A stretch of DNA of 64,000 bases, from NCBI GenBank assembly GCA_016350165.1, contig CP066225.1:744001-808000 (forward strand), in the 5' to 3' direction. The position numbers and the translations under genes were made by a program. The notes below the pieces were generated by a model, which worked only from the letters and a program-made list of their open reading frames with translations, did no database searches and had not been told where the DNA came from. The DNA comes from Planctomycetota bacterium. GTDB lineage: Bacteria > Planctomycetota > Phycisphaerae > Phycisphaerales > Phycisphaeraceae. This document shows positions 1 through 64,000 of the stretch, in pieces; position 1 is the stretch's first letter; each line of letters begins with the position of its first letter.

Positions 1-1405
1 GTGCGTGACGAAACAGACATGAATGAGGCGTCGGCTAATATGCGGCCTAATCGCATCATAGAGAATGGTTCATCGACGGCTTTAGGTGTCATGCTGAGAT
101 ATGGTACGACTTCACTAATGGTGATGGCGAGGGCGCCGATGACGAGGAGTGAGACGGTTGTTGTGAGAACGATTTTTGAGTGAAGCGAGAGACGGCGTGG
201 CGTGAGGTCGACTGGTGGTAGGTTCGTGAAGCGTGTCGGGTTGTTTTTGCGATCACGATAGCGGTATCTGGCCATGGCGTAGAGGTTGCCAAGGACAGGG
301 AAGCCGAGGCCGCCGAGGATGATGAGTGGGATGATGACGAGGAAGATGCCGGGGTTGAAGCGGTAGTAGAAAAATGAGTCGCCGGTGATGTCGAAACCCG
401 CATTGCAAAAGGCTGAGATTGAGTGGAAGTATGACATGCCGAGGCGTTGTAGGAACGTGAGTGGTTCGCCAAAGGAATCTGGTGAGGGACCCCACATTGG
501 GAGTAGGAGGAATGCACCGATGGTTTCGAAGGCGATAGTGGTGATGACAATGAAGCGAACGAATGAGGTGATCTTGTGCATGGGTTGATCGGAGAGCATT
601 TGAGAGAGTGAGACGTTTTCTTTGAGGGAGAGTGAGCGGCCGAGCATGAGAGCGAACATGGAGGCAAAGATGATGATTCCGAGTCCGCCAAGTTGGATGA
701 AGATGACGATGATGGTTTGGCCGAAGGGTGTGAAATCGATGGCTGTGTTTTTGACGGCGAGGCCTGTGACGCAAACGGCTGAGGTCATGGTAAAGAGTGC
801 GTCTAACCAAGAGATAGACTCAGTTGTAGCAGAAGGGAGTTTAAGGAGCGGCGTACCGATGGTAATGAGAGCAAAGAACGAGAGAGGGAGCAGGAGTGCT
901 GGGCGTTTAAGTTTGCGAGCGAGGGCTGAGTTGAGACGCCAGAGTTCGGTGGCGGTGAGAGTAATCGTGGTGAATTCGAGGATTGGCCACCCGTTTGCAT
1001 TGCCTGCGAGGTGGAGGATGATGCCGAGGATTGTGACGGAAATGAATGAGTAGTCGATCCAACTCATACGACGATCGGAAGCATTTTTGCGTTTGATGGA
1101 GACGTGGATAACGTCGTACCAATAGATTGCGAGGAAGAGGAACTGGAGGAGGCGTGTGAGCATGATATAGAGTTGCTCGTCGGACTCCTGGAGGATGTGA
1201 GCCATTGAGTTGAGGGCCCAATCGGGGAGTGGCGGCGAGTAGAAGCCGTGAACGAGGACGGAACCCGTGACGGTGATGAGGAGAATGAGAAGGCGGAAGA
1301 GGAGACGTGAGATTGGGAGTGGAGTTGTGGTGATGAATTGATGCAGACGAGGAGGTGCTGCAGCTGAGGGATCTGGTGAATCGGGTTGTGTGTCGAGTCG
1401 TGTCA
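1..1405 (-). CDS. TrkH/KtrB-type potassium uptake membrane protein (3' end cut by window)
   Basis: The frame opens at the ATG at 1405-1403 and stays open to base 1, so 468 residues are seen and the C-terminus lies outside the window. It encodes a hydrophobic multi-pass protein. A first pore-loop motif, TSAVCVTGLAV, and a second, SAFCNAGFDI followed by GDSFF, are diagnostic of the TrkH/KtrB family, in which four such loops form the K+ selectivity filter. About 200 residues with extra membrane segments precede the first pore loop, so this is the long form of the family. These proteins normally work with a cytosolic TrkA/KtrA NAD-binding subunit, which is not visible here and may lie beyond the left edge. 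The TPR lipoprotein gene upstream on the same strand ends in a terminator, so this gene probably has its own promoter. Confidence 0.88.
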
Positions 1406-1497
1406 TGGTGTTATGCCGAGAATGAACAATGATGCGCACTACAGGGTTGCACGGCGGCTATTGTATGTTGAGATTGTGGGGTGTGCTGTTTATGTAA

Positions 1498-1523
1498 AAC
1501 GCCTACAGAAAACTGCAGGCGTT
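1498..1523 (-). terminator. Rho-independent terminator after the TPR lipoprotein gene
   Basis: An 11-bp stem (with one G-U wobble on the minus-strand transcript) and a 4-nt loop are followed by a short T run on the minus strand. It sits about 26 bases beyond the stop of the gene ending at 1550. Confidence 0.8.
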
Positions 1524-1549
1524 GTTTGTTTTGATGTCAGATTGTGGAT

Positions 1550-2242
1550 TTAGCGGAGGATGGCTGGTTTTGGGGGAGCGAGTTTGATGGTTGGGCCGGG
1601 GACGATGCTGTATGAACGGAGTTTGTCTGCGAGGCCGAGGTGGTTTGGCTTGATGTAGTATGCGTAGCGAAGTGAGACGATCGTGTTTTCGATGTCGTTG
1701 AGTGACTCGTAGTAATTGGCGATGGCGATGTATGGGGTTGGGTCGCCTTCAGGTGCGAAGTGTGCGGCTTTTTTGAAAGCGATGATAGCTTCGTCGGCTG
1801 CCCCGATTTTGCCGAGGTATTTTGCTTGGCGGATGTAGTCGCGTGAGTGGCCGTAGTAGTCGGCTTGGCGTTTGAGGAAAGCGGTGAGGTTTTCGTAGCG
1901 ATCTTGCTGGAAGTAAGCTTCAGCGATGCCGTCGAGGATCTTTGATGCAAACTCTTTGTCGTCACGCTTGATGGTGTAGGCTTTTTCGAAAGCGAGTTGA
2001 GCTTCGAGTGGTTTGCCTAGCTTGAGGTTGATTTTGCCAAGTTCGTATTGAGCGAGTGCATCGTTTGGTTCGTTGACAGCTGCTGAGGCGTAGAGGTCGT
2101 GAGCGGATTGGAGGTCACCGTTGTAGGCGGCCATGCGTGCCTCGTTGCGGATGCGATAGTTGTTCGGCGGGAGTGTACAGCCGATGAGCGTGAGGGTAAG
2201 AATCACGAGTAGGACGGGTGATAATTTGCTGATCGAAGTCAT
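1550..2242 (-). CDS. TPR-repeat lipoprotein
   Basis: The product has 230 residues. The N-terminus is a lipoprotein signal peptide: hydrophobic residues 8-20 and then a lipobox ending LIGC, which makes Cys22 the likely lipidated residue. The rest is helical tetratricopeptide-type repeats, for example the stretch NEPNDALAQYELGKINLKLG and a later unit with AIIAFKKAAHFAPEGD. TPR lipoproteins act as protein-interaction scaffolds on the periplasmic side of a membrane. The partner here is unknown. A terminator follows directly, so the gene looks monocistronic. The tail is rich in Pro, Leu and Ala. Family assignment is good; the specific role cannot be told. Confidence 0.8.
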   Translation of the reverse strand: MTSISKLSPVLLVILTLTLIGCTLPPNNYRIRNEARMAAYNGDLQSAHDLYASAAVNEPNDALAQYELGKINLKLGKPLEAQLAFEKAYTIKRDDKEFASKILDGIAEAYFQQDRYENLTAFLKRQADYYGHSRDYIRQAKYLGKIGAADEAIIAFKKAAHFAPEGDPTPYIAIANYYESLNDIENTIVSLRYAYYIKPNHLGLADKLRSYSIVPGPTIKLAPPKPAILR

Positions 2243-2446
2243 GTGTCATTCCTTCCTTGGTGGGAGAACTGATACCATGATAAGGAATTCTGAGAAACTG
2301 GGTAGAGTTTGGACGAATGAATGGGAGTTTTCACGATATGAAGAGAGATTCGAGGGGATTTAGGGGGGAAAGAGAGGTGATTCGGGACTATATTGGAATT
2401 GAGGGGGTGGTGGGATGTGGAAGAAGGGGTGTGTGAAGGAGCATGA

Positions 2447-2866
2447 GTGATTATGGAAAAATTGCCGAGCGTACTGCTGAGACATGAGACGGATGAGGGT
2501 GCTCATTTTGATTGGCTGCTGGGCGTGCCGGGGGTTCGGTATGGTGAGGGTGCGAAGAATGGTGAAGAGGCCCGGCTATGGACATGGCGAATCGAGGTGG
2601 GGAGTGATGGCTGGGAGATGGGAAAACGGTATGAAATGGTGCGGAATTTTGATCATCGTGAGACGTATTTGACGTATGAGGGTGAGATCAGCGGGGGAAG
2701 AGGTATGGTGGTGCGTGTGGATGAGGGGGAGCATGAGGTAGTGAGTTGGCGTGAACAGCGAATTGAGACTCGATTACGATTTGAAAAATTTGTTGGGATT
2801 GCGGAATTACGGTGCATTAAGGGGGAGTATTGGTGCGTTGTATTTCATGAAGCTGAAAGAATTTAG
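2447..2866 (+). CDS. Stand-alone LigD-type 3'-phosphoesterase domain protein
   Basis: About 139 residues. The pattern LPSVLLRHETDEGAHFDWLL, then TWRI, FDHRETYLTYEG and SGGRGMVVRVD, resembles the small N-terminal phosphoesterase (PE) domain of bacterial NHEJ ligase LigD. In that family the domain trims 3'-phosphates and ribonucleotides from broken DNA ends. The expected His and Asp near the start (RHET...HFDW) and the DHRETYLTYEG block are present. No ligase or polymerase domain and no Ku gene is attached. Start choice: the Shine-Dalgarno-like GAAGGA at 2435-2440 is 6 nt before a GTG at 2447; an in-frame ATG at 2453 is the alternative. The sequence is unusually rich in Gly, Glu, Arg and Trp. 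Confidence 0.62.
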   Translation: MIMEKLPSVLLRHETDEGAHFDWLLGVPGVRYGEGAKNGEEARLWTWRIEVGSDGWEMGKRYEMVRNFDHRETYLTYEGEISGGRGMVVRVDEGEHEVVSWREQRIETRLRFEKFVGIAELRCIKGEYWCVVFHEAERI

Positions 2867-3072
2867 ACGGGGAAGAGAAAAAACAATTTACTCTTGTTTG
2901 ATTGACGTGTGGCGATTACATTGGGGAGAGAATTTAAGTTCGATTTAGAGCGTTCCGGGATTGTTGAAGAACATATAACGCATTGAACATTTTTTAGATT
3001 TCTTTGAATTCTATTCAGTGACATATTGTGATAAGTCTAATCGTAAGTTAGTAGTGCATCCAGAGGAGCAAT

Positions 3073-3531
3073 ATGATGGCGGATCAAGAGCATATGGGTC
3101 AAACAACGGATGATGATTTGTTGGCGGGCGCGATACCTATTTCTGCAGAAGATATGGTTGAAGAGGCGGAGGATGATATTCTGACGCCGATTGATGTTTC
3201 AGAGCCATTGGATATCGGCAAGAAAGAAGTGACAAAGCCGGCATTAATTGATGGCAATGTTGTCGGATCGAGTAAGATTCGCACGTTCCAATCAGATCAG
3301 TTACACAAAGATGAATGGACACGTGAGACGAACAGTGATGGTACTGGTGCATCTCACTGTAAAACGTTCTTTGCAAAACTTCGTCAAGACGCGATCCATC
3401 ACTTAGACGACCAGATCAATACATGGCTGGACGAACACCCTGAGTATGAAGTAAAGTTTTCAACTTCGTGCGTCGGCAAATTGGTTGGCAAGACCAATGA
3501 AGATGCGGTGTTTATGACAGTCTGGGTGTGA
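3073..3531 (+). CDS. Conserved hypothetical protein with acidic N-terminus
   Basis: The product has 152 residues. Residues 1-60 are acidic and probably disordered. From about residue 68 a compact domain begins with KIRTF and continues through SHCKTFFAKLR, DDQINTWLDEHPEYEVKFS and ending MTVWV. I recall similar domains in other planctomycete proteins but know no function. AGAGGAG lies just before the start. Two adjacent ATGs (3073 and 3076) are possible. A strong terminator follows the stop, so the gene is probably monocistronic. Confidence 0.6.
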   Translation: MMADQEHMGQTTDDDLLAGAIPISAEDMVEEAEDDILTPIDVSEPLDIGKKEVTKPALIDGNVVGSSKIRTFQSDQLHKDEWTRETNSDGTGASHCKTFFAKLRQDAIHHLDDQINTWLDEHPEYEVKFSTSCVGKLVGKTNEDAVFMTVWV

Positions 3532-3556
3532 TTGAAGCTAAGAACAGATATATGGG

Positions 3557-3585
3557 AAAGGCAGCTAAAATTAGCTGCCTTTTTT
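3557..3585 (+). terminator. Rho-independent terminator
   Basis: An 11-bp perfect stem (AAAGGCAGCTA and its complement) with a 4-nt loop runs into a T-rich tail, 26 bases after the stop of the 152-residue hypothetical gene. Confidence 0.88.
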
Positions 3586-3617
3586 GTGGTTTGGAGGTAT
3601 TGATTTGAATGATCACA

Positions 3618-4040
3618 TCATAAATGTTGATCATGGTATTGCTTTGATTCTTCAATCGCAGCATTCGTTTGTGTTTTATTGAAATCAAAAATCAGTGATG
3701 GAATTGCAAACGATACTACATAAACAGTAATAACAATCATGTACCATGGCCAAGTTAATTCAAACATTTTTGCAAGATTGGCCTCAAATCGATAAGACAT
3801 TACAACAGTCACGTAAACTAGTTGGATTAGCTGAAACATCGTAGAAAAGAGTAGCGTTCGTAGCCACCAGGGGGATTTCATTTTTTCGTTAACGCAACAA
3901 GCGCAAAGTGAACCTGTGAATATTTGAGCCATGATTAGAAATAGAACGCAGCCAGAACTTTTATTCGACATGTAACACAAAACAGTAAAAACCAAGCACC
4001 AAATCAACAGCATATAAACTATGGATCGGTAGTTTTTCAT
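3618..4040 (-). CDS. Small multi-pass membrane protein, unknown function
   Basis: From the ATG at 4040 the product is 140 residues with about four hydrophobic segments (near residues 5-25, 30-50, 60-80 and 95-120) and a hydrophilic tail. The frame is open further upstream, but that part overlaps the end of the ROK gene and looks non-membrane, rich in His and Arg, so the internal start MKNYRSIVYML is preferred. Base composition is AT-rich compared with its neighbours. No family is recognised. Confidence 0.5.
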   Translation of the reverse strand: MKNYRSIVYMLLIWCLVFTVLCYMSNKSSGCVLFLIMAQIFTGSLCACCVNEKMKSPWWLRTLLFSTMFQLIQLVYVTVVMSYRFEANLAKMFELTWPWYMIVITVYVVSFAIPSLIFDFNKTQTNAAIEESKQYHDQHL

Positions 4041-4081
4041 GTTGTGAATCGTGTTGGCTAGCAAGGTAGTTTTCTGTGTAG

Positions 4082-5218
4082 CTAGACTTCGATTGGCTTT
4101 TGTGGCTCTGTGATGATGCCGCCCCAATCGTTGCAGTAGAGACGTGTGAGGCCAAGCCAACCGGCGGTTTCTGCGTTACGTGCGGCGGGTTGATCCCAAA
4201 GATCTATTTTTACGCGGTCAACGATGTTCATCAGTAACAAACCACGGACTTGGCGGAGAAGTGTGTCGGTGAATGTTGGGTAACGTGTGAGTTCGCTGAC
4301 AAGTACGAGGCGGTGCGGACGAACGAAGTTAACTGCATTAGCGATGGCGGCTGTAAGATGTTTAATTGCGAGTTCGAGTGATGGGTTATTGTTGCCAAAG
4401 ACGGCAGCTTGTTCGAGGAGAGTTGCGGGGTTGTCTGGATTATGCTGATGAAGGAAGTTGGTTGAGACGATGCGTTCAAGACAACCTTTGTGACCACAAT
4501 AGCATTGTTCGGTTTCGGTGAAGAAGCGTGTGTGGCCGAGTTCATTTGCTGAGAGGACACAGCCTCGGTTTGGCTTACCTTCGATGAGCATCGCTGAACC
4601 AATGGCGCCGTCATTTACAGAAACAAGAAGGAGGTCTTCACTAAGTTCAGCTTGGTGCGTGAGGACCCAACGTGCAGCGAGAGCGTGCATGTCGTTATCG
4701 AAAAGGATGGGTAAATGGTTAGCGGCTTCAGAGATGGGCGCGAGACTGATACCACCCCTACCCTGTAAAGCGGAGCTGAAGAGGATGGTTTGTTTTTCTG
4801 GGTCGATGTGACCTGTGACATTGGCTGAGACGAAGAGTGTATTGGGGTCGATGATGCTTTTGAGGAGCTGGCATGCGGTGGGGATGGCATGCTCTGAGGA
4901 TTCGATTTTTTTGACTTCGAGTCGGCCGATGAGTTGACCTTTGAGATTGACTTTGCAGACGGAGACCTGGCCACGTCGGAGTGAGAGGCCGACGATATGG
5001 CGGTTGTGTGGGTCAATTTCGAGTGGGATTCTGGGGCGTCCTGCTTTTGAGGCTTGAGGTGCACCTTCGCAGATGATCTGGCGTTCGATGAGATCGTTGA
5101 CGATTTGGCCGACACCATTGGGGGTGAGGCCGGTCTTTTTGTGGAGTTCCCAGCGGCTGAGGCCACCTTCGCGCCAGAGGTGCTGAAGAATTTGCTGTTG
5201 TCGAGCCCGAATCTGCAT
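4082..5218 (-). CDS. ROK-family transcriptional repressor (NagC/Mlc/XylR-like)
   Basis: The product has 378 residues. Residues 5-52 are a winged helix-turn-helix (QQQILQHLWREGGLSRWELH...LTPNGVGQIVNDL). The rest is a ROK sugar-kinase-like fold. It has the signature zinc site of ROK repressors: a His in GHTRF followed by CYCGHKGCLE. A typical DN motif (FDNDMHALAARW) lies in the sugar-binding domain. Members of this family bind an (amino)sugar or sugar phosphate and release DNA. The gene is divergent from the NagB-deacetylase operon, with two AT-rich palindromes in the gap, so it is very likely the local repressor responding to an amino-sugar metabolite. The ligand is inferred from context only. 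Confidence 0.88.
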   Translation of the reverse strand: MQIRARQQQILQHLWREGGLSRWELHKKTGLTPNGVGQIVNDLIERQIICEGAPQASKAGRPRIPLEIDPHNRHIVGLSLRRGQVSVCKVNLKGQLIGRLEVKKIESSEHAIPTACQLLKSIIDPNTLFVSANVTGHIDPEKQTILFSSALQGRGGISLAPISEAANHLPILFDNDMHALAARWVLTHQAELSEDLLLVSVNDGAIGSAMLIEGKPNRGCVLSANELGHTRFFTETEQCYCGHKGCLERIVSTNFLHQHNPDNPATLLEQAAVFGNNNPSLELAIKHLTAAIANAVNFVRPHRLVLVSELTRYPTFTDTLLRQVRGLLLMNIVDRVKIDLWDQPAARNAETAGWLGLTRLYCNDWGGIITEPQKPIEV

Positions 5219-5246
5219 GGTGGTTTAAAGTCCTTAAAAGCGGTTC

Positions 5247-5273
5247 TTTATTATTTATATCGTAGTTAATAAA
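5247..5273. promoter_or_regulatory. Candidate ROK-repressor operator 1
   Basis: A perfect inverted repeat TTTATTA-N13-TAATAAA lies 29 bases upstream of the ROK start codon. Spaced TTATT/AATAA half-sites are the general form of NagC/Mlc-type operators. The position suggests autoregulation. Confidence 0.45.
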
Positions 5274-5327
5274 TATAGCAATGCTATTTTGAGCCAAAAA
5301 TTAACTGTTTGATGACACAAAAGCGGA

Positions 5328-5358
5328 TTGACAATTATTATTCTTATGGATAATAATT
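5328..5358 (+). promoter_or_regulatory. Sigma-70-type promoter of the NagB operon with overlapping palindrome
   Basis: A perfect -35 box TTGACA (5328-5333) is followed 17 bases later by a -10-like TAATAA (5351-5356), about 45 bases before the NagB start. The inverted repeat AATTATTAT-N8-ATAATAATT (5333-5358) covers the spacer and -10 box, which fits repression by steric block. The divergently encoded ROK protein is the obvious candidate binder. Confidence 0.65.
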
Positions 5359-5401
5359 AGTATTCATCCCCCCTGAAGTATCAATGTGAAGGAAATATGT
5401 G

Positions 5402-7366
5402 ATGAACCGGCAGCTCGATCCAACAACAGCAATGGAAAAAATGACGACTTACGTGCGTGACAATTCGACTTCGGTGAGTGCCGAAGTGGCGAATGAGATC
5501 GCGGCGCTGATCCGTGAGAAAGCTGGGAAGGGAGAGATGGCGGTGTTGGGATTGGCGACAGGCTCAACGCCAAAGGGTGTGTATCGGGAATTGATCCGGA
5601 TGCACCAAGAGGAAGGGTTATCTTTCAAGAATGTGATCACATTCAACTTGGATGAATACTTTCCGATTGAGCCTGACCATCTGCAGAGTTATGTGCGGTA
5701 CATGAATGAGCAGCTGTTTGAACATGTAGATATTGAGCCTGCGAACGTTCATGTGCCTGATGGTACGCAGGATGCGAAGGATGTGGTGAAATATTGTGCG
5801 GACTATGAAAGAAAGATTGCTGCAGCGGGTGGATTAGATTTGCAGATATTGGGCATCGGACGAACGGGTCATATTGGTTTTAACGAGCCGGGCTCTGGGG
5901 AGGAAAGTATTACGCGTATGATCTGGCTTGATGAAATTACGAGGCAAGATGCTTCGGGCGATTTCCAGAAGTTGGATAACGTGCCACACCGTGCGATTAC
6001 GATGGGTGTTGGAACGATCATGAAGGCGCAACGCGTGATTTTGATGGCATATGGTGTTGCGAAAACTTCGATCGTACAGAAGGCAATTGAAGGTGAAGTG
6101 ACGAGTGAAGTTGCGGCATCGTACTTGCAGAATCATGAGAATGCAGTGATTTATTTGGATCGCGCAGCGGCTGAATTGCTAACACGCTTTGATCGGCCTT
6201 GGCTGGTTGATCCGACATATGCGTGGGATGAGAACAGGATTATTAAGGCGACGATTTGGTTGGCAAGACGCTTAAATAAACCATTGCTGAAACTGACGGA
6301 TAAAGATTACAACAAGAACCACTTGCAGAGTTTGATTGCTGAGCATGGTCCTGCGTATGACATCAATTTGCGTGTATTCAGACAATTGCAAAGTACGATT
6401 ACAGGTTGGCCTGGTGGCAAGCCTGATAAGTTGAAGCAACCGGGCGACAGGAAATGGCCAAACGATGAAGTGTTTCCAAAGCGTATTGTACTTTTTTCGC
6501 CACACCCTGATGATGATGTGATCTCAATGGGTGGAACACAAATTCGTTTGTCAGATCAGGGACATGAAGTTCATGCTGCATATCAAACATCAGGAAATAT
6601 AGCGGTATTTGATGATGATGCGATGAAGTTTGCTGACTTTGCGTATGATTTCAACCGAATGTTTGGTATTGATAACGAGCGATCTCGTGAGATTGAATCT
6701 CATGTTGAACAATACCTGCATAACAAAGGTGTTGGTGAAAGTGACTCGACTGAAATAAGAACAATTAAGGGATTGATTAGACGATCGGAAGCGAGAGCTG
6801 GGTGTCGTTATTGTGGTATACCGGCTGATCGTGTTCACTTTTTGGACTTGCCGTTTTATGAGACAGGGCGAGTGGATAAGAAGCCGATTGGTGAAGAAGA
6901 TATTGAGATCATTCTTGAGTTCTTGAAGGATATCAAGCCACACCAGATTTATGCGGCAGGGGATTTGGCTGACCCACACGGTACGCATCGCGTGTGTTTG
7001 GATGCGGTCTTTGAAGCAGTTGATCGTTTGAAAGATGAAGAGTGGTATCAACAATGCCAGTTCTTTATGTATCGTGGCGCATGGCATGAATGGGAACCTG
7101 AGAGTATTGATATGTGTGTGCCGCTGTCGCCGATGGATGTAGAACGTAAACGGCAAGCAATTTTCAAGCATGAATCACAGAAAGATTCGGCGGTATTCCC
7201 GGGGAATGATCCGCGTGAATTTTGGCAACGTGCTGAAGAAAGAAATGCTGAAACAGCGACGTTGTATAACGCACTTGGATTACCTGAATATTCAGCAATG
7301 GAAGCGTTTGCGCTTTATACGGGTGATAAGAATTATCCAACTCGTATCAGTAAATCACAGTTGTGA
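5402..7366 (+). CDS. Glucosamine-6-phosphate deaminase-like protein fused to LmbE/PIG-L deacetylase domain
   Basis: 654 residues from the ATG at 5402, which has AAGGA about 8 nt upstream. Residues 10-270 are a NagB-type isomerase/deaminase domain with TFNLDEYFPIE and GIGRTGHIGFNEPGS. Aligned by motif to E. coli NagB, D84, H157 and E162 match the catalytic D72, H143 and E148, but the position of D141 is Thr155. Residues about 360-640 are an LmbE/PIG-L domain with the metal-binding motif PHPDDD near residue 367 and a later DPHGTH. NagB converts glucosamine-6-P to fructose-6-P and ammonia; PIG-L proteins de-N-acetylate GlcNAc conjugates. The two-domain form suggests deacetylation coupled to deamination of an amino sugar. 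First gene of the operon controlled from 5328. Confidence 0.85.
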   Translation: MNRQLDPTTAMEKMTTYVRDNSTSVSAEVANEIAALIREKAGKGEMAVLGLATGSTPKGVYRELIRMHQEEGLSFKNVITFNLDEYFPIEPDHLQSYVRYMNEQLFEHVDIEPANVHVPDGTQDAKDVVKYCADYERKIAAAGGLDLQILGIGRTGHIGFNEPGSGEESITRMIWLDEITRQDASGDFQKLDNVPHRAITMGVGTIMKAQRVILMAYGVAKTSIVQKAIEGEVTSEVAASYLQNHENAVIYLDRAAAELLTRFDRPWLVDPTYAWDENRIIKATIWLARRLNKPLLKLTDKDYNKNHLQSLIAEHGPAYDINLRVFRQLQSTITGWPGGKPDKLKQPGDRKWPNDEVFPKRIVLFSPHPDDDVISMGGTQIRLSDQGHEVHAAYQTSGNIAVFDDDAMKFADFAYDFNRMFGIDNERSREIESHVEQYLHNKGVGESDSTEIRTIKGLIRRSEARAGCRYCGIPADRVHFLDLPFYETGRVDKKPIGEEDIEIILEFLKDIKPHQIYAAGDLADPHGTHRVCLDAVFEAVDRLKDEEWYQQCQFFMYRGAWHEWEPESIDMCVPLSPMDVERKRQAIFKHESQKDSAVFPGNDPREFWQRAEERNAETATLYNALGLPEYSAMEAFALYTGDKNYPTRISKSQL

Positions 7367-7491
7367 TATTAATGTCGTGTACGTTTTGTAAATGTTCTGA
7401 AATATGTATCGATATGGACAGTGCATGCTGCTAGCATGTTGTGCTATCGGTGTGGATATAGAGTTATTGATAGCATGAAAGAGATCATTCG

Positions 7492-8310
7492 ATGAGTAAA
7501 ACAAAGAAGGCTGTGATATTAGCACGTGGTTTGGGGACACGTATGCGGAAAAGCTCTGGTGATGCAAAGATGTCGGATGAACAGGCATCGGTCGCGGCAA
7601 AGGGGATAAAGGCGTTGATCCCGATTAAGCGGCCGTTCTTGGATTACGTGATGCATAACCTGATTGAAGCTGGTTTTACTGATGTTTGCTTGGTCATTGG
7701 TGATGAGCACCAAGCTATTCGCGATTACTATGGTCGTGATGCGGGGCTTAGCAAAATCCGAGTACATTACGCAGTTCAGAAAGAACCTAAGGGAACAGCG
7801 GATGCCGTGGCTGCTGCAGAAGAATTTGCAGGTGATGATTCATTTATTGTGATCAATTCTGATAACTATTACCCACTCGATGGATTCAAAGCGCTGAATA
7901 GTGATGATGGTACGGGGCTTGTAGCGTATGACAAGCAGGTAATGATTGAAGAAAGTAATGTGGCTGTTGAACGGTTGATGGGATATGCGATCGTTGAGAC
8001 GGATGCTAATGGGAGCATGGTAGCTATTCATGAGAAACCTTCACAGGAAGTAATGGATTCGTTTGGTAAACATGCGTTACTGTCTATGAATTGTTGGCGA
8101 TTTACGAAGAGTATTTTTGAAGCATGTCGAAATATCTCGCCATCGCCTCGCGGCGAATATGAGATAACTGATGCAGTGAATTACGATATTCTGAAACTTG
8201 GAAAGTCGTACCATGTTTATGGATGCACGCAACCAGTATTGGATTTATCGTGTCAAGATGATATAGCATCAGTTGCTGAACATATTGGTGATTTGGAGGT
8301 TTCACTTTGA
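7492..8310 (+). CDS. Sugar-phosphate nucleotidyltransferase-like protein
   Basis: The product has 272 residues. The N-terminus has the nucleotide-binding signature in variant form: VILARGLGTRM, then an insertion of about 20 residues before GIKALIPI. Other recognisable parts are RPFLDYVMHNLIEAG, GTADAVAAAEEF and INSDNYYPLDG, typical of the GT-A-like nucleotidyltransferase fold that makes NDP-sugars from sugar-1-phosphates. The stop codon overlaps the start of the GHMP kinase gene, which strongly implies translational coupling. Together the pair could carry out kinase then nucleotidyl transfer on one sugar. Which sugar and nucleotide cannot be read from the sequence. Confidence 0.78.
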   Translation: MSKTKKAVILARGLGTRMRKSSGDAKMSDEQASVAAKGIKALIPIKRPFLDYVMHNLIEAGFTDVCLVIGDEHQAIRDYYGRDAGLSKIRVHYAVQKEPKGTADAVAAAEEFAGDDSFIVINSDNYYPLDGFKALNSDDGTGLVAYDKQVMIEESNVAVERLMGYAIVETDANGSMVAIHEKPSQEVMDSFGKHALLSMNCWRFTKSIFEACRNISPSPRGEYEITDAVNYDILKLGKSYHVYGCTQPVLDLSCQDDIASVAEHIGDLEVSL

Positions 8311-9674
8311 CGAATCCCTGCCCTATTGAATTTGGACAGAAAGCTGCTGCGAAGTTGATTGAGTTGGGGATGGAGCAACATGAAGCTGCAAATAAAGGGT
8401 ATTTATTTAAAGAAGGCTACGAATTACTCGCACGTAAAGGTCATGCTTTAGAGCAGATTATACACAGCTATTTTACGCCTGGACGTGTAGAATTTTTAGG
8501 TAAACATACCGATTATTGTGGCGGACGTAGTTTACTTTGTGCAATCGAACGTGGGTTATGCTTCACTGTCTCGCCTCGACAAGATAGTATGGTCAATCTC
8601 TATCGTGTGGATAGTGGCGAAGTTTGTAGCTTTGACTTATCGGGATCTATCCAACCAATAGAGGGGAACTGGGGAAATTATCCGATGACGGCTGCAAAGC
8701 GGTTGGTGATGAACTTTGATGGGTGTAAATGCGGAGCAGATGTCGCGATTGCGTCGGATCTGCCACAGGCAGCAGGAATGAGTAGCTCAAGTGCAGTGAT
8801 TGTGGGGATGTGGATGATTCTCAATGATATTAATGAGCTTGATGCTAGTAAAGAATATCAGGCTAATATTGAATCAGATGAAGATTTAGCAGGATATATG
8901 GGGTGTATTGAAAATGGACAATCATTTAGAGGGTTAACTGGTGATAAAGGTGTTGGTACGTTTGGAGGATCACAAGATCATACTGCTATTATGTTTTGTG
9001 AATGCAATCGTTTAAAGCAGTTTGGTTTTGGGCCAGTAACGTATGAACAGACTTTGGCGTTTGATGATGAATACGATCTAGTGATTGGTGTTTGCGGTAA
9101 GTCAGCTAATAAAACGGGGAATGCTAAAGAAAAGTATAATCGCGCATCCTTACTTGTCAGTGAACTTGTCAATATTTGGCAAGATGTAAATGGTCATGAA
9201 TATAAAACACTAGCATCTATTGTAAGAAGTGAGAATGGCTTCGAATCTCTATTATGCTTGGTGGATGACTATCAGGGTAAGTATCTTCATGGTGATTTGC
9301 GTTTACGATTGATGCAGTTTGTTGAAGAAAGCGAATCTATTATTCCTGAGGTTAGCCGCTTGTTTACAAACGGTGGAGTGAATGCGATTGGAAAGTTGGT
9401 TGATCGCTCACAATTTCTATCTTCAAACTATTTACGTAATCAAATTGCACATACAGATTTTCTTTCGGATAAAGCGAGGGAATTGGGTGCCATAGCGGCA
9501 TCGGCATTTGGTGCGGGATTCGGAGGAAGCGTATGGGCGATGGTAAGTAAAACGCAAACTGATGTATTTACTCATGCGTGGAAAACTGCGTACAATGAGT
9601 ATGATGGGGAAGCTTCAGGGAGGGCAACTTTCTTTATAACTCGCCCCGGACCATCAGCTAGCAGGCTGTTTTAA
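8307..9674 (+). CDS. GHMP-family sugar kinase (galactokinase-like)
   Basis: The product has 455 residues. The start is a TTG at 8307-8309, chosen because GGAGGT (8295-8300) sits 6 nt before it; its TTGA overlaps the stop of the upstream gene. Motif 1, GRVEFLGKHTDYCGG, is the galactokinase sugar-binding block, with Lys where GalK usually has Glu. Motif 2, LPQAAGMSSSSAV, is the GHMP ATP-binding loop. Motif 3 is seen near the end as ASAFGAGFGGSVWAM. An internal block GTFGGSQDHTAI also fits GalK. The likely reaction is ATP-dependent C1 phosphorylation of a hexose, feeding the nucleotidyltransferase upstream. The true substrate is uncertain. Confidence 0.8.
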   Translation: MTNPCPIEFGQKAAAKLIELGMEQHEAANKGYLFKEGYELLARKGHALEQIIHSYFTPGRVEFLGKHTDYCGGRSLLCAIERGLCFTVSPRQDSMVNLYRVDSGEVCSFDLSGSIQPIEGNWGNYPMTAAKRLVMNFDGCKCGADVAIASDLPQAAGMSSSSAVIVGMWMILNDINELDASKEYQANIESDEDLAGYMGCIENGQSFRGLTGDKGVGTFGGSQDHTAIMFCECNRLKQFGFGPVTYEQTLAFDDEYDLVIGVCGKSANKTGNAKEKYNRASLLVSELVNIWQDVNGHEYKTLASIVRSENGFESLLCLVDDYQGKYLHGDLRLRLMQFVEESESIIPEVSRLFTNGGVNAIGKLVDRSQFLSSNYLRNQIAHTDFLSDKARELGAIAASAFGAGFGGSVWAMVSKTQTDVFTHAWKTAYNEYDGEASGRATFFITRPGPSASRLF

Positions 9675-9783
9675 GCGAAATTCACTAAAAAAACCGACAT
9701 AAATGAATACTTAACTGTGCATGATCAGTAACCGGGTTATTTGATTTGGGCTATAATCCCGTGTTCGATTTTGGAGATTGCAC

Positions 9784-11028
9784 ATGGCTGAACGTATTAC
9801 ATATCAAGATATCTTGGATGCTCGTAAACGTATTGACGGTTCGGTTGTTTATACACCTTGCCAAAAATCTGACCAATTATCTGAACTAACACATTTCGAT
9901 ACTTGGTGTAAGCTAGAGTTCTTGCAGAGAACAGGTAGCTTTAAAGAGCGTGGTGGTTGCAATGCATTAATGCAGATAAGTGATGAGCAAAGGAAGTATG
10001 GTGTTATCGCTGCTTCTGCGGGCAATCATGCATTGGCATTGGCTTATCATGGTCAACGACTCAATATTGATGTTACTGTTGTGATGCCAACGTTTGCTCC
10101 ACTTATTAAAATTACGACATGTCGAAGTTTTGGCGCGAATGTTATTTTACATGGCGATTCATTTGGTGATGCTGTGCATTGTGCGCATGAAATTAGTGAA
10201 AATGAGCATCGGAAGTATATTCATGGTTTTGATGATCCCGCGATTATTGCAGGCCAAGGAACTATGGGATTAGAGATCATCGAACAAGTACCGGATGTTG
10301 ATGCGGTGGTTATTCCGATTGGTGGGGCGGGTTTGATAGCTGGGACAGCACTAGCTATTAAATCACAAAAGCCTGAGGTGAAGATCATTGGTGTGGAGCC
10401 AGTAAATGCGTGTTGCTATATTGACGCATTGAATCTTGGGAAGCCTGTAAACATACAAGCGAAGCCAACATTAGCAGATGGATTGGCAGTTCATACGGTT
10501 GGAGAAAATGCTTTTGCTCTTGCCAAAGAGTTGGTTGATAAAGTTGTGACGGTTACGGAATCTGAAATTGCACTGGCTATCCTACGCTTAGTCGAACGAG
10601 AAAAAAGTGTGGTAGAAGGTTCAGGTGCAGCGTCATTGGCTGCATGTTTAGCAGGTAAATTGCCTGAATTGGAAGGAAAAAAAGTCGTATTGGCATTGTG
10701 TGGTGGGAATATTGATCCGTCTATTTTGAGCCGTGTGATTGAAGTGGGGATGGCTGCGGATGGACGTATTATTCGATTTACCGCAAGAATAAGTGATAGA
10801 CCAGGCGGATTAGCTGAATTTACAAAGATTATCGCGAAAGCTGGTGCGAGTGTTAAAGATATTACACATGATAGAACATTCGCGGGACCTGATGTTTCAG
10901 CAGTGCATGTTCAATGCAAGGTTGAAACGTCTAGCCATGAGCACATTGAAAGATTGTATGCAGCGTTAAAAGAACATGGCATACCATTCAGGCCGATTGA
11001 TTTGCAGGCAGAAACGTTATCTGGATAA
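9784..11028 (+). CDS. Threonine ammonia-lyase (threonine dehydratase) with C-terminal ACT-like domain
   Basis: 414 residues from the ATG at 9784, which has GGAGA a few bases upstream. It is a fold-type II PLP enzyme: GSFKERGG carries the PLP lysine (K54), SAGNHA is the substrate loop and IGGAGLIAG (about 177) binds the cofactor phosphate. A Cys/Gly block LALCGGNID follows. From about residue 325 an ACT-like regulatory domain begins (FTARISDRPGGLAEF). Length and layout match the TdcB/IlvA-short class that turns threonine into 2-oxobutanoate and ammonia, for isoleucine synthesis or catabolism. A TATAAT at 9752-9757 may be its -10 box. Serine or related beta-eliminating activity is the alternative. 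Confidence 0.86.
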   Translation: MAERITYQDILDARKRIDGSVVYTPCQKSDQLSELTHFDTWCKLEFLQRTGSFKERGGCNALMQISDEQRKYGVIAASAGNHALALAYHGQRLNIDVTVVMPTFAPLIKITTCRSFGANVILHGDSFGDAVHCAHEISENEHRKYIHGFDDPAIIAGQGTMGLEIIEQVPDVDAVVIPIGGAGLIAGTALAIKSQKPEVKIIGVEPVNACCYIDALNLGKPVNIQAKPTLADGLAVHTVGENAFALAKELVDKVVTVTESEIALAILRLVEREKSVVEGSGAASLAACLAGKLPELEGKKVVLALCGGNIDPSILSRVIEVGMAADGRIIRFTARISDRPGGLAEFTKIIAKAGASVKDITHDRTFAGPDVSAVHVQCKVETSSHEHIERLYAALKEHGIPFRPIDLQAETLSG

Positions 11029-11031
11029 AAG

Positions 11032-11060
11032 AAAAGGACGCTTTGATAAGCGTCCTTTTT
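11032..11060. terminator. Bidirectional Rho-independent terminator
   Basis: A perfect 12-bp stem AAAAGGACGCTT with loop TGAT lies between convergent genes (threonine ammonia-lyase and the secretin end). It is followed by T runs on both strands. Confidence 0.9.
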
Positions 11061-11081
11061 GAATGCAATTATGGCGATTTA

Positions 11082-14000
11082 TTAATCATCGAAATTTGGC
11101 GAGAGATCAAGAACAGGAAGTGCTTGATTGATTGGGGGCAGAGGCACGTTGATGTAACGTGAGACGTTTGGTACCTGGAGCGCTGCACGAAGTGCACGTA
11201 GATCACGCATGAGTTCTTTTTTGAGTGATGGGTAATATTGTTCAGTAAGGAAGAAGTATTTAGCAGCTTCTTCATCGATGAGATAAACCTTGTCATCTTT
11301 GATGCCTGGCATAAGGAGCTGGCGACCAATGGCAAACTTGGAGAGCGTGAGCATGTCGTGGCCGCCATTGAGGCGTACGACTTGTTTGAGGAGAATCGCC
11401 CGCTTGAGACGAACCAGATCTTTCTTGTTCTGAATTAGAATCGTGTATTGCTGCTTGCCCTCTTCGTTTGGTTGATTCATTTTCCAGAGAAGTTGATCCC
11501 ATGTATGGCGATCTGGACATTCTAGAATTCGTACTTCTGGTACTGGCTGGTTGAGAATATCGTCAACTTCGCCATCAGGTTGAAGTGTGTATGTAATCGC
11601 AATGACTCGACCTTTGAGTGCGTCGAAGACTTTTTCATCCTCTTCCTTTTTGTCATCTTGTGATGTATCGCTATAGACTTCGTTTGCGAAATCTGTTGCG
11701 TAATTCCAAAGGAATGAAACATCAAACTCGGCAATCGCTTCTTCATCGGGCTCAAAGAAGATAATCTTCTTTTCATTGATTCGTTCGTCGAGTCTCAAAC
11801 GTTTAACGACTTCGTACATTTGACGGTAAACAAGAATAGGTTCCCCGGGGAAACGTTCACCTACAAAGCGATCGAATGGGTAGCTTGCAGCCAAGCGGAA
11901 ATCACGGTCGATAGCCATGTTTGCGAGGCGCTTGTATTCCTGCAGTTTTTCGTTCTTTAGCAGGAAGCCAAGGTCAAATACATCTTCTGCACGAATACGA
12001 TAAGCATCACGGAAAAGTTTATGATTAAAGCTATCGAAGTTGTCTTCATCTTTTGGCAAGTTACGGCCAACAACACGGTTGTTGGGTAGTACATAAGGCG
12101 TGATGACAATGATAACTTCACGACGTTTTTTGGATTTATCGGTGCTGCGGAATAAGTTGCCAATTAAAGGGATGTCACCAAGCAGAGGTACTTTGTCGAC
12201 TTGGCTGTTTTCATCACGACTGACAAGACCACCAATGATGAATGGTGTATTGTTTGCGATACGTGTATGAGTTTGCACACGCCGTGTTGCGATACGTGGT
12301 GCACGAGCAAGTTCGTCGCCGTTGCTGGCACGGATGATTAACTCTTCACCTACGACCTCATTTGAAACGATACCATCAATTTGCATGCTGACTTCTTCGT
12401 TGTCGGCTGCGATGCGTGGACGAACATTGAGAAGAATGCCGACAGGGATGTATTGGAAGTCAAGTCGAACGTCAGAGGTGCTGCTTCCTTTGTATGACTT
12501 AGCAACTGGCAGTTCTTCGCCAACTCGGATTGAAGCTTGACGTGAATCGAGTGTGAGTACACTTGGACGTGAGAGGATTTCGGCATTGCCGTCTCTGACG
12601 AGTGCCTTTAATTGAGCTTTCCATTTACCGTTCAAGCTATCGATGGAAATGTCGAGAGATGGTGACTCATCGTTTGAAGGCTGGAAACTCGGTAAACGTC
12701 CAAAGACGACGTCTTGAATTCTTTCAAGTTCGCCGCCGAATGCATTGTTTAGTTCCCACTTGATACCAAGTTTGTTTAGTCCTGTTTCTGAGATTTCGAG
12801 AACCATCGCTTCGATGTAAATCTGTTGAGCGGGCAAATCGATGGTGTTACGGATACGGTCGAGTACGTCTGAGAATTGCTCTGGTTTTGCAGGGTTATAT
12901 AGAACCATGAGGTCCATTGCTCGTGCTGCGTTTGTGAAGTTACCTAGATTGGTGGCAACGCTTGGAGCGAGCGAGAGGCCGAAGGCAGCACCTTTGGTTG
13001 ATGTACCGCCGACAAGGTCAACGAAGTCAGGGGTTGGTGTAAGAATAATTGCAGGTAGATTTTTGGGATCAATACCCGTTGTGGGATTTGGATTGATTTG
13101 GCGATGTTTGGTTTCTTTTGAATTTTTATATGTAAAGTCAATACATTGGAATCCAAAACTTTTTAGTAGTGCAAGAGCACGGTCCGCATCAATGTAACTA
13201 AGGGTGATGAGCTCATTGGCTAGATCGCGTGTCCGAAGTGTTTTTGCTTGTTCATCGAGTTTCTTCTTGGCCTCATTGATTTTGGCTACGAAGAAATCGA
13301 GTTCTGCTTTAGCGGTGTTTGGAATTGAACCCAGTGTTTGAGCGTATACGTAAACGTGAGGTGGTTGTGAGCGGTATGTTTTGTAACCAAGATGCAGAAG
13401 ATGGACGCCGTCTTTTTCCTCACGTGCGAGAACGAGTTCGTCGTTCATGCCTGATGGTGGAGTAGGAAGCGTTTGCGTGAGCCAATCACTTGCTATGACA
13501 TAACCTTTTTCTGATTTTGCGTTGCTGGTTGCAATATCGATCAATTCATCAAGTTCGAGCTGGTTTACACCTGACATTGGAAAGAAGTCGCCAACACCTT
13601 TGTGAATGGTTCTCGATTTGCGTTTGCCTGTAATAGCAGTCTCTGGTTTTCTATCAAGATTACGTGCAAGTGGTATTGAACGTGAAGCAGCATTTTTTTC
13701 GATTACAGGGTTATTGGCCTGTGGTTTAGCTGGAGTTACTGGTTTCTTTTCTGCTAGTTTAGGAGCAGGCTTAGCTGCTGGTTTTGCGACTTCTTTTTTT
13801 TCTGCAGGCTTAACTTTTTCTTTTGCCTCAGGTTTCGCGGCTGCTTTGGCTGCAGGTTTGGCTGACTTTTCTGCTGGTTTTTTATCCTGAGCATAAAGAG
13901 GTGTACTGCTTGCGAATGAGATTGCACCGACAAGTAATGCGGCGGCGCACCAACTCATCATTGTTTTCATACTATCGCCAATACGTCCTGCGACTCCTGT

Positions 14001-15758
14001 ACCAAAACGTTCTGAGAGTTCATCCCTTGAGTAAACGCTCGCGTTCTTTTCGCCGAGTTCAACAACCATATCTGCATAGTTAAGCAAATCTCTATTGGTC
14101 GTAATCATGATGATTGTCCTGCCCTTCATGGCTTGGAGTACAGCTGGGATGATTTTTGCTTCGCTTTCTGGATCGACGGAAGAAGTGGCTTCGTCAAGAA
14201 TCAGAATACGTGGATCTTTCAATATAGCGCGAGCTAGAGCGATACGTTGCATCTCACCACGAGATAGACTGACACCATCGTTGCCACCGAGGTCAGTGCC
14301 GTAGCCGTGAGGTAATGCTGTAATAATTTCGTGAGCACCAGTGCTTTTAGCGATGTCAACAATTGTTTCGATAGTTGCATCTGGATTAGCATATTGCAGA
14401 TTCTCGAGAATAGTACTGTCAAACAACATGCAATCTTGGAAGGCTGTGCCAACGTTTTGGCGAAGGTGCTGAAGGTCGTAATCTTTCACATCGACACCAT
14501 CGACGAGGAGGAGGCCTTCTGAAACATCTATGAAGCGTGGTAACAGGTTCGCAAGCGTACTCTTACCGCATCCTGACGGACCAAGGAACGCGCAGACAGC
14601 ACCGGTTGGGATTTCGATATTGATGTCTTTTAGTAATGGCTCTCGATCATCAAATGCGACAGTGACCTGCCGGAAAGTAATGTCGCCACGAATTGGTTTT
14701 ACGATTGGAGTTGTGGCTTTATGCTCAGATTCATCGCTTTCGAGCAATTCAAATGCACGGTCGATACTTGCTGAAACGCGAGTTAGTTTTGCGAAACCAC
14801 TCATGAGTTCCATAACATTTGGGTAGAGCATATTAACGTAGCCGAAGAAAGCGAGGAATGTACCGATTTCCATCGCACTTTTGCCGCCATAAACCACTTG
14901 ATATGCACCGAAGCCTATAAGTGAAACGGTGCCGAGACCGATGAGAAGGTCACCGACAACTTTTTGCCTCACGTGGAATTTTTTGCTGCGGATTTGGCTT
15001 TGGCGTGAACTGTCGATAGCGCGTGAAAAGGCAGCATGTTCGCGGTTTTCGGCGGTGAAGCCTTTGACAACTTCTTGTGCGAGCAGCTTTTCGATGAGGT
15101 TGCTTTGAGCAATAGCGAGATGTTCTTGAGCTTCACTACTTGCAGCTTTAATGGGGCGTTTAAACCAAGTAGCTGCGAGAACATGAAGTGGAAGAACAGC
15201 AGTTGCGACGATAGCAAGTTGCCAATTCATCGCGTAAATAACGGCAATAAGACCAATGAATAGAAGAAGTGATTGAAGGAGAGTAGGTAAGTCATCCTGA
15301 ATGAAAGATTGGATGACAAAACTATCATTCATCACACGACTAGACATTTTTCCCGGGCTATGCTTGCGATAGAACTGCATGTTCTTTCGTTGCAATTGCT
15401 CGAAGAGTTGCTGACGAAGTTTAAATGAGACCTGCTCGCCAATGTTTACAGCGGTGAACTTGCTGTAGAAATAAAGAAGGTTTCTGGAACTATATACAAA
15501 GAGGTAGCCACCGATGATGATCCAGATGATTGCGAACTTGCGATCTTTAAGAACATCGTCCACGAGCAGCTTCAGCAGAATAGGCTGAAGCATATTGACG
15601 CCTGTGAGAATCATGAGGAGCACAAGCACGAATGAGATCTGCTTGAGGTTAGGTTGAAGGAGTGCTCCTAATCCGCGCAAAGACCCTGTGAGGTCATCCT
15701 TAGTAATGGCCCTTTTAGTCTCACCTCTTGGAATGTTATCATCCGATTCAGACTTCAT
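11082..15758 (-). CDS. ABC exporter half-transporter joined in frame to a secretin (1558 codons)
   Basis: Residues 1-590 are a complete ABC exporter half. There are six membrane segments, Walker A GPSGCGKST (393-401), Q-loop Gln441, signature LSRGE (instead of LSGGQ), and Walker B ILILDE ending at Glu523. The H-loop histidine appears replaced by Asn555 (ITTNRD). With no stop, residues 597-624 form a typical Sec signal peptide (MKTMMSWCAAALLVG, ending LYAQ), then an Ala/Lys/Pro-rich linker to about 690. From about 970 comes a secretin core: YIEAMVLEISETG, the region ending VPLLGDIPLIGNLF near 1190, and VITPYVLP near 1220. A tail of about 335 residues follows. Secretins form outer-membrane gates for type II secretion or type IV pili. 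Either this is a real fusion or two genes are read through; the ATG at 13970 is the likely secretin start. Divergent from the gene at 16158. Confidence 0.85.
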   Translation of the reverse strand: MKSESDDNIPRGETKRAITKDDLTGSLRGLGALLQPNLKQISFVLVLLMILTGVNMLQPILLKLLVDDVLKDRKFAIIWIIIGGYLFVYSSRNLLYFYSKFTAVNIGEQVSFKLRQQLFEQLQRKNMQFYRKHSPGKMSSRVMNDSFVIQSFIQDDLPTLLQSLLLFIGLIAVIYAMNWQLAIVATAVLPLHVLAATWFKRPIKAASSEAQEHLAIAQSNLIEKLLAQEVVKGFTAENREHAAFSRAIDSSRQSQIRSKKFHVRQKVVGDLLIGLGTVSLIGFGAYQVVYGGKSAMEIGTFLAFFGYVNMLYPNVMELMSGFAKLTRVSASIDRAFELLESDESEHKATTPIVKPIRGDITFRQVTVAFDDREPLLKDINIEIPTGAVCAFLGPSGCGKSTLANLLPRFIDVSEGLLLVDGVDVKDYDLQHLRQNVGTAFQDCMLFDSTILENLQYANPDATIETIVDIAKSTGAHEIITALPHGYGTDLGGNDGVSLSRGEMQRIALARAILKDPRILILDEATSSVDPESEAKIIPAVLQAMKGRTIIMITTNRDLLNYADMVVELGEKNASVYSRDELSERFGTGVAGRIGDSMKTMMSWCAAALLVGAISFASSTPLYAQDKKPAEKSAKPAAKAAAKPEAKEKVKPAEKKEVAKPAAKPAPKLAEKKPVTPAKPQANNPVIEKNAASRSIPLARNLDRKPETAITGKRKSRTIHKGVGDFFPMSGVNQLELDELIDIATSNAKSEKGYVIASDWLTQTLPTPPSGMNDELVLAREEKDGVHLLHLGYKTYRSQPPHVYVYAQTLGSIPNTAKAELDFFVAKINEAKKKLDEQAKTLRTRDLANELITLSYIDADRALALLKSFGFQCIDFTYKNSKETKHRQINPNPTTGIDPKNLPAIILTPTPDFVDLVGGTSTKGAAFGLSLAPSVATNLGNFTNAARAMDLMVLYNPAKPEQFSDVLDRIRNTIDLPAQQIYIEAMVLEISETGLNKLGIKWELNNAFGGELERIQDVVFGRLPSFQPSNDESPSLDISIDSLNGKWKAQLKALVRDGNAEILSRPSVLTLDSRQASIRVGEELPVAKSYKGSSTSDVRLDFQYIPVGILLNVRPRIAADNEEVSMQIDGIVSNEVVGEELIIRASNGDELARAPRIATRRVQTHTRIANNTPFIIGGLVSRDENSQVDKVPLLGDIPLIGNLFRSTDKSKKRREVIIVITPYVLPNNRVVGRNLPKDEDNFDSFNHKLFRDAYRIRAEDVFDLGFLLKNEKLQEYKRLANMAIDRDFRLAASYPFDRFVGERFPGEPILVYRQMYEVVKRLRLDERINEKKIIFFEPDEEAIAEFDVSFLWNYATDFANEVYSDTSQDDKKEEDEKVFDALKGRVIAITYTLQPDGEVDDILNQPVPEVRILECPDRHTWDQLLWKMNQPNEEGKQQYTILIQNKKDLVRLKRAILLKQVVRLNGGHDMLTLSKFAIGRQLLMPGIKDDKVYLIDEEAAKYFFLTEQYYPSLKKELMRDLRALRAALQVPNVSRYINVPLPPINQALPVLDLSPNFDD
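13690..13970 (-). other. Internal signal peptide and Ala/Lys/Pro-rich linker inside the ABC-secretin frame
   Basis: The segment starts at the in-frame ATG at 13970. The sequence across that ATG also contains ATGA, so a transporter frame shifted by one base would stop exactly in an ATGA overlap. It encodes a signal-peptide-like segment and then a low-complexity stretch of AKPAAK- and EKK-like units. It marks the ancestral boundary between transporter and secretin. Confidence 0.6.
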
Positions 15759-16157
15759 GCTCTGCCCAATCGAGCTTCCTGCTCACGATTAATGACATCC
15801 TGTCCGGTCAGAAGCGAATAATCACTTCATGCTCAGCATCCGTAACACATATATAGATATGCAAGGAGCATGCGCCACACGTCATGAGCTGAACTCACCC
15901 AATCATCCCAATCTCTGCCGACCGTTGCATATGTTGGAGACATTTTCCTCGAATCCCAGCAAATCAGCAAGCTTCTTCTTATCTGTCCATACTGAATCCC
16001 CTTATTTAACTCAAAATGGCCACGTACCCTAAGAATTATCGGCCAAACCCCTCTCGCCCTCACGCATTTTGGCATATAAACTAAACCCATTGATGGGAAA
16101 ATGCAGCACAATGCCTTTTCAAGTCGATTCAAGAGTAGCAAGGTTACGGAGACTCAT
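15759..16157. other. Divergent intergenic region (about 400 bases)
   Basis: Lies between the start of the ABC-secretin gene (minus) and the fusion gene at 16158 (plus). It must hold both promoters, but no convincing -35/-10 pair or palindrome was recognised. The top strand changes from G-rich to C-rich here. No gene is supported. Confidence 0.4.
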
Positions 16158-18476
16158 ATGACCCATCAGCAAGCAGGCCAAGATGCCAAGCTAGCAGGTC
16201 GTTCAGAAAAACAAGCTTCCCCTGCCCTCCCGGAAGCCTCGGAAGTAGTACCCGTGAAATCACACCCTATTGGTATCGCTCAGCTACCAGAAATCGACTT
16301 ACGCCAACTTTATCAACTCACTGATGACACCGGGATTTTTCAGCATGCGGTTTATGCTGCACCTGATCCAAATCACGGTTACTGCATTGATGATAATGCG
16401 CGTGCATTGATAGCGGCGGTGTTGCATGCTCGACTTAGAGGTTATGACGAGCGAATTGTTCCTTTGCAAAGATATCTGACATTTTTAGCGTATGCTTTTA
16501 ACGAAGATACGCAAGCGTTTCGAAATTTCATGGGATATGATCGGCATTGGCTGGAAGATATTGGATCAACGGATTCGCAAGGCCGCACGATCTGGGCTCT
16601 TGGGCTAACTGTACACTATGCCCCGAATGAAATTATCCGTGAGCTTGCCGAGCAACTACTATTCAAGAGCTATCATGCAGTCGAAAAATTTCAGTTCATT
16701 CGCTCTCAAACTTTTTCACTCATCGGTTTACAAGAATATTTAAATTTCAATCCTGCACATGAAGAAATCAGTGAACTTCGGGACCAGATAGCGAATCGAC
16801 TTTTTGATGCGTACAAAGCTCATGCAACAGATGAGTGGCCTTGGTGGGAAGACACCGTTACATATGATAATGCCAAATTACCCCATGCATTATTGATTTG
16901 CGGACGTGCAATGCATCGCCAAGATATGATTGATGCTGCTTTAAAATCGTTAGATTGGTTATACAAAATCCAATTGGCTGATGATGGGCATCTTTCAATT
17001 ATTGGTAATGATGGCTGGTACCAAAAAGGTAAGCAAAAAGCTGGCTTTGATCAGCAACCACTTGAAGCTTATGCAATGGTGCATGGCCACCTCACTGCAG
17101 CATCAATTACGGGTGAAGAAAAGTGGGCAGAGTACGCTTGGACATGCTTCCATTGGTTTACAGGCCGAAATGATACGGGTGTTCCACTGTATCACCCAGA
17201 GACAGGTGGATGCCAAGATGGTTTGGAAGTGAGTGGCCCGAACAAAAACCAAGGTGCTGAATCATCTCTTGCATATTTATTATCTGTATTAGAACTACAT
17301 TTGTACTATGAATTACAAGCATCACGCATCACAGCTGAATCTCCTCAGGTACTTGGACTTGGATTGATTGGTGCAAGTAATACTGCAGCTTTTTCGCTAG
17401 CACAATATGCGAAGCTGGAAATAATAAAACCAATAGCTGCATGGTCACCATCCATAGATAAAACGAAACATGTTGCGACTCCCTTAAGCATGTCTATTGC
17501 TAATGATTTCACAGAGATATTGAATAATCCTGAGATTCAAATTGTTTATATCGCATCTGAGCCTAACATGCGATCAGATCATGCAATCACGGCATTAAAT
17601 GCAGGTAAGCATGTGTTATGTGAAAAGCCAATCGCAATTGATCTTGGTAGTGCACATCAAATCATTCAAACTGCTCATCAACGAGATTTAGTTTTTGGTG
17701 TTAATCTGATGATGCGTTTTGGCCCTTTGGCTCAGCCAATCAAACAGATGATTAGACGAGCAGTTTTAGGTATGCCTCTTCGAGGATACTATGTCAACCG
17801 AGCAGGTGATGCGGGCTTGCCAGATAATCACTGGTTTTGGAATCCCGAAATTTCAGGTGGCATTTTCGTAGAACATGGCGTGCACTCCTTTGACATGTTG
17901 CGATACTGGCTTGGCGAGGCACAGGTTTTATCTGCATCAAGATTCCGTCGATATTTCAACGAAGAAACTGAAGGTGATGTATTAATTGATCAAGCGACAT
18001 GTGATTTGCGCTACGGCTACCAAACAACAATCAACTTTTACCATGGATTTAACCAGCCGGTTCCTTTAGATATGCAAGATACGCGGATCATTTTTGAACG
18101 TGGGCAAATATTATTGAGAGGTTGGATACCTTCGTTTGTTGAGGTACGAGGATTATTAACTGATTCGGAAATCGAGCAATTAGAAAAGCTATTTCCTGAT
18201 GCTGCAATAAAAACAATTCGTACGTTTGATGAACCAACCGATATTATTCACCATCACGGCAGAAGTACGCGAATTGATCGAGAAATACAGATGAATTGGT
18301 CTAGTCCACATGACAAGCAAACACTGTACGGCCAAGCTACTAAACTGTTAATGGAGGATTTTATTAAGCGAATCAACCATCGACGTCATCAGTTAAGAGC
18401 TGATGCAAATGATGCGCTTGCAGCTCTTACTATTGCATTAGATGCTGATCGTATTGCTAAAGGAGTCACACCATGA
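16158..18476 (+). CDS. Fusion of an alpha/alpha-barrel carbohydrate-active domain with a Gfo/Idh/MocA oxidoreductase
   Basis: 772 residues from the ATG at 16158 (GGAG 6 nt upstream; the frame is open to 16101 but without a better site). Residues about 50-385 are a helical toroid-like domain with LTDDTGIFQHAVY, HGYCIDDNARALIA and TDEWPWWEDTVTYDNAKLPH. I know such domains from planctomycete and cyanobacterial proteins linked to glycosyltransferases or mannoside metabolism; their reaction is not established to my knowledge. From about residue 398 a Rossmann fold begins (GLGLIGAS) with CEKPIA and GGIFVEHGVHSFD, the standard Gfo/Idh/MocA features. The stop overlaps the next start (ATGA), so the two genes are coupled. 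The second half is clearly paralogous to the next gene. Confidence 0.75.
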   Translation: MTHQQAGQDAKLAGRSEKQASPALPEASEVVPVKSHPIGIAQLPEIDLRQLYQLTDDTGIFQHAVYAAPDPNHGYCIDDNARALIAAVLHARLRGYDERIVPLQRYLTFLAYAFNEDTQAFRNFMGYDRHWLEDIGSTDSQGRTIWALGLTVHYAPNEIIRELAEQLLFKSYHAVEKFQFIRSQTFSLIGLQEYLNFNPAHEEISELRDQIANRLFDAYKAHATDEWPWWEDTVTYDNAKLPHALLICGRAMHRQDMIDAALKSLDWLYKIQLADDGHLSIIGNDGWYQKGKQKAGFDQQPLEAYAMVHGHLTAASITGEEKWAEYAWTCFHWFTGRNDTGVPLYHPETGGCQDGLEVSGPNKNQGAESSLAYLLSVLELHLYYELQASRITAESPQVLGLGLIGASNTAAFSLAQYAKLEIIKPIAAWSPSIDKTKHVATPLSMSIANDFTEILNNPEIQIVYIASEPNMRSDHAITALNAGKHVLCEKPIAIDLGSAHQIIQTAHQRDLVFGVNLMMRFGPLAQPIKQMIRRAVLGMPLRGYYVNRAGDAGLPDNHWFWNPEISGGIFVEHGVHSFDMLRYWLGEAQVLSASRFRRYFNEETEGDVLIDQATCDLRYGYQTTINFYHGFNQPVPLDMQDTRIIFERGQILLRGWIPSFVEVRGLLTDSEIEQLEKLFPDAAIKTIRTFDEPTDIIHHHGRSTRIDREIQMNWSSPHDKQTLYGQATKLLMEDFIKRINHRRHQLRADANDALAALTIALDADRIAKGVTP

Positions 18477-19630
18477 CTCAAGACAGACCTGCCCCAATTC
18501 GTTATGCACTTGTCGGGTGTGGTGGGTTTGGCCGCTTTTGCCTTGACCAATACAAGTCAATGGCAGAAGTTGAAATCGCAGCTGCATTCGATATAGATAA
18601 AGAACTGCTACATCAGGTTACGAACGAACATCAGATCAAAGCTTTTCATGATCTCTCAGAGATGCTGCAATCACACGACATTGATCTTGTGCATATCGTG
18701 ACACCACCTGATTCACATGCAAAAATAACGCTAGAAGCATTGGAACATGGCAAACATGTTCTATGTGAAAAACCACTAACAATAACGTTAGATGATGCTC
18801 AACGTGTGGTTGAATTAGCAAACTCTAAAAATCGAGTTCTTGCCGCGAACCTCATCATGCGATATGACCCTTTGTCACTTCGAGTTAAAAATCTGATAGA
18901 TTCTGGAATTTTAGGTAAGCCTTTGCACGGTTTTTTTGAGAATTATGCCGGTGATGAATCATTGGGACCTGATCACTGGTTCTGGAAACCGGAAAAATCA
19001 GGCGGTATATTTATCGAACATGGCGTTCACTTTTTTGATTTGTTTAAATATTGGTTAGGAGATTTCAAGATTGTTTCAGCACAGCAATCCGCTCGACCTA
19101 ATCACCAGACAGATGACGGGCGACCAGTGATAGATCAAGTCAATTGTGCTGCGATCTTTCGTGATTACATCCCGGTTAATTTTTACCACGGCTTTACGCA
19201 ACCGCATCGCCTTGATCGACAAGAGATGCGTATTGTTTTTGAGCATGGATCTATACGACTGTTCGAATGGGTGCCAAACTCATATGAAGTTGATTGCATA
19301 TTGACTAAAAAAGAGTTTGAACAGATCCAGAATATTATGAATCCACAGAGTTTCGATATTCTTGAATCATATGACCAGAACGAGATAACCGTGCACTCAT
19401 ATCACAAAACCTATACGGTTGATGGACGTTATCTGCTAAAAGGTGATGTTCAGATGTCTAAAACTGATCTGTATGGAACTATGTTGAGATCCCTGCTTGC
19501 CGATCAAATTGCCAAGATATATGACCCTAGCCACGAAAGATTACTTACAGAAGCAAACGGGTTTAATACGCTCCAAGCAGCTGTGCGTGCCACGGAATTG
19601 GCACAAGAACATCATTCACCATTTACTTGA
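18473..19630 (+). CDS. Gfo/Idh/MocA-family NAD(P)-dependent oxidoreductase
   Basis: The product has 385 residues. The Rossmann motif VGCGGFGRF is at residues 14-22. The cofactor and catalytic motif is LCEKPLTIT, and GGIFIEHGVHFFDLFKYWLG lies in the C-terminal domain with the conserved active-site His. The family oxidises or epimerises sugars and cyclitols using NAD(P). It shares long blocks with the C-terminal half of the upstream fusion (for instance HWFW-P--SGGIF-EHGVH and NFYHGF-QP), so the pair arose by duplication. The start ATG is inside the upstream stop (ATGA). A shared sugar substrate is likely; its identity is unknown. Confidence 0.85.
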   Translation: MTQDRPAPIRYALVGCGGFGRFCLDQYKSMAEVEIAAAFDIDKELLHQVTNEHQIKAFHDLSEMLQSHDIDLVHIVTPPDSHAKITLEALEHGKHVLCEKPLTITLDDAQRVVELANSKNRVLAANLIMRYDPLSLRVKNLIDSGILGKPLHGFFENYAGDESLGPDHWFWKPEKSGGIFIEHGVHFFDLFKYWLGDFKIVSAQQSARPNHQTDDGRPVIDQVNCAAIFRDYIPVNFYHGFTQPHRLDRQEMRIVFEHGSIRLFEWVPNSYEVDCILTKKEFEQIQNIMNPQSFDILESYDQNEITVHSYHKTYTVDGRYLLKGDVQMSKTDLYGTMLRSLLADQIAKIYDPSHERLLTEANGFNTLQAAVRATELAQEHHSPFT

Positions 19631-19650
19631 TATTGTGTGCATGAAAAACA

Positions 19651-19675
19651 AAAAATCCTGCCAAGCTAGCAGGAT
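19651..19675 (-). terminator. Terminator for the ANTAR regulator gene
   Basis: The stem ATCCTGC/GCAGGAT with a 7-nt loop is followed on the minus strand by a six-base T run. It lies between convergent genes. Confidence 0.75.
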
Positions 19676-19706
19676 AAATTAAATTTAGTTTGAATTTATG
19701 ATGCGA

Positions 19707-20369
19707 CTAATCTTTAGGCGCCATTGCCCCTTCCATCAGTTCTTGTGCATCAATTACTGCCTGAGCTAAAACAACCATAGGTCGCCGAGTATCTCGTGAT
19801 TGCTTTTGAAGTCGTCTCATCGCTTCAGATTCGGAGAGGCCGAGGCTTTGCATAATCAAACCTTTGGCACGCTCAATCACTTTCCGCTCAGCTAATTTCT
19901 TTTCAAGCTGTTTGCATTCGTCTTTAACCTGGCATTTTTCCAAGTAACGACGCCACGCAACACTCAGTGAGACTCGTAATGAATCAGCACCAACCGGTTT
20001 GAGCAGGTAACCTATAACGCCAATATCACTGGCAGCTTCGACATACTCGCGATCACTGTACGCACTAATGATCATGACAGGTATACCCATCCCTTCGTAG
20101 AGGACTTTAGCAGCCTCTAGCCCAGACATTTCAGGCATACGCAAGTCTAATAGTGCTATATCAGGTCTATTTTCCCTTGCTAATTCAATGACTTTTTTTC
20201 CATTGGAAGCCATACCCAGAACTTCATACCCTAAGCCTTCTAACTCCTCACATAAACTACGAGCTAATAAATGCTCATCCTCTGCAATGATAACGGTCCT
20301 AACCTCATCGGGTAAGGACGCAGCATCGCATACCTTATTTATAGCCTTATTCGGCTCAAACTGCGCCAT
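19707..20369 (-). CDS. Response regulator with ANTAR RNA-binding output domain
   Basis: The product has 220 residues. Residues 24-140 form a receiver domain with acidic pocket E30/D31, phosphoacceptor D75 (LLDLRMPE), and K124 in YLLKPVGAD. Residues about 155-215 are an ANTAR domain (KKLAERKVIERAKGLIM, then EAMRRLQKQSRDTRRPM). ANTAR proteins such as AmiR, NasR and EutV bind tandem RNA hairpins and prevent transcription termination when phosphorylated. No partner kinase is adjacent, so it is an orphan. The target leaders are unknown. A terminator follows the gene. Confidence 0.9.
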   Translation of the reverse strand: MAQFEPNKAINKVCDAASLPDEVRTVIIAEDEHLLARSLCEELEGLGYEVLGMASNGKKVIELARENRPDIALLDLRMPEMSGLEAAKVLYEGMGIPVMIISAYSDREYVEAASDIGVIGYLLKPVGADSLRVSLSVAWRRYLEKCQVKDECKQLEKKLAERKVIERAKGLIMQSLGLSESEAMRRLQKQSRDTRRPMVVLAQAVIDAQELMEGAMAPKD

Positions 20370-20978
20370 AACTCATTCCCAGAAACGATCATAATTCTAT
20401 CCGTGTCCCACTAATGACCGTACATTGATCCCACAATGTTCGACGCTTGCTTTACAACACAAAGATATGGCAATTCAGGCCATTAGAGGGGACGAGCGTA
20501 TATTAACCGATTTAAATCGATCAGCATACCTTCAATCAGTGAGAAAATGGAAATGTTGATTCAGTATTTCCTGATTAATTACCCTACTTACCTATGCTTT
20601 CACCATTAACATGCTGCAAGATTGCTTTTCATTTGAAGTGATTTACATACGACATAGGTGAAATGGGATCTAGTTAGATCTAATTATCATGAAAGAATTC
20701 GGCTGCCTCAATAGTAAGCTAACCGCCTCAAACACAAGATCGTGTGTTCTCACGTTGTGCCGCAAGATCAACGTTTTTTTCCATTCGTCATCTAAAAAAT
20801 TTATTCCTTCGTTGCGACCACCTCCAAGTACGTCCAATAAAACTAAAATACCGTAAAAACCCTCTGTCCGATTACATTTTCGATTAAGTTCTAGGAAAGC
20901 ACGGACGATAAACCCTGTGACTTCTGTAACGGTTGTACGGATCGAACCAAATTTACCGCGTCCGATACAGTTCGTGTA
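20370..20978. other. Gene-free region upstream of the polysaccharide locus (about 610 bases)
   Basis: No open frame with coding character and no RNA gene could be supported. It must include the promoters of the ANTAR regulator and of the polysaccharide operon that begins at 20979. It is AT-rich. No clear hairpin or tRNA was seen. Confidence 0.4.
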
Positions 20979-21791
20979 ATGAGCACCGCAACCTCAGTGA
21001 GCAGGATGAGCATGATTACCATCACTCGAAAAATTAAGAACAAGTTCTTGAATAATGCGGCTCCTCAAAAGGATTACACGCAATGGAATGGCTACAGATT
21101 GCCAATGCCAGAGAATCGATACTGCACGCCTGAATTCAAAGATGATAATTACTTCGTAAATTCATCTAAAAAAGAGGTCGACCGGCTCGTCGAGTATGCA
21201 AATCTTAAAGAAGGCTCTCGTGTTCTGGACATTGGCTCTGGCCAGGGCCGCTTAGCAATTGGGCTAGCTCACTTCTTTCCAAAGCTTGATTCTTATTTCG
21301 GATTAGATGTTGATCGCCACTCAGTGGATTGGTGCAAACGCAATATATCAAGTGTTCAAGAAAATTTTAATTTTCTTCACTTGGACATTGAAAACGAGCG
21401 TTATAACCCCAATGGCTACAAGCTTGATACACCTGTTCAACTTCCATTTAAAGATAACTCTTTTGACATTATTTTTCTTTATTCGGTTTTCACACATATG
21501 CGAAGCAAAGATGTCAAATTTTATCTTTCTGAAATCAAGAGAATGCTTGCGAAAGATTCCTACGTTCTTTTCACCGCCTACAGTGAAGAAAACTGCGAAA
21601 ACGAATCAGAAAATCCCAAAGGTTACCTTGAGGATGAATACGGACAATCACTCGGGGCACTACATAGAATTCGCTTCAGTCAATCATACTGGACCGAAAT
21701 GATCGATGATGCTGGCTTTAGGATTGATAATTTTTTTCATCAATGTGAAAAAGTTACGAAGCAAAGTATCTACATTATCAAACACAAATAA
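20979..21791 (+). CDS. Class I SAM-dependent methyltransferase
   Basis: The product has 270 residues. SAM-binding motif I is VLDIGSGQGRLAIGLA (about residues 84-99), motif II is YFGLDVD, and FDIIFLYSVFTHM is motif IV/V. First gene of the cell-surface polysaccharide locus, 20 bases before the Wzm-type permease, so it probably methylates a sugar or a lipid-linked glycan precursor. The substrate cannot be read. AT-rich composition matches the rest of the locus. Confidence 0.75.
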   Translation: MSTATSVSRMSMITITRKIKNKFLNNAAPQKDYTQWNGYRLPMPENRYCTPEFKDDNYFVNSSKKEVDRLVEYANLKEGSRVLDIGSGQGRLAIGLAHFFPKLDSYFGLDVDRHSVDWCKRNISSVQENFNFLHLDIENERYNPNGYKLDTPVQLPFKDNSFDIIFLYSVFTHMRSKDVKFYLSEIKRMLAKDSYVLFTAYSEENCENESENPKGYLEDEYGQSLGALHRIRFSQSYWTEMIDDAGFRIDNFFHQCEKVTKQSIYIIKHK

Positions 21792-21810
21792 TTAGCATGC
21801 AAATCATATA

Positions 21811-22689
21811 ATGGAGTTGGATTTGTCAACGATTAGCACGCAAAACCAAATAAGCAATACTGCCAATAGCGCAGTGATTACGATAAAACCACGTAAAAAT
21901 ATTTCGCTTGCAGATCTATTTGATCTTTGGTTGTATCGTGATCTCATCTGGACTTTGAGTGTTCGTGACATTCAAATTCGTTACAAGCAAACAATACTTG
22001 GTGCTGCATGGGCTGTCATTCAACCACTTGCAACATCAGGGGTCGCAACAATCATCTTTGGTAAATTTCTTGGCTTGGCAAGTAACTCACTATTAGAGTA
22101 TTTCTTGTCAGTATTTCCAGCTATGATTTTATGGACCTTGTTCGCATCTATACTTACACAAGCGAGTAATAGTTTACTAAGCAATGCCGAAATGCTTCGT
22201 AAAGTTTATTTTCCAAGATTAATTATCCCAATAAGTAGTGCAGGCGCACCATTATTGGATTTTTCTGTTTCAACAGTAACCCTGATTTTAGTATTAGCAA
22301 TATTCGCACCTGCATCATTACTTTCTTTATCAGTTTTTCCGCTTATTTTATTATCAGTATCTATCTCTGCATTAGGATTAGGTATTGCACTTTCAGCGTT
22401 AACCGCAATCTACCGTGATTTCAGGCTAATACTTGCATTCATAACTCAATTACTGTTTTTCCTAACACCAATCATGTATCCATTACGTGAACAAATACCT
22501 TCGTCATGGTTACCATATTTTTCATTAAATCCGATGTTTGGAACTATTTCAGCATTAAAAGCCTCACTCAATAATATACCTATAGATACTCAAACACTAT
22601 TAATTTCAATTGTATCTGGGCTAGTATTGTTCATTTTTGGCATTTTTATCTTTGGCAAAATCGAACGTCGATTTGCCGATGTTATTTGA
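21811..22689 (+). CDS. Polysaccharide ABC exporter permease (Wzm-like)
   Basis: The product has 292 residues. It is an ABC-2-type permease with about six membrane spans. The N-terminal amphipathic part LYRDLIWTLSVRDIQIRYKQ and then LGAAWAVIQPL are hallmark motifs of O-antigen and capsule export permeases (Wzm, RfbD, TagG). It pairs with the ATPase gene next door, moving undecaprenyl-linked glycan across the inner membrane. The ATG at 21811 has no good ribosome site; a TTG at 21823 lies 6 bases after TGGAG and is an alternative start. Confidence 0.88.
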   Translation: MELDLSTISTQNQISNTANSAVITIKPRKNISLADLFDLWLYRDLIWTLSVRDIQIRYKQTILGAAWAVIQPLATSGVATIIFGKFLGLASNSLLEYFLSVFPAMILWTLFASILTQASNSLLSNAEMLRKVYFPRLIIPISSAGAPLLDFSVSTVTLILVLAIFAPASLLSLSVFPLILLSVSISALGLGIALSALTAIYRDFRLILAFITQLLFFLTPIMYPLREQIPSSWLPYFSLNPMFGTISALKASLNNIPIDTQTLLISIVSGLVLFIFGIFIFGKIERRFADVI

Positions 22690-22729
22690 TCATTAGGAAA
22701 GCAATTAACAGGCTAACGGAAGTTATAAC

Positions 22730-24001
22730 ATGTGCAGTAGTGCAATCACAGTTAACAATCTTTCTAAACGCTACACGCGTGGTCAGCAATCATCTGTCCA
22801 AGCTAGTTTGTATGAAGCTATATCTAATTTCATAAGTCGCAGAAAAGTTAATCACAAAAAAACACACACTGATTTCTGGGCATTAAAAGATATAAATTTC
22901 GATATTGAGCGTGGTGAATCGGTCGGTATCATTGGTCATAATGGCGCAGGCAAATCTACGCTGTTAAAAATCCTATCGAGAATTACTGACCCGACAGATG
23001 GTCAAATACAAATAGCTGGTCGGGTCGCTTCACTTCTTGAAGTTGGGACCGGATTTCATCCTGAACTAACCGGCTTGGAAAACATCTATCTCAACGGAAC
23101 AATCCTCGGCATGACCCGTGCTGAAATAACTGACCGCTTAGAACAAATCATTGAATTCTCTGGTATCCAAAGTGCATTAGATACGCCTGTTAAACGATAT
23201 TCATCTGGCATGCGTGTTAGGCTCGCATTTGCAGTAGCAGCACATTTAGAACCTGAAATACTAATCGTTGATGAAGTACTCGCTGTTGGTGATATGAATT
23301 TTCAACGTAAGTGTTTAGGTAAAATGCAAGAAGCATACCAGCAAGACCGCACAGTTTTATTTGTTTCGCATAATCTTTCAGCTGTGCAAACTTTATGCAA
23401 TCGTTGCATTTGGCTTGAGCATGGTCATGTTAAAATGATAGGTGAGACAACTTCAGTAATTAGTAAATATCTCGCTCATACAGCTGAAGAATACAGCACT
23501 GACACATCAAATGCGAAACGAACTAATTGCCAGTATGGCCAAGATGTGAAAATATCACAAATTATACCTCAAACAACACATCAAAGTGGTTTTTATCTAA
23601 ACCAATCACTTACATTCAATGTTACGATTGATAGTACGATTGATATTACCGAATTGCGATTTGGAATCTGTATCAGTGATATGGCTGATACATCAATTCT
23701 GTCTTCACTAGCAGCTCCAAATATTATTGTTAATAGTAACAGCTCGCACCAACTAACGGTAACAGTCAATAAACCAAATCTTGCACCTGGAGATTACAGT
23801 ATTGGCCTAGCAATTGGACAGGGAAGTATTTTCGAATCACGCAAAGAGCTAGATGTGGTGTCAAAAGGTCCATCATTTACTGTGCTGCCAATTACTCAAG
23901 AAGGTAAAGCACTATTTAACTGGTATCACGCATACGGTCCTATCGTACACACAGACACAACAGTGACACAGCACCCAACTATTACTAAAAAGGTTGCATA
24001 A
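22730..24001 (+). CDS. Polysaccharide ABC exporter ATPase (Wzt-like) with C-terminal glycan-binding domain
   Basis: The product has 423 residues. Residues 1-250 are an ABC ATPase: Walker A IIGHNGAGKST, signature in the form KRYSSGMRVRLAFA, Walker B ILIVDEVLAVGD, and H-loop in LFVSHN. Residues about 270-410 form a beta-rich domain like the C-terminal domain of Wzt, which recognises the modified non-reducing end of the finished O-polysaccharide. The start has GGAAG 8 nt upstream. With the methyltransferases in this locus, the C-terminal domain may read a methylated terminal sugar as the export signal; that is inference from known Wzt systems. Confidence 0.9.
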   Translation: MCSSAITVNNLSKRYTRGQQSSVQASLYEAISNFISRRKVNHKKTHTDFWALKDINFDIERGESVGIIGHNGAGKSTLLKILSRITDPTDGQIQIAGRVASLLEVGTGFHPELTGLENIYLNGTILGMTRAEITDRLEQIIEFSGIQSALDTPVKRYSSGMRVRLAFAVAAHLEPEILIVDEVLAVGDMNFQRKCLGKMQEAYQQDRTVLFVSHNLSAVQTLCNRCIWLEHGHVKMIGETTSVISKYLAHTAEEYSTDTSNAKRTNCQYGQDVKISQIIPQTTHQSGFYLNQSLTFNVTIDSTIDITELRFGICISDMADTSILSSLAAPNIIVNSNSSHQLTVTVNKPNLAPGDYSIGLAIGQGSIFESRKELDVVSKGPSFTVLPITQEGKALFNWYHAYGPIVHTDTTVTQHPTITKKVA

Positions 24002-24004
24002 TCA

Positions 24005-24628
24005 ATGTTTAGTAAGATAAAAACTAAATTCAATCTTATTCGTAATCGTAGGCGTGAACATCGCATGCTCGAAATTGGGCCTGGTGAATCTCGTATCAAA
24101 AACTTCGAAACGTTAAACATAGTCAATGGTCATAACGTTGACTACGTTGCTGATGCTGCGAGTAAGCTACCATTCAATGACGATACATTTGATACAGTTT
24201 ATGCATCGCATATTCTAGAACATATTCCATGGTATCAAACAGCCGATGCTCTTTCAGAATGGATACGTATATTAAAACCCAACGGAACACTTGAAGTTTG
24301 GGTACCTAACGGCCTAAAAATTGCGAAAGCATTTATTGATGCTGAATTAGGCAACAATAATTACATTGAAGATGATGGCTGGTATCGATTTAATCCTGAA
24401 AAAGATCCTTGCATGTGGGCTTCTGGTCGTATCTTCACTTATGGCGATGGTACAGGCAATCCCACCAGCCCAAATTGGCATCGCGCGCTATTCTCACCAA
24501 GAAGGTTAGAAGAAGCATTCAGTAAAGCAGGACTTATAAATATACAGCAAATGAAAAACCAACAAGTACGCGGTTATGACCACGGTTGGATTAATCTAGG
24601 TATTTCAGGCATAAAGAAAGCGGCATGA
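24005..24628 (+). CDS. SAM-dependent methyltransferase
   Basis: The product has 207 residues. Motif I is MLEIGPGESRI, then VDYVADAASKLPFNDDTFDTVYASHILEHI, the typical methyltransferase_11-like pattern. The first 20 residues are basic. It begins 3 bases after the Wzt gene and its stop overlaps the next start (ATGA), so it is tightly coupled in the operon. Probably acts on a sugar or terminal residue of the exported glycan. Confidence 0.78.
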   Translation: MFSKIKTKFNLIRNRRREHRMLEIGPGESRIKNFETLNIVNGHNVDYVADAASKLPFNDDTFDTVYASHILEHIPWYQTADALSEWIRILKPNGTLEVWVPNGLKIAKAFIDAELGNNNYIEDDGWYRFNPEKDPCMWASGRIFTYGDGTGNPTSPNWHRALFSPRRLEEAFSKAGLINIQQMKNQQVRGYDHGWINLGISGIKKAA

Positions 24629-25614
24629 ATTTCAAAACCTTCAACAATTTGAATGACACGATCACTCAGAATTTATATAAAATTCCTCGTGATATTGATA
24701 TTGTTGCAGGCATACCTCGTAGTGGTCTTTTTCCTGCCAATTTAATTGCACTATATTTAAATAAACCACTTGCCGATTTAGATGGACTTTTAGAACAGCG
24801 TCTTTTAGCTGTTGGCAATCGCTTAGATAATTCTGCCAACTTCCCTCATAATCCAAAAATCCTTTTAGTGGATGATAGCATTCAATCTGGTCAAGCAATT
24901 AAACAAGCCGTGTCTAAAATTGAAAGTTCAAACCTTCATGCAACATGGTTAACATGCGTAGTATATGCGACTTCAAATACGACAAATTTGGTAGATATTC
25001 ATCTGGATGTATGTCAACAACCTCGAATGTTCCAATGGAACTGGTGTCATCACGCTAATCTATCCAAATGTTGTCTTGATATTGATGGCGTACTTTGTGC
25101 AGACCCAACCCATGATCAAAATGATGATGGCGATAAGTATATAGATTTTCTTGCGGACGCAACACCATTAAATATTCCAACACAACCGATTGGTGCATTG
25201 GTTACCAACAGACTAGAAAAATATCGCAAAGAAACAGAAGCTTGGCTTACCAAACATCATATAGTTTATGATCAGCTAATAATGCTTGACTTACCTGATG
25301 CGGCTACACGTCAAAAATTAAATGCACATGCAAAATTCAAAGCGGATTTTTACTCAAAATCAAATTACACCTTATTTATTGAAAGTTGTAATAGTCAATC
25401 ACTTGAAATTTCCAAGATAGCAGGTAAATCTATTTATTGCGTTGATTCAAACATCTATTACCCCGCCTCTCAAATTGAGCAACTACGAAATCAAATGAAA
25501 TATCAGGGCTATATATACGCTGCCAATTTACAATATCGATTTAGTTTATTAAAGAATCGTATTATTCATAAAGTACATAAATATATGGGAGCTAAGAATA
25601 AAAATGCAGCATAA
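24625..25614 (+). CDS. Phosphoribosyltransferase-like domain fused to a HAD-like domain
   Basis: The product has 329 residues. Residues 1-145 are a type I phosphoribosyltransferase-like domain with GIPRSGLFPANLIA and the PRPP-binding signature ILLVDDSIQSGQA near residue 80. From about 150 a second domain begins with CCLDIDGVLCAD, the DxDG motif of HAD phosphatases, followed by GALVTNR and DFYSKSNYTLFIES, a HAD-like order. The start overlaps the upstream stop (ATGA), and the end overlaps the next gene by 11 bases. A PRPP-dependent transferase next to a phosphatase inside a glycan locus could make a ribosyl- or arabinosyl-type donor or a phosphate modification. No function is established. Confidence 0.6.
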   Translation: MNFKTFNNLNDTITQNLYKIPRDIDIVAGIPRSGLFPANLIALYLNKPLADLDGLLEQRLLAVGNRLDNSANFPHNPKILLVDDSIQSGQAIKQAVSKIESSNLHATWLTCVVYATSNTTNLVDIHLDVCQQPRMFQWNWCHHANLSKCCLDIDGVLCADPTHDQNDDGDKYIDFLADATPLNIPTQPIGALVTNRLEKYRKETEAWLTKHHIVYDQLIMLDLPDAATRQKLNAHAKFKADFYSKSNYTLFIESCNSQSLEISKIAGKSIYCVDSNIYYPASQIEQLRNQMKYQGYIYAANLQYRFSLLKNRIIHKVHKYMGAKNKNAA

Positions 25615-26566
25615 CTCCCAAACAAATCAAAAGAATACTAACAATCTGCATGGCTCTAGTTCAGCACCTACAATCTCGGTTATCATGCCGGTATTTAATC
25701 GAGAGTTATATCTTGATGAAGCGATTCAATCAATATTAAACCAAACTTTTTCTAACTTTGAGTTTATTATTATTAATGATGGATCAACAGACAATACATC
25801 GAAAATCTTATCACATTACAAGACAATTGATTCACGCATTATTGTGAAAAACCAAGAGAATTCTGGTAACTACGCTGCTAGAAATCATGGTATGCAAGTA
25901 GCCTCTAGTTCATATATTGCAGTTATGGATTCTGATGACATCGCCCATTCAAAACGCCTGGATAAACAATACAATTTTCTGCAATCTAATCCAGATCATG
26001 TTGCAGTCGGTTCTGACGTACAGATCGTCGATCCTTTTGGCATTTGCAATCAATATGATAAAAAACCCGAATTGCATCGGGATATAGATGAGAGCCATAT
26101 GCGTGCTGAGCAAGGTGCAATCCATCATCCGACCTTAATGATACGCACTAGGATATTAAAAAAAATCGGCGGTTATGTGAACGTGCGAAACACAGCTGAT
26201 TACGATCTAACTCTAAAATTAGCTGAATATGGAAAAATCGCCAATCTACCTTTACCACTAATGAAATGGCGTCGTCATCCTGACTCTATTACATCCCTCG
26301 CCCGTCATGAGCAAATTCAGAGAGCTTATGATTTCTGTAAAAATGCTCATATCAGACGAGGTATTCCGTTTGAGTTAAATGCACCTTGTATAAAATCTAT
26401 ACGTACCAACACTTTATCTGAGGCAGATCAATGCGCATCATGGGCTAGACATGCAATTAATCAAGGCCAACTTAAAGAGGCACGTATTCATGCTATCAAC
26501 GCCCTAAAACGCGAACCTTTCAAAGTCGAAAACTGGCGTACACTCAAATGGTCTCTAACTGGCTGA
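25604..26566 (+). CDS. Family 2 glycosyltransferase
   Basis: The product has 320 residues. After about 28 polar residues the GT-A fold begins: ISVIMPVFNRELYLDEAI, FIIINDGSTDNT and the metal-binding AVMDSDDIA. Uses an NDP-sugar to extend a lipid-linked glycan in the cytoplasm. The start ATG lies inside the previous gene. The C-terminal tail (INALKREPFKVENWR) is like that of the next gene, so the two are paralogues. Sugar and linkage unknown. Confidence 0.82.
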   Translation: MQHNSQTNQKNTNNLHGSSSAPTISVIMPVFNRELYLDEAIQSILNQTFSNFEFIIINDGSTDNTSKILSHYKTIDSRIIVKNQENSGNYAARNHGMQVASSSYIAVMDSDDIAHSKRLDKQYNFLQSNPDHVAVGSDVQIVDPFGICNQYDKKPELHRDIDESHMRAEQGAIHHPTLMIRTRILKKIGGYVNVRNTADYDLTLKLAEYGKIANLPLPLMKWRRHPDSITSLARHEQIQRAYDFCKNAHIRRGIPFELNAPCIKSIRTNTLSEADQCASWARHAINQGQLKEARIHAINALKREPFKVENWRTLKWSLTG

Positions 26567-26578
26567 TAGGATATTGAT

Positions 26579-27520
26579 ATGTCTATATTACAAACAACAA
26601 TTCAGCCTAAACATGAACCTTTAGTCTCTGTACTAATGCCTGTATTTAATACAGACAAGTATTTGGCTGCGGCAATCGAGAGCATATTAGATCAAACGTA
26701 CTCGAACCTTGAATTGATTTGTCTAAATGATGGATCAACTGATAAATCACTTGATATTATGCGTGGTTATGCATTATGTGACAGTCGAATTCGAGTATAT
26801 ACACAAGAAAATGCTGGTTTGGTTCCCGCTAGAAATCGTACACTTGAATTGGCAAATGGCAAATATGCTGCTCTTATGGATTCTGACGATATAAGTGCTT
26901 CTGAACGATTGCAAAAACAAGTGGACTTTATGGAATCACACTATGATCATGTCGCAGTTGGTTCTTATGCAGAAAGAACTGATCCATATGGTTCGCCAGC
27001 TGGTATTACTGAGCCGCCACTCACGCATGATGAGATTGATACGGCATTGCTCAGTGGTGATGGCTCAGCATTATCTCAACCGACCATGCTCATTCGAACA
27101 GAAGCTTTCAAGAGTATTAATGGATGGTCAGATCAATTCAATTTTGTCGAAGATCTAGACATGCAACTTCGGTTAGCTGAAGTAGGTAAACTCGCAAACA
27201 TAGCCGAACCATTGTTTACCTATCGCCGTCATATGGATAGTTTTTGCTTTCGCAACTACCAAACAATGACAACACAAATTGCAGATATTATCAATGCTGC
27301 TTACAAACGTCGTGGAATAAATGATACCGTTTCCCTTGAACAAGTTCGGCCAGACCTCAAGGAGAAGCACAATCCTGCAGAAATATACCGTAATTGGGCA
27401 TGTCATGCGATACATAACCATAACAGGAAAATTGCATATAAACATGCCTTTAACGCTATACGTAAAGAGCCATTTAATATCAAGTCGTGGCAAGTTGCGT
27501 ATTGGTCATTAAGTGCTTAA
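26579..27520 (+). CDS. Family 2 glycosyltransferase (paralogue of the previous gene)
   Basis: The product has 313 residues. It has VSVLMPVFNTDKYLAAAIES, LICLNDGSTDKS and ALMDSDDIS at the same spacing as the upstream enzyme, plus the shared tail FNAIRKEPFNIKSW. It starts 12 bases after the preceding gene. A second transfer step in the same repeat unit is likely. Confidence 0.82.
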   Translation: MSILQTTIQPKHEPLVSVLMPVFNTDKYLAAAIESILDQTYSNLELICLNDGSTDKSLDIMRGYALCDSRIRVYTQENAGLVPARNRTLELANGKYAALMDSDDISASERLQKQVDFMESHYDHVAVGSYAERTDPYGSPAGITEPPLTHDEIDTALLSGDGSALSQPTMLIRTEAFKSINGWSDQFNFVEDLDMQLRLAEVGKLANIAEPLFTYRRHMDSFCFRNYQTMTTQIADIINAAYKRRGINDTVSLEQVRPDLKEKHNPAEIYRNWACHAIHNHNRKIAYKHAFNAIRKEPFNIKSWQVAYWSLSA

Positions 27521-27534
27521 GAGCTGAGAATAAC

Positions 27535-28305
27535 ATGCTCGTAAATAATCTAAAAAATAAATACTGGGCCTTACTCAATAAACTTGAGAATGTACGCAAT
27601 CCACGTGAAACAGTTTTGACTCCTCACGATTGGAAGGATGCTATCAAGAGGATTATGCCCAATTCGGATAAAATCGTTATCGTTGATGGTGGCGCACATG
27701 ATGGTGTATTTACTCGCGATTTTTCGAAGCATTTCAATAACATTGAAGTTCATGCCTTTGAACCAAATACCGAATTAACTTCAGAGTTAAGAAATAACTT
27801 AGCCGCCCTACTCCATAAAATTAATCACGTGGCATTAGGTGCTGATTCTGGTCATACAACATTTCATATTGGTACATCACCAATGACTTCATCCGTTTTA
27901 CCATCCAATACCAACGGCCAGAATTTTTATCACGATGTAATACACACACGTGAAACGAGATCTTTGCCAATGGTCTCACTTGATGATTACGCTCTAAAAA
28001 ATAACCTTAAACACATTCACATACTTAAACTCGATCTACAGGGGTATGAATTGCAAGCACTTAAAGGTGCAAGAGAATTGTTAGAAAACCGGCAAATCTC
28101 TGCAATATATACAGAAGTTAACTTCATGCCATTCTATGAAGGTTCTGCGCTATTTTCTGATATAGATCAGTTTCTTAAGCAGTATGACTACCGACTACAC
28201 AATCTCTACAACCTAGCTACACGTAATTGCAACAATCAATTAACAGGTGGTGACGCATTATTTATCCCAGGTGCTACTCAGCAATCATGTACTATTGCTG
28301 CTTAA
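27535..28305 (+). CDS. FkbM-family methyltransferase
   Basis: 256 residues from the ATG at 27535 (the open frame goes back to 27487 but overlaps the upstream gene). SAM-binding block IVIVDGGAHDGVFTRDF, then VHAFEPN, and the typical FkbM region HILKLDLQGYELQALKGA followed by YTEVNF. FkbM enzymes O-methylate sugars or related hydroxyls. Third methyltransferase of this locus, which supports a methylated glycan. Confidence 0.85.
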   Translation: MLVNNLKNKYWALLNKLENVRNPRETVLTPHDWKDAIKRIMPNSDKIVIVDGGAHDGVFTRDFSKHFNNIEVHAFEPNTELTSELRNNLAALLHKINHVALGADSGHTTFHIGTSPMTSSVLPSNTNGQNFYHDVIHTRETRSLPMVSLDDYALKNNLKHIHILKLDLQGYELQALKGARELLENRQISAIYTEVNFMPFYEGSALFSDIDQFLKQYDYRLHNLYNLATRNCNNQLTGGDALFIPGATQQSCTIAA

Positions 28306-28320
28306 CTGAATGACATTAAA

Positions 28321-29199
28321 ATGAAATCTAATAGATATCCAATTACAGCAATTATAATCTTCCGTAACGAACAACATCTATTAACAGATTGCTTGGAAGC
28401 TCTTCATTTTTGTGATGAAATTATCACAGTTGATATGTCATCCACTGATCGCTCTGCCACTATTGCCCGCAGATACTCAGATAAGATGTTTGAAGTTGAA
28501 CCATATCCAATTGCAGAACCCACACGTGTTGCAGCTGCCGAACTGGCAAAAAACGATTGGATTTTCTATGTAGATCCTGATGAAATCATTCCACCTGAAT
28601 TAGCACAAGATATTGTTAATACGATTGAACAAACACCCAATGCTGGTATTATTCAAATTCCACTTCGTTTCTATTTTAAACGTCAGTTACTTACTGGTAC
28701 TGTTTGGGGGACATCAACGCATGTTTCAAAGATTGCGAATAGAAAGCGTGCAGATATTCTCCCATTGTGTAATCGTTTGATGGATATCAAGCCTGATTAC
28801 GAAACTGTACGTATACCGCATAACAACAATCATATGTTGCATATGTGGTCAGACTCATATCGCGATCTATTCCATAAACATTTTATTCGCTATCCACACC
28901 TTGAAGCGAAAGCAAAAGTAGCCCGTGGCGAAAAATTCACTCTTTCACGCGGCCTTCTTGAACCACTTCATGAACTCAAGATTTGTTTAAAAGATTTTGA
29001 TGGTTGGCGCATGGGCCCACGCGGTTTTGCATTGTCCTTTATTTTCTTCATTTACACGATTGCATCAATTTGGTTAATGCTTCGATATCAAAAAGATACT
29101 AAACCAAACGATACGCAAACTCACGGACAACTACCAACTCTTCGTGAAATCAAACTTAATCACCAAAGCACAAACACTCACGAAAGGACTGCAGCGTGA
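28321..29199 (+). CDS. Family 2 glycosyltransferase, WaaE/KdtX-like
   Basis: The product has 292 residues. It has the short GT2 form with AIIIFRNEQHLLTDCLEAL, VDMSSTDRSATIA and YVDPDEIIPPEL as acidic site. The C-terminal part has a hydrophobic segment (FALSFIFFIYTIASIWLML), so it may be anchored at the inner membrane. This subclass includes LPS-core beta-1,4-glucosyltransferases, but substrate cannot be inferred. Its stop overlaps the GTG start of the next gene. Confidence 0.78.
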   Translation: MKSNRYPITAIIIFRNEQHLLTDCLEALHFCDEIITVDMSSTDRSATIARRYSDKMFEVEPYPIAEPTRVAAAELAKNDWIFYVDPDEIIPPELAQDIVNTIEQTPNAGIIQIPLRFYFKRQLLTGTVWGTSTHVSKIANRKRADILPLCNRLMDIKPDYETVRIPHNNNHMLHMWSDSYRDLFHKHFIRYPHLEAKAKVARGEKFTLSRGLLEPLHELKICLKDFDGWRMGPRGFALSFIFFIYTIASIWLMLRYQKDTKPNDTQTHGQLPTLREIKLNHQSTNTHERTAA

Positions 29200-30071
29200 A
29201 TACACAACTACCCAGAATTTCTGTCATTACGCCTTCATACAATCAAGCCGATTTTCTTGAGCGCACCATAAAATCTGTACTGGATCAGAACTATCCAAAT
29301 TTGCAATATGGCATAGTTGATGGAGGTTCGACCGACGGTTCTGCCGCAATCATTCACAAGTATCAAGACAAACTTGATTTCTCAATAATAGAATCGGATA
29401 GAGGTCAAGTCGATGCAATCAATAAGGGTTTGCGAATAGCTAATGGCGACATTCTCTGTTACTTAAATTCCGATGATACACTTTTACCAGGCACTCTTTT
29501 TGCCGTGGCTAATTATTTTATTGAAAACTCGGATTGTGAATGGCTCATCGGTAATTGCGTTGAAATTGATGCTGAAGATAAACCGTTACGTCGTCTGAAA
29601 TCAACACCAGTAAACTCACTCTCGCATGCTATTATTCGCGAGCACAGATTAGAAGTACCGCAGCCTGCAATTTTTTGGCGTAAAGAACTAACAGATAAGT
29701 ATGGCCTATTCAACGAATCATACAATTTTGCGTTTGATTATGATCTTTGGTGCCGCTTCCTATCGTACGGACATAAGCTTCAGAAAATCGACGTTGATCT
29801 GGCAACATATCGCTTACATAATCAATCAAAAACTTGTTCTCTTCAACTCGGCTTTCTTGAGAATCATCAGCGTATCGAAGCTTCACACGCCAAACACCTA
29901 AAGTTCGCTGATCGATTAAAATTTGCTCGTTTCTACGGCTACCGCAGACGTCAATACGAGTTACTTCAAGTCAATGGTCGACCATGGAGGCAAGTTCTCA
30001 AACATCCATGGTGGATCGCTTCAAAGCAAGTTCGCTCTCGTCTTCTTTCATCCACTGCAAAAGCTGCATAA
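29196..30071 (+). CDS. Family 2 glycosyltransferase
   Basis: The product has 291 residues. The start is a GTG overlapping the upstream stop (GTGA), with GAAAGGA about 8 bases before it. GT-A motifs: ISVITPSYNQADFLERTI, IVDGGSTDGS and CYLNSDDTL. A later block FAFDYDLWCRFL is usual for this subfamily. The C-terminus is basic. Strong similarity to the gene at 30355, including the tail; a duplicated pair. Confidence 0.83.
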   Translation: MNTQLPRISVITPSYNQADFLERTIKSVLDQNYPNLQYGIVDGGSTDGSAAIIHKYQDKLDFSIIESDRGQVDAINKGLRIANGDILCYLNSDDTLLPGTLFAVANYFIENSDCEWLIGNCVEIDAEDKPLRRLKSTPVNSLSHAIIREHRLEVPQPAIFWRKELTDKYGLFNESYNFAFDYDLWCRFLSYGHKLQKIDVDLATYRLHNQSKTCSLQLGFLENHQRIEASHAKHLKFADRLKFARFYGYRRRQYELLQVNGRPWRQVLKHPWWIASKQVRSRLLSSTAKAA

Positions 30072-30354
30072 TTAACGTCCATATAACTAAGATTACAGAC
30101 ACTACGTCCAAATAAATAACATTTCACCCCAGTTGCCCCCCCATCTCCAATACAGGCAACAACCATATTATCGTGACCACGCAAATTTTTAACGTTTGTA
30201 TCGATTATTTCGATTACGACGTTAATTCGAGTGATAACTACGCCGATACATATTCACGAAAGACGCATGCAAGTACAGTTCTTGCAATTATGAGGATTCT
30301 ATTCAATAAGACCACGTAAATCACATCAGCTTTTCATTTGTGAGGGAACGACAT

Positions 30355-31281
30355 ATGAGCACCTCGAAACAATCAGATCTACCACGTATTACAATCATCA
30401 CACCATCCTATAACCAAGCCTATTACCTTGAACGAACAATATGCTCTGTAATTGATCAAGGCTACAGTAATCTCGAATACTTCGTCGTTGACGGAGGTTC
30501 AACAGATGGTTCTCAATCAATCATAGATCTGTACTCACAGGAAATCACATGGTCTGCCTGTTATGACAACATATCTGCCTCGCAAGCAATAAATAAAGCA
30601 TATGAAAAAGCGACAGGCGATATCATCGCAATATTATCATCAGATGATATTTATCTTCCCAACACATTACATGACATGGCTGAACACTTTGCGAGTAACC
30701 CAAGTACAGATTGGCTAATCGGCAATATCAGGCGTATAGACAATCACGACAACAATCTTGGGAAATTCACAGCATCAAAACCTGAAACTTTCGCCTCGTT
30801 CTTGATACAAGACACAAGTTATACAAGTGGTGCTGCAACCTTTGTACGAAGATCAGCACTGCAACAACGCCAGCAACTTCTTGATTCTGCACTTAGCTAT
30901 GCTCATGAATTCGATCTTGCATGTTCACTACTCAGCAACAACCAACAACCTTACATCTACAAAAAGACACTGACTGCAAAACGTGAACACCCACTAAGCA
31001 AATCATCTACATACACACTTCGTCGTGGCGAAGAATTTATCGCCGTATGCGAGCGATATATTGATGATTTACCGATTGAAGACCGTTATAACGTTTGGCA
31101 TAACTGCCAACAACGGCGTCAGATTTTCGACATGGCAAAGCATGAATCTGAATTTAGCCAAACACGCTCATTCCTCTGGAAACAACTACTCCAACGCCCA
31201 TCATGGCTCGCCAGTGACAACTATCGTTTATCACTACTCAACGGCGTCAACAACAACGATCCGATTAGAAAAGCTGCATAG
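30355..31281 (+). CDS. Family 2 glycosyltransferase (paralogue of the previous gene)
   Basis: 308 residues from the ATG at 30355, chosen because GAGGGA is 7 bases upstream; an in-frame GTG at 30340 is less likely. Motifs ITIITPSYNQAYYLERTI, VVDGGSTDGS and AILSSDDIY. It is separated from the rest of the locus by 283 non-coding bases, so it may have its own promoter. A strong terminator follows at 31357 and marks the end of the locus. Confidence 0.82.
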   Translation: MSTSKQSDLPRITIITPSYNQAYYLERTICSVIDQGYSNLEYFVVDGGSTDGSQSIIDLYSQEITWSACYDNISASQAINKAYEKATGDIIAILSSDDIYLPNTLHDMAEHFASNPSTDWLIGNIRRIDNHDNNLGKFTASKPETFASFLIQDTSYTSGAATFVRRSALQQRQQLLDSALSYAHEFDLACSLLSNNQQPYIYKKTLTAKREHPLSKSSTYTLRRGEEFIAVCERYIDDLPIEDRYNVWHNCQQRRQIFDMAKHESEFSQTRSFLWKQLLQRPSWLASDNYRLSLLNGVNNNDPIRKAA

Positions 31282-31356
31282 AGCGTCTGCGTCTCCTTCA
31301 CTCTCCAATGACGTTCAATTTCTCTCTATAGGTCTTAAGTAGACACAATCCTCACA

Positions 31357-31386
31357 GAAAAAGCTGCCTTTTACGGCAGCTTTTTC
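31357..31386. terminator. Bidirectional terminator between the glycan locus and rpoD
   Basis: A 12-bp stem (GAAAAAGCTGCC and its complement) with a 6-nt loop and T runs on both strands lies between convergent genes. Confidence 0.9.
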
Positions 31387-31412
31387 ATTAATTACAATTA
31401 TCTAACACTTGA

Positions 31413-33245
31413 TTAGTTCAAAATTTCTTCCGTCGTACCATCTAGGAAACCTGCAAGTTTTCTCGCACGAACCGGATGCTGCAACTTACGAATCGCTTTA
31501 GCTTCAACCTGACGCACACGCTCACGCGTCACCTTAAATATGCGACCAACCTCTTCAAGCGTATATGTATAACCGTCACCAATACCGTAACGCAGTTTAA
31601 TAATCTCACGTTCACGATACGTCAAAGTCTTCAGAACCTGCTCAATACGATTGCGCAACATTTCACTGGTCGCACTATCAGTTGGGCTTGTCGCAGATTC
31701 ATCTTCAATGAAGTCACCAAAATATGAATCTTCACTCTCACCGACAGGACGGTCCAAACTAATTGGATGGCGAGAAATCTTCATCACACGACGTGCTTCA
31801 CTAACTGGCATCTTCGCCGCTTCTGCAATCTCCTCAATCGTTGGCTCACGACCAAGATCCTGCAGTAAATTCTTCGCAATGTTACGCAGTTTACTCATCG
31901 TTTCGATCATGTGAACTGGAATACGAATTGTTCGTGCATGGTCAGCAATTGCACGAGTGATCGCCTGACGAATCCACCATGTCGCATACGTCGAGAACTT
32001 ATAACCACGCTTGTATTCATACTTATCAACAGCACGCATCAAGCCGGTGTTACCTTCTTGAATAATATCAAGGAAGCTCAGACCACGATTTCGATATTTC
32101 TTCGCAATCGAAACAACAAGACGCAAGTTACCACCAGACAAATCACGTTTAGCCGCTTCGTATTCATCAAAAACGGTCGTGATATCAATCACGCGATTGC
32201 CCAATTCATCTGAATCTTCAAGCACCAATGATCGCAATCCGACCAATTCTTCACGCATGACCATGACATCTTCCGGATCATAACGATCTGGGAATTTATC
32301 CGCAGCGTCAGTGCTCTTCTCAAGATCTTTCATCTTGTTAGAAATCGATCGAAGCTTCTTAAGCAATGGCTGCACTTTAGAAGTACGTAGCGATAACTCC
32401 TCAATCAGAGTTGCCATCTTACGCCTTCTGATACGAATGCGATTAAGCATCTTCACAACTTCAGGTTTGCGAATACCCCCTTCTTCCATCGCATCCCAAT
32501 CATTACGGTTCATATCCAGCAAACGCTTGATCGTTTTCAGGTTCACTGGAATACGAGCAGCAATCTTACTTTTCGCATCTTCTTCAGCTGTTGAAATTTT
32601 CATCGTACGGTCAAAAGGCAATTCACCTTCGTCAACCATCTCCAAAACTTCAACAGCCTGACTGATCGCATAGTCATTCTCAAGCACCTTACGCCTGAAA
32701 ATCATACGCGTTGTTTCAATTTTCTTTGCTAGACGAATTTCTTCATCTCGAGTCAGAAGACTGATCTCACCCATCTGCGTCAAATACATACGCACCGGGT
32801 CATCAATGCGGCGATGGCCAGACTCATTCAAAGCAACAGCCAATTCATGCTGCATCTGCTCTTGAGTCAGCAGTCCGCCTTCCTCTATATTTGATTCTTC
32901 TGATTCGTCGTCATCAGATGAAGCATTACCTTCATCGACTGGAACTTCAACTTCTGCCTTAGTTGCTGTTCCTTCTGCTGCATCATCCTCTTCGACCGCA
33001 ACGGTCTTTTTGGGACGATACTTCTCAGGAACTTGCAAATTATTGAACAGCGCAATGCCATCCAACTCCATTGCAGACAATAACCCTTCGACCTTCTCCG
33101 GATCAACATACTCGTCCGGCAAAAGTGCGTTCATCTGGTCAAACGTAAGAAATCCACGTTCACGACCACAGCCCAATAATTCTTCTACTGCAGGATGCAA
33201 CACGTCCATCAAGCTGCTACCTACCTCTCTATTTAGGTTACGCAT
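31413..33245 (-). CDS. rpoD: Primary sigma factor RpoD (sigma-70)
   Basis: 610 residues from the ATG at 33245; an ATG at 33209 is an alternative start. An N-terminal region 1.1-like part ([18 protein letters not shown]) is followed by an acidic linker. Region 1.2 is [17 protein letters not shown], region 2 has [20 protein letters not shown] and the -10-reading helix with [15 protein letters not shown], and region 4 ends with the -35 helix [18 protein letters not shown]. These are the full features of a group 1 sigma factor that directs RNA polymerase to housekeeping promoters. It lies just downstream of dnaG on the same strand, the common macromolecular-synthesis arrangement. Confidence 0.96.
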
Positions 33246-33437
33246 CCGGCTTCCGCCCGACGCCTGCCCTCACGATGCTGACCGTCCAATTTGTTTAGTC
33301 CAATCTAACTTCAAGCTTTCACAACCCTCAGCTATCTTGAACTTAGACCACACATACTCGTCCTGAGCATGCGCCCGCAACGTTGCGAGCCTTGTCTTTC
33401 TCTTCTCTATCACTCTAATCACGTGATAGATACTTAT

Positions 33438-35441
33438 TTAACCTCGCCTAAATCTTGCAATTCGCATTGGCGATGGATTCATTCGTCTATTTTCAACAAG
33501 CTCTTTCATGAGTCTTAACTTGTCTTCAGCAGATTCTAAATCCATCACGCCTCTACCTTGCAGACTTCTGCGTTGTTCTTCATATTCTTTTTCACGACGC
33601 GTTATTAATATCTTCTTCACCGCTTCGTGAAACATATCTTTCAACCCCTCATCCCCAACCTCACCAACACCAAATCGGTCAAGCTCCATCTCAATCTCTG
33701 TCACGAGACGAACCAAACCTTCACACCCCTCACTCACAAGATCAGCAATCAGACTCGTAACATGCAGCTCCAAGCCTTCGCTCAACTTGTCATAAATCAC
33801 CTGGTACAACTGACGATGCTCGTCGTTGCTCATCTCTGCCGGAAGTAACGCTTCATCAAACACAACTTCGCGAACCCCCTCTTCCTCACCTCCAATTTGA
33901 AGCGTCTCATGGAACAAACCATGATCTCTTATGAGGGATCCAAGTATCTGACGCTCGGCTTCCCTTACCGATTTAAGTTTATGCCCCAAATCACCACCGG
34001 CAACTCGATCTGCAACACTTTTTTCAGTGTATTCCCCTATATCCTCATTCTCATCTGCATAAGCTGACTCTTCTGTCATCCCTGTCTCCGCAGGTCGCCT
34101 ATATTGTGCCACCCGCGCCGCTTTTGCAGAAATAATTTGCCCCACAGCCTCTTCACTCATACCCAACAATCCAGACAATCGTCGTATTACGATCGCCCTG
34201 CGAATTGCCCCTGTCTTACCCAAACCCATCTGAACAAGCCGATCGATAAACCCATCCGCAATGCGCTCCTGACCACTCACCGTCCCATTCGCGTCCATCT
34301 GTTCTTTCAATCGAACAAACAGAAAACTCAACGCATCTTCCGCACTCGCCACAATCCCATACCAGCGATCAGGCCCCCCCTCTTCCTTCATCAAGCTATC
34401 CGGGTCATGCCCATTCGGCAGCACAGCGATCGCAACATCAACCTCACCCGTCAAGAAAACCTCAGCGGCACGATCCGCTGCCTTCTGTCCCGCCTCATCC
34501 GCATCAAAAATCAGAACCACTTTCTCAGCATACCTACGCAATTCCGCAGCATGCTCTCGCGTTAATGCCGTCCCCAACGTCGCAACAACATTCTTCGCCC
34601 CCGCCTGATGACATGCGATCACATCCGTATACCCCTCCACAATCACCGCCGTCCGACTATCGATAATCGGCTTCTTTGCTGCATGTAGCCCATACAATGT
34701 CTTACTCTTATTAAAGAGCTTCGTCTCAGGACTGTTCAGATATTTAGGCTCATCCTCTTCCCGCAGCTTCCGCCCACCAAACGCAATCGGCCTGCCAATC
34801 GCATCAAAAATCGGGAAGATCAACCGATGCCGCAACCGGTCATACATACTCCCATCTTGCCGACGACTCACCAACCCCGCTAACTCAAAACCCCTGATAT
34901 CCCAGCCTTTTTTCGCAATCACAGACGCTAAACCATCCCAAGCATCCAAGCTCACACCAACTCCAAACACCTCCATCATCTCATCACTAATCTCACGTTT
35001 CCCGACGTACTCTCTCCCTGCCGCCCCGTGTTTTTCATTTGCATACATCGCCCGGAAGAACTTCACTGCGATTTCATTCGCCTCCCCAATCAGCTGCCGC
35101 TCACCCTTCGCTTCCAGCTGCTGCTTCGTCATTTTCTCGCGCTTTAGCTCAATCCCGCCGCGCTCAGCCAAATGCTCAAGTGCCTCCGGGAACGTCATCT
35201 TGTGATAGTTCATCACAAACGTGAACACATCCCCACCTGCACCACAGCTAAAACACTTGTAAATCTGCTTCTGAGGCGAAACAAACATCGATGGATTCTT
35301 GTCATCATGAAATGGACACAAACAGGCAAACTCACGACCCTTCGGCCGAAGCTGAACCTGCTCACCAATCAAGCGCACAATATCCGTCGCTGCCTGAATC
35401 TCGAGTTTTTGATCCTCACGAATCGCCATCTCGTTGTTCAT
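33438..35441 (-). CDS. dnaG: DNA primase DnaG
   Basis: The product has 667 residues. The N-terminal CHC2 zinc finger has C42, H45, C63 and C66 (CPFHDDKNPSM, then YKCFSCGAGGD). The catalytic core has the Toprim motif VIVEGYTDVIACHQAG with the following LIFDADEAGQKAA. The C-terminal third is the DnaB-helicase-binding region and is divergent. It makes RNA primers at the replication fork. Upstream of rpoD by about 190 bases, same strand, probably co-transcribed. Confidence 0.96.
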   Translation of the reverse strand: MNNEMAIREDQKLEIQAATDIVRLIGEQVQLRPKGREFACLCPFHDDKNPSMFVSPQKQIYKCFSCGAGGDVFTFVMNYHKMTFPEALEHLAERGGIELKREKMTKQQLEAKGERQLIGEANEIAVKFFRAMYANEKHGAAGREYVGKREISDEMMEVFGVGVSLDAWDGLASVIAKKGWDIRGFELAGLVSRRQDGSMYDRLRHRLIFPIFDAIGRPIAFGGRKLREEDEPKYLNSPETKLFNKSKTLYGLHAAKKPIIDSRTAVIVEGYTDVIACHQAGAKNVVATLGTALTREHAAELRRYAEKVVLIFDADEAGQKAADRAAEVFLTGEVDVAIAVLPNGHDPDSLMKEEGGPDRWYGIVASAEDALSFLFVRLKEQMDANGTVSGQERIADGFIDRLVQMGLGKTGAIRRAIVIRRLSGLLGMSEEAVGQIISAKAARVAQYRRPAETGMTEESAYADENEDIGEYTEKSVADRVAGGDLGHKLKSVREAERQILGSLIRDHGLFHETLQIGGEEEGVREVVFDEALLPAEMSNDEHRQLYQVIYDKLSEGLELHVTSLIADLVSEGCEGLVRLVTEIEMELDRFGVGEVGDEGLKDMFHEAVKKILITRREKEYEEQRRSLQGRGVMDLESAEDKLRLMKELVENRRMNPSPMRIARFRRG

Positions 35442-36071
35442 CGACCCGTCTAATCAGCAATTTGAACGTGCTCTTAACTTCCCCATTCATATTCCGCATA
35501 AAACCGCACAACAACGTTAAGTCATACAAGAATTCAGCGAGAAAACAGCTAAACTCTGCAAGCCTTCATGCAGTTTCAAACAGCACGTCAAACACCACGC
35601 ATTAATAGCGGGTCTTTTCCTTGTTACATTAAAAAAAAGCACTTGATCCTGCCATCAACCATCGTTTTCACATGAAGCATGGGCAGCCCAATGGCGACCA
35701 CGATACTTGACGCATTTTCGACCTACTGGTCAACACGATCAATGACAATAACAACGCTTTAAAAGGTTTTGCTGCAGACGCTGGTTTCAACCGAGTTGCG
35801 CTTCTTGGGATATTGCAACCTCGCCGGTAGTCGCTGGCAGCTAATGAAATTTCCCCAAAATCTAAAAAACATAAACCAACTTAAATAAAGTGATGGGTGC
35901 CCGAAAACATCAAGGTAACAACCATTCCTCACGCTGGTCAAGCTTTTTCTCTCCCCCTAGACTCCCCAGCCCTGATCACCAACCAATCTCAACACCCCAT
36001 GGATACGTCACATGGCGCAGCCATTCTCACGAACAACTCCGCCATGCCGATCCAACTCCAAAAACAACAAC
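35442..36071. other. Gene-free region between dnaG and rpmB (about 630 bases)
   Basis: Open frames here are short, proline/serine/histidine-rich and have no ribosome site, so none is called. No tRNA, hairpin terminator or repeat was recognised. It must contain the dnaG-rpoD promoter. Confidence 0.4.
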
Positions 36072-36344
36072 TTATTCAGCTGCTGCCTCTGGCTTATAAG
36101 CATATTTACGCTTCAGTGGCTTCACAACCAAACCGCTCTTGATTGCCTTGGTGCTCGCTTTTACTTTGCGAACTGAACCATCTGGCATCAAAGCATTTAC
36201 GGTCTGAATGTTTGGCTTGAACTTACGCTTCGTCTTACCGGTAACTTTCGTACCAACACCACCCAAGTATTTAGCCTTACCGCGAAGGGTATAGGTGTTA
36301 CCTGTTGAAGTACGGCGTCCTGTAAATTCACAAACTCGTGGCAT
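36072..36344 (-). CDS. rpmB: 50S ribosomal protein L28
   Basis: The product has 90 residues. The start PRVCEFTGRRTSTGN, then KTKRKFKPNIQTV and VKASTKAIKSGLV, are diagnostic for L28. It is somewhat longer than the usual 62-78 residues because of a stretch between TGN and KTKRKF and an Ala/Glu tail. Part of the large ribosomal subunit. No other ribosomal gene is adjacent. Confidence 0.93.
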   Translation of the reverse strand: MPRVCEFTGRRTSTGNTYTLRGKAKYLGGVGTKVTGKTKRKFKPNIQTVNALMPDGSVRKVKASTKAIKSGLVVKPLKRKYAYKPEAAAE

Positions 36345-36485
36345 GTCTTCACTCCAATAAAGTAGAGCCGAACATTTTACTGATCAGCACCTTACATAGC
36401 AAATCTGTCATCACAAACCCACATTTTCCCCTTCATTACCACCAAACAACCTCCCTAAACACCCAAAATCCCCGTTTCACACACC

Positions 36486-37466
36486 TTAATCCCCAATTTT
36501 CACCACAATCTTACCTCGCACATGCCCTTCACTCAATCTCACCAACCCGTCAATCGCCCCATCCAGCTCAACCACCTCACTCACCATCGGATCTAAAGTC
36601 CCCGCTGCCACCAGTTCCAACAATGTTTCCCCCATCTCCGCCAAAGCACACTGAGCATCATAATCTCCACTCAAATACGCTCCGCCCAACGTAATCGCAT
36701 GCTGCGAATATCCTTTCACAAATCCATTCACCCCGCTCGCATCCGCAACCCCCACCACATGTGCCACATGCCCCCCAAACCCGATCATCTCCAACGCAGC
36801 CTTCCCTGCATCCCCACCCAATGTATCCAGCACCACATCCACACCTTTCCCTCCAGTCAACGCCTTCACCCGCTCACTCACATCCTCTTTTGTATAGTCA
36901 ATCACCTCATCAGCACCCAATCCCTTCACATATTCGACATTCCCACTCGAGCACGTCGTGATTACCTTCATGCCACCCATTTTCGCAATCTGTATCGCAA
37001 ACCCGCCCACACCCCCTGCCCCCGCTTGCACTAGAACCGTTGCCCCTTCAACCATCCCCACTTTCCGATCTAGTGCCAGCAAGGCCGTCTCACCTGCGCA
37101 AGGCACCGCCGCCGCTTGCTCAAAACTCACTCCCTCAGGAATCAGACTCACCGCATGCGCTTTCCCCACCACAAACTCTGCCAATCCGCCCTGCATCCTG
37201 ATATCCCCATGCAGCATCACCCGATCATCCACCTCAATACCGTCAACCTCATCACCCACCTGTGCCACAACACCTGCCACATCAACCCCAGGCACGTGAG
37301 GCCACACCCATTCCTTCATCCCACCACCAGCCAATTTCCAATCCACCGGGTTCAACCCAGCACACTTCACCTCAATCAATACCTCCCCCCTACTCGTCTT
37401 AGGCCGATCCATTTCACCCACCACTAACTTGTCCATACCCGCTTCACGTAGCAATACAGCTCGCAT
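36486..37466 (-). CDS. Zinc-independent medium-chain reductase (quinone oxidoreductase-like)
   Basis: 326 residues from the ATG at 37466, which has AGGAG 6 nt upstream. It is an MDR fold: N-terminal GroES-like part with GLNPVDWKLAGG and PGVDVAGVV, NAD(P)H-binding motif QAGAGGVGGFAIQIAK near residue 150, and GLGADEVIDYTKED. No structural zinc cysteine cluster is present, so it groups with NADPH:quinone reductases rather than alcohol dehydrogenases. The plus strand is very C-rich here. Confidence 0.86.
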   Translation of the reverse strand: MRAVLLREAGMDKLVVGEMDRPKTSRGEVLIEVKCAGLNPVDWKLAGGGMKEWVWPHVPGVDVAGVVAQVGDEVDGIEVDDRVMLHGDIRMQGGLAEFVVGKAHAVSLIPEGVSFEQAAAVPCAGETALLALDRKVGMVEGATVLVQAGAGGVGGFAIQIAKMGGMKVITTCSSGNVEYVKGLGADEVIDYTKEDVSERVKALTGGKGVDVVLDTLGGDAGKAALEMIGFGGHVAHVVGVADASGVNGFVKGYSQHAITLGGAYLSGDYDAQCALAEMGETLLELVAAGTLDPMVSEVVELDGAIDGLVRLSEGHVRGKIVVKIGD

Positions 37467-37517
37467 CTTCAACTCCTTTCACAATCCCCCACCACCATAA
37501 TCATATCCCGCTAAATA

Positions 37518-38249
37518 CTATTGCATCGCCTCTTCAACCCCACCACTCGCAAACCTCACCTCATTCCCACCTAGCCCCACTTCCACAAGCTTTTCAGCAC
37601 CCAGCTTTTCATCCATCCGCTTCGCCAAATATTCTTTCCTAGCAACAAACCGATCATGCTGCCTTTTATGCACGCTCCAAACCGCACGTATCCCAGAGCC
37701 ACATAAAAACATCCATCCAACCAGCAAAACCAACTCAGCGATCACCCTCACAAGCAATTGCACGTTATCAACCAGAATCCACGACACCACCCAGCAACCC
37801 AGTGCAAAATACCCAAGCCACCACAAACCCGCACAAACCCATATTCTCTTACTCCATCGACTCCATCGCCATCCATTCCCATCGCTCACACCAGCATTCG
37901 GATCACTCGCCCGCCAAAGCTCCTGCCACATCAAAGGCAACGCCACCATATTCAGCAGCGGCGTAAACCATATCCAAATCAACCATTCACCCTCAAAAAA
38001 CATCCGCTGGGCACCCAACGCTCGCGCATTGTCATGAGCCCGCCCCCCCCACCATGTCATCAAACCCAAACCTATCAAACTAACAGCAACAAGCACAAAA
38101 TTGGACAATGTTACAGCACCTAATACCATGAAACGCTGAAACAAAGCTGCCAAAAAGCACCACCCCCACAAAAACAGATACACCATCACACCAATGCTCA
38201 GCCCACCCAAACTACGATATTTAGGTATCCCAAATCCCTCGTTCCCCAT
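37518..38249 (-). CDS. DUF4328-like multi-pass membrane protein
   Basis: The product has 243 residues. About five membrane spans. The motif WFTPLLNMVALPLMWQELWR followed by ASDP is the conserved core of DUF4328 membrane proteins. The C-terminal 45 residues are charged and cytoplasmic-looking. Function unknown. It is followed on the same strand by the reductase gene, 51 bases downstream. Confidence 0.72.
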   Translation of the reverse strand: MGNEGFGIPKYRSLGGLSIGVMVYLFLWGWCFLAALFQRFMVLGAVTLSNFVLVAVSLIGLGLMTWWGGRAHDNARALGAQRMFFEGEWLIWIWFTPLLNMVALPLMWQELWRASDPNAGVSDGNGWRWSRWSKRIWVCAGLWWLGYFALGCWVVSWILVDNVQLLVRVIAELVLLVGWMFLCGSGIRAVWSVHKRQHDRFVARKEYLAKRMDEKLGAEKLVEVGLGGNEVRFASGGVEEAMQ

Positions 38250-38283
38250 TAATAAACCCTTCCAAATAAAGCTATGAACCCTA

Positions 38284-38523
38284 TCAAACCATGAAATATC
38301 CAGTCAGCGCAATCAAGACTGCAAACAGAGCAACTACAATCCCACCACCAAAAAGCAGCCCCATACGAATCAACAATACTCTCTCCATCACCTTATCCTG
38401 CCTCACTTTTCCATCTATCAAAAAAATGAACATCAAAATAAAGCCAAACAAAAAACTAATCCCACCAACACCAACGCTCAAAAGACTCACAAATCCCAGA
38501 AAATCACTCGCTGTACTAAACAT
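38284..38523 (-). CDS. Small two-span membrane protein, unknown function
   Basis: 79 residues from the ATG at 38523, set by GGGAGG at 38530-38535. The frame is open a further 17 codons upstream, to 38574, but without a ribosome site. Two hydrophobic hairpin segments (FLGFVSLLSVGVGGISFLFG region and LLIRMGLLFGGGIVVALFAV region) are separated by a charged loop with KVRQDKVMER. It lies 34 bases upstream of the DUF4328 gene and is likely co-transcribed. Confidence 0.6.
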   Translation of the reverse strand: MFSTASDFLGFVSLLSVGVGGISFLFGFILMFIFLIDGKVRQDKVMERVLLIRMGLLFGGGIVVALFAVLIALTGYFMV

Positions 38524-38688
38524 ACATTGCCTCCCATATCTCCATCCATCATAATCCATCCCCCACCCAAACACACGACTTTCTCACACTTCCAAACCTC
38601 ATATTCGCTCTACACAAACCAATAGCACGCATGATCTCCTACCTCCTCATTTCCCTCACCCCACATAAACCCCTAAAATAACCCTCCT

Positions 38689-40017
38689 ATGACTCAAATG
38701 CAGCGCGAAGAACTTTCAGTAGATCAGGAAAAAGCCATCCTCGTTGGCTGCCTGCTCCCAAACGACCAAACCGACCCGAACGATCCGCTCGGCGAACTGC
38801 GATCCCTCGCCTCCACCGCTGGCGCTATCGCTGTCGATGAACTACTACAAAAACGCATGAAACCTGCCGCAAAGTCATTCATCGGCAAAGGTAAAGTCGA
38901 AGAAGTTCGCGACCTCGTTAAAGCACACGAAGCTTCCGTCGTTCTCTTCGAAAACGATCTCACTCCCTCTCAAATCGGCAACATCGAACAAGTCGTCGAA
39001 TGTAAAGTACTCGACCGCTCCGAACTCATCCTCGACATCTTCGCAGCCCGCGCACAAACCCACGAAGCACGCCTCCAAGTCGAACTCGCACAGCTCATCT
39101 ACACCTATCCGCGCCTCCGCGCCATGTGGTCTCACCTTGAACGTATCGCAGGCGGCGCCCCCGCTGGCATCGGTACACGTGGCCCCGGCGAGCAGCAGCT
39201 CGAAATCGACCGCCGTATCGTTCAGAAAAAGAAAACACAACTTCGTAGGCAAATCGCAGACATTCAAGCTCGCAAAACTCGCGAAGTTGCCGCACGCAAC
39301 AAAGAAAACTTCACTGTTGGTCTCGTCGGATACACCAATGCCGGCAAATCGACATTCTTCAACACCGCCACCGACGGCGGCGTCTACGCCGACGACAAAC
39401 TCTTCGCAACACTCTCAACTCGTACCCGCAAATGGAACCTCGGTGATGGCGACTCAGTCATGCTCTCCGACACCGTTGGCTTCGTCCGCAATCTCCCTCA
39501 CCACCTTGTCGCCTCATTCCGCGCAACCCTCGAAGAATCCATCCACTCAGACCTGCTCCTCATCGTCCTCGATGTCGCCAACCCACGTGCCATCCAGGAA
39601 CTCGACACTGTCATGCAAGTCCTCGATGACATCGGTGCAACCGAACAACCACGCGCTCTCCTTCTCAACAAAATCGACAAGCTCGATCACAACGCAGACA
39701 TCCTCTACTTCCAGCAAAAATATCCCGAAGCCCTACCAATCTCCGCTGCCACTGGTAAAGGTTTTGCCGAAGTCGTCGAATTCATCCGCGAAAGATCTCA
39801 CGGCGACACACGCGAACTACCACTCACACTCCACATCTCCGATGGTAAATCAATCCAATATCTCGAAACACGTACAACCGTACTCAACCGCGAGTACGTC
39901 GACGATAAAGTGATCCTCACCGTACGCATCGGCAAAAATCAAATCGACCAACTACGATCCCTCGGCACAACCGCCAAACTCCCTGACGACTCCGAACCCG
40001 GTGGCTGGGGACGATAA
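38689..40017 (+). CDS. hflX: GTPase HflX
   Basis: The product has 442 residues. The N-terminal HflX domain has SFIGKGKVEEV and the glycine-rich GTRGPGEQQLEIDRR linker. The G domain has G1 GYTNAGKST (about 214-222), the G3 region SDTVGFVRNLPHHLV, and G4 LLNKIDKLD. HflX is a ribosome-binding GTPase that splits stalled ribosomes, often under heat stress. Divergent from the membrane protein genes upstream. Confidence 0.95.
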   Translation: MTQMQREELSVDQEKAILVGCLLPNDQTDPNDPLGELRSLASTAGAIAVDELLQKRMKPAAKSFIGKGKVEEVRDLVKAHEASVVLFENDLTPSQIGNIEQVVECKVLDRSELILDIFAARAQTHEARLQVELAQLIYTYPRLRAMWSHLERIAGGAPAGIGTRGPGEQQLEIDRRIVQKKKTQLRRQIADIQARKTREVAARNKENFTVGLVGYTNAGKSTFFNTATDGGVYADDKLFATLSTRTRKWNLGDGDSVMLSDTVGFVRNLPHHLVASFRATLEESIHSDLLLIVLDVANPRAIQELDTVMQVLDDIGATEQPRALLLNKIDKLDHNADILYFQQKYPEALPISAATGKGFAEVVEFIRERSHGDTRELPLTLHISDGKSIQYLETRTTVLNREYVDDKVILTVRIGKNQIDQLRSLGTTAKLPDDSEPGGWGR

Positions 40018-40160
40018 ATCCACTCAAAACACACTCTTTAATTATATAGATATTATGCTATACTATTTCCTGATAGCGCATTCTTAAACCATGCGCCTGT
40101 ATCTCATAACCTCAACACGCATCCAAGTTTTCGCACTTCCTTTTTCAGGACTTTTATCTC

Positions 40161-41810
40161 ATGCAAATATCTCTCTCACCCAAAACCAAGCGTGCACTCT
40201 CGCTCACTGCTTCACTCGCCACCACAACACTCACTGCTTCCGCCCTGCCCCAAACACTCCAAGCTGCTGACCAGCCAAACATCCTACTCATAAACGTTGA
40301 TGATCAACTCTACTCACGTCTCGGTGCCTACGGCTCAACCGAGCACTACTCACCAAACATCGACCGCCTCGCAAACGAAGGCATCAAGTTCACCCGCGCA
40401 CACGTCCCCTCAGCCACATGCTCACCATCACGCTACGCACTCCTCTCAGGCCGCCAACCCGGTCGCTGCGAATTTCCACAGTACCTCGCCAAGTATCCGC
40501 ACGGCCAACAAGGCATGGTCATCAACTGGCTTTCCTCACTCGAAAACAACAACCTCAATATTCAATCAACACTTCAAAAAGCAGGCTACTACACAGGCAT
40601 CGTCGGCAAATGGCACGTCGGCGACCACCGCATTGATGAACGTGAAGTCTGGGCAACTCTCTACGAAAACTACCCACAAAACGCAGACCCAGCCATCGAC
40701 CCCCAAGTCAATGCAAAGATGCGCCATAACCACGCCAAGCTCGCATCCCTCATCAAAACCTATGGCTTCGACTACGCCGACGCACTCTATGACGCCAACA
40801 CATGGGAACTTCGCGCCGATGTCATGAACATCCACAACTACGATTGGACCGTCGATCGTGCACTCAACTTCATCGATAACCAATCAAACAAAAAGCCATT
40901 CTTCCTCTACTTCGCACCAACCCTCCTTCACGGCCCCAACTGGCCCGACGCAAACCTCAAAGCCGATTCACGTTACACCTCCGCAGGCTTCTATCCAGAT
41001 GGCTTCGATGTACTCCCATCACGTCAAGAAATCCTCGACCTCGCCGCCAAACACGGCGTCAACGAACAAGAAGCCGCAACCACATGGCTTGACCTCGGCA
41101 TCGGCGCACTCCTTACAAAACTCGAAGACAAAGGCCTTCTCGACAACACCATCATCATCTACACCGCCGACCAAGGACTCGGCAACTCTAAAGCCACACT
41201 CTACGAACTCGGCATCCACGTCCCTCTCATCATTCGCTATCCCAAGCTCATCAAACCAAACTCCACCAACGACCAGCTAGTTCAATCACTCGACCTCGCA
41301 CCAACACTCTACGAACTCTCAGGCGCACAATTACCATCTAACTATCAGTTAGATGGCCAATCACTCGTCCAATTCTTCAAAGGCGACAACACCCCAATCC
41401 ACAACTACCTCTTCTCAGAGTTCGGCTACGGTCGAGCAGTCGTCACCAAAGAATGGAAATACATCGCACTTCGCTACCCACCACACATCCAAACACAAAT
41501 CAACCGCAAAATACCTTTCGTTTACGGCCACGGTGTCGCAGGTAACACCCAATACCGACGCCCATTCCTCGGCGAACACTCAAACCTCGGTGCATGGGCA
41601 TCCAACCCCAAATCAAACCCACACTACTTCGACGAAGATCAGCTCTACAACTACGAACAAGACCCAGGCGAAGACACAAACCTCTACGACCAATACCCAG
41701 AAGTCGCACAGCAAATGCGTCAATACCTCACCGAAGCACTTCGCCAATTCCCAACACGACCCTTTGGCGAATTCTACGACCAATACACAATGCTCAAAGA
41801 AGCAAACTAA
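40161..41810 (+). CDS. Secreted sulfatase (type I, formylglycine)
   Basis: The product has 549 residues. An N-terminal Sec signal ends near ALPQTLQAA. Metal ligands appear in LLINVDDQ (D47/D48), the maturation motif is CSPSR with Cys87 as the residue converted to formylglycine, and VGKWHVG and later YTADQGLG complete the alkaline-phosphatase-superfamily site. It removes sulfate esters, probably from algal or host polysaccharides, in the periplasm or outside. A formylglycine-generating enzyme is not in the window. The upstream region holds a possible -10 TATACT at 40059-40064 next to a palindromic sequence also found at the 46.65-kb promoter. A bidirectional terminator follows. Confidence 0.92.
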   Translation: MQISLSPKTKRALSLTASLATTTLTASALPQTLQAADQPNILLINVDDQLYSRLGAYGSTEHYSPNIDRLANEGIKFTRAHVPSATCSPSRYALLSGRQPGRCEFPQYLAKYPHGQQGMVINWLSSLENNNLNIQSTLQKAGYYTGIVGKWHVGDHRIDEREVWATLYENYPQNADPAIDPQVNAKMRHNHAKLASLIKTYGFDYADALYDANTWELRADVMNIHNYDWTVDRALNFIDNQSNKKPFFLYFAPTLLHGPNWPDANLKADSRYTSAGFYPDGFDVLPSRQEILDLAAKHGVNEQEAATTWLDLGIGALLTKLEDKGLLDNTIIIYTADQGLGNSKATLYELGIHVPLIIRYPKLIKPNSTNDQLVQSLDLAPTLYELSGAQLPSNYQLDGQSLVQFFKGDNTPIHNYLFSEFGYGRAVVTKEWKYIALRYPPHIQTQINRKIPFVYGHGVAGNTQYRRPFLGEHSNLGAWASNPKSNPHYFDEDQLYNYEQDPGEDTNLYDQYPEVAQQMRQYLTEALRQFPTRPFGEFYDQYTMLKEAN

Positions 41811-41846
41811 TCTCAACATTCAGACTCACCACCAACACGCAAACAA

Positions 41847-41875
41847 AAACGCCGCTAATTAGCGGCGTTTCTTTT
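41847..41875. terminator. Bidirectional Rho-independent terminator
   Basis: A perfect 10-bp stem AAACGCCGCT with loop AATT, T-rich on both sides, lies between the convergent sulfatase and the Lys/Glu-rich protein gene. Confidence 0.9.
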
Positions 41876-41889
41876 TACACATTTTTTCA

Positions 41890-42537
41890 TTAACCACCCG
41901 GCGGCTTCATATACCAAACACCATCAGCCTCATACAACCGACCTTTCTGCTGTCCGCCCGGTCCCATCTCCGGCAAACTAACTAGCACTTCTTCACCATC
42001 CCATTCAAGCTCATCCCAATCCAACCCCTCCAACGTATCTGCCATCTCGTTCATCATCGTCGAGAATCGTTCCTGCATTTGCGGCGGCAACCGATCCATA
42101 CGCTCTGCCATCTGATCCATCTGAGCGGCATACTCTGACCCCGGCTCAATCAATCGTTTCATAAACTTTACAAAATCACCACCCCGTGCGACCGCCACAA
42201 TATCATCAATACTACTCTCAAAATTCGCTCGCCTTTCCGCATCAGGATCAACCTCTTCCTTCTCTTCTTCAACCACCTCTTCCTTCACTTCTTCCTTCTT
42301 AACGATTGCTTCCTCTTTTTTCTCCTCAACCTTCTCAACTTTTTCTACCTCAACCTCCACAGACTCCTTCGACGCAACCTGCTCAACCTTCACCTCTTCT
42401 TTCTCCACCACTTCTGCTTTCGCAACTTCCACCACTTCCTCACCCATATAAATCCCTGCAAGCGTCCACCCAAAAAATCCAAACATCACCACCACAAACA
42501 ACCAAAACAAACGATTTAAACCATTATTCATTTTCAT
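41890..42537 (-). CDS. Membrane-anchored protein with Glu/Lys/Val-rich low-complexity segment
   Basis: The product has 215 residues. One N-terminal membrane segment (residues 9-30) precedes about 65 residues made almost only of Glu, Lys and Val (from about 34 to 98), probably an extended or coiled spacer. A globular C-terminal domain follows, containing FESSIDDIVAVARGGDFVKF and a Met-rich MDQMAERMDRLPPQM run. It resembles no family I know. One membrane anchor, a charged spacer and a small domain suggest a periplasmic sensor or adaptor; that is speculation. Two starts (ATG 42537 and ATG 42531) are possible. Confidence 0.58.
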   Translation of the reverse strand: MKMNNGLNRLFWLFVVVMFGFFGWTLAGIYMGEEVVEVAKAEVVEKEEVKVEQVASKESVEVEVEKVEKVEEKKEEAIVKKEEVKEEVVEEEKEEVDPDAERRANFESSIDDIVAVARGGDFVKFMKRLIEPGSEYAAQMDQMAERMDRLPPQMQERFSTMMNEMADTLEGLDWDELEWDGEEVLVSLPEMGPGGQQKGRLYEADGVWYMKPPGG

Positions 42538-42864
42538 TCGCTTTCATTTTCATTCATCTGCACATATCATCATATCTGCAAATAATGACGCTCCCGAATC
42601 AATTTCATTTCACATCACCCACATATTCTCATCATACCCCCACCAACTCACACTCCGCAACAACATCTCTCCTCACCTCGCACGACATCCAAAAGCACAA
42701 TAATTTCAATTAACGCACAAATCTACTACCTTCCCATCAACACAATCATCAACTCCCTCCACGCATTGATTTTTCCTCCAAAATCTATCTTTCACACCTT
42801 GCAATTCCCGATCACACTGTCACAATCAAGCCTCAATATTTAACCATGAGTGGAGGTGCACATC
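42538..42864. other. Divergent intergenic region (about 330 bases)
   Basis: C- and A-rich, no open frame with coding character. It separates the Lys/Glu-rich protein gene (minus) from the Gfo/Idh/MocA gene (plus). Promoters are expected, but no clear box was identified. Confidence 0.35.
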
Positions 42865-43965
42865 ATGACCAACCCCGTCAAAGTAGGCCTCGTCGGCTGT
42901 GGCATCATCTCCGATGCCTATTTCCAAGCTTCACAAAAACTCGACCCAATCGACATCGTCGCTTGCGCCGACCTCAAACCCGAAGCAGCAAAAGCAAAAG
43001 CCGAACAGCACAACATCCAAGCCTTCACCCTTGATGAAATCTACGAACACCCTGAAATCGAAATTATCCTGAACCTCACCATCCCCAAAGCTCACACCGA
43101 AGTAAACCTCTGCGCACTCCATGCAGGCAAACACGTTTATCTCGAAAAACCACTCGCGCTCTCACGTGAAGAAGCAGCCCCTGTCATCGCGCTTGCCGAA
43201 TCATCTAACTTACGCATAGGCTGCGCCCCCGACACCTTCCTCGGCGGAGCACATCAAACATGTCGCAAAGTCATCGACGAGAACTGGATCGGCCAACCTC
43301 TTTCAGGCACCGCATTCATGATGTGTGCAGGTCACGAATCATGGCACGCCGCTCCCGACTTCTACTACAAACAAGGCGGTGGCCCCCTCTTCGACATGGG
43401 CCCTTACTACATCACCGCCCTCATCAACATGCTAGGCCCCGTCACCCAAGTCACAGCCCTCTCTTCGCGTGCAACAGAACAACGAACATGCACACAACCT
43501 GACATCCGAGGCCACAAGATCGACGTTGAAATCGACACACACATCACCGCCCTACTTCAATTTCAGTCCGGTGCCATCATCACCATGATCATGTCCTTCG
43601 ACGTTCCACTTCACTCACTCCCACCAATCGAAATCCACGGCTCCCTCGGTTCTCTCTCCGTACCTGATCCCAACTTTTTCGGCGGCGAAATCAAATTCTC
43701 ACGCAAACTCACCAACGAATGGGCCAACACACCCACAGCCTTCCCATACAACGACAACTTCCGCTCCATCGGCCTCGCAGACATGGCCGCAGCAATCCGC
43801 TCCAACCGACCTCATCGCGCATCAGGCAAACTCGCATATCACGTCCTCGACGTCATGTGCTCCATTACCGAATCTGCCCAACAAAACAAACCAATCACAC
43901 TCTCATCAACATGTGATAAACCGCAAGCCTTCCCACTCGACCTTTACGAAGGCCAACTCGACTAA
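42865..43965 (+). CDS. Gfo/Idh/MocA-family oxidoreductase
   Basis: 366 residues from the ATG at 42865 (TGGAGGTG lies 6-13 bases upstream). Rossmann motif VGLVGCGIISD, then YLEKPLAL, the catalytic EKP motif. In the second domain, GGGPLFDMGPYYITAL replaces the usual EHGVH block, so it is of a different subgroup from the pair at 16-19.6 kb. It probably acts on a sugar or sugar acid and fits with the ThuA-like protein that follows after a repeat element. Confidence 0.85.
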   Translation: MTNPVKVGLVGCGIISDAYFQASQKLDPIDIVACADLKPEAAKAKAEQHNIQAFTLDEIYEHPEIEIILNLTIPKAHTEVNLCALHAGKHVYLEKPLALSREEAAPVIALAESSNLRIGCAPDTFLGGAHQTCRKVIDENWIGQPLSGTAFMMCAGHESWHAAPDFYYKQGGGPLFDMGPYYITALINMLGPVTQVTALSSRATEQRTCTQPDIRGHKIDVEIDTHITALLQFQSGAIITMIMSFDVPLHSLPPIEIHGSLGSLSVPDPNFFGGEIKFSRKLTNEWANTPTAFPYNDNFRSIGLADMAAAIRSNRPHRASGKLAYHVLDVMCSITESAQQNKPITLSSTCDKPQAFPLDLYEGQLD

Positions 43966-43999
43966 CCCATAACGAGTTTCACTCCAAAAACTCATCTCC

Positions 44000-44131
44000 C
44001 AAGCAACGACACGCTTGAGTGAAACAACCAATTATCTCACCAACAAATAAACTTCCTGCAATTCAAGTAGCCGGCGATCCATGATCGCCGGAAGCTCTCA
44101 CCATCCCACTCCGCTCCTAGCGCACAACTCA
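44000..44131 (-). repeat. Dispersed palindromic repeat element, copy A
   Basis: The reverse complement carries the 9-bp-arm palindrome CCGGCGATC-ATG-GATCGCCGG (44071-44091) and, downstream of it, TTTCACTCAAGCGTGTCGTTG. The same order of blocks occurs at 51.2 and 52.1 kb. It is intergenic, between two sugar-metabolism genes. Confidence 0.7.
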
Positions 44132-44182
44132 AAGCAATACCCCATTACACACACAACCAACAACCAATAAAAGAAAAACACC

Positions 44183-44830
44183 ATGAAAAAAGCAGCAATA
44201 TTCTATGGCGGCTGGGATGGTCACGAACCAGAACAAACAGCCAACATCGCCAAACAACTTCTCGAATCCGAAAACTTCGAAGTAAAACTCTTCGACACCC
44301 TCGAACCACTCGCAGACAAAACTCAGTTCGAAGACTACAACCTCATCATCATGAACTGGACCATGGGCGAAATCCCACAAGCATCTTTCGAAAGCTTCCG
44401 TGATCTCATCTTGTCAGGCGTAGGCTTCGCAGGTTGGCACGGCGGCATGGGCGACGCCTTCCGTAACAACGCCGACTACCAGTTCATCGTCGGCGGCCAA
44501 TTCGTCACTCACCCCGATGGCATCAAAGACTACACCGTCAACATCACCAAACACAACGACCCCATCATGCAAGGCCTCTCCGACTTCGATATGCACTCCG
44601 AGCAATACTACATGCACGTCGATCCATCCAACGAAGTACTCGCCACAACAACACACCAAAACGTTCAATCCACCCCTTGGGTTAATGGCACCACAATCCC
44701 CGTCGCATGGAAACGACCCTTCGGCAAAGGTCGCGTCTTCTACTCAGCACTAGGCCACGTCGCTGCCGACTTCGATGTCCCTGAAATGAGAGAAATCCTC
44801 CGCCGTGGAATGCTCTGGGCCGCCAAATAA
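44183..44830 (+). CDS. ThuA-like domain protein (class I glutamine amidotransferase-like fold)
   Basis: The product has 215 residues, the full length of a ThuA domain. Motifs: AAIFYGGWDGHEPEQT at the start, MNWTMGEIP, GFAGWHGGMGDAF, FVTHPDGIKDYTVN, and PFGKGRVFYSALGH near the end. ThuA-family proteins are widespread in planctomycetes beside Gfo/Idh/MocA oxidoreductases and are thought to help in 3-keto-sugar pathways; the reaction is not settled. No signal peptide, so cytoplasmic. Confidence 0.85.
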   Translation: MKKAAIFYGGWDGHEPEQTANIAKQLLESENFEVKLFDTLEPLADKTQFEDYNLIIMNWTMGEIPQASFESFRDLILSGVGFAGWHGGMGDAFRNNADYQFIVGGQFVTHPDGIKDYTVNITKHNDPIMQGLSDFDMHSEQYYMHVDPSNEVLATTTHQNVQSTPWVNGTTIPVAWKRPFGKGRVFYSALGHVAADFDVPEMREILRRGMLWAAK

Positions 44831-44947
44831 CCTACCTTAACAAACACCCTAACAACCTTTACGTAATTAACGCGACTATGTAATATACTCTTACAACTTA
44901 GTTCCCTGTTTCCGACGCAAAACTTTCGAATCTTTCTGGAGGGCAAT

Positions 44948-46471
44948 ATGAAACTTCGCATCACCAGTATTCTTACAGCTGTAGCCGCAGGCGTAGCTGT
45001 CTCCTCAACCTCTTTCGCACTCGACGAATCCGTCGAATACATTCGTGGCAACACCACAAGAAACCTTCTCGGGGACGGCACAGGCGTCGTCGTCGGCATC
45101 CTCGATTCAGGTATCGACGCAACACACCCTGCCCTCGCGGGTTTCACCTCCGACGGCATGCCTCGTCTCAAAACTGCTGACAACTTCGTCACCTACGAAA
45201 ACACAACCGACGACCTCTACGGTCACGGCACCGCTGTCGCCTCCGTTGTCGCTTCAAACAACAACATCTACACAGGCCTCGCACCTGACGTACAACTCAT
45301 CAACGCTCGCGTTCTCGACAAATACAACAGCTTCGCTGACGGCAGATGGGTCGGCAACGGCATCGCTTTCGCCGTCAACAACGACGCTGACATACTCAAC
45401 CTCTCACTTGGCTACGACGCACCAAACAGCGACGGCACAAACACGCTCGACCTCATGCTCGACTGGGCTACATACGAACGTGGTACACATGTCGTCTCAG
45501 CAGCTGGCAACATCAAAGACTCATACAAACAAGTTCGTAGCCCCGGCTCTATCTACAACGGCTTCTCCGTTGCCAGAACAACCAACGACTTCTCAAAAAT
45601 TCACTCAAACTCCTGCACCGCATACACACAAGACGGACGCATGAAACCTGACCTCGCAGCCCCCGGCACTAGCATTAAAATGGCTAGCCATAATCACGAA
45701 TCACTTGATGATTTTGCATACACCGCTTCAGGCACTAGTTTCGCAGCTCCTCACGTCGCAGGCCTTCTTGCACAACAGCTCGAATACGGCCGCAACAACA
45801 ATCTCTCAACTTCACCCATGGTCACCAAAGCAACCATGATGAATGCCACAAACCCCGTCATCGACAAATCAAACAAACTGCAAGCACCTGCTTACTCGTA
45901 CGACGACAACGGCATCTACACCGTCACAAAACCTCTCTCAGTCGACGCAGGCTCAGGCCAAATCGACGCACTCAACCTCTACAACCAATACGCACACGGC
46001 GAATACGGGCCCGGTCAAGTCAATAGCATTGGATGGGACCTCTTCGACGATGGCCTTCAAAACAATGACGCCATCGAATACATCATCGACTCTGCACTGG
46101 AACTCAATTCACAGCTAGCCGTCACACTCAATTGGCTTCGCAAAGTCACACGTACCGACAACGGCAACGGCATCGTCGACATCTACGACTCATACAACTA
46201 CTTCAACATCAACAACCTCGACCTTCAAATACTCAAAGACGGCCAAGTCATCGCTCAATCAATCAGCTCCGTCGACAACATCGAACAACTTCGCATCACC
46301 GTCGACGATGAATTCGCACAATACTCATTCCGCGTACTCGGCACATCAATCAACAACACACCTGAAGATTTCGCAATCGCATGGTCAAGCGTTGCAATCC
46401 CTGAGCCCACAACACTCCTCCTCCTCATGGGCCTCTCACTTTCACTCACCACCGCACGCACTCGCAGCTAA
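44948..46471 (+). CDS. Subtilisin-like (S8) peptidase with PEP-CTERM sorting signal
   Basis: 507 residues; GGAGGG before the start. Signal peptide residues 1-24 ending TSFA. Catalytic triad: D53 in GILDSGID, H93 in YGHGTAVAS and S264 in GTSFAAPHVAG. The C-terminus AIPEPTTLLLLMGLSLSL followed by a basic tail is a PEP-CTERM signal, cleaved and processed by an exosortase-type enzyme at the cell surface. The enzyme is thus a secreted, probably envelope-attached serine protease. The exosortase is not in this window. A terminator follows at 46502. Confidence 0.92.
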   Translation: MKLRITSILTAVAAGVAVSSTSFALDESVEYIRGNTTRNLLGDGTGVVVGILDSGIDATHPALAGFTSDGMPRLKTADNFVTYENTTDDLYGHGTAVASVVASNNNIYTGLAPDVQLINARVLDKYNSFADGRWVGNGIAFAVNNDADILNLSLGYDAPNSDGTNTLDLMLDWATYERGTHVVSAAGNIKDSYKQVRSPGSIYNGFSVARTTNDFSKIHSNSCTAYTQDGRMKPDLAAPGTSIKMASHNHESLDDFAYTASGTSFAAPHVAGLLAQQLEYGRNNNLSTSPMVTKATMMNATNPVIDKSNKLQAPAYSYDDNGIYTVTKPLSVDAGSGQIDALNLYNQYAHGEYGPGQVNSIGWDLFDDGLQNNDAIEYIIDSALELNSQLAVTLNWLRKVTRTDNGNGIVDIYDSYNYFNINNLDLQILKDGQVIAQSISSVDNIEQLRITVDDEFAQYSFRVLGTSINNTPEDFAIAWSSVAIPEPTTLLLLMGLSLSLTTARTRS

Positions 46472-46501
46472 CCACATCACTACCTAACACATACAAAAAT
46501 T

Positions 46502-46527
46502 CACCCCGTCACCAGACGGGGTTTTTT
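46502..46527 (+). terminator. Rho-independent terminator after the subtilase gene
   Basis: An 8-bp GC-rich stem ACCCCGTC/GACGGGGT with loop ACCA is followed by TTTTTC. Confidence 0.88.
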
Positions 46528-46634
46528 CATGATCGATTCTCTCAGCACATACCATTTCCAGGCAAAATCCACCCCTACTCGCTCTCAAATCATTCTAGAG
46601 CCACTTTTTATTATAAATTAGCTCATTTGCCCTA

Positions 46635-46662
46635 TTGCAATTTATAGCATTTATGCTATCAT
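46635..46662 (+). promoter_or_regulatory. Candidate promoter and palindrome for the small PEP-CTERM gene
   Basis: TTGCAA (46635-46640) is separated by 16 bases from TATCAT (46657-46662). The spacer contains the perfect inverted repeat ATAGCAT-TT-ATGCTAT (46644-46659), which overlaps the -10 box and could be an operator. A similar sequence lies before the sulfatase gene. Confidence 0.42.
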
Positions 46663-46741
46663 GCGCTTGTTCTACAACAGTATTTCGGCTCATTTCATCA
46701 AGCAAACTTCTAACAAACGATCTGACAATAGGGAGAAAAGA

Positions 46742-47335
46742 ATGAGACTACCCAAACCGACCATCCTTGCAGTAACTGCCTGTGCTGCACTCATCGGTGC
46801 AAGTTCAGCTTCTGCTGCGTTGCTCAATCCAGCCACCGAAACACTTACCGATGTTGCAGTCATTTCCGATTTCGCAAACATCGCTACCTTCAACAGCTAC
46901 GCTGGCTCTTGGGATGAAACCAACGTCACCTCCGATGCATCAGGCACCACTGCAGACACAACTGGCTTCGGCGGCTTTTTCAAAGGCAGCATGAATGACC
47001 TCACACTTGATGGCACACATTCTGTCATCGCCCTTACCTTTGAAGTTCTCGAAGGTGAAATCTTCTTCAACAGAGTCGCACTTGGCGGTGAATGGAAAGG
47101 TCCAGAAAATCATGCACCTGCACTGACCGCAGGCACATACACCACATACTACCCAGTCGGCGGCTCAGCACACACCAAAAGCGGCAACGTGCAATTCAAT
47201 GGCACCGACTACAAAATCCACATCACTCAACTCGCACTCGCAAACATCGCTGCAATACCCGAACCCACAACACTCACACTCCTCCTCGGCCTCTCAATCG
47301 CTGCAACCTCACTACGTACACGCAAAACAATTTAA
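46742..47335 (+). CDS. PEP-CTERM protein of unknown function
   Basis: 197 residues from the ATG at 46742 (AGGGAGAAAAGA just upstream; the frame opens at 46661 but that part has no signal character). Signal peptide residues 1-26 ending SASA. The mature region is Thr/Gly/Asp-rich, beta-strand-like. The C-terminus AAIPEPTTLTLLLGLS followed by RTRK is a PEP-CTERM signal. It is likely a small secreted surface protein sorted by an exosortase. A gene pair with the upstream subtilase is possible, though each has its own terminator. Confidence 0.85.
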   Translation: MRLPKPTILAVTACAALIGASSASAALLNPATETLTDVAVISDFANIATFNSYAGSWDETNVTSDASGTTADTTGFGGFFKGSMNDLTLDGTHSVIALTFEVLEGEIFFNRVALGGEWKGPENHAPALTAGTYTTYYPVGGSAHTKSGNVQFNGTDYKIHITQLALANIAAIPEPTTLTLLLGLSIAATSLRTRKTI

Positions 47336-47364
47336 CATACAAACATAAATACTCAGCTACCGGG

Positions 47365-47397
47365 ATAACCCTGCACTCTCTCCGCAGGGTTATTTCA
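47365..47397 (+). terminator. Rho-independent terminator after the small PEP-CTERM gene
   Basis: The stem ATAACCCTGC and its complement (47384-47393) have a 9-nt loop followed by TTCAT. The hairpin overlaps the stop of the convergent membrane-protein gene. Confidence 0.75.
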
Positions 47398-48736
47398 TAT
47401 TCACTTCATTCACTCCCACCAACATACCTTTTTCCATCTCGACACATTCACTCACCTGCAGCCTCTTCACTTCGCGCATCATCCCCCACCACGCAATCAC
47501 CATCATCAACAAACATCCCCACATCACCTGTCCATAAATCGGCTCATAATGCCCCCATTCCCCCCGATAAACCAGCAATAACGGAAACCAATGCAATAAC
47601 AACGGCAACAAACACAGCCCTTTCCTCAACCACCCTTCACTTCTAACACACAGATAGACTAGCAGCGGCCAACACACTGACACCACCATCGAATAATGTG
47701 ACCACATCACTGCTCTGAATATCAAATGCACATTCAACAACACACTCACACCCATCAACAAATACAACGAATTCCCTTTCATCAACTTCGCATGTCGATA
47801 CACATGCCACACAACACCAGCCGTCAATAACAACTCCACAACCGTCAACGTCTGATTCATCCAACCCGGCAATGGACGCATATCAAAACCATTCTGTATA
47901 CATGCACGCAACGAAAAGTTATTCAATAAATCCACAACATTAAATAACGTCGGCCCAATCTCAGTAAAAAACACACGATAAGGCTCATACCCCAAAAACG
48001 GATACGTCCCAAACAACACAATCACAGTCATCAATAAAATCACCACACACCCTTTCCACCATCGCATCCCCACCATCATCAAAACCAAAGGCAAACTCGT
48101 ACCCTTCACAACACCTCCCAACGGAATCAACAACCCTGCCCACTTCTCACCCCCTCTCATCATCAAATAAACCGTCAACGTCACCACAAAACCAATCACC
48201 AACGATAAATTCCCAATATGCACTGCACGCAACATCATCGGCGAACCAATCAACACCAAACACAACAACCCCGCTACATTCCATCCTCCCGGCTTCAATA
48301 TCAGATAAATCCTCGCACATAACCACGCAGTCAAAAAACCAACCACACATAGCAGCAAATGAAAAAACGTCTCAGCCTGCACATAATTCATCACCGCAAG
48401 CGGAGCTGCCAACACCGCAACAGGAGGCGGATAAATAAACCTGCATACATCGGGCACACCCCGCTCTTCACCACGCTTCGCATATACCGCATTCATCTTC
48501 GACCCCGTCGGCGAACCCGCATTACGCTGCTCAACATTCTCCACCGGCGTCGGATACATATAATCCGTACACCCTTCCAACACCATCACCCCACCCATAT
48601 AAACCTGTGCAAAATCATCCACACGTAAAATCACACGCGCCGCAGGAAACATCACACATAACGCATACAAAAACGACAGCACAACACACGCACGATATAC
48701 CCGTAGCGTATCCGCTTTCAAAACCCGGAATAACAT
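47390..48736 (-). CDS. GT87/DUF2029-type integral membrane glycosyltransferase-like protein
   Basis: The product has 448 residues with about 10-11 membrane spans. RFIYPPPVAVLAAPLAVM is the landmark of DUF2029/GT87 proteins, such as polyprenol-phosphate-mannose-dependent transferases of mycobacteria. A conserved acidic DDFAQVY near residue 40 could be the catalytic Asp, and GNLSLVIGFVV and GVVKGTSLPLVLM follow typical order. It would use a polyprenyl-phosphate sugar on the outer face of the inner membrane. Acceptor unknown. C-terminal 20 residues are charged. Confidence 0.75.
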   Translation of the reverse strand: MLFRVLKADTLRVYRACVVLSFLYALCVMFPAARVILRVDDFAQVYMGGVMVLEGCTDYMYPTPVENVEQRNAGSPTGSKMNAVYAKRGEERGVPDVCRFIYPPPVAVLAAPLAVMNYVQAETFFHLLLCVVGFLTAWLCARIYLILKPGGWNVAGLLCLVLIGSPMMLRAVHIGNLSLVIGFVVTLTVYLMMRGGEKWAGLLIPLGGVVKGTSLPLVLMMVGMRWWKGCVVILLMTVIVLFGTYPFLGYEPYRVFFTEIGPTLFNVVDLLNNFSLRACIQNGFDMRPLPGWMNQTLTVVELLLTAGVVWHVYRHAKLMKGNSLYLLMGVSVLLNVHLIFRAVMWSHYSMVVSVCWPLLVYLCVRSEGWLRKGLCLLPLLLHWFPLLLVYRGEWGHYEPIYGQVMWGCLLMMVIAWWGMMREVKRLQVSECVEMEKGMLVGVNEVNMK

Positions 48737-49720
48737 TGTCTAACTTCAGCCCCGTGATGCAGTCAGTCAGCACATCTATCGTAAAACAATTGACACATCT
48801 GTCGTGTACTCATTCGCCCGGAATCATTCCCTTGCTCATTACTTTTTTGCCCGCCGGTGACTGCATCGAATGTTTCATTCAAATAGAAACAACAAAAAGC
48901 ACACACGACAAGCACATCATATCAAATTCAAACTCTCACCTGTTACGTGCGCGCATTTTTTATGCGCCGCAGTAATACCACATCACAACAACTTTCCAAA
49001 ACTGCCCATTTCCTCATCATTCCAATCAATTCCAAACCATTTCCCGTCAATTTCAGCTCATTTCTGCCCATTTCACAAAACCTTTACTTATCCCCACAAT
49101 CCGCACAACCCCACTCAACCTTAAACCGCTAAACAACTTATACCGCGCGCAAATTCCACACATTCAAAACGTGCGCACGCCCACTTTTCCAAAAACCTCA
49201 CTCCCGCCCAGCAAACCAACATTCCCGCACATTCCTTCACGTTTTTTCAACCATTTATGAAAAACAAAATCACTTTCATGCGCGCATCCCAAACACCACC
49301 ACATCTAAAACCATTTCATTTCGCGCGCACAAACATAAATCCCGCGCACATGCCCGCACAAATTTCAGGCAAAAAAGTCACACAATTTATTTGCATTTCT
49401 ACCCACTGAATTGGTCAATATAAGTGTTAAACGAAAGCAAACAAAAGGAGCCAAACCGAAATTTAGTCAGCAATAAAAATCATTATTGATACGCAAAAAA
49501 CAAACAACATTCATCGCCACACGAAAGGACAAAACTTCATTTAGCGAATAACAATAAACGTAACGAACGAATCATAAACTAAAACAACAAAACAGTGAGG
49601 ACTGCCTCTGGTAGAGTCATAGCAACTTAACGGAACGAATCCGAATGACCGTTTACAAAGTAAGGAGAAAGCTTATCGAATCACAAATGTATTATGACAG
49701 CCACTTTAATTTTTACTGAC

Positions 49721-49754
49721 AGGCCCATCGCTTTTAATAAAAAGCTTGGGCTTG
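49721..49754 (+). terminator. Hairpin with terminator-like form, end of a possible RNA
   Basis: A two-part stem is formed by AGGCCCA pairing with TGGGCTT and GCTTTT pairing with AAAAGC, with a short loop. A run of T/C follows. No gene precedes it, so it may end an untranslated RNA. Weak because the T tract is interrupted. Confidence 0.4.
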
Positions 49755-49813
49755 TTTCCTTCTTCAAACAATCACATTCAGAACCAACACACTTCTCTTT
49801 TATATCTACTAAA

Positions 49814-49838
49814 AAACCCAAGTACGAAACTTGGGTTT
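49814..49838 (-). terminator. Terminator of the apgM gene
   Basis: A 10-bp perfect stem AAACCCAAGT/ACTTGGGTTT with a 5-nt loop and a T run on the minus strand, about 30 bases after the stop at 49868. Confidence 0.85.
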
Positions 49839-49867
49839 AGAATTCAATTCAATTTCCAGTCACTGAC

Positions 49868-51073
49868 TTATAAACCGCTCTTCAGGAAAAACTCCATCAG
49901 TTCATGACCGTGTGCAATGTGCAGATCAGATGCTTCTGCATTCGCTTCACTGTATGTACGATCAACTGCGGACTTCACCTTGTGGCCTGCAATCAAAAAC
50001 GGAACAGGACGTGCATGGTGTTTGCGGTTATCAACGCGGGTGTAGTGGTCAGGCAGCAACAGGATACGGTATTCCTCGCCACGGTCTTCGAGTGCTTTGT
50101 GAACAGGCCCGACGATGTGCTTGTCAATTTCCTCAATCGCTGCAACCTTGGTTTGTGCATCAGCTGCATGCGATGCTTCGTCTGGTGCTTCGACGTGAAC
50201 ACATACAAGGTCATATGCATCGAGCGCTGCGATGGCGTGTGTGCCAGCAGCCGCGTAGTCGGTGTCGTGGTATGAAGTCTGACCCGGTACGTCGAGGCGG
50301 TCCCAGCCGATGAAAGCGGAAATACCTGCGAGCAGATCGACTGCGGTGATCATGGCGCCGTTGAGGCCGTACTTCTCAAGGAAAGATGGCATTTGTGGTT
50401 TGGTGCCCTGCCCCCACGGCCACAGGTGGCTGGCTGGGAAGTCACCCATCTCGCGGCGGGTCGAGTTGATCTCGTGATCACCAAAAATACGCTCAGAGCG
50501 ATTGATGATATCACATAGCACTTCAGCGCCGTCGCCACCAACGGGCATGTGCTTCTTCATCGATTCGCCTGGCACGTCGTGTGGCGGCGTCGTAACGAGT
50601 TCAGAGTAATCACGCTCGCCGGAACTATCGACCATAATGTTGCGGTAGCTGACGCCGGGGTAAATGGTTACGCCGGGCAATTCAAATTCTTTTGCAAAAT
50701 CCGCAAGAAGTGTGCGTGCTTCATTGTCGCTGATCGCGCCGGCAGAGTGGTCTTGCATGTTGCCATCAATAACGGTGACGAAGTTCACGCGGAAGATCCA
50801 GTCGGTGTCGTTCAGTGGGATACCGAGCGCGGCAGCTTCCAATGGAGCGCGGCCAGTGTGGTAGGTAGCTGGGTCGTAGCCGAGTAATGACATGGAGCAG
50901 ACATCAGACCCGCAGGGCATGCCTTCGGGCGTGGTGTTGACCGTGCCGATGCGTCCTGATTGTGCGAGTGCATCCGTGTTAGGGATGTTGGCTGCTTCGA
51001 AAGCGGTCTTGCCGTCAAAATCTTCGAGAGGAAGGTCTGCGGCACCGTCTGGGATAATGATGACGTACTTCAT
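49868..51073 (-). CDS. apgM: Cofactor-independent phosphoglycerate mutase, ApgM type
   Basis: The product has 401 residues, the length of archaeal-type ApgM. Starts MKYVIIIPDGAADLPL, with metal-binding Asp in PDGAAD; GMPCGSDVCSMSLLGYDP carries the phospho-acceptor serine (probably S62); HTGRAPLEAAALGI and later VHVEAPDEASHAAD and LLPDHYTR complete the site. It interconverts 3- and 2-phosphoglycerate in glycolysis without 2,3-bisphosphoglycerate. An upstream repeat element lies in the gap before the next minus-strand gene. Confidence 0.92.
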   Translation of the reverse strand: MKYVIIIPDGAADLPLEDFDGKTAFEAANIPNTDALAQSGRIGTVNTTPEGMPCGSDVCSMSLLGYDPATYHTGRAPLEAAALGIPLNDTDWIFRVNFVTVIDGNMQDHSAGAISDNEARTLLADFAKEFELPGVTIYPGVSYRNIMVDSSGERDYSELVTTPPHDVPGESMKKHMPVGGDGAEVLCDIINRSERIFGDHEINSTRREMGDFPASHLWPWGQGTKPQMPSFLEKYGLNGAMITAVDLLAGISAFIGWDRLDVPGQTSYHDTDYAAAGTHAIAALDAYDLVCVHVEAPDEASHAADAQTKVAAIEEIDKHIVGPVHKALEDRGEEYRILLLPDHYTRVDNRKHHARPVPFLIAGHKVKSAVDRTYSEANAEASDLHIAHGHELMEFFLKSGL

Positions 51074-51233
51074 GCCTCAGATTGTAGTGGAGAGGGACAA
51101 ATCGGGGAAGTCTGCGAAAAAGACAGGTTGCTGTTCCGTAAAGTGTTCATGAAATCGTGGATAGATGTCCGCGGATTAGTCGTTGTAAAGAATCTGCGAG
51201 TTGCAAGCTCACGGCCGGGTTGAGTTGTTTAAT

Positions 51234-51315
51234 TATGCGTTGGGTGTGGAATGAGGGATGAGCGCGCCGATCGTGGATCGGCGGCTATTTGCATTGTTTC
51301 ACTTGTACGTATTGC
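51234..51315 (+). repeat. Dispersed palindromic repeat element, copy B
   Basis: Contains TGCGTTGGGTGTGGAATGAG, the palindrome GCCGATC-GTG-GATCGGC (51266-51282) and TTGTTTCACTTGTACGTATTG. Compared with copies A and D one base pair of the stem is reversed (G-C to C-G) on both arms, a compensatory change. Confidence 0.7.
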
Positions 51316-51324
51316 GGGTTTTGT

Positions 51325-51633
51325 TTACTCGGCAGGTGCGGGTTCGGGTTTGCGCATGGCGCGGATAACTGCTGCGATGAAAGCGATGATTATGAAGAGC
51401 AATGCCAAGAGGAATGGGAAGACCGATTGGCTGAAGACGTCGATGATGCTCTGAACATTTTGAATCGCATGATCCAAGGTCAATTCTTCTTCATTGTATT
51501 GCATGCCTTCGTAATGAAAGATGTACCAATCTGCATGCACTATTCCCATCACAAAGTTAAAGCCTGAGAAGAGAAAGAGAAGTATGCTCAGGAGCAGGGA
51601 GAAGATGGTTGTGTTTTTGAGAAGTACATTCAT
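51325..51633 (-). CDS. Small two-span membrane protein
   Basis: The product has 102 residues. Hydrophobic segments at about 9-30 and 68-92 flank a 35-residue acidic loop; short basic tail. The ATG overlaps the stop of the upstream gene (ATGA), so the two are translated together. It resembles that gene in layout (the segment IIDVFSQSVFPFLLALL against IIDMYGNSMSYAINALW), so they are probably diverged paralogues. No family is known. Confidence 0.6.
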   Translation of the reverse strand: MNVLLKNTTIFSLLLSILLFLFSGFNFVMGIVHADWYIFHYEGMQYNEEELTLDHAIQNVQSIIDVFSQSVFPFLLALLFIIIAFIAAVIRAMRKPEPAPAE

Positions 51634-51947
51634 GATTGCGGTGGTCCGGAAAGTTTACGTTTATCTTTTCTGTTGCAAATTACCAAAATAATAAACGCGA
51701 TGAGTGCGATGATTAATGCCCAAAGTGCGTTGATAGCATAACTCATTGAATTGCCATACATATCAATGATCTGATCGGAGTATTCAACGAGGTATTGCTG
51801 ATCGATTATTTCTTTATCCACTTCGAATTGGGTTGGCATGCCTAGTACGGTGAGATGACTCATGCCGGTAGTAAACACGATAGCGATTAGCATCAATGCG
51901 TTGAATAGAAGAGATAAGGCGATGATGATTTTGAGTGCTAAATGCAT
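51630..51947 (-). CDS. Small two-span membrane protein (partner of the next gene)
   Basis: The product has 105 residues. Membrane segments at about 5-28 and 69-92, an acidic loop with FEVDKEIIDQQYLVEYSD between them, and a Lys-rich cytoplasmic tail. It is upstream of its likely paralogue and overlaps it by four bases. Function unknown. Confidence 0.6.
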   Translation of the reverse strand: MHLALKIIIALSLLFNALMLIAIVFTTGMSHLTVLGMPTQFEVDKEIIDQQYLVEYSDQIIDMYGNSMSYAINALWALIIALIAFIILVICNRKDKRKLSGPPQS

Positions 51948-52040
51948 TGGCTAATTGTAAATATTTGTTTGTTAGATGGGAAATGTTTTGGTGTATTATT
52001 GGTTAGGACTTTTTGTGATATAAAACTGTTGTGAGATGGA

Positions 52041-52100
52041 GAGGCATGAGGGATGAGCATGGCTAGTGGTAAGTTGTTTCACTTCAACGTATCGTTGGTT
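52041..52100 (+). repeat. Dispersed repeat element, copy C (lacking the palindrome)
   Basis: Shares GCATGAGGGATGAG with the element start and GTTGTTTCACTTCAACGTAT and CGTTGG with its end, but the stem is lost. It is directly followed by copy D. Confidence 0.55.
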
Positions 52101-52121
52101 GTCTGTGTAAAGTTTTTGAAT

Positions 52122-52215
52122 TGTGCATTGAGTGTGGTATGAGGTGATGAGAGTTTCCGGCGATCACGGATCGCCGGCTAATGGTGTGTTGTTTCACTTA
52201 AGCGTATCGTTGGTT
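52122..52215 (+). repeat. Dispersed palindromic repeat element, copy D
   Basis: The clearest copy: TTGAGTGTGGTATGAG, palindrome CCGGCGATC-ACG-GATCGCCGG (52157-52177), GGCTA, and TTGTTTCACTTAAGCGTATC with CGTTGG. It can fold into a 9-bp hairpin with a 3-nt loop. Confidence 0.75.
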
Positions 52216-52271
52216 GGAATAAACAGGCAGTTGATTAACAATGCGTTGGGTGGGGATGCTTGCTATGTCAT

Positions 52272-52300
52272 AAAAAAAACTGCGATGTTTGTGTCGCAGC
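52272..52300 (-). terminator. Terminator of the MlaF-MlaD unit
   Basis: The stem CTGCGA/TCGCAG with an 8-nt loop is followed on the minus strand by eight T residues, 33 bases after the MlaD stop. Confidence 0.85.
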
Positions 52301-52332
52301 TTTTGATTATGTTTTGATTGTGTCGTGGCTGA

Positions 52333-53358
52333 TTAGAGGTTGAGTTCGATGCCTTCGGTGTTCCATTTCTCGAAGAGAATCTGGAGTTCACGCATTGCTG
52401 CGCGGAGGCGTTCGGAAGCGTCGTTCATGTTGTTATACAAGGCTGGGTTTGCGAGAAGTTGGCCGACGGTACCCTTGCCTTGTTTGGCTTCTTCGAGTGT
52501 GTCTTGCAATGTATTGACTGTTTTTGAAAGGTCATCTGCAAGGAGAATATAGCGACTTTTGAGTTGAGCGATGTCAGCTTTAACATCGGTGACTGTTTGG
52601 TTGGCGTTGGCGGTGAGCTCACGAGCATTTGAAACGGTTTGTGTGAAATCACTTCGTATTTGCTCGTCGTTAACGTACTCATCAATGCCTGCCAGTACGG
52701 TTTTGAGTTGTTTGAGACGTGAGTCTGCACGCTGAAGAACAGTTGCGAGATTGCCTGCAGCTTGGCCTGAGTCAACGCTGTCGATGGATTCAAACTTGGC
52801 AAGCTTTTGAAGGTCTGTGCCGAGCTGGTTCCATGTGTCGGAGAGTTCGGTTATGTGATCAGCGACGGTGTCGAATTTATCGAGTGGGGTTTTGAGCATT
52901 TTGGTGAGTTCACCGGTGAGGCTGCCGAAGGGTGAGACATCGACGGCTGTGATCATCGCAGAGCCATCGACTGGCAGCATTGGTGTTTCGGGTGTGTAGT
53001 TTTTGAGATCAGCTCGTGTAAATGAGATTGAGCCTGCACCTGAGAGGAGTGATTTAGGAATTGAGACGGTAATGCCTTCGGGGAGTTCGTATCGCTGATC
53101 GATTTTGCATTCGATATCAACGCCTGTTCCGGGAGGCTTTTGGAGTGAGATCTTGCGAACTTTACCGATGGCGATGCCTTCGAGGTATACGTTTGAGTCA
53201 ACGGAGATACCAGAAGCGGATTGAGCTTTGATGGTGATGAAGTAGCCGGGCTGAAGTACTTCCGGCGCATAACCAAAGAGTAGCAGTAGGACGATGAGGC
53301 CTACGACGCCGCCAAGCGCGGTGATGCCAACTGCGACGTTTCTGGTTCTGTCTTTCAT
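52333..53358 (-). CDS. MlaD/MCE-domain protein
   Basis: 341 residues from the ATG at 53358 (AGAGG 9 bases upstream); a GTG 39 bases earlier has no ribosome site. One N-terminal membrane span (residues 8-30) then an MCE domain at about 36-115 (VYLEGIAIGKVRKISLQ is its core). A long helical tail follows with repeated TVADHITELSD-like and NARELTANANQTV segments. MCE proteins bind phospholipids and shuttle them between the membranes; MlaD sits on the inner membrane with the MlaE permease and MlaF ATPase. It lies 65 bases from the MlaF-like ATPase gene. No MlaE gene is adjacent. Confidence 0.85.
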   Translation of the reverse strand: MKDRTRNVAVGITALGGVVGLIVLLLLFGYAPEVLQPGYFITIKAQSASGISVDSNVYLEGIAIGKVRKISLQKPPGTGVDIECKIDQRYELPEGITVSIPKSLLSGAGSISFTRADLKNYTPETPMLPVDGSAMITAVDVSPFGSLTGELTKMLKTPLDKFDTVADHITELSDTWNQLGTDLQKLAKFESIDSVDSGQAAGNLATVLQRADSRLKQLKTVLAGIDEYVNDEQIRSDFTQTVSNARELTANANQTVTDVKADIAQLKSRYILLADDLSKTVNTLQDTLEEAKQGKGTVGQLLANPALYNNMNDASERLRAAMRELQILFEKWNTEGIELNL

Positions 53359-53423
53359 AGGCTGATCCTCTGTAAGTGAGCGTTGTGCGAGGCTCACTGA
53401 GGGATGAAATCAACAGTGGGCGT

Positions 53424-54416
53424 TTATTGCTCTGGCTGCTGATTATTGTCGTTATTGGTTAAATTATTGTTATCGGTATTTTCGGAGGGTTGGCTATTTT
53501 GCTTGGGTGGCCAGAGTTTTGGCGGTTCTTGTGCGGCCGATCGTTGGCCTTCTTTATCTTTATCGAATCCTGAGCGTATCGAATCAAGGTCTTGTTCGTC
53601 AGCAATACCCTTAATAAATCGCTGAACAAGTTCGTTATCCGAACGTCGGAACTCTTCGGGGGTGCCATCACAGACGATTGAACCGTTGTAAAGAAGAAGC
53701 ATACGGTCAGCGACTTTGTTAGCGGACGCCATGTCGTGGGTGACGACGATGGATGATATGCCGAGCTCTTTATTGAGTGCGATAATGAGTTCATTAATCA
53801 CATCAGAACGGATGGGATCGAGGCCTGTAGTGGGTTCGTCGTAGAGGATGAGTTCGGGTTCAAGGACGATGGCGCGTGCGAGTGCGACGCGTTTACGTTG
53901 TCCGCCGGAGAGTTGTGCGGGCATTTTGTGTTCGAGGCCGCCGAGACCTACCTGGCGAAGCACTTGCGAGACACGTTCTGCACGTTCTTTGGGAGAGGCT
54001 TTGGTATGCTCGACGAGTGGGAAAGCGACGTTATCGCCTACGTTCATCGAGTCGAAGAGTGCCCCCATCTGGAAAAGGAAGCCGATCTTCTTTCGCATTT
54101 CAACGAGGGTTTGTTCATCAGCTTGATCGACGCGTACATCGTTGAAGTAGACCTCGCCCTGATCGGGTTTGAGGAGTCCGACGATGTGCTTGATGAGGAC
54201 AGACTTACCTGTCCCTGAAGGCCCAAGGATGACAGTGGTTTTGCCACGTTCAAATTCGAGATTGATGCGATGGAGAACACGCAGGGGTCCGAACCGCTTA
54301 GAGACGCCATGAAGGCGCGCGACATACTTTTCGCTGGGTTCTTGCTCAACGTTTGGTGTCGTGTCTGGGGTTTGGGATCCCTGCCCCTGATTGTCTGGTT
54401 GATCGTTATCGTTCAA
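53424..54416 (-). CDS. ABC ATPase of the Mla phospholipid transporter family (MlaF-like)
   Basis: 330 residues. The start is a TTG at 54416-54414 with GGAG 7-8 bases upstream, inside the end of the preceding DegT gene. Residues 30-260 hold Walker A LGPSGTGKS, Q-loop with GFLFQMGALFDSMNV, signature AQLSGGQRKRVALARA, Walker B LILYDEPTTGLDPI and H-loop in VVTHDM. The GALFDSMNVGDNVAFPL stretch is typical for MlaF. Residues 1-28 and about 285-330 are polar and repetitive (Asn, Gln, Asp), probably flexible. It powers phospholipid exchange with MlaD; the permease is missing nearby. Confidence 0.88.
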   Translation of the reverse strand: MNDNDQPDNQGQGSQTPDTTPNVEQEPSEKYVARLHGVSKRFGPLRVLHRINLEFERGKTTVILGPSGTGKSVLIKHIVGLLKPDQGEVYFNDVRVDQADEQTLVEMRKKIGFLFQMGALFDSMNVGDNVAFPLVEHTKASPKERAERVSQVLRQVGLGGLEHKMPAQLSGGQRKRVALARAIVLEPELILYDEPTTGLDPIRSDVINELIIALNKELGISSIVVTHDMASANKVADRMLLLYNGSIVCDGTPEEFRRSDNELVQRFIKGIADEQDLDSIRSGFDKDKEGQRSAAQEPPKLWPPKQNSQPSENTDNNNLTNNDNNQQPEQ

Positions 54417-54419
54417 GAA

Positions 54420-55532
54420 TTACTCCGAAGAGAAGAAGTCCTTGATACAAGCGATGACCTCATCCTGTTGTTGTCTGGTCATTTCTGGGTAGACAGGAAG
54501 GCTGAGGACTTCGATGGCTGCCTCTTCTGAGATCGGCAGAGAGCCCGCTTGATATTTGAGATAATCGAAACAAGGTTCAGTGTGGAGTGGGAATGGGTAG
54601 TAGACACGACAACCGATGCCGTTTGCACCTAGGTGATTTAGGAGGGCATCACGGCCGCCACCGTGTATACGGATGGTGTATTGGTTGAATACGTGTTTGC
54701 GGTACTCGTACTCGTGCGGCTCGGAAACAGCGATCTGTTCGAGATGGCGGTTGTAGCGGTGAGCGTGCTGGATGCGTTTGTCGGTCCAGTCGCTGAGGTG
54801 ATCGAGTTTGACGGTGAGGATACCGGCTTGGATAGCATCGAGGCGGAAGTTGCCACCGATGTTGATGTACTTGTATTCGCCGCCCATGCCGTGGTTGCGG
54901 TACTGACGGAATTTGGCAGCGAGTTCGTCATCGTTGGTGATGATAGCGCCTGCGTCACCCATACATGAGAGATTTTTTGATGGGTAGAAGGAGAGACAGC
55001 CACAGTCGCCGATGGTTCCGACCATTTTGTCGGTGTACATAGCGCCGATGGATTGGGCTGCGTCTTCGATTACGCGGAGGTTATGCTTTTTAGCGATGTC
55101 CATGATCGGGCCCATGTTTGCTGGGAGGCCGAAGAGATGGACGGGCATAATGGCTTTTGTGCGTGAGGTGATGGCACGCTCGATGTTCTGATGTTCGAGG
55201 TTGTATGTTTTGGGGTCGATGTCGATGAAGACAGGTGTCGCGCCGGTGCGAGCGATGCAGCCTGCAGTGGCGAAGAAAGTGAATGGCGTGGTGATGACTT
55301 CGTCGCCGTGCCCGATGCCCATGGCCATGAGTGAGAGGAGGAGAGCGTCGGTACCTGATGAAACGCCGATGGCGTGTTTTGCGTTGTGGTAATCAGCGAG
55401 TTTTTGCTCGAATTCTTCGACGTATTGGCCGAGGATGAACTTGCCTGAGTGCATGATTTCGAGGACTTTTTCGTCGAGTTGAGGTTGCAGCGCTTCGTGT
55501 TGGATTGACAGATCGAGCAGAGGTACTGGCAT
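54420..55532 (-). CDS. DegT/DnrJ/EryC1/StrS-type sugar aminotransferase
   Basis: 370 residues from the ATG at 55532; upstream ATGs at 55553 and 55571 would add 7 or 13 residues before the conserved VPLLDLSIQHEAL start. PLP site: SSGTDAL, VIEDAAQSIGA (D157) and the lysine motif SFYPSKNLSCMGDAG (K186). NHGMGGEYKY and GGNFRLDAIQAGIL complete the fold. It transfers an amino group to a keto-sugar nucleotide, for surface glycans. It is followed, 3 bases later, by the MlaF start, so the operon mixes glycan and lipid transport functions. Confidence 0.88.
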   Translation of the reverse strand: MPVPLLDLSIQHEALQPQLDEKVLEIMHSGKFILGQYVEEFEQKLADYHNAKHAIGVSSGTDALLLSLMAMGIGHGDEVITTPFTFFATAGCIARTGATPVFIDIDPKTYNLEHQNIERAITSRTKAIMPVHLFGLPANMGPIMDIAKKHNLRVIEDAAQSIGAMYTDKMVGTIGDCGCLSFYPSKNLSCMGDAGAIITNDDELAAKFRQYRNHGMGGEYKYINIGGNFRLDAIQAGILTVKLDHLSDWTDKRIQHAHRYNRHLEQIAVSEPHEYEYRKHVFNQYTIRIHGGGRDALLNHLGANGIGCRVYYPFPLHTEPCFDYLKYQAGSLPISEEAAIEVLSLPVYPEMTRQQQDEVIACIKDFFSSE

Positions 55533-55887
55533 GGTAGTGCACCGAAAATACATGTCGCCGAGGCGGTACATTGTGGGAAAGAAGTGACCGCCAGGCTGGG
55601 GTTAAACGTGAGTTATGGAGAACCGTTTGGAGTGACCTGAGTGAGAAAGACAGGAAGCTCCATCTCCGAGCCAAATGATACAGCAAAGGGGCGGAGGGTG
55701 CTTGATTTGGGTGCTAAAAAGTTGGTTTATTGTTGAGTGTGAGGGGCGATTGGATGCATTTTTATCGATGAATTTGTAAAAATGGCTTACAATGGGCTTT
55801 AAATGGGGATGGTGAAAGAATGGGAGGTGGTTATATGGGTTTTGAATCGGTATCTAAAAAGCAATGAAATGGGGCTGAGACACATCA
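55533..55887. other. Divergent intergenic region (about 350 bases)
   Basis: Separates the DegT gene (minus) and the first zinc-ribbon membrane protein (plus). G-rich on the plus strand. It should contain promoters for both. No repeat or hairpin was found. Confidence 0.35.
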
Positions 55888-56775
55888 ATGTATGACCTGA
55901 ATATTCCGGAAGATGAGCAGGAGAATGTCCTGGGCGGGGTGAAGCGAGTAGCGCCTGCGCGGGGTGGAAAGTGTCCTGCTTGCAATCAGGCGATCAAAGA
56001 TAGTGCTGTAATCTGTATCAAGTGCGGTTTCAGTTTGGCTGAGGGAAAGCGGATGGAGACTGCTGTGAAGCAGGTTAAGCCTGAGGCAGAGGGGGATACG
56101 GAGAAGGTACAGCTGAGCGATGCTGATGAAGTGGTTGATAAGGCGAGGAAGGCAGCGTTAGCGCAGGGGCGTGATACAGATCGGAAATTGGCTGGTGATG
56201 CGGTACTGCGCGCGGGTGCTGATGAAGAACACCGGATGAAGGAATATATCATTCCGGTGTTTACTGGGGTGGTGATGTTGTTGTTGATGGTGTTGATGAC
56301 GCCGCTGGGGACAAATATTACTGAGGTGAGTGAATCGCTGGCGAATATGTGGGGGTTGACGTCGCCGGCTGCAATATGGGTGTCGTGGTTGTGGGTGTAT
56401 GGATTGAAGGCGGTTTACTTTGGGCTTATGTATGTATCGCTTTGGATTGGGTTGATTGTACTCAATGCGTTAATGGGGGTTGGGATTGGCGCGATCAACT
56501 CGGCGATCCTGAAGGTTGCATCGTTGGCAGTGTCGGTGGTGCTGATGAGTACCGTTTATACGTCGGTACTATCGCTGTTGACTGGCGGCATGACGATACC
56601 GGGGGGAATGGGTGTGATGGTGCATATGGCGTTGATTTTGGCGTTGTTTTATGTGCTGAGTTATCAGTATTTCGAGTTGGAAGGTCGGGAGCCGTTGTTG
56701 CTGTTTGTGCTTTCGATTGGGATACCGGGTGCGTTGTATATAGTGATTCTTTATTTCATTGCATTGAATGCGTAG
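55888..56775 (+). CDS. Zinc-ribbon multi-pass membrane protein, copy 1 of 4
   Basis: The product has 295 residues. It begins MYDLNIPEDEQENV, then a four-cysteine zinc ribbon (C29, C32, C43, C46; CPACNQAI ... CIKCGFSL). A charged linker with RKAALAQGRDTDRKLAGDA leads to four or five membrane spans between about residues 120 and 295; the conserved YFELEGREPLLLFVLSIG lies near the C-terminus. Closely related genes follow three times. The architecture (cytoplasmic zinc ribbon plus membrane domain) fits a membrane scaffold or sensor. I know no function for it. Confidence 0.72.
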   Translation: MYDLNIPEDEQENVLGGVKRVAPARGGKCPACNQAIKDSAVICIKCGFSLAEGKRMETAVKQVKPEAEGDTEKVQLSDADEVVDKARKAALAQGRDTDRKLAGDAVLRAGADEEHRMKEYIIPVFTGVVMLLLMVLMTPLGTNITEVSESLANMWGLTSPAAIWVSWLWVYGLKAVYFGLMYVSLWIGLIVLNALMGVGIGAINSAILKVASLAVSVVLMSTVYTSVLSLLTGGMTIPGGMGVMVHMALILALFYVLSYQYFELEGREPLLLFVLSIGIPGALYIVILYFIALNA

Positions 56776-56810
56776 GGTTGAGTGAAGCCTGAAATAATAC
56801 GGGGGCTGTC

Positions 56811-57554
56811 ATGTATGAGATGAAGCCGACGTGGCAAGAGAAGATTAAGAAACAGGTTGTGCATGAGGGGAAGTGTCCGTCTTGTAATCAGACGATGAAT
56901 GCGAGTGCGCGCGTTTGTATTCGGTGTGGCTACAGCTTGGAAAAAGAAACGGTGATTGAGACAGAGGTGAGTGATACGGTTGAGGTGGTGAAACCTGAAG
57001 TGCGTATGGAGGAGCCTGCGGAACAAGCCGGGTTAATCGATGGGCATACGGTGTCGAGACAGGCGAAGCTGTTGGAGGCGGGGCGGCTTGATGCAGAACG
57101 ATCGCATACTGAGAATGAATATATTCGGCCGTTGATAATGCTGGGGATCTCGTGGAGCGTGCTGTTGGTGGCGAGTATGTTTATTGATGTGAGTGAAGTA
57201 TTTTTGATGTATACGCTGTCGTTCTGGGGGGTGGGTACGCTGACGCTTTTGATTGCTTTGTTGTTGATGAATCATTTTATGGGAACGCATGCGGGGGTGA
57301 TGCCTTTCACGTTGATTAAGACTGGGGCGTTGTCGGCTATGAATTTGGGATCGGTTGTGATGGGTATTGCGATCAGTGAAGTATTTGGCAGTGGAATTGG
57401 GTTTGCGATGGGTGTGTGCTTTGTCATGACTTTGTTTTACGTGATGAGCCATGTGTATTTTGAGATGGAGGGATGGGAACCTGTCATGTTGTTTGTGTTT
57501 GGATATTTATTGCCGGGAGTGTTTGTGCATGTTGGAATGATATTGATGATGTGA
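56811..57554 (+). CDS. Zinc-ribbon multi-pass membrane protein, copy 2 of 4
   Basis: The product has 247 residues, the shortest of the four. Zinc ribbon cysteines C22, C25, C36 and C39 (CPSCNQTM ... CIRCGYSLE). The linker is shorter; the membrane part has four spans and ends with YFEMEGWEPVMLFVFGY. It begins 35 bases after copy 1 and is likely in one transcript with it. Same family, function unknown. Confidence 0.72.
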   Translation: MYEMKPTWQEKIKKQVVHEGKCPSCNQTMNASARVCIRCGYSLEKETVIETEVSDTVEVVKPEVRMEEPAEQAGLIDGHTVSRQAKLLEAGRLDAERSHTENEYIRPLIMLGISWSVLLVASMFIDVSEVFLMYTLSFWGVGTLTLLIALLLMNHFMGTHAGVMPFTLIKTGALSAMNLGSVVMGIAISEVFGSGIGFAMGVCFVMTLFYVMSHVYFEMEGWEPVMLFVFGYLLPGVFVHVGMILMM

Positions 57555-57730
57555 TTGGGTTTACCTGGCATTGGTCTTGGGGTTTGTTGAGTTGTATTTT
57601 ACAGGCAACCAGACAGGTGGTGTCGTAAGAATGGGGATTGAGTGAGTGGGCAGCGCACCCTTGAGAATGAAAAATTATGTAGAATAGCTGCCAAATTGAT
57701 TTCGAGGCAATCGGGTTAAGAAAGAAAAAA

Positions 57731-58510
57731 ATGTACGATCTGAATATTCCGGATGATGAGCGTGAAGATGTTGTGAATCAGCCTAAGAAGCTGAAGGTTC
57801 CATCGAAGGGTGGGAAGTGTCCTGCGTGCAATCAAGCGATTAAAGAAGGCGCGGCAATTTGTGTTAAGTGTGGATTTAGCCTCCATCGTGGCGAACATGT
57901 TCAGACAAGTGTGAAAAAGCCTACGACGAGCGGGTCGGTAATGGGCAAGTCGTTTGAAGAGAAGAGCCGACGTGCTGCACTTGCGCAGGGGTATGATACG
58001 ACAAAAGGTAGAGCTGGCGATGCAAAGGCGCGAGATTATGCTGAGCAATCACTGAAGTGGTCAGAGTATATTTTCCCGACGATTGTGATGGCGATTTCGT
58101 TCGCGATTGTATTTCTTACTGATATCTTGAGTTTCAATGTGGGTGATTTGGCGTGGGGTGTCTTAGCGTACTTGATTTTGTGGGTCGTAGAATTTGTTTG
58201 CCTTACTATTGCACTGCTTGTGATGAATAAGATCATGGGAACGATGGTGGGCGCATTATCGACGATGTCTTTAAAATTGGGCGCGTTATCGATTGGGATG
58301 ATTGCGGCGAACATTGTTTATGTGATGACACTTGGGCAGTTACCGATGATGTGCATGGCGCCATTTGTTTATATGGCTGCGATGCTGGTTGTATTTTATA
58401 TCTTGACGAATTTATTCTTTGAGATGGAAGGTGTGGAGCCGTTTGTGTATTTCCTATTGGGATACTTCGCACCGGTCGCAATCATGTTCGTTGCGATGAT
58501 GTTCATGTAA
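57731..58510 (+). CDS. Zinc-ribbon multi-pass membrane protein, copy 3 of 4
   Basis: The product has 259 residues. It starts MYDLNIPDDEREDV like copy 1. Cysteines C30, C33, C44 and C47 (CPACNQAI ... CVKCGFSLH). The linker has RRAALAQGYDTTKGRAGDA, also shared with copy 1. The membrane part ends with FFEMEGVEPFVYFLLGY. A gap of 176 bases separates it from copy 2; AAGAAAG precedes the start. Confidence 0.72.
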   Translation: MYDLNIPDDEREDVVNQPKKLKVPSKGGKCPACNQAIKEGAAICVKCGFSLHRGEHVQTSVKKPTTSGSVMGKSFEEKSRRAALAQGYDTTKGRAGDAKARDYAEQSLKWSEYIFPTIVMAISFAIVFLTDILSFNVGDLAWGVLAYLILWVVEFVCLTIALLVMNKIMGTMVGALSTMSLKLGALSIGMIAANIVYVMTLGQLPMMCMAPFVYMAAMLVVFYILTNLFFEMEGVEPFVYFLLGYFAPVAIMFVAMMFM

Positions 58511-58558
58511 TTGTTTGGAATGTGGATCATGTTGAATGGTTGATCACTGGGGTTTGCA

Positions 58559-59416
58559 ATGTACGAGTTGAATGAGCCAAGTAAAGAGAAGTCGTCGCCG
58601 ACGCCAAAGGTGAAGATGCGCATTAGTGGACACGATGCTTGCCCGGGATGTGGCGAACAAGTTAAGCGTGGATCGGTGATGTGTGTGCAGTGTGGGTATA
58701 ACTTACAAAAAGGTTCGTACGTACAAACGGATGTAGCTGGGAAGATGAAGGAGAATGTGATTCCTTCAAAGCAAGGTGGCAAAGAGTTTAAGACGCACAT
58801 CCCTGCGGCAAGGAAGGTGAGGGATGAGGTTGCGGAGAATTTCAAAGCAGACTGGAAGGAACCGGGGATTATTGCTGGCGTGAGTGTGGTTGTGATTTTG
58901 GTGGCGATGATTTTGCATGGGAATCCTGAGACGTCGGCGATCGCAGGTTATGCATTCTCGCAGGGGCATGATGGGCACTTAATGAGCGGTTTGATGATGG
59001 GGTTGGAGCTATTACTCTTAGCGCTGATTAGTTTGCCGTTGATGTTCTTCTCAATCTTTTTGGTGAACGCGGTGTTTGGCGTGAGCATGGGTACGATGTC
59101 AGCGTTACCATTGAAACTATTTTCATTGAGCTTGGCGGGGATTGCGACTGCGTGCTGCTTTGAGATTGTTTTTACAGTGATTGTGCTGCTGTTTCCCAAT
59201 GCGAACGGGCTGCTTGTCATTCTAAGTGTGATTTTATATCCGCTTGATATTTTGCTTGTGCTAGGGGTTTTCTGCGCGATATCAGATCGGTACTTTGAGA
59301 TGGATTACATCTCGGGCACATTGTTTTATTTGATAGGTTTGGTCATACCGTTATCAGTTGTGCTTGTAATTGCTGGTGTGATCGCTGCGGAGCAATTCAG
59401 TCAGATTGCTGCGTAG
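58559..59416 (+). CDS. Zinc-ribbon multi-pass membrane protein, copy 4 of 4
   Basis: The product has 285 residues, the most diverged copy. It starts MYELNEPSKEKSSP. Cysteines C28, C31, C42 and C45 (CPGCGEQV ... CVQCGYNLQ). The linker lacks the AALAQG block. The membrane part has more spans and ends with RYFEMDYISGTLFYLIGL, where the EMEG-EP motif of the others has decayed to EMDYIS. It starts 48 bases after copy 3. Function unknown. Confidence 0.68.
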   Translation: MYELNEPSKEKSSPTPKVKMRISGHDACPGCGEQVKRGSVMCVQCGYNLQKGSYVQTDVAGKMKENVIPSKQGGKEFKTHIPAARKVRDEVAENFKADWKEPGIIAGVSVVVILVAMILHGNPETSAIAGYAFSQGHDGHLMSGLMMGLELLLLALISLPLMFFSIFLVNAVFGVSMGTMSALPLKLFSLSLAGIATACCFEIVFTVIVLLFPNANGLLVILSVILYPLDILLVLGVFCAISDRYFEMDYISGTLFYLIGLVIPLSVVLVIAGVIAAEQFSQIAA

Positions 59417-59453
59417 TCATGTAATATGTTTGATGATCTCATGCTTAGTTAGA

Positions 59454-60701
59454 TTAATCATCTGAATCTGAAAGACGTTTAACTTCTTCGCCGCCGAGGA
59501 GATCGATTGCCTCGGTGACGTCGCTGTAGACGTGCTGAGCATGAGGGTGAGAGCCGAGGATTTTCTGGAGCTCGTTGGGTGTGAGTGAATCGAGGATTTC
59601 TTTTGGTTTCCCGCCGGGGAACCAGTGTCCTGCGTTGCCGAGTAGATTGAATCGCATCTTGCCGTAATCAACCATGTCCCAACCGAGGGCGAGGAGTCGT
59701 AGCCAAAGAATGACTTCGAGATTTAGACCTTGAGCTTTGTCGAGTTCGGGAAGGTTGGGCGTGTAGGCTTCGGGGTGTGAAACGTTGGTTGCTTGACGCA
59801 TTGCGTTTTCGAGACGTGCGATGATTGGATCGATCAGTTGTTGCGCGCTGTCGAGTAACTGCAATGTTTCGACATGTGTATCGAAGTCGGATGGTTTGGA
59901 TGCACCACAAGAGATTGTGTGAACTTCTGGACGTGAGAGACAGAAGAGATCGTTGAAGGCCATGGGATGGAGTGGGCCTGTGAGGTTGAGGAATTTTGTA
60001 GGTGGATCGTAGAGTTTGCCGCCTTTATCGTTGGGTGAAATGATGAAGACACCCATATCACGTTTGGTTGCAGCTTCGATGGCAGGCCAATTGCGTTGGA
60101 AGATGTAATACCAGTGGAGGTTGACGTAGTCGAAGCCGCCGTCGCCTTCGTGATTGATTGCTTTGAGGATGGTGTCGAGGAAGCCGTGGGTTGAGAAGCC
60201 GACGTGTTTGACTTTGCCTTTTTCAACGAGTGATCTTGCTGCAGCGAGACAACCACCGGGACGTATGGCTTGTTGAAGCGTTACTTCATCGTTGATGCCA
60301 TGAATGCCGAGGAGGTCAACATGGTCGAGTTGAAGACGTTCGAGTGATTCGTCGAAGTGTGTGAGAAATTCGGATGGGTCTTCAGTTGGACCGATTTTAG
60401 TTTGGACGACGAGTTCTTCACGTGAGAGCGTTGGGAGGATGACACCGAGTTGACGTTCGGAGGGGCCGTACCCACGTGCGGTTTCGATGTGATTGATGCC
60501 GAGTTCGAGTGAGCGGATGATCGTGTTGTTGAGGTTGAGTTGGCCTTCAGATGGAACTTCTGAAAGAGGTTTGTCGGTCCAACCGTCTTGATAACGCATA
60601 CCTCCGGTTGAGAAGACTGGCATCATAATTTCGGTGCGACCAAAGCGACGACGGATCATGCCTTTTGAGTCGGTAATTTGCTGTTGTAATGTAGATGGCA
60701 T
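59454..60701 (-). CDS. Aldo/keto reductase
   Basis: 415 residues from the ATG at 60701, set by GGAG 7 bases upstream; the open frame runs further up but only as a shadow of the next gene. AKR barrel: RRFGRTEIMMPVFSTGGMRY, ETARGYGPSE with the catalytic Tyr, VVQTKIGPTEDPSEF, DLLGIHGI and KHVGFSTHG. The C-terminal 90 residues extend the usual barrel and include a region ending in acidic SDSDD. NAD(P)H-dependent; some relatives have a similar C-terminal extension that carries iron-sulfur cysteines, but no Cys cluster is seen here. Confidence 0.86.
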   Translation of the reverse strand: MPSTLQQQITDSKGMIRRRFGRTEIMMPVFSTGGMRYQDGWTDKPLSEVPSEGQLNLNNTIIRSLELGINHIETARGYGPSERQLGVILPTLSREELVVQTKIGPTEDPSEFLTHFDESLERLQLDHVDLLGIHGINDEVTLQQAIRPGGCLAAARSLVEKGKVKHVGFSTHGFLDTILKAINHEGDGGFDYVNLHWYYIFQRNWPAIEAATKRDMGVFIISPNDKGGKLYDPPTKFLNLTGPLHPMAFNDLFCLSRPEVHTISCGASKPSDFDTHVETLQLLDSAQQLIDPIIARLENAMRQATNVSHPEAYTPNLPELDKAQGLNLEVILWLRLLALGWDMVDYGKMRFNLLGNAGHWFPGGKPKEILDSLTPNELQKILGSHPHAQHVYSDVTEAIDLLGGEEVKRLSDSDD

Positions 60702-60790
60702 GCGTTTCTCCAGTTGTTGCCACGTGTTCGAAGGTGCCCTGCCCTTTGATGATATTGTAATGGATGGCGAGCTTTGCTGTGAAATAAGTA

Positions 60791-60825
60791 AAAAAGTCGC
60801 ACATGCGTTGAACATGCGCGACTTT
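60791..60825 (-). terminator. Terminator after the dehydrogenase gene
   Basis: A long hairpin (AAAGTCGC and GCGACTTT outer arms with an inner CATG/CATG pair) has a T run on the minus strand, 25 bases after the stop at 60850. Confidence 0.85.
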
Positions 60826-60849
60826 GTGATTATTCCGATTGCTACTCGA

Positions 60850-61893
60850 TTATGGGATAAGGACGAGTTTACCGATGTGCTTGCCCTTGTGCATTTCAAT
60901 GTGAGCATTTTGCACGTCTTCGAGCTTGTATTCAGCGTCAATGTGCTGCTTGTATGAACCGTCAGCGAAGCCGTCGAGGATGTGCTGACAACCTTCACGC
61001 CAAACTTTTTCACCTGCAAACATGAGTTCACCGAGCACCCAGCCAGTGATTGAAGCAAACTTACGGATGAGTGGTGTGACGTCGACGGTGTCTGGTGCAC
61101 CGAGGAGGCCGTAAACGTAGACAACGCCGAATTGTGCGAGACACTTGATTTCGGTGCTGAGGTACTGGCCTGAAGCGACGGGGTCAAAGAAGACGTTGAC
61201 GCCTTTGCTTTCGGTGAGCTGACGCATTTCTTTATGCCAAGGAAGCATTGTACGGTTGCCGTTCTCGTCCTTTTCGTGAGTGAGGACGATGTGGTCGTAT
61301 GCAGCACCGAGTGCTTTGAGCTTTTCGATTTTGTCTTGTGAGGTTGTGAGGCCGATGGTTTTGCAGCCATGCTTTTTGGCGATTTGCGCGGCAGCTAGAG
61401 CAACTGATGAGGAAGCGGCGGGGATGGCGATGATGTCGCCTTCTTTGATGCCATGCTTCCAGATAAGGCAGCCCCATGCGGTGAGGTATGGGAGCCAAAG
61501 AGCGCCGAGCATGTTGTCAGGGACTTGGTCTGGAGCGACGAGAACTTTGGATTCAGGTACACAATAGTATTGACGGTATGTGCCGCCGTAACCACCGGCT
61601 CCAGCGCGAGGGGCGTCAGGTGTGACAACGACACGTGCGCCTTCGGTGACTGATGTGACACCGGAGCCGACTTTGTCGATGATGCCGCCACCTTCGATGC
61701 CGGGGGTGAATGGAGGTTCGCCTGATGCAATTTTGTAGAAGCCTTTGCGGGCGAGTAGGTCGGCGTGATTCATGCCGATAGATGTGAGGCGGACGAGGAC
61801 TTCACCTTCGCCTGGGGTTGGTATCTCGGTGTCTTGAACGAGAAGGTTTTCAGGGCCACCGAACTGCTCTACGATAACTTGTTTCTGGCTCAT
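60850..61893 (-). CDS. MDR-family oxidoreductase (quinone reductase-like)
   Basis: The product has 347 residues. GroES-like N-terminus with LTSIGMNHADLLARKG and PGIEGGGIIDKVG; NAD(P)-binding region AIPAASSSVALAAAQIAK, a variant of the usual GxGxxG motif (AASSSVA) that is shared with some quinone-reductase and crotonyl-CoA-reductase-like members. No zinc-binding cysteines. The C-terminus has HKGKHIGKLVLIP, the typical end of the family. Probably NADPH-dependent reduction of a quinone or enone. A terminator follows. It is distinct from the MDR gene at 36.5 kb. Confidence 0.85.
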   Translation of the reverse strand: MSQKQVIVEQFGGPENLLVQDTEIPTPGEGEVLVRLTSIGMNHADLLARKGFYKIASGEPPFTPGIEGGGIIDKVGSGVTSVTEGARVVVTPDAPRAGAGGYGGTYRQYYCVPESKVLVAPDQVPDNMLGALWLPYLTAWGCLIWKHGIKEGDIIAIPAASSSVALAAAQIAKKHGCKTIGLTTSQDKIEKLKALGAAYDHIVLTHEKDENGNRTMLPWHKEMRQLTESKGVNVFFDPVASGQYLSTEIKCLAQFGVVYVYGLLGAPDTVDVTPLIRKFASITGWVLGELMFAGEKVWREGCQHILDGFADGSYKQHIDAEYKLEDVQNAHIEMHKGKHIGKLVLIP

Positions 61894-61967
61894 GGGCTCA
61901 TTCTAGCGGTGTGGAGGATGGGTGTCATTCTGGTATGAATGGTGGGGGAAAAGGTTTGATAAACAAA

Positions 61968-64000
61968 TTAACGGAAGATGCCATCAAGGAGTTTGCGAAC
62001 AGGGTCGTTGTTACGACGACGCTGTTCATCTTGCTGCCGTTGCTTCTGCTGTTCAGGACTCGCGTTCTTGGTTGCGGGCTTCACACTCTCAGCAAGTGCG
62101 ATCGCAGCGGGCGGTGGGTTCCATGCTTTTAGACCTGCTTTTTTGAGCTTATCCTCGTTCATGGATTTACCGACACCACCAAAGATACCGCCGATTGCAC
62201 GGCCGATGTCACCAGTATTATCAGCAAGTGCTTTTGTACTTGTCGTGCCGGCAACGTTTAGCAGAAGGAAGCCCCAGTCGGGTTTTGGGTTATCGAGCGT
62301 GCCTGAGATTGGGACATTATAGATTTGATCCGCATTGAATGATTGTGAAAGAAGAACACTTTCGCTTGAGAAGGTGGCACCCATGATGCCCATGAATGCA
62401 TTGAGTTTATTGTTGTTGAGATTAGCACGAACTTGGAAACCGATAGCCATGTCTTGTGATGTCATCCAAACTTGAGAGGGTTCAATAACACCCTTGTTGA
62501 TAACAATATCCATTGGGGTAAATGTGGCTACATATGTTTGAGCATTCTTATTGTTGTTGCCGAAAGGGATACCAAGTTGACCTATTGTGTTGTTGAGTCC
62601 TTGCATGAGCCAACCTTGTCGCTTCATGACAACGGCTCCGAGATCAAGTCGGCCAATCATGTTGAAGTTCTGAGTTTTAAAATCAGTCAACGGTAAAGCA
62701 AAACGTTCTTTCTTGATGAGTAAACGTATTGGTTTTTCAGCACGAATTGCATCGGCCAAGATCGGCTGAGCTTTTGCAAGCAGCACTGAGAAAGTTTGTG
62801 GAGTTGGCTTCATCTGTGCATCAAAGTCTTGACGCAGCGTGAGTACATAGTCACGAGTGATGTTAACGTATGCGGGTACGTTGAGTGTTTCTGAATTGAT
62901 GTCGAGATCAATGTCGCCGGGGAAATTACCTTTGAGCGTTAGGTTTGCTGTTGGGCCGATGAGTGCGACGAGACTACCATCATAGCGACTAATCTGGTCT
63001 AACAGATCAATAGGCATGCTTGAGACATCTGTATCCATATTCGCAATGAGGTTTTGCGTATCGAGTTTGCCGTCACTGCCATAGAGATTGCTAACGACAG
63101 TTTTAGAGCGGATCTTGCCAATAGATGATTTAGGTTGACGATTTTTCTCTGATTTTCTCTGAAGTATATCTGCATTGATGTTGAGTGACAAAGGCTTTGT
63201 CAGATCGTTGGCTGACATTGTTGCGGTGGTGTCTGTGATATAAAAATCTTGATCGCTACCACGCTGCATCGCTATTTCAGTTGCTGTAAACTTCGCACTC
63301 AAACGCGTTTTTTGTGGTGTAAATACGACAGGGATAGAGCCATCGGTTAACTGGAATGCAATGCTGACTGGTTTTAAGAGTTTGAGGCGATCTTTAGCAG
63401 GTGTGTTTTTATTCTGCTGCTTTGTGTAGGCGGCATAACGAGCTGGGCTGAGGGTGTAATTGATGACAGAGTTTGAATCGATGTCGATCGTTTGTTCTTT
63501 GCCTTTGGTATCTAAACGCCCGGTAATGTCACCACTTAAAGCGGGCGACTTGATGGTTGTATTAACAACTAATTGCTTTGTCAGATCACCTGTTGCTTTG
63601 ACCTGTATTGAGTCAATCACAGGGCCAAGCAAATCGACAAACGTGGTATTGCCAGTCGCAACACGGTCTATTAAATCTACTGATAAATTTTCAACTGCAA
63701 TCCTTGATTCATCAAATTGCAAATCTGACCATGAATTATTCTTAAATGCTACATGAATATTACCTGTCAGATCAGATGTGTGATTGCCGTCATTGATTTT
63801 TGCTGCTAAATGAATTGGTACATCTGGTGCATCTAACTTTGTATTAGGGGCCATATAGAAAGTCAGATTATCTATTGTTATACCACGTAAATCTTTTGTA
63901 ACTGGTGCGATTTGATCAACCTTGAGCGTTACAGCTGCAGTGATGCCTGCTGGTGTCGTTGGTTGATTTGCATCAATATTCAACTGCTCAACACTTAAAA
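61968..64000 (-). CDS. AsmA-like large envelope protein (5' end cut by window)
   Basis: 677 residues of the C-terminal part; no stop is met up to base 64000, so the gene starts outside the window. It is beta-rich with repeated segments of the form NITADILQR-like and DIDLDINSETLNVP, and later SGTLDNPKPDWGFLLLNVAG, which is how AsmA/TamB-like proteins end. The last 50 residues are basic and Gln-rich. AsmA-like proteins bridge the inner and outer membrane and move phospholipids, which would suit the MCE/Mla genes at 52-54 kb. Relation is by style only. Confidence 0.6.
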   Translation of the reverse strand, partial: LSVEQLNIDANQPTTPAGITAAVTLKVDQIAPVTKDLRGITIDNLTFYMAPNTKLDAPDVPIHLAAKINDGNHTSDLTGNIHVAFKNNSWSDLQFDESRIAVENLSVDLIDRVATGNTTFVDLLGPVIDSIQVKATGDLTKQLVVNTTIKSPALSGDITGRLDTKGKEQTIDIDSNSVINYTLSPARYAAYTKQQNKNTPAKDRLKLLKPVSIAFQLTDGSIPVVFTPQKTRLSAKFTATEIAMQRGSDQDFYITDTTATMSANDLTKPLSLNINADILQRKSEKNRQPKSSIGKIRSKTVVSNLYGSDGKLDTQNLIANMDTDVSSMPIDLLDQISRYDGSLVALIGPTANLTLKGNFPGDIDLDINSETLNVPAYVNITRDYVLTLRQDFDAQMKPTPQTFSVLLAKAQPILADAIRAEKPIRLLIKKERFALPLTDFKTQNFNMIGRLDLGAVVMKRQGWLMQGLNNTIGQLGIPFGNNNKNAQTYVATFTPMDIVINKGVIEPSQVWMTSQDMAIGFQVRANLNNNKLNAFMGIMGATFSSESVLLSQSFNADQIYNVPISGTLDNPKPDWGFLLLNVAGTTSTKALADNTGDIGRAIGGIFGGVGKSMNEDKLKKAGLKAWNPPPAAIALAESVKPATKNASPEQQKQRQQDEQRRRNNDPVRKLLDGIFR

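Follow-up and report, generated by a model that had tools for sequence, protein, structure and literature searches.

How a cell could make use of a single open frame that encodes, one after the other, half of an inner-membrane ABC exporter and an outer-membrane secretin, with an export signal between them, is the question raised by one locus in the window (the whole stretch of 64,000 nucleotides that was analysed, positions 744,001 to 808,000 of contig CP066225.1 in assembly GCA_016350165.1 of a Planctomycetota bacterium). By taking into account the comparison of sequences reported here, the gene probably encodes a polyprotein, which would be cut by a signal peptidase (SPase I or II) into an ABC exporter and a secretin that are proposed to act jointly. 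The frame runs on the minus strand from 15758 to 11082, with 1558 codons free of stops and a product of 1558 aa. A first-pass annotation, which left the strand unnamed, had described a 1558-codon frame with these two parts at 11082–15758, and the Pfam domains agree with its description. It had also placed a Sec signal in mid-protein, and a signal-like stretch is indeed found at residues 597–624 (MKTMMSWCAAALLVGAISFASSTPLYA, with Q after the predicted cut). Their sequence, MKTMMSWCAAALLVGAISFASSTPLYAQ, is typical of a Sec signal, includes an SPase I-like site and begins at the ATG at 13970, which is codon 597. The ATGA in a shifted frame, noticed at the junction by the same annotation, is likewise present, as this ATG with a TGA in the +1 frame. 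The parts of the gene are as follows.

11082–15758, minus strand: whole fused gene (ABC exporter, embedded signal, secretin and C-terminal domain; 1558 aa).
14829–15632, minus strand: ABC transmembrane domain, residues 43–310 (Pfam ABC_membrane PF00664, E 1.1e-37).
14181–14633, minus strand: ABC nucleotide-binding domain (NBD), residues 376–526 (Pfam ABC_tran PF00005, E 2.5e-28), with Walker A GPSGCGKST, signature LSRGE and Walker B ILILDEATSSVD; the H-loop lies just past Walker B.
13971–14048, minus strand: hydrophilic linker between the NBD and the signal, about residues 571–596 (approximate limits).
13887–13970, minus strand: embedded signal, residues 597–624, with its hydrophobic core at 604–618 and an SPase I cut predicted from the motif between A623 and Q624.
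13968–13970, minus strand: candidate internal start ATG, codon 597; more ATG codons begin at 13961 and 13958.
13596–13886, minus strand: Pro/Ala/Lys-rich linker, residues 625–721, presumably periplasmic.
12606–13595, minus strand: conserved N-terminal part of the secretin half, residues 722–1051 (alignment A1; without a Pfam match in the window protein).
12087–12605, minus strand: secretin domain, residues 1052–1224 (Pfam Secretin PF00263, E 3.4e-43).
11085–12065, minus strand: C-terminal domain of about 300 aa that accompanies this secretin family (alignment A2).

The first half combines ABC_membrane and ABC_tran in one chain, as in type IV (ABCB/MsbA-like) exporters, and resembles these half-transporters in its full transmembrane and nucleotide-binding domains and in its intact Walker residues, the Walker A Lys and Walker B Asp-Glu being found in 54/54 ABC rows. 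The H-loop His, a usual though not strictly defining residue, is present in 52 of the 54 and replaced by Thr in the window protein (residue 554, 14097–14099) and by Ser in Poriferisphaera corsica KS4 (L031), a loss that may slow ATP turnover in these two Poriferisphaera. In NCBIfam, the ABC half comes near MsbA-like exporters and the secretin half near GspD, and none of the matches listed (25 of 189) reaches its curated cut-off. The exporter differs from the MsbA/ABCB type also in that its own profile sets it apart as a dedicated family, with scores of at least 522 bits against at most 455 bits for other ABC proteins among the matches listed in the phylum draw.

On the secretin half of the window protein, PF00263 scores 147.6 bits (gathering score, 27.5), and the domain is matched by 15/15 aligned rows; Secretin_N is matched by one of the 15 (E 0.007), a row other than the window protein. 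The closest solved relatives by sequence are the GspD secretins of type II secretion (T2SS), with which it shares the secretin domain, but from which it differs in the extra C-terminal domain, in the fusion to an ABC exporter and in a score well below the cut-off of the GspD equivalog TIGR02517 (179 bits against 351.35). The host genome contains nine secretin matches, two of them weak, so that the fused secretin need not be the gate of a T2SS or a pilus. For the C-terminal domain no convincing Pfam or PDB match was obtained: the PDB sequence hits, mainly to designed armadillo repeats (about 40 positions, E down to 8e-06), contain no stretch that is significant alone and were rejected as spurious, and AlphaFold2 modelling of the domain from two sequences gave a mean pLDDT of 36. 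The assigned parts all belong to known families. In a relative, a secretin domain was seen within an open frame of 3765 aa (G036:C121:21961-22458).

The comparison with orthologous loci, which the first-pass annotation had proposed as a check, established how widespread the arrangement is. The profile of the C-terminal domain (A2) matched 61 of 301 genomes of the host's order, and the ABC exporter and the secretin lie in one frame in 36 of these 61 genomes carrying this secretin, a number that goes beyond chance; the 36 are spread over 20 genera and 6 families. The remainder comprises 18 genomes in which the two genes are adjacent and separate (17 with the ABC gene first and one with the secretin first, G171 being entered here though the contig start cuts its ABC), one with the two on different contigs (G157), two with the secretin only and no dedicated-family ABC (G021 and G059) and four cut by contig ends. 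The fused frames measure 1441–1728 aa from stop to stop in 35 of the 36 genomes, the exception being G040, whose ABC half is broken between the transmembrane domain and the NBD into frames of 395 and 1310 aa (L042 6085-11069, on a 2.86-Mb contig), by a frameshift or a true split. In G048, part of the C-terminal domain (profile positions 219-297) is encoded a second time, about 2 kb from the fused gene (L081 ~1939-2175; G048:C20:319938-320174).

Stop loss had been one of the explanations put forward at the outset, and the out-of-frame ATGA where the two parts meet would fit an artefact or a recent stop loss joining unrelated neighbours; nevertheless, the congener P. corsica KS4 has the same fusion, as have 34 other genomes of the order. 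This origin is thus refuted by relatives with the same frame (KS4 and 20 genera of the order), and a sequencing error or recent loss of a stop keeps a negligible probability.

Beyond the order, the A2 profile matched 21/298 genomes of a class draw (five outside the order) and 8/294 of a phylum draw (two outside the order), the three draws being overlapping. Three f98 genomes have the pair adjacent with the ABC gene first, in G570 it is adjacent and reversed (the secretin preceding the ABC), in G728 and G784 no dedicated-family ABC accompanies the secretin, and G409 is cut by a contig end. A whole-protein search of 41 genomes recovered the same long frame in 12 relatives, a contig scan with one protein found one partial related locus in a Phycisphaerales MAG, and the viral contigs searched contained no relative. 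As no match was obtained in 240 of the 301 order genomes, the system is patchy. Nor is the pair obligatory, as indicated by G021, G059, G728 and G784, with the secretin and no dedicated ABC, and by G316, in which an ABC protein of the same family (L123 6899-8827, 522 bits) is found without this secretin in the 15 kb examined. The G316 gene is followed by several ORFs with pilin-like N-termini, as judged by eye.

A tree of 65 secretins was rooted on G570 and G409, both on long branches. Three genomes cut by contig ends (G020, G149 and G133) were left out of the trees, the cut G062 and G409 were kept in the trees and out of the state counts, and G157 was labelled in this count as secretin alone, though its dedicated ABC was found on another of its contigs. 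In this tree the unfused f98 secretins fall outside all others, followed by two clades, each with many fused rows, so that f98 and G570, both unfused, branch outside an ingroup that is mostly fused. Nested within the clades are unfused groups (g8; g80 with g91; g46, in reversed order) and secretin-alone rows, which brings the total to seven state changes. The simplest story is that the two genes fused once, in the ancestor of the order, that on several later occasions they split again or the ABC half was lost, and that G728/G784 acquired their secretin by transfer (fork 95/69); weak forks around g8 (83/70) and the long branches leave its details loose. In the ABC tree clade II reappears, as do many small groups, but clade I forms a basal grade, and on an informal comparison of topologies G042, G043 and G055 take other positions than among the secretins. 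The fusion is real and old, and is apparently kept by selection.

At the junction itself (G021 and the first G040 piece being without a usable one), all 36 fused rows present a hydrophilic linker of 33–103 residues followed by a hydrophobic core. In clade II (f2–f5) a lipobox-like [GAS]C closes the core in 20/20 fused rows, the background rate of this motif being 0.0021 per 14-residue window, and in clade I it does so in 0/16. The clade II rows are kin (nine g69 and five g28) and do not amount to 20 independent cases, and in g28 the residues at −3/−2 before the Cys are non-canonical for a lipobox. Among unfused rows the motif is found in 15/16 of clade II, 0/7 of clade I and 0/4 of the outgroup, the clade II exception being the unfused G728, which is nested in the clade and lacks the Cys. 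Thus, G728 apart, fused and unfused rows are alike within each clade, and the type of signal tracks the clade rather than the fusion. As far as clade I is concerned, an SPase I-like site, defined by a loose motif, is found in 16/16 fused rows, which is by itself weak evidence because the motif is frequent in shuffled sequences (average, 12.3 rows; 16 of 2000 shuffles reach 16). A narrower pattern, with Ala before the cut and Q, D or E as the mature start, fits 14/16 clade I rows against 5.0 in shuffles, having been chosen post hoc from the rows themselves.

At the level of motifs, therefore, the protein contains an internal signal with a cleavage site after a polytopic domain. A hydrophobic stretch that follows a cytoplasmic NBD is expected to have its N-terminal side inside and its C-terminal side outside, which is the correct orientation for an export signal. 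The view of the first-pass annotation, that a mid-protein signal peptide can work only if the product is cut or internally started, was right in part, but the N-in/C-out orientation expected here would suit an export signal.

The main rival to the reading of the gene as a polyprotein is internal initiation at the ATG at 13970, already considered in the first-pass annotation, by which a separate pre-secretin with an ordinary N-terminal signal would be made, in the manner of coupled genes, with the ABC chain running on or being a minor read-through product. The junction ATG is kept in both Poriferisphaera (the host and KS4), and in the nine g69 genomes with MKHP, so that in these bacteria cleavage may be supplemented, or even substituted, by internal initiation. 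The n-region MKTMMSW also resembles the start of a signal peptide, and in 8/10 of the split g80 relatives a candidate start and the stop of the ABC gene overlap, by 4 or 1 nt, which makes the fused and the coupled forms close in sequence terms. Internal initiation is thus possible in the genus of the window, but it can hardly be general, and overall it is unlikely. When ATG, GTG and TTG are counted (rarer start codons being outside the count), some candidate start lies within 35 codons before the core in 33/36 fused rows, yet G023, G138 and G048 have none from codon −35 up to the core, and G003 has only a distant one, a GTG at −24. Moreover, no start with a Shine–Dalgarno match of at least 4 nt is present in 26/36 fused rows, nor does any such match precede the window ATGs at 13970, 13961 and 13958; in KS4 AGGA precedes one of its own ATGs, and the bacteria considered here may not rely on Shine–Dalgarno sites. 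Finally, an ABC chain that terminated by itself would be expected to accumulate stops in the linker, and a stop is absent in 20 genera; the probabilities that the linker stays open at saturation, with each genus at its own base composition, multiply to 10^-16.5, a rough value obtained on rows picked for openness.

The product might also stay uncut, with the signal serving as a seventh transmembrane helix and each secretin subunit tethered to an ABC half-transporter, so as to form a ring of pumps under one gate. The open frame is kept across the order, the expected orientation would suit a membrane anchor, and the stretches after the helix are often rich in Pro and Ala and could span part of the periplasm. 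However, neither an anchor nor a dead relic would need a cleavage site, and the retention of a site, such as the Cys in every fused clade II row, is the main argument for cutting. N-terminal lipidation requires that the signal be cut, and the arrangement has apparently been split more than once, which indicates that the tether is not essential. A lasting fusion is on these grounds improbable, even more so than internal initiation. Processing of one product is instead the best supported of the three readings offered by the first-pass annotation, by virtue of the kept signal-peptidase sites and of the matching signal type in free relatives.

With processing as the preferred reading, we infer translation as one chain, cleavage, a 1:1 output and joint export, along the following path. 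The first ~570 residues would form one half of a type IV (ABCB/MsbA-like) exporter, placed in the inner membrane with its NBD on the cytoplasmic side, and the embedded hydrophobic stretch, as a true export signal, would insert N-in/C-out and thread the remainder of the chain through the Sec translocon. SPase I would then cut between A623 and Q624 in the genus of the window, and LspA at the Cys in the sister clade, to yield ABC exporter and mature secretin in presumably equal numbers. In the clade with the Cys the secretin would receive a lipid, and might then reach the outer membrane by piloting, like the liposecretin HxcQ of Pseudomonas aeruginosa. The ABC dimer would energise passage across the inner membrane, with the secretin ring as the outer-membrane exit, for a substrate that, at a guess, may be a peptide, a lipid or a glycolipid.

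Individual features of this scheme have counterparts in known systems. FbcH, the Bradyrhizobium cytochrome b/c1 polyprotein, offers an analogy for the maturation step in that a polytopic membrane protein is followed by an internal signal, where the chain is cut to free a second protein; the proteins themselves differ, and cutting is here a prediction at the level of motifs. The Cys-type signal of the clade II secretins (20/20 fused and 15/16 unfused rows) is like that of HxcQ, but in the fused rows this signal sits midway along a polyprotein, and the signal of the window protein is instead of the SPase I type. Type I secretion (T1SS) couples an ABC exporter with an HlyD adaptor and TolC, and ABC exporters spanning two membranes use TolC-type channels. 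The fused system may work like a T1SS with the secretin as exit, since it would likewise join an ABC exporter to an outer-membrane channel for export; it differs from a T1SS in that the channel is a secretin and not TolC, and in that the two parts lie in one frame.

The gene neighbourhood was inspected for further components. Across the 13 loci compared (with G002, G003 and G020, on short contigs, left out, and with a clustering that also merged antisense ORFs and paralogues), a neighbour recurs between genera only once, as one gene shared by G021 and G023. When 11 window neighbours and 18 genes near four relatives were scanned with Pfam, mostly metabolic families were returned, and none of the TolC, HlyD or T2SS ATPase and platform families was present among these 29. 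The fused system thus fails the marks of T1SS (a TolC or adaptor gene beside it) and of T2SS (gsp platform genes beside it and the GspD cut-off) that were tested, and is classed with neither. The linkage of exporter and secretin persists, also in reversed order, which argues that the two halves act together, presumably as inner-membrane exporter and outer-membrane gate.

Known secretins belong to type II, type III and type IV pilus machines or to phage export. It is possible, and we propose it tentatively without regarding it as probable, that the ABC exporter and its secretin gate are a new double-membrane export machine, made in a fixed ratio from one polyprotein, which would be cut by SPase I or, in the sister clade, by the lipoprotein peptidase. 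In the open-licence PMC literature, no paper on an ABC exporter–secretin fusion was recognised from titles and abstract openings among the matches listed, which is no proof of its being unpublished. The conserved link between the two suggests another design of export path, in bacteria with a little-understood envelope. That the signal switches between the peptidase I and the lipoprotein type without loss of the fusion renders the polyprotein maturation of machine parts open to a direct test in cultured organisms.

Some further observations concern the surroundings of the gene. One pilin-like N_methyl protein is encoded near the G016 copy. In the window, a Wzm/Wzt-like ABC pair lies 6–8 kb from the fused gene, and two other long frames combine different parts. 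The frame at 5399-7366 (655 aa) joins a glucosamine-6-phosphate isomerase and a PIG-L de-N-acetylase domain, and that at 16101-18476 (791 aa) is a possible fusion, in which some 400 residues without a Pfam match at E 0.001 precede a Gfo/Idh/MocA oxidoreductase that forms its second half.
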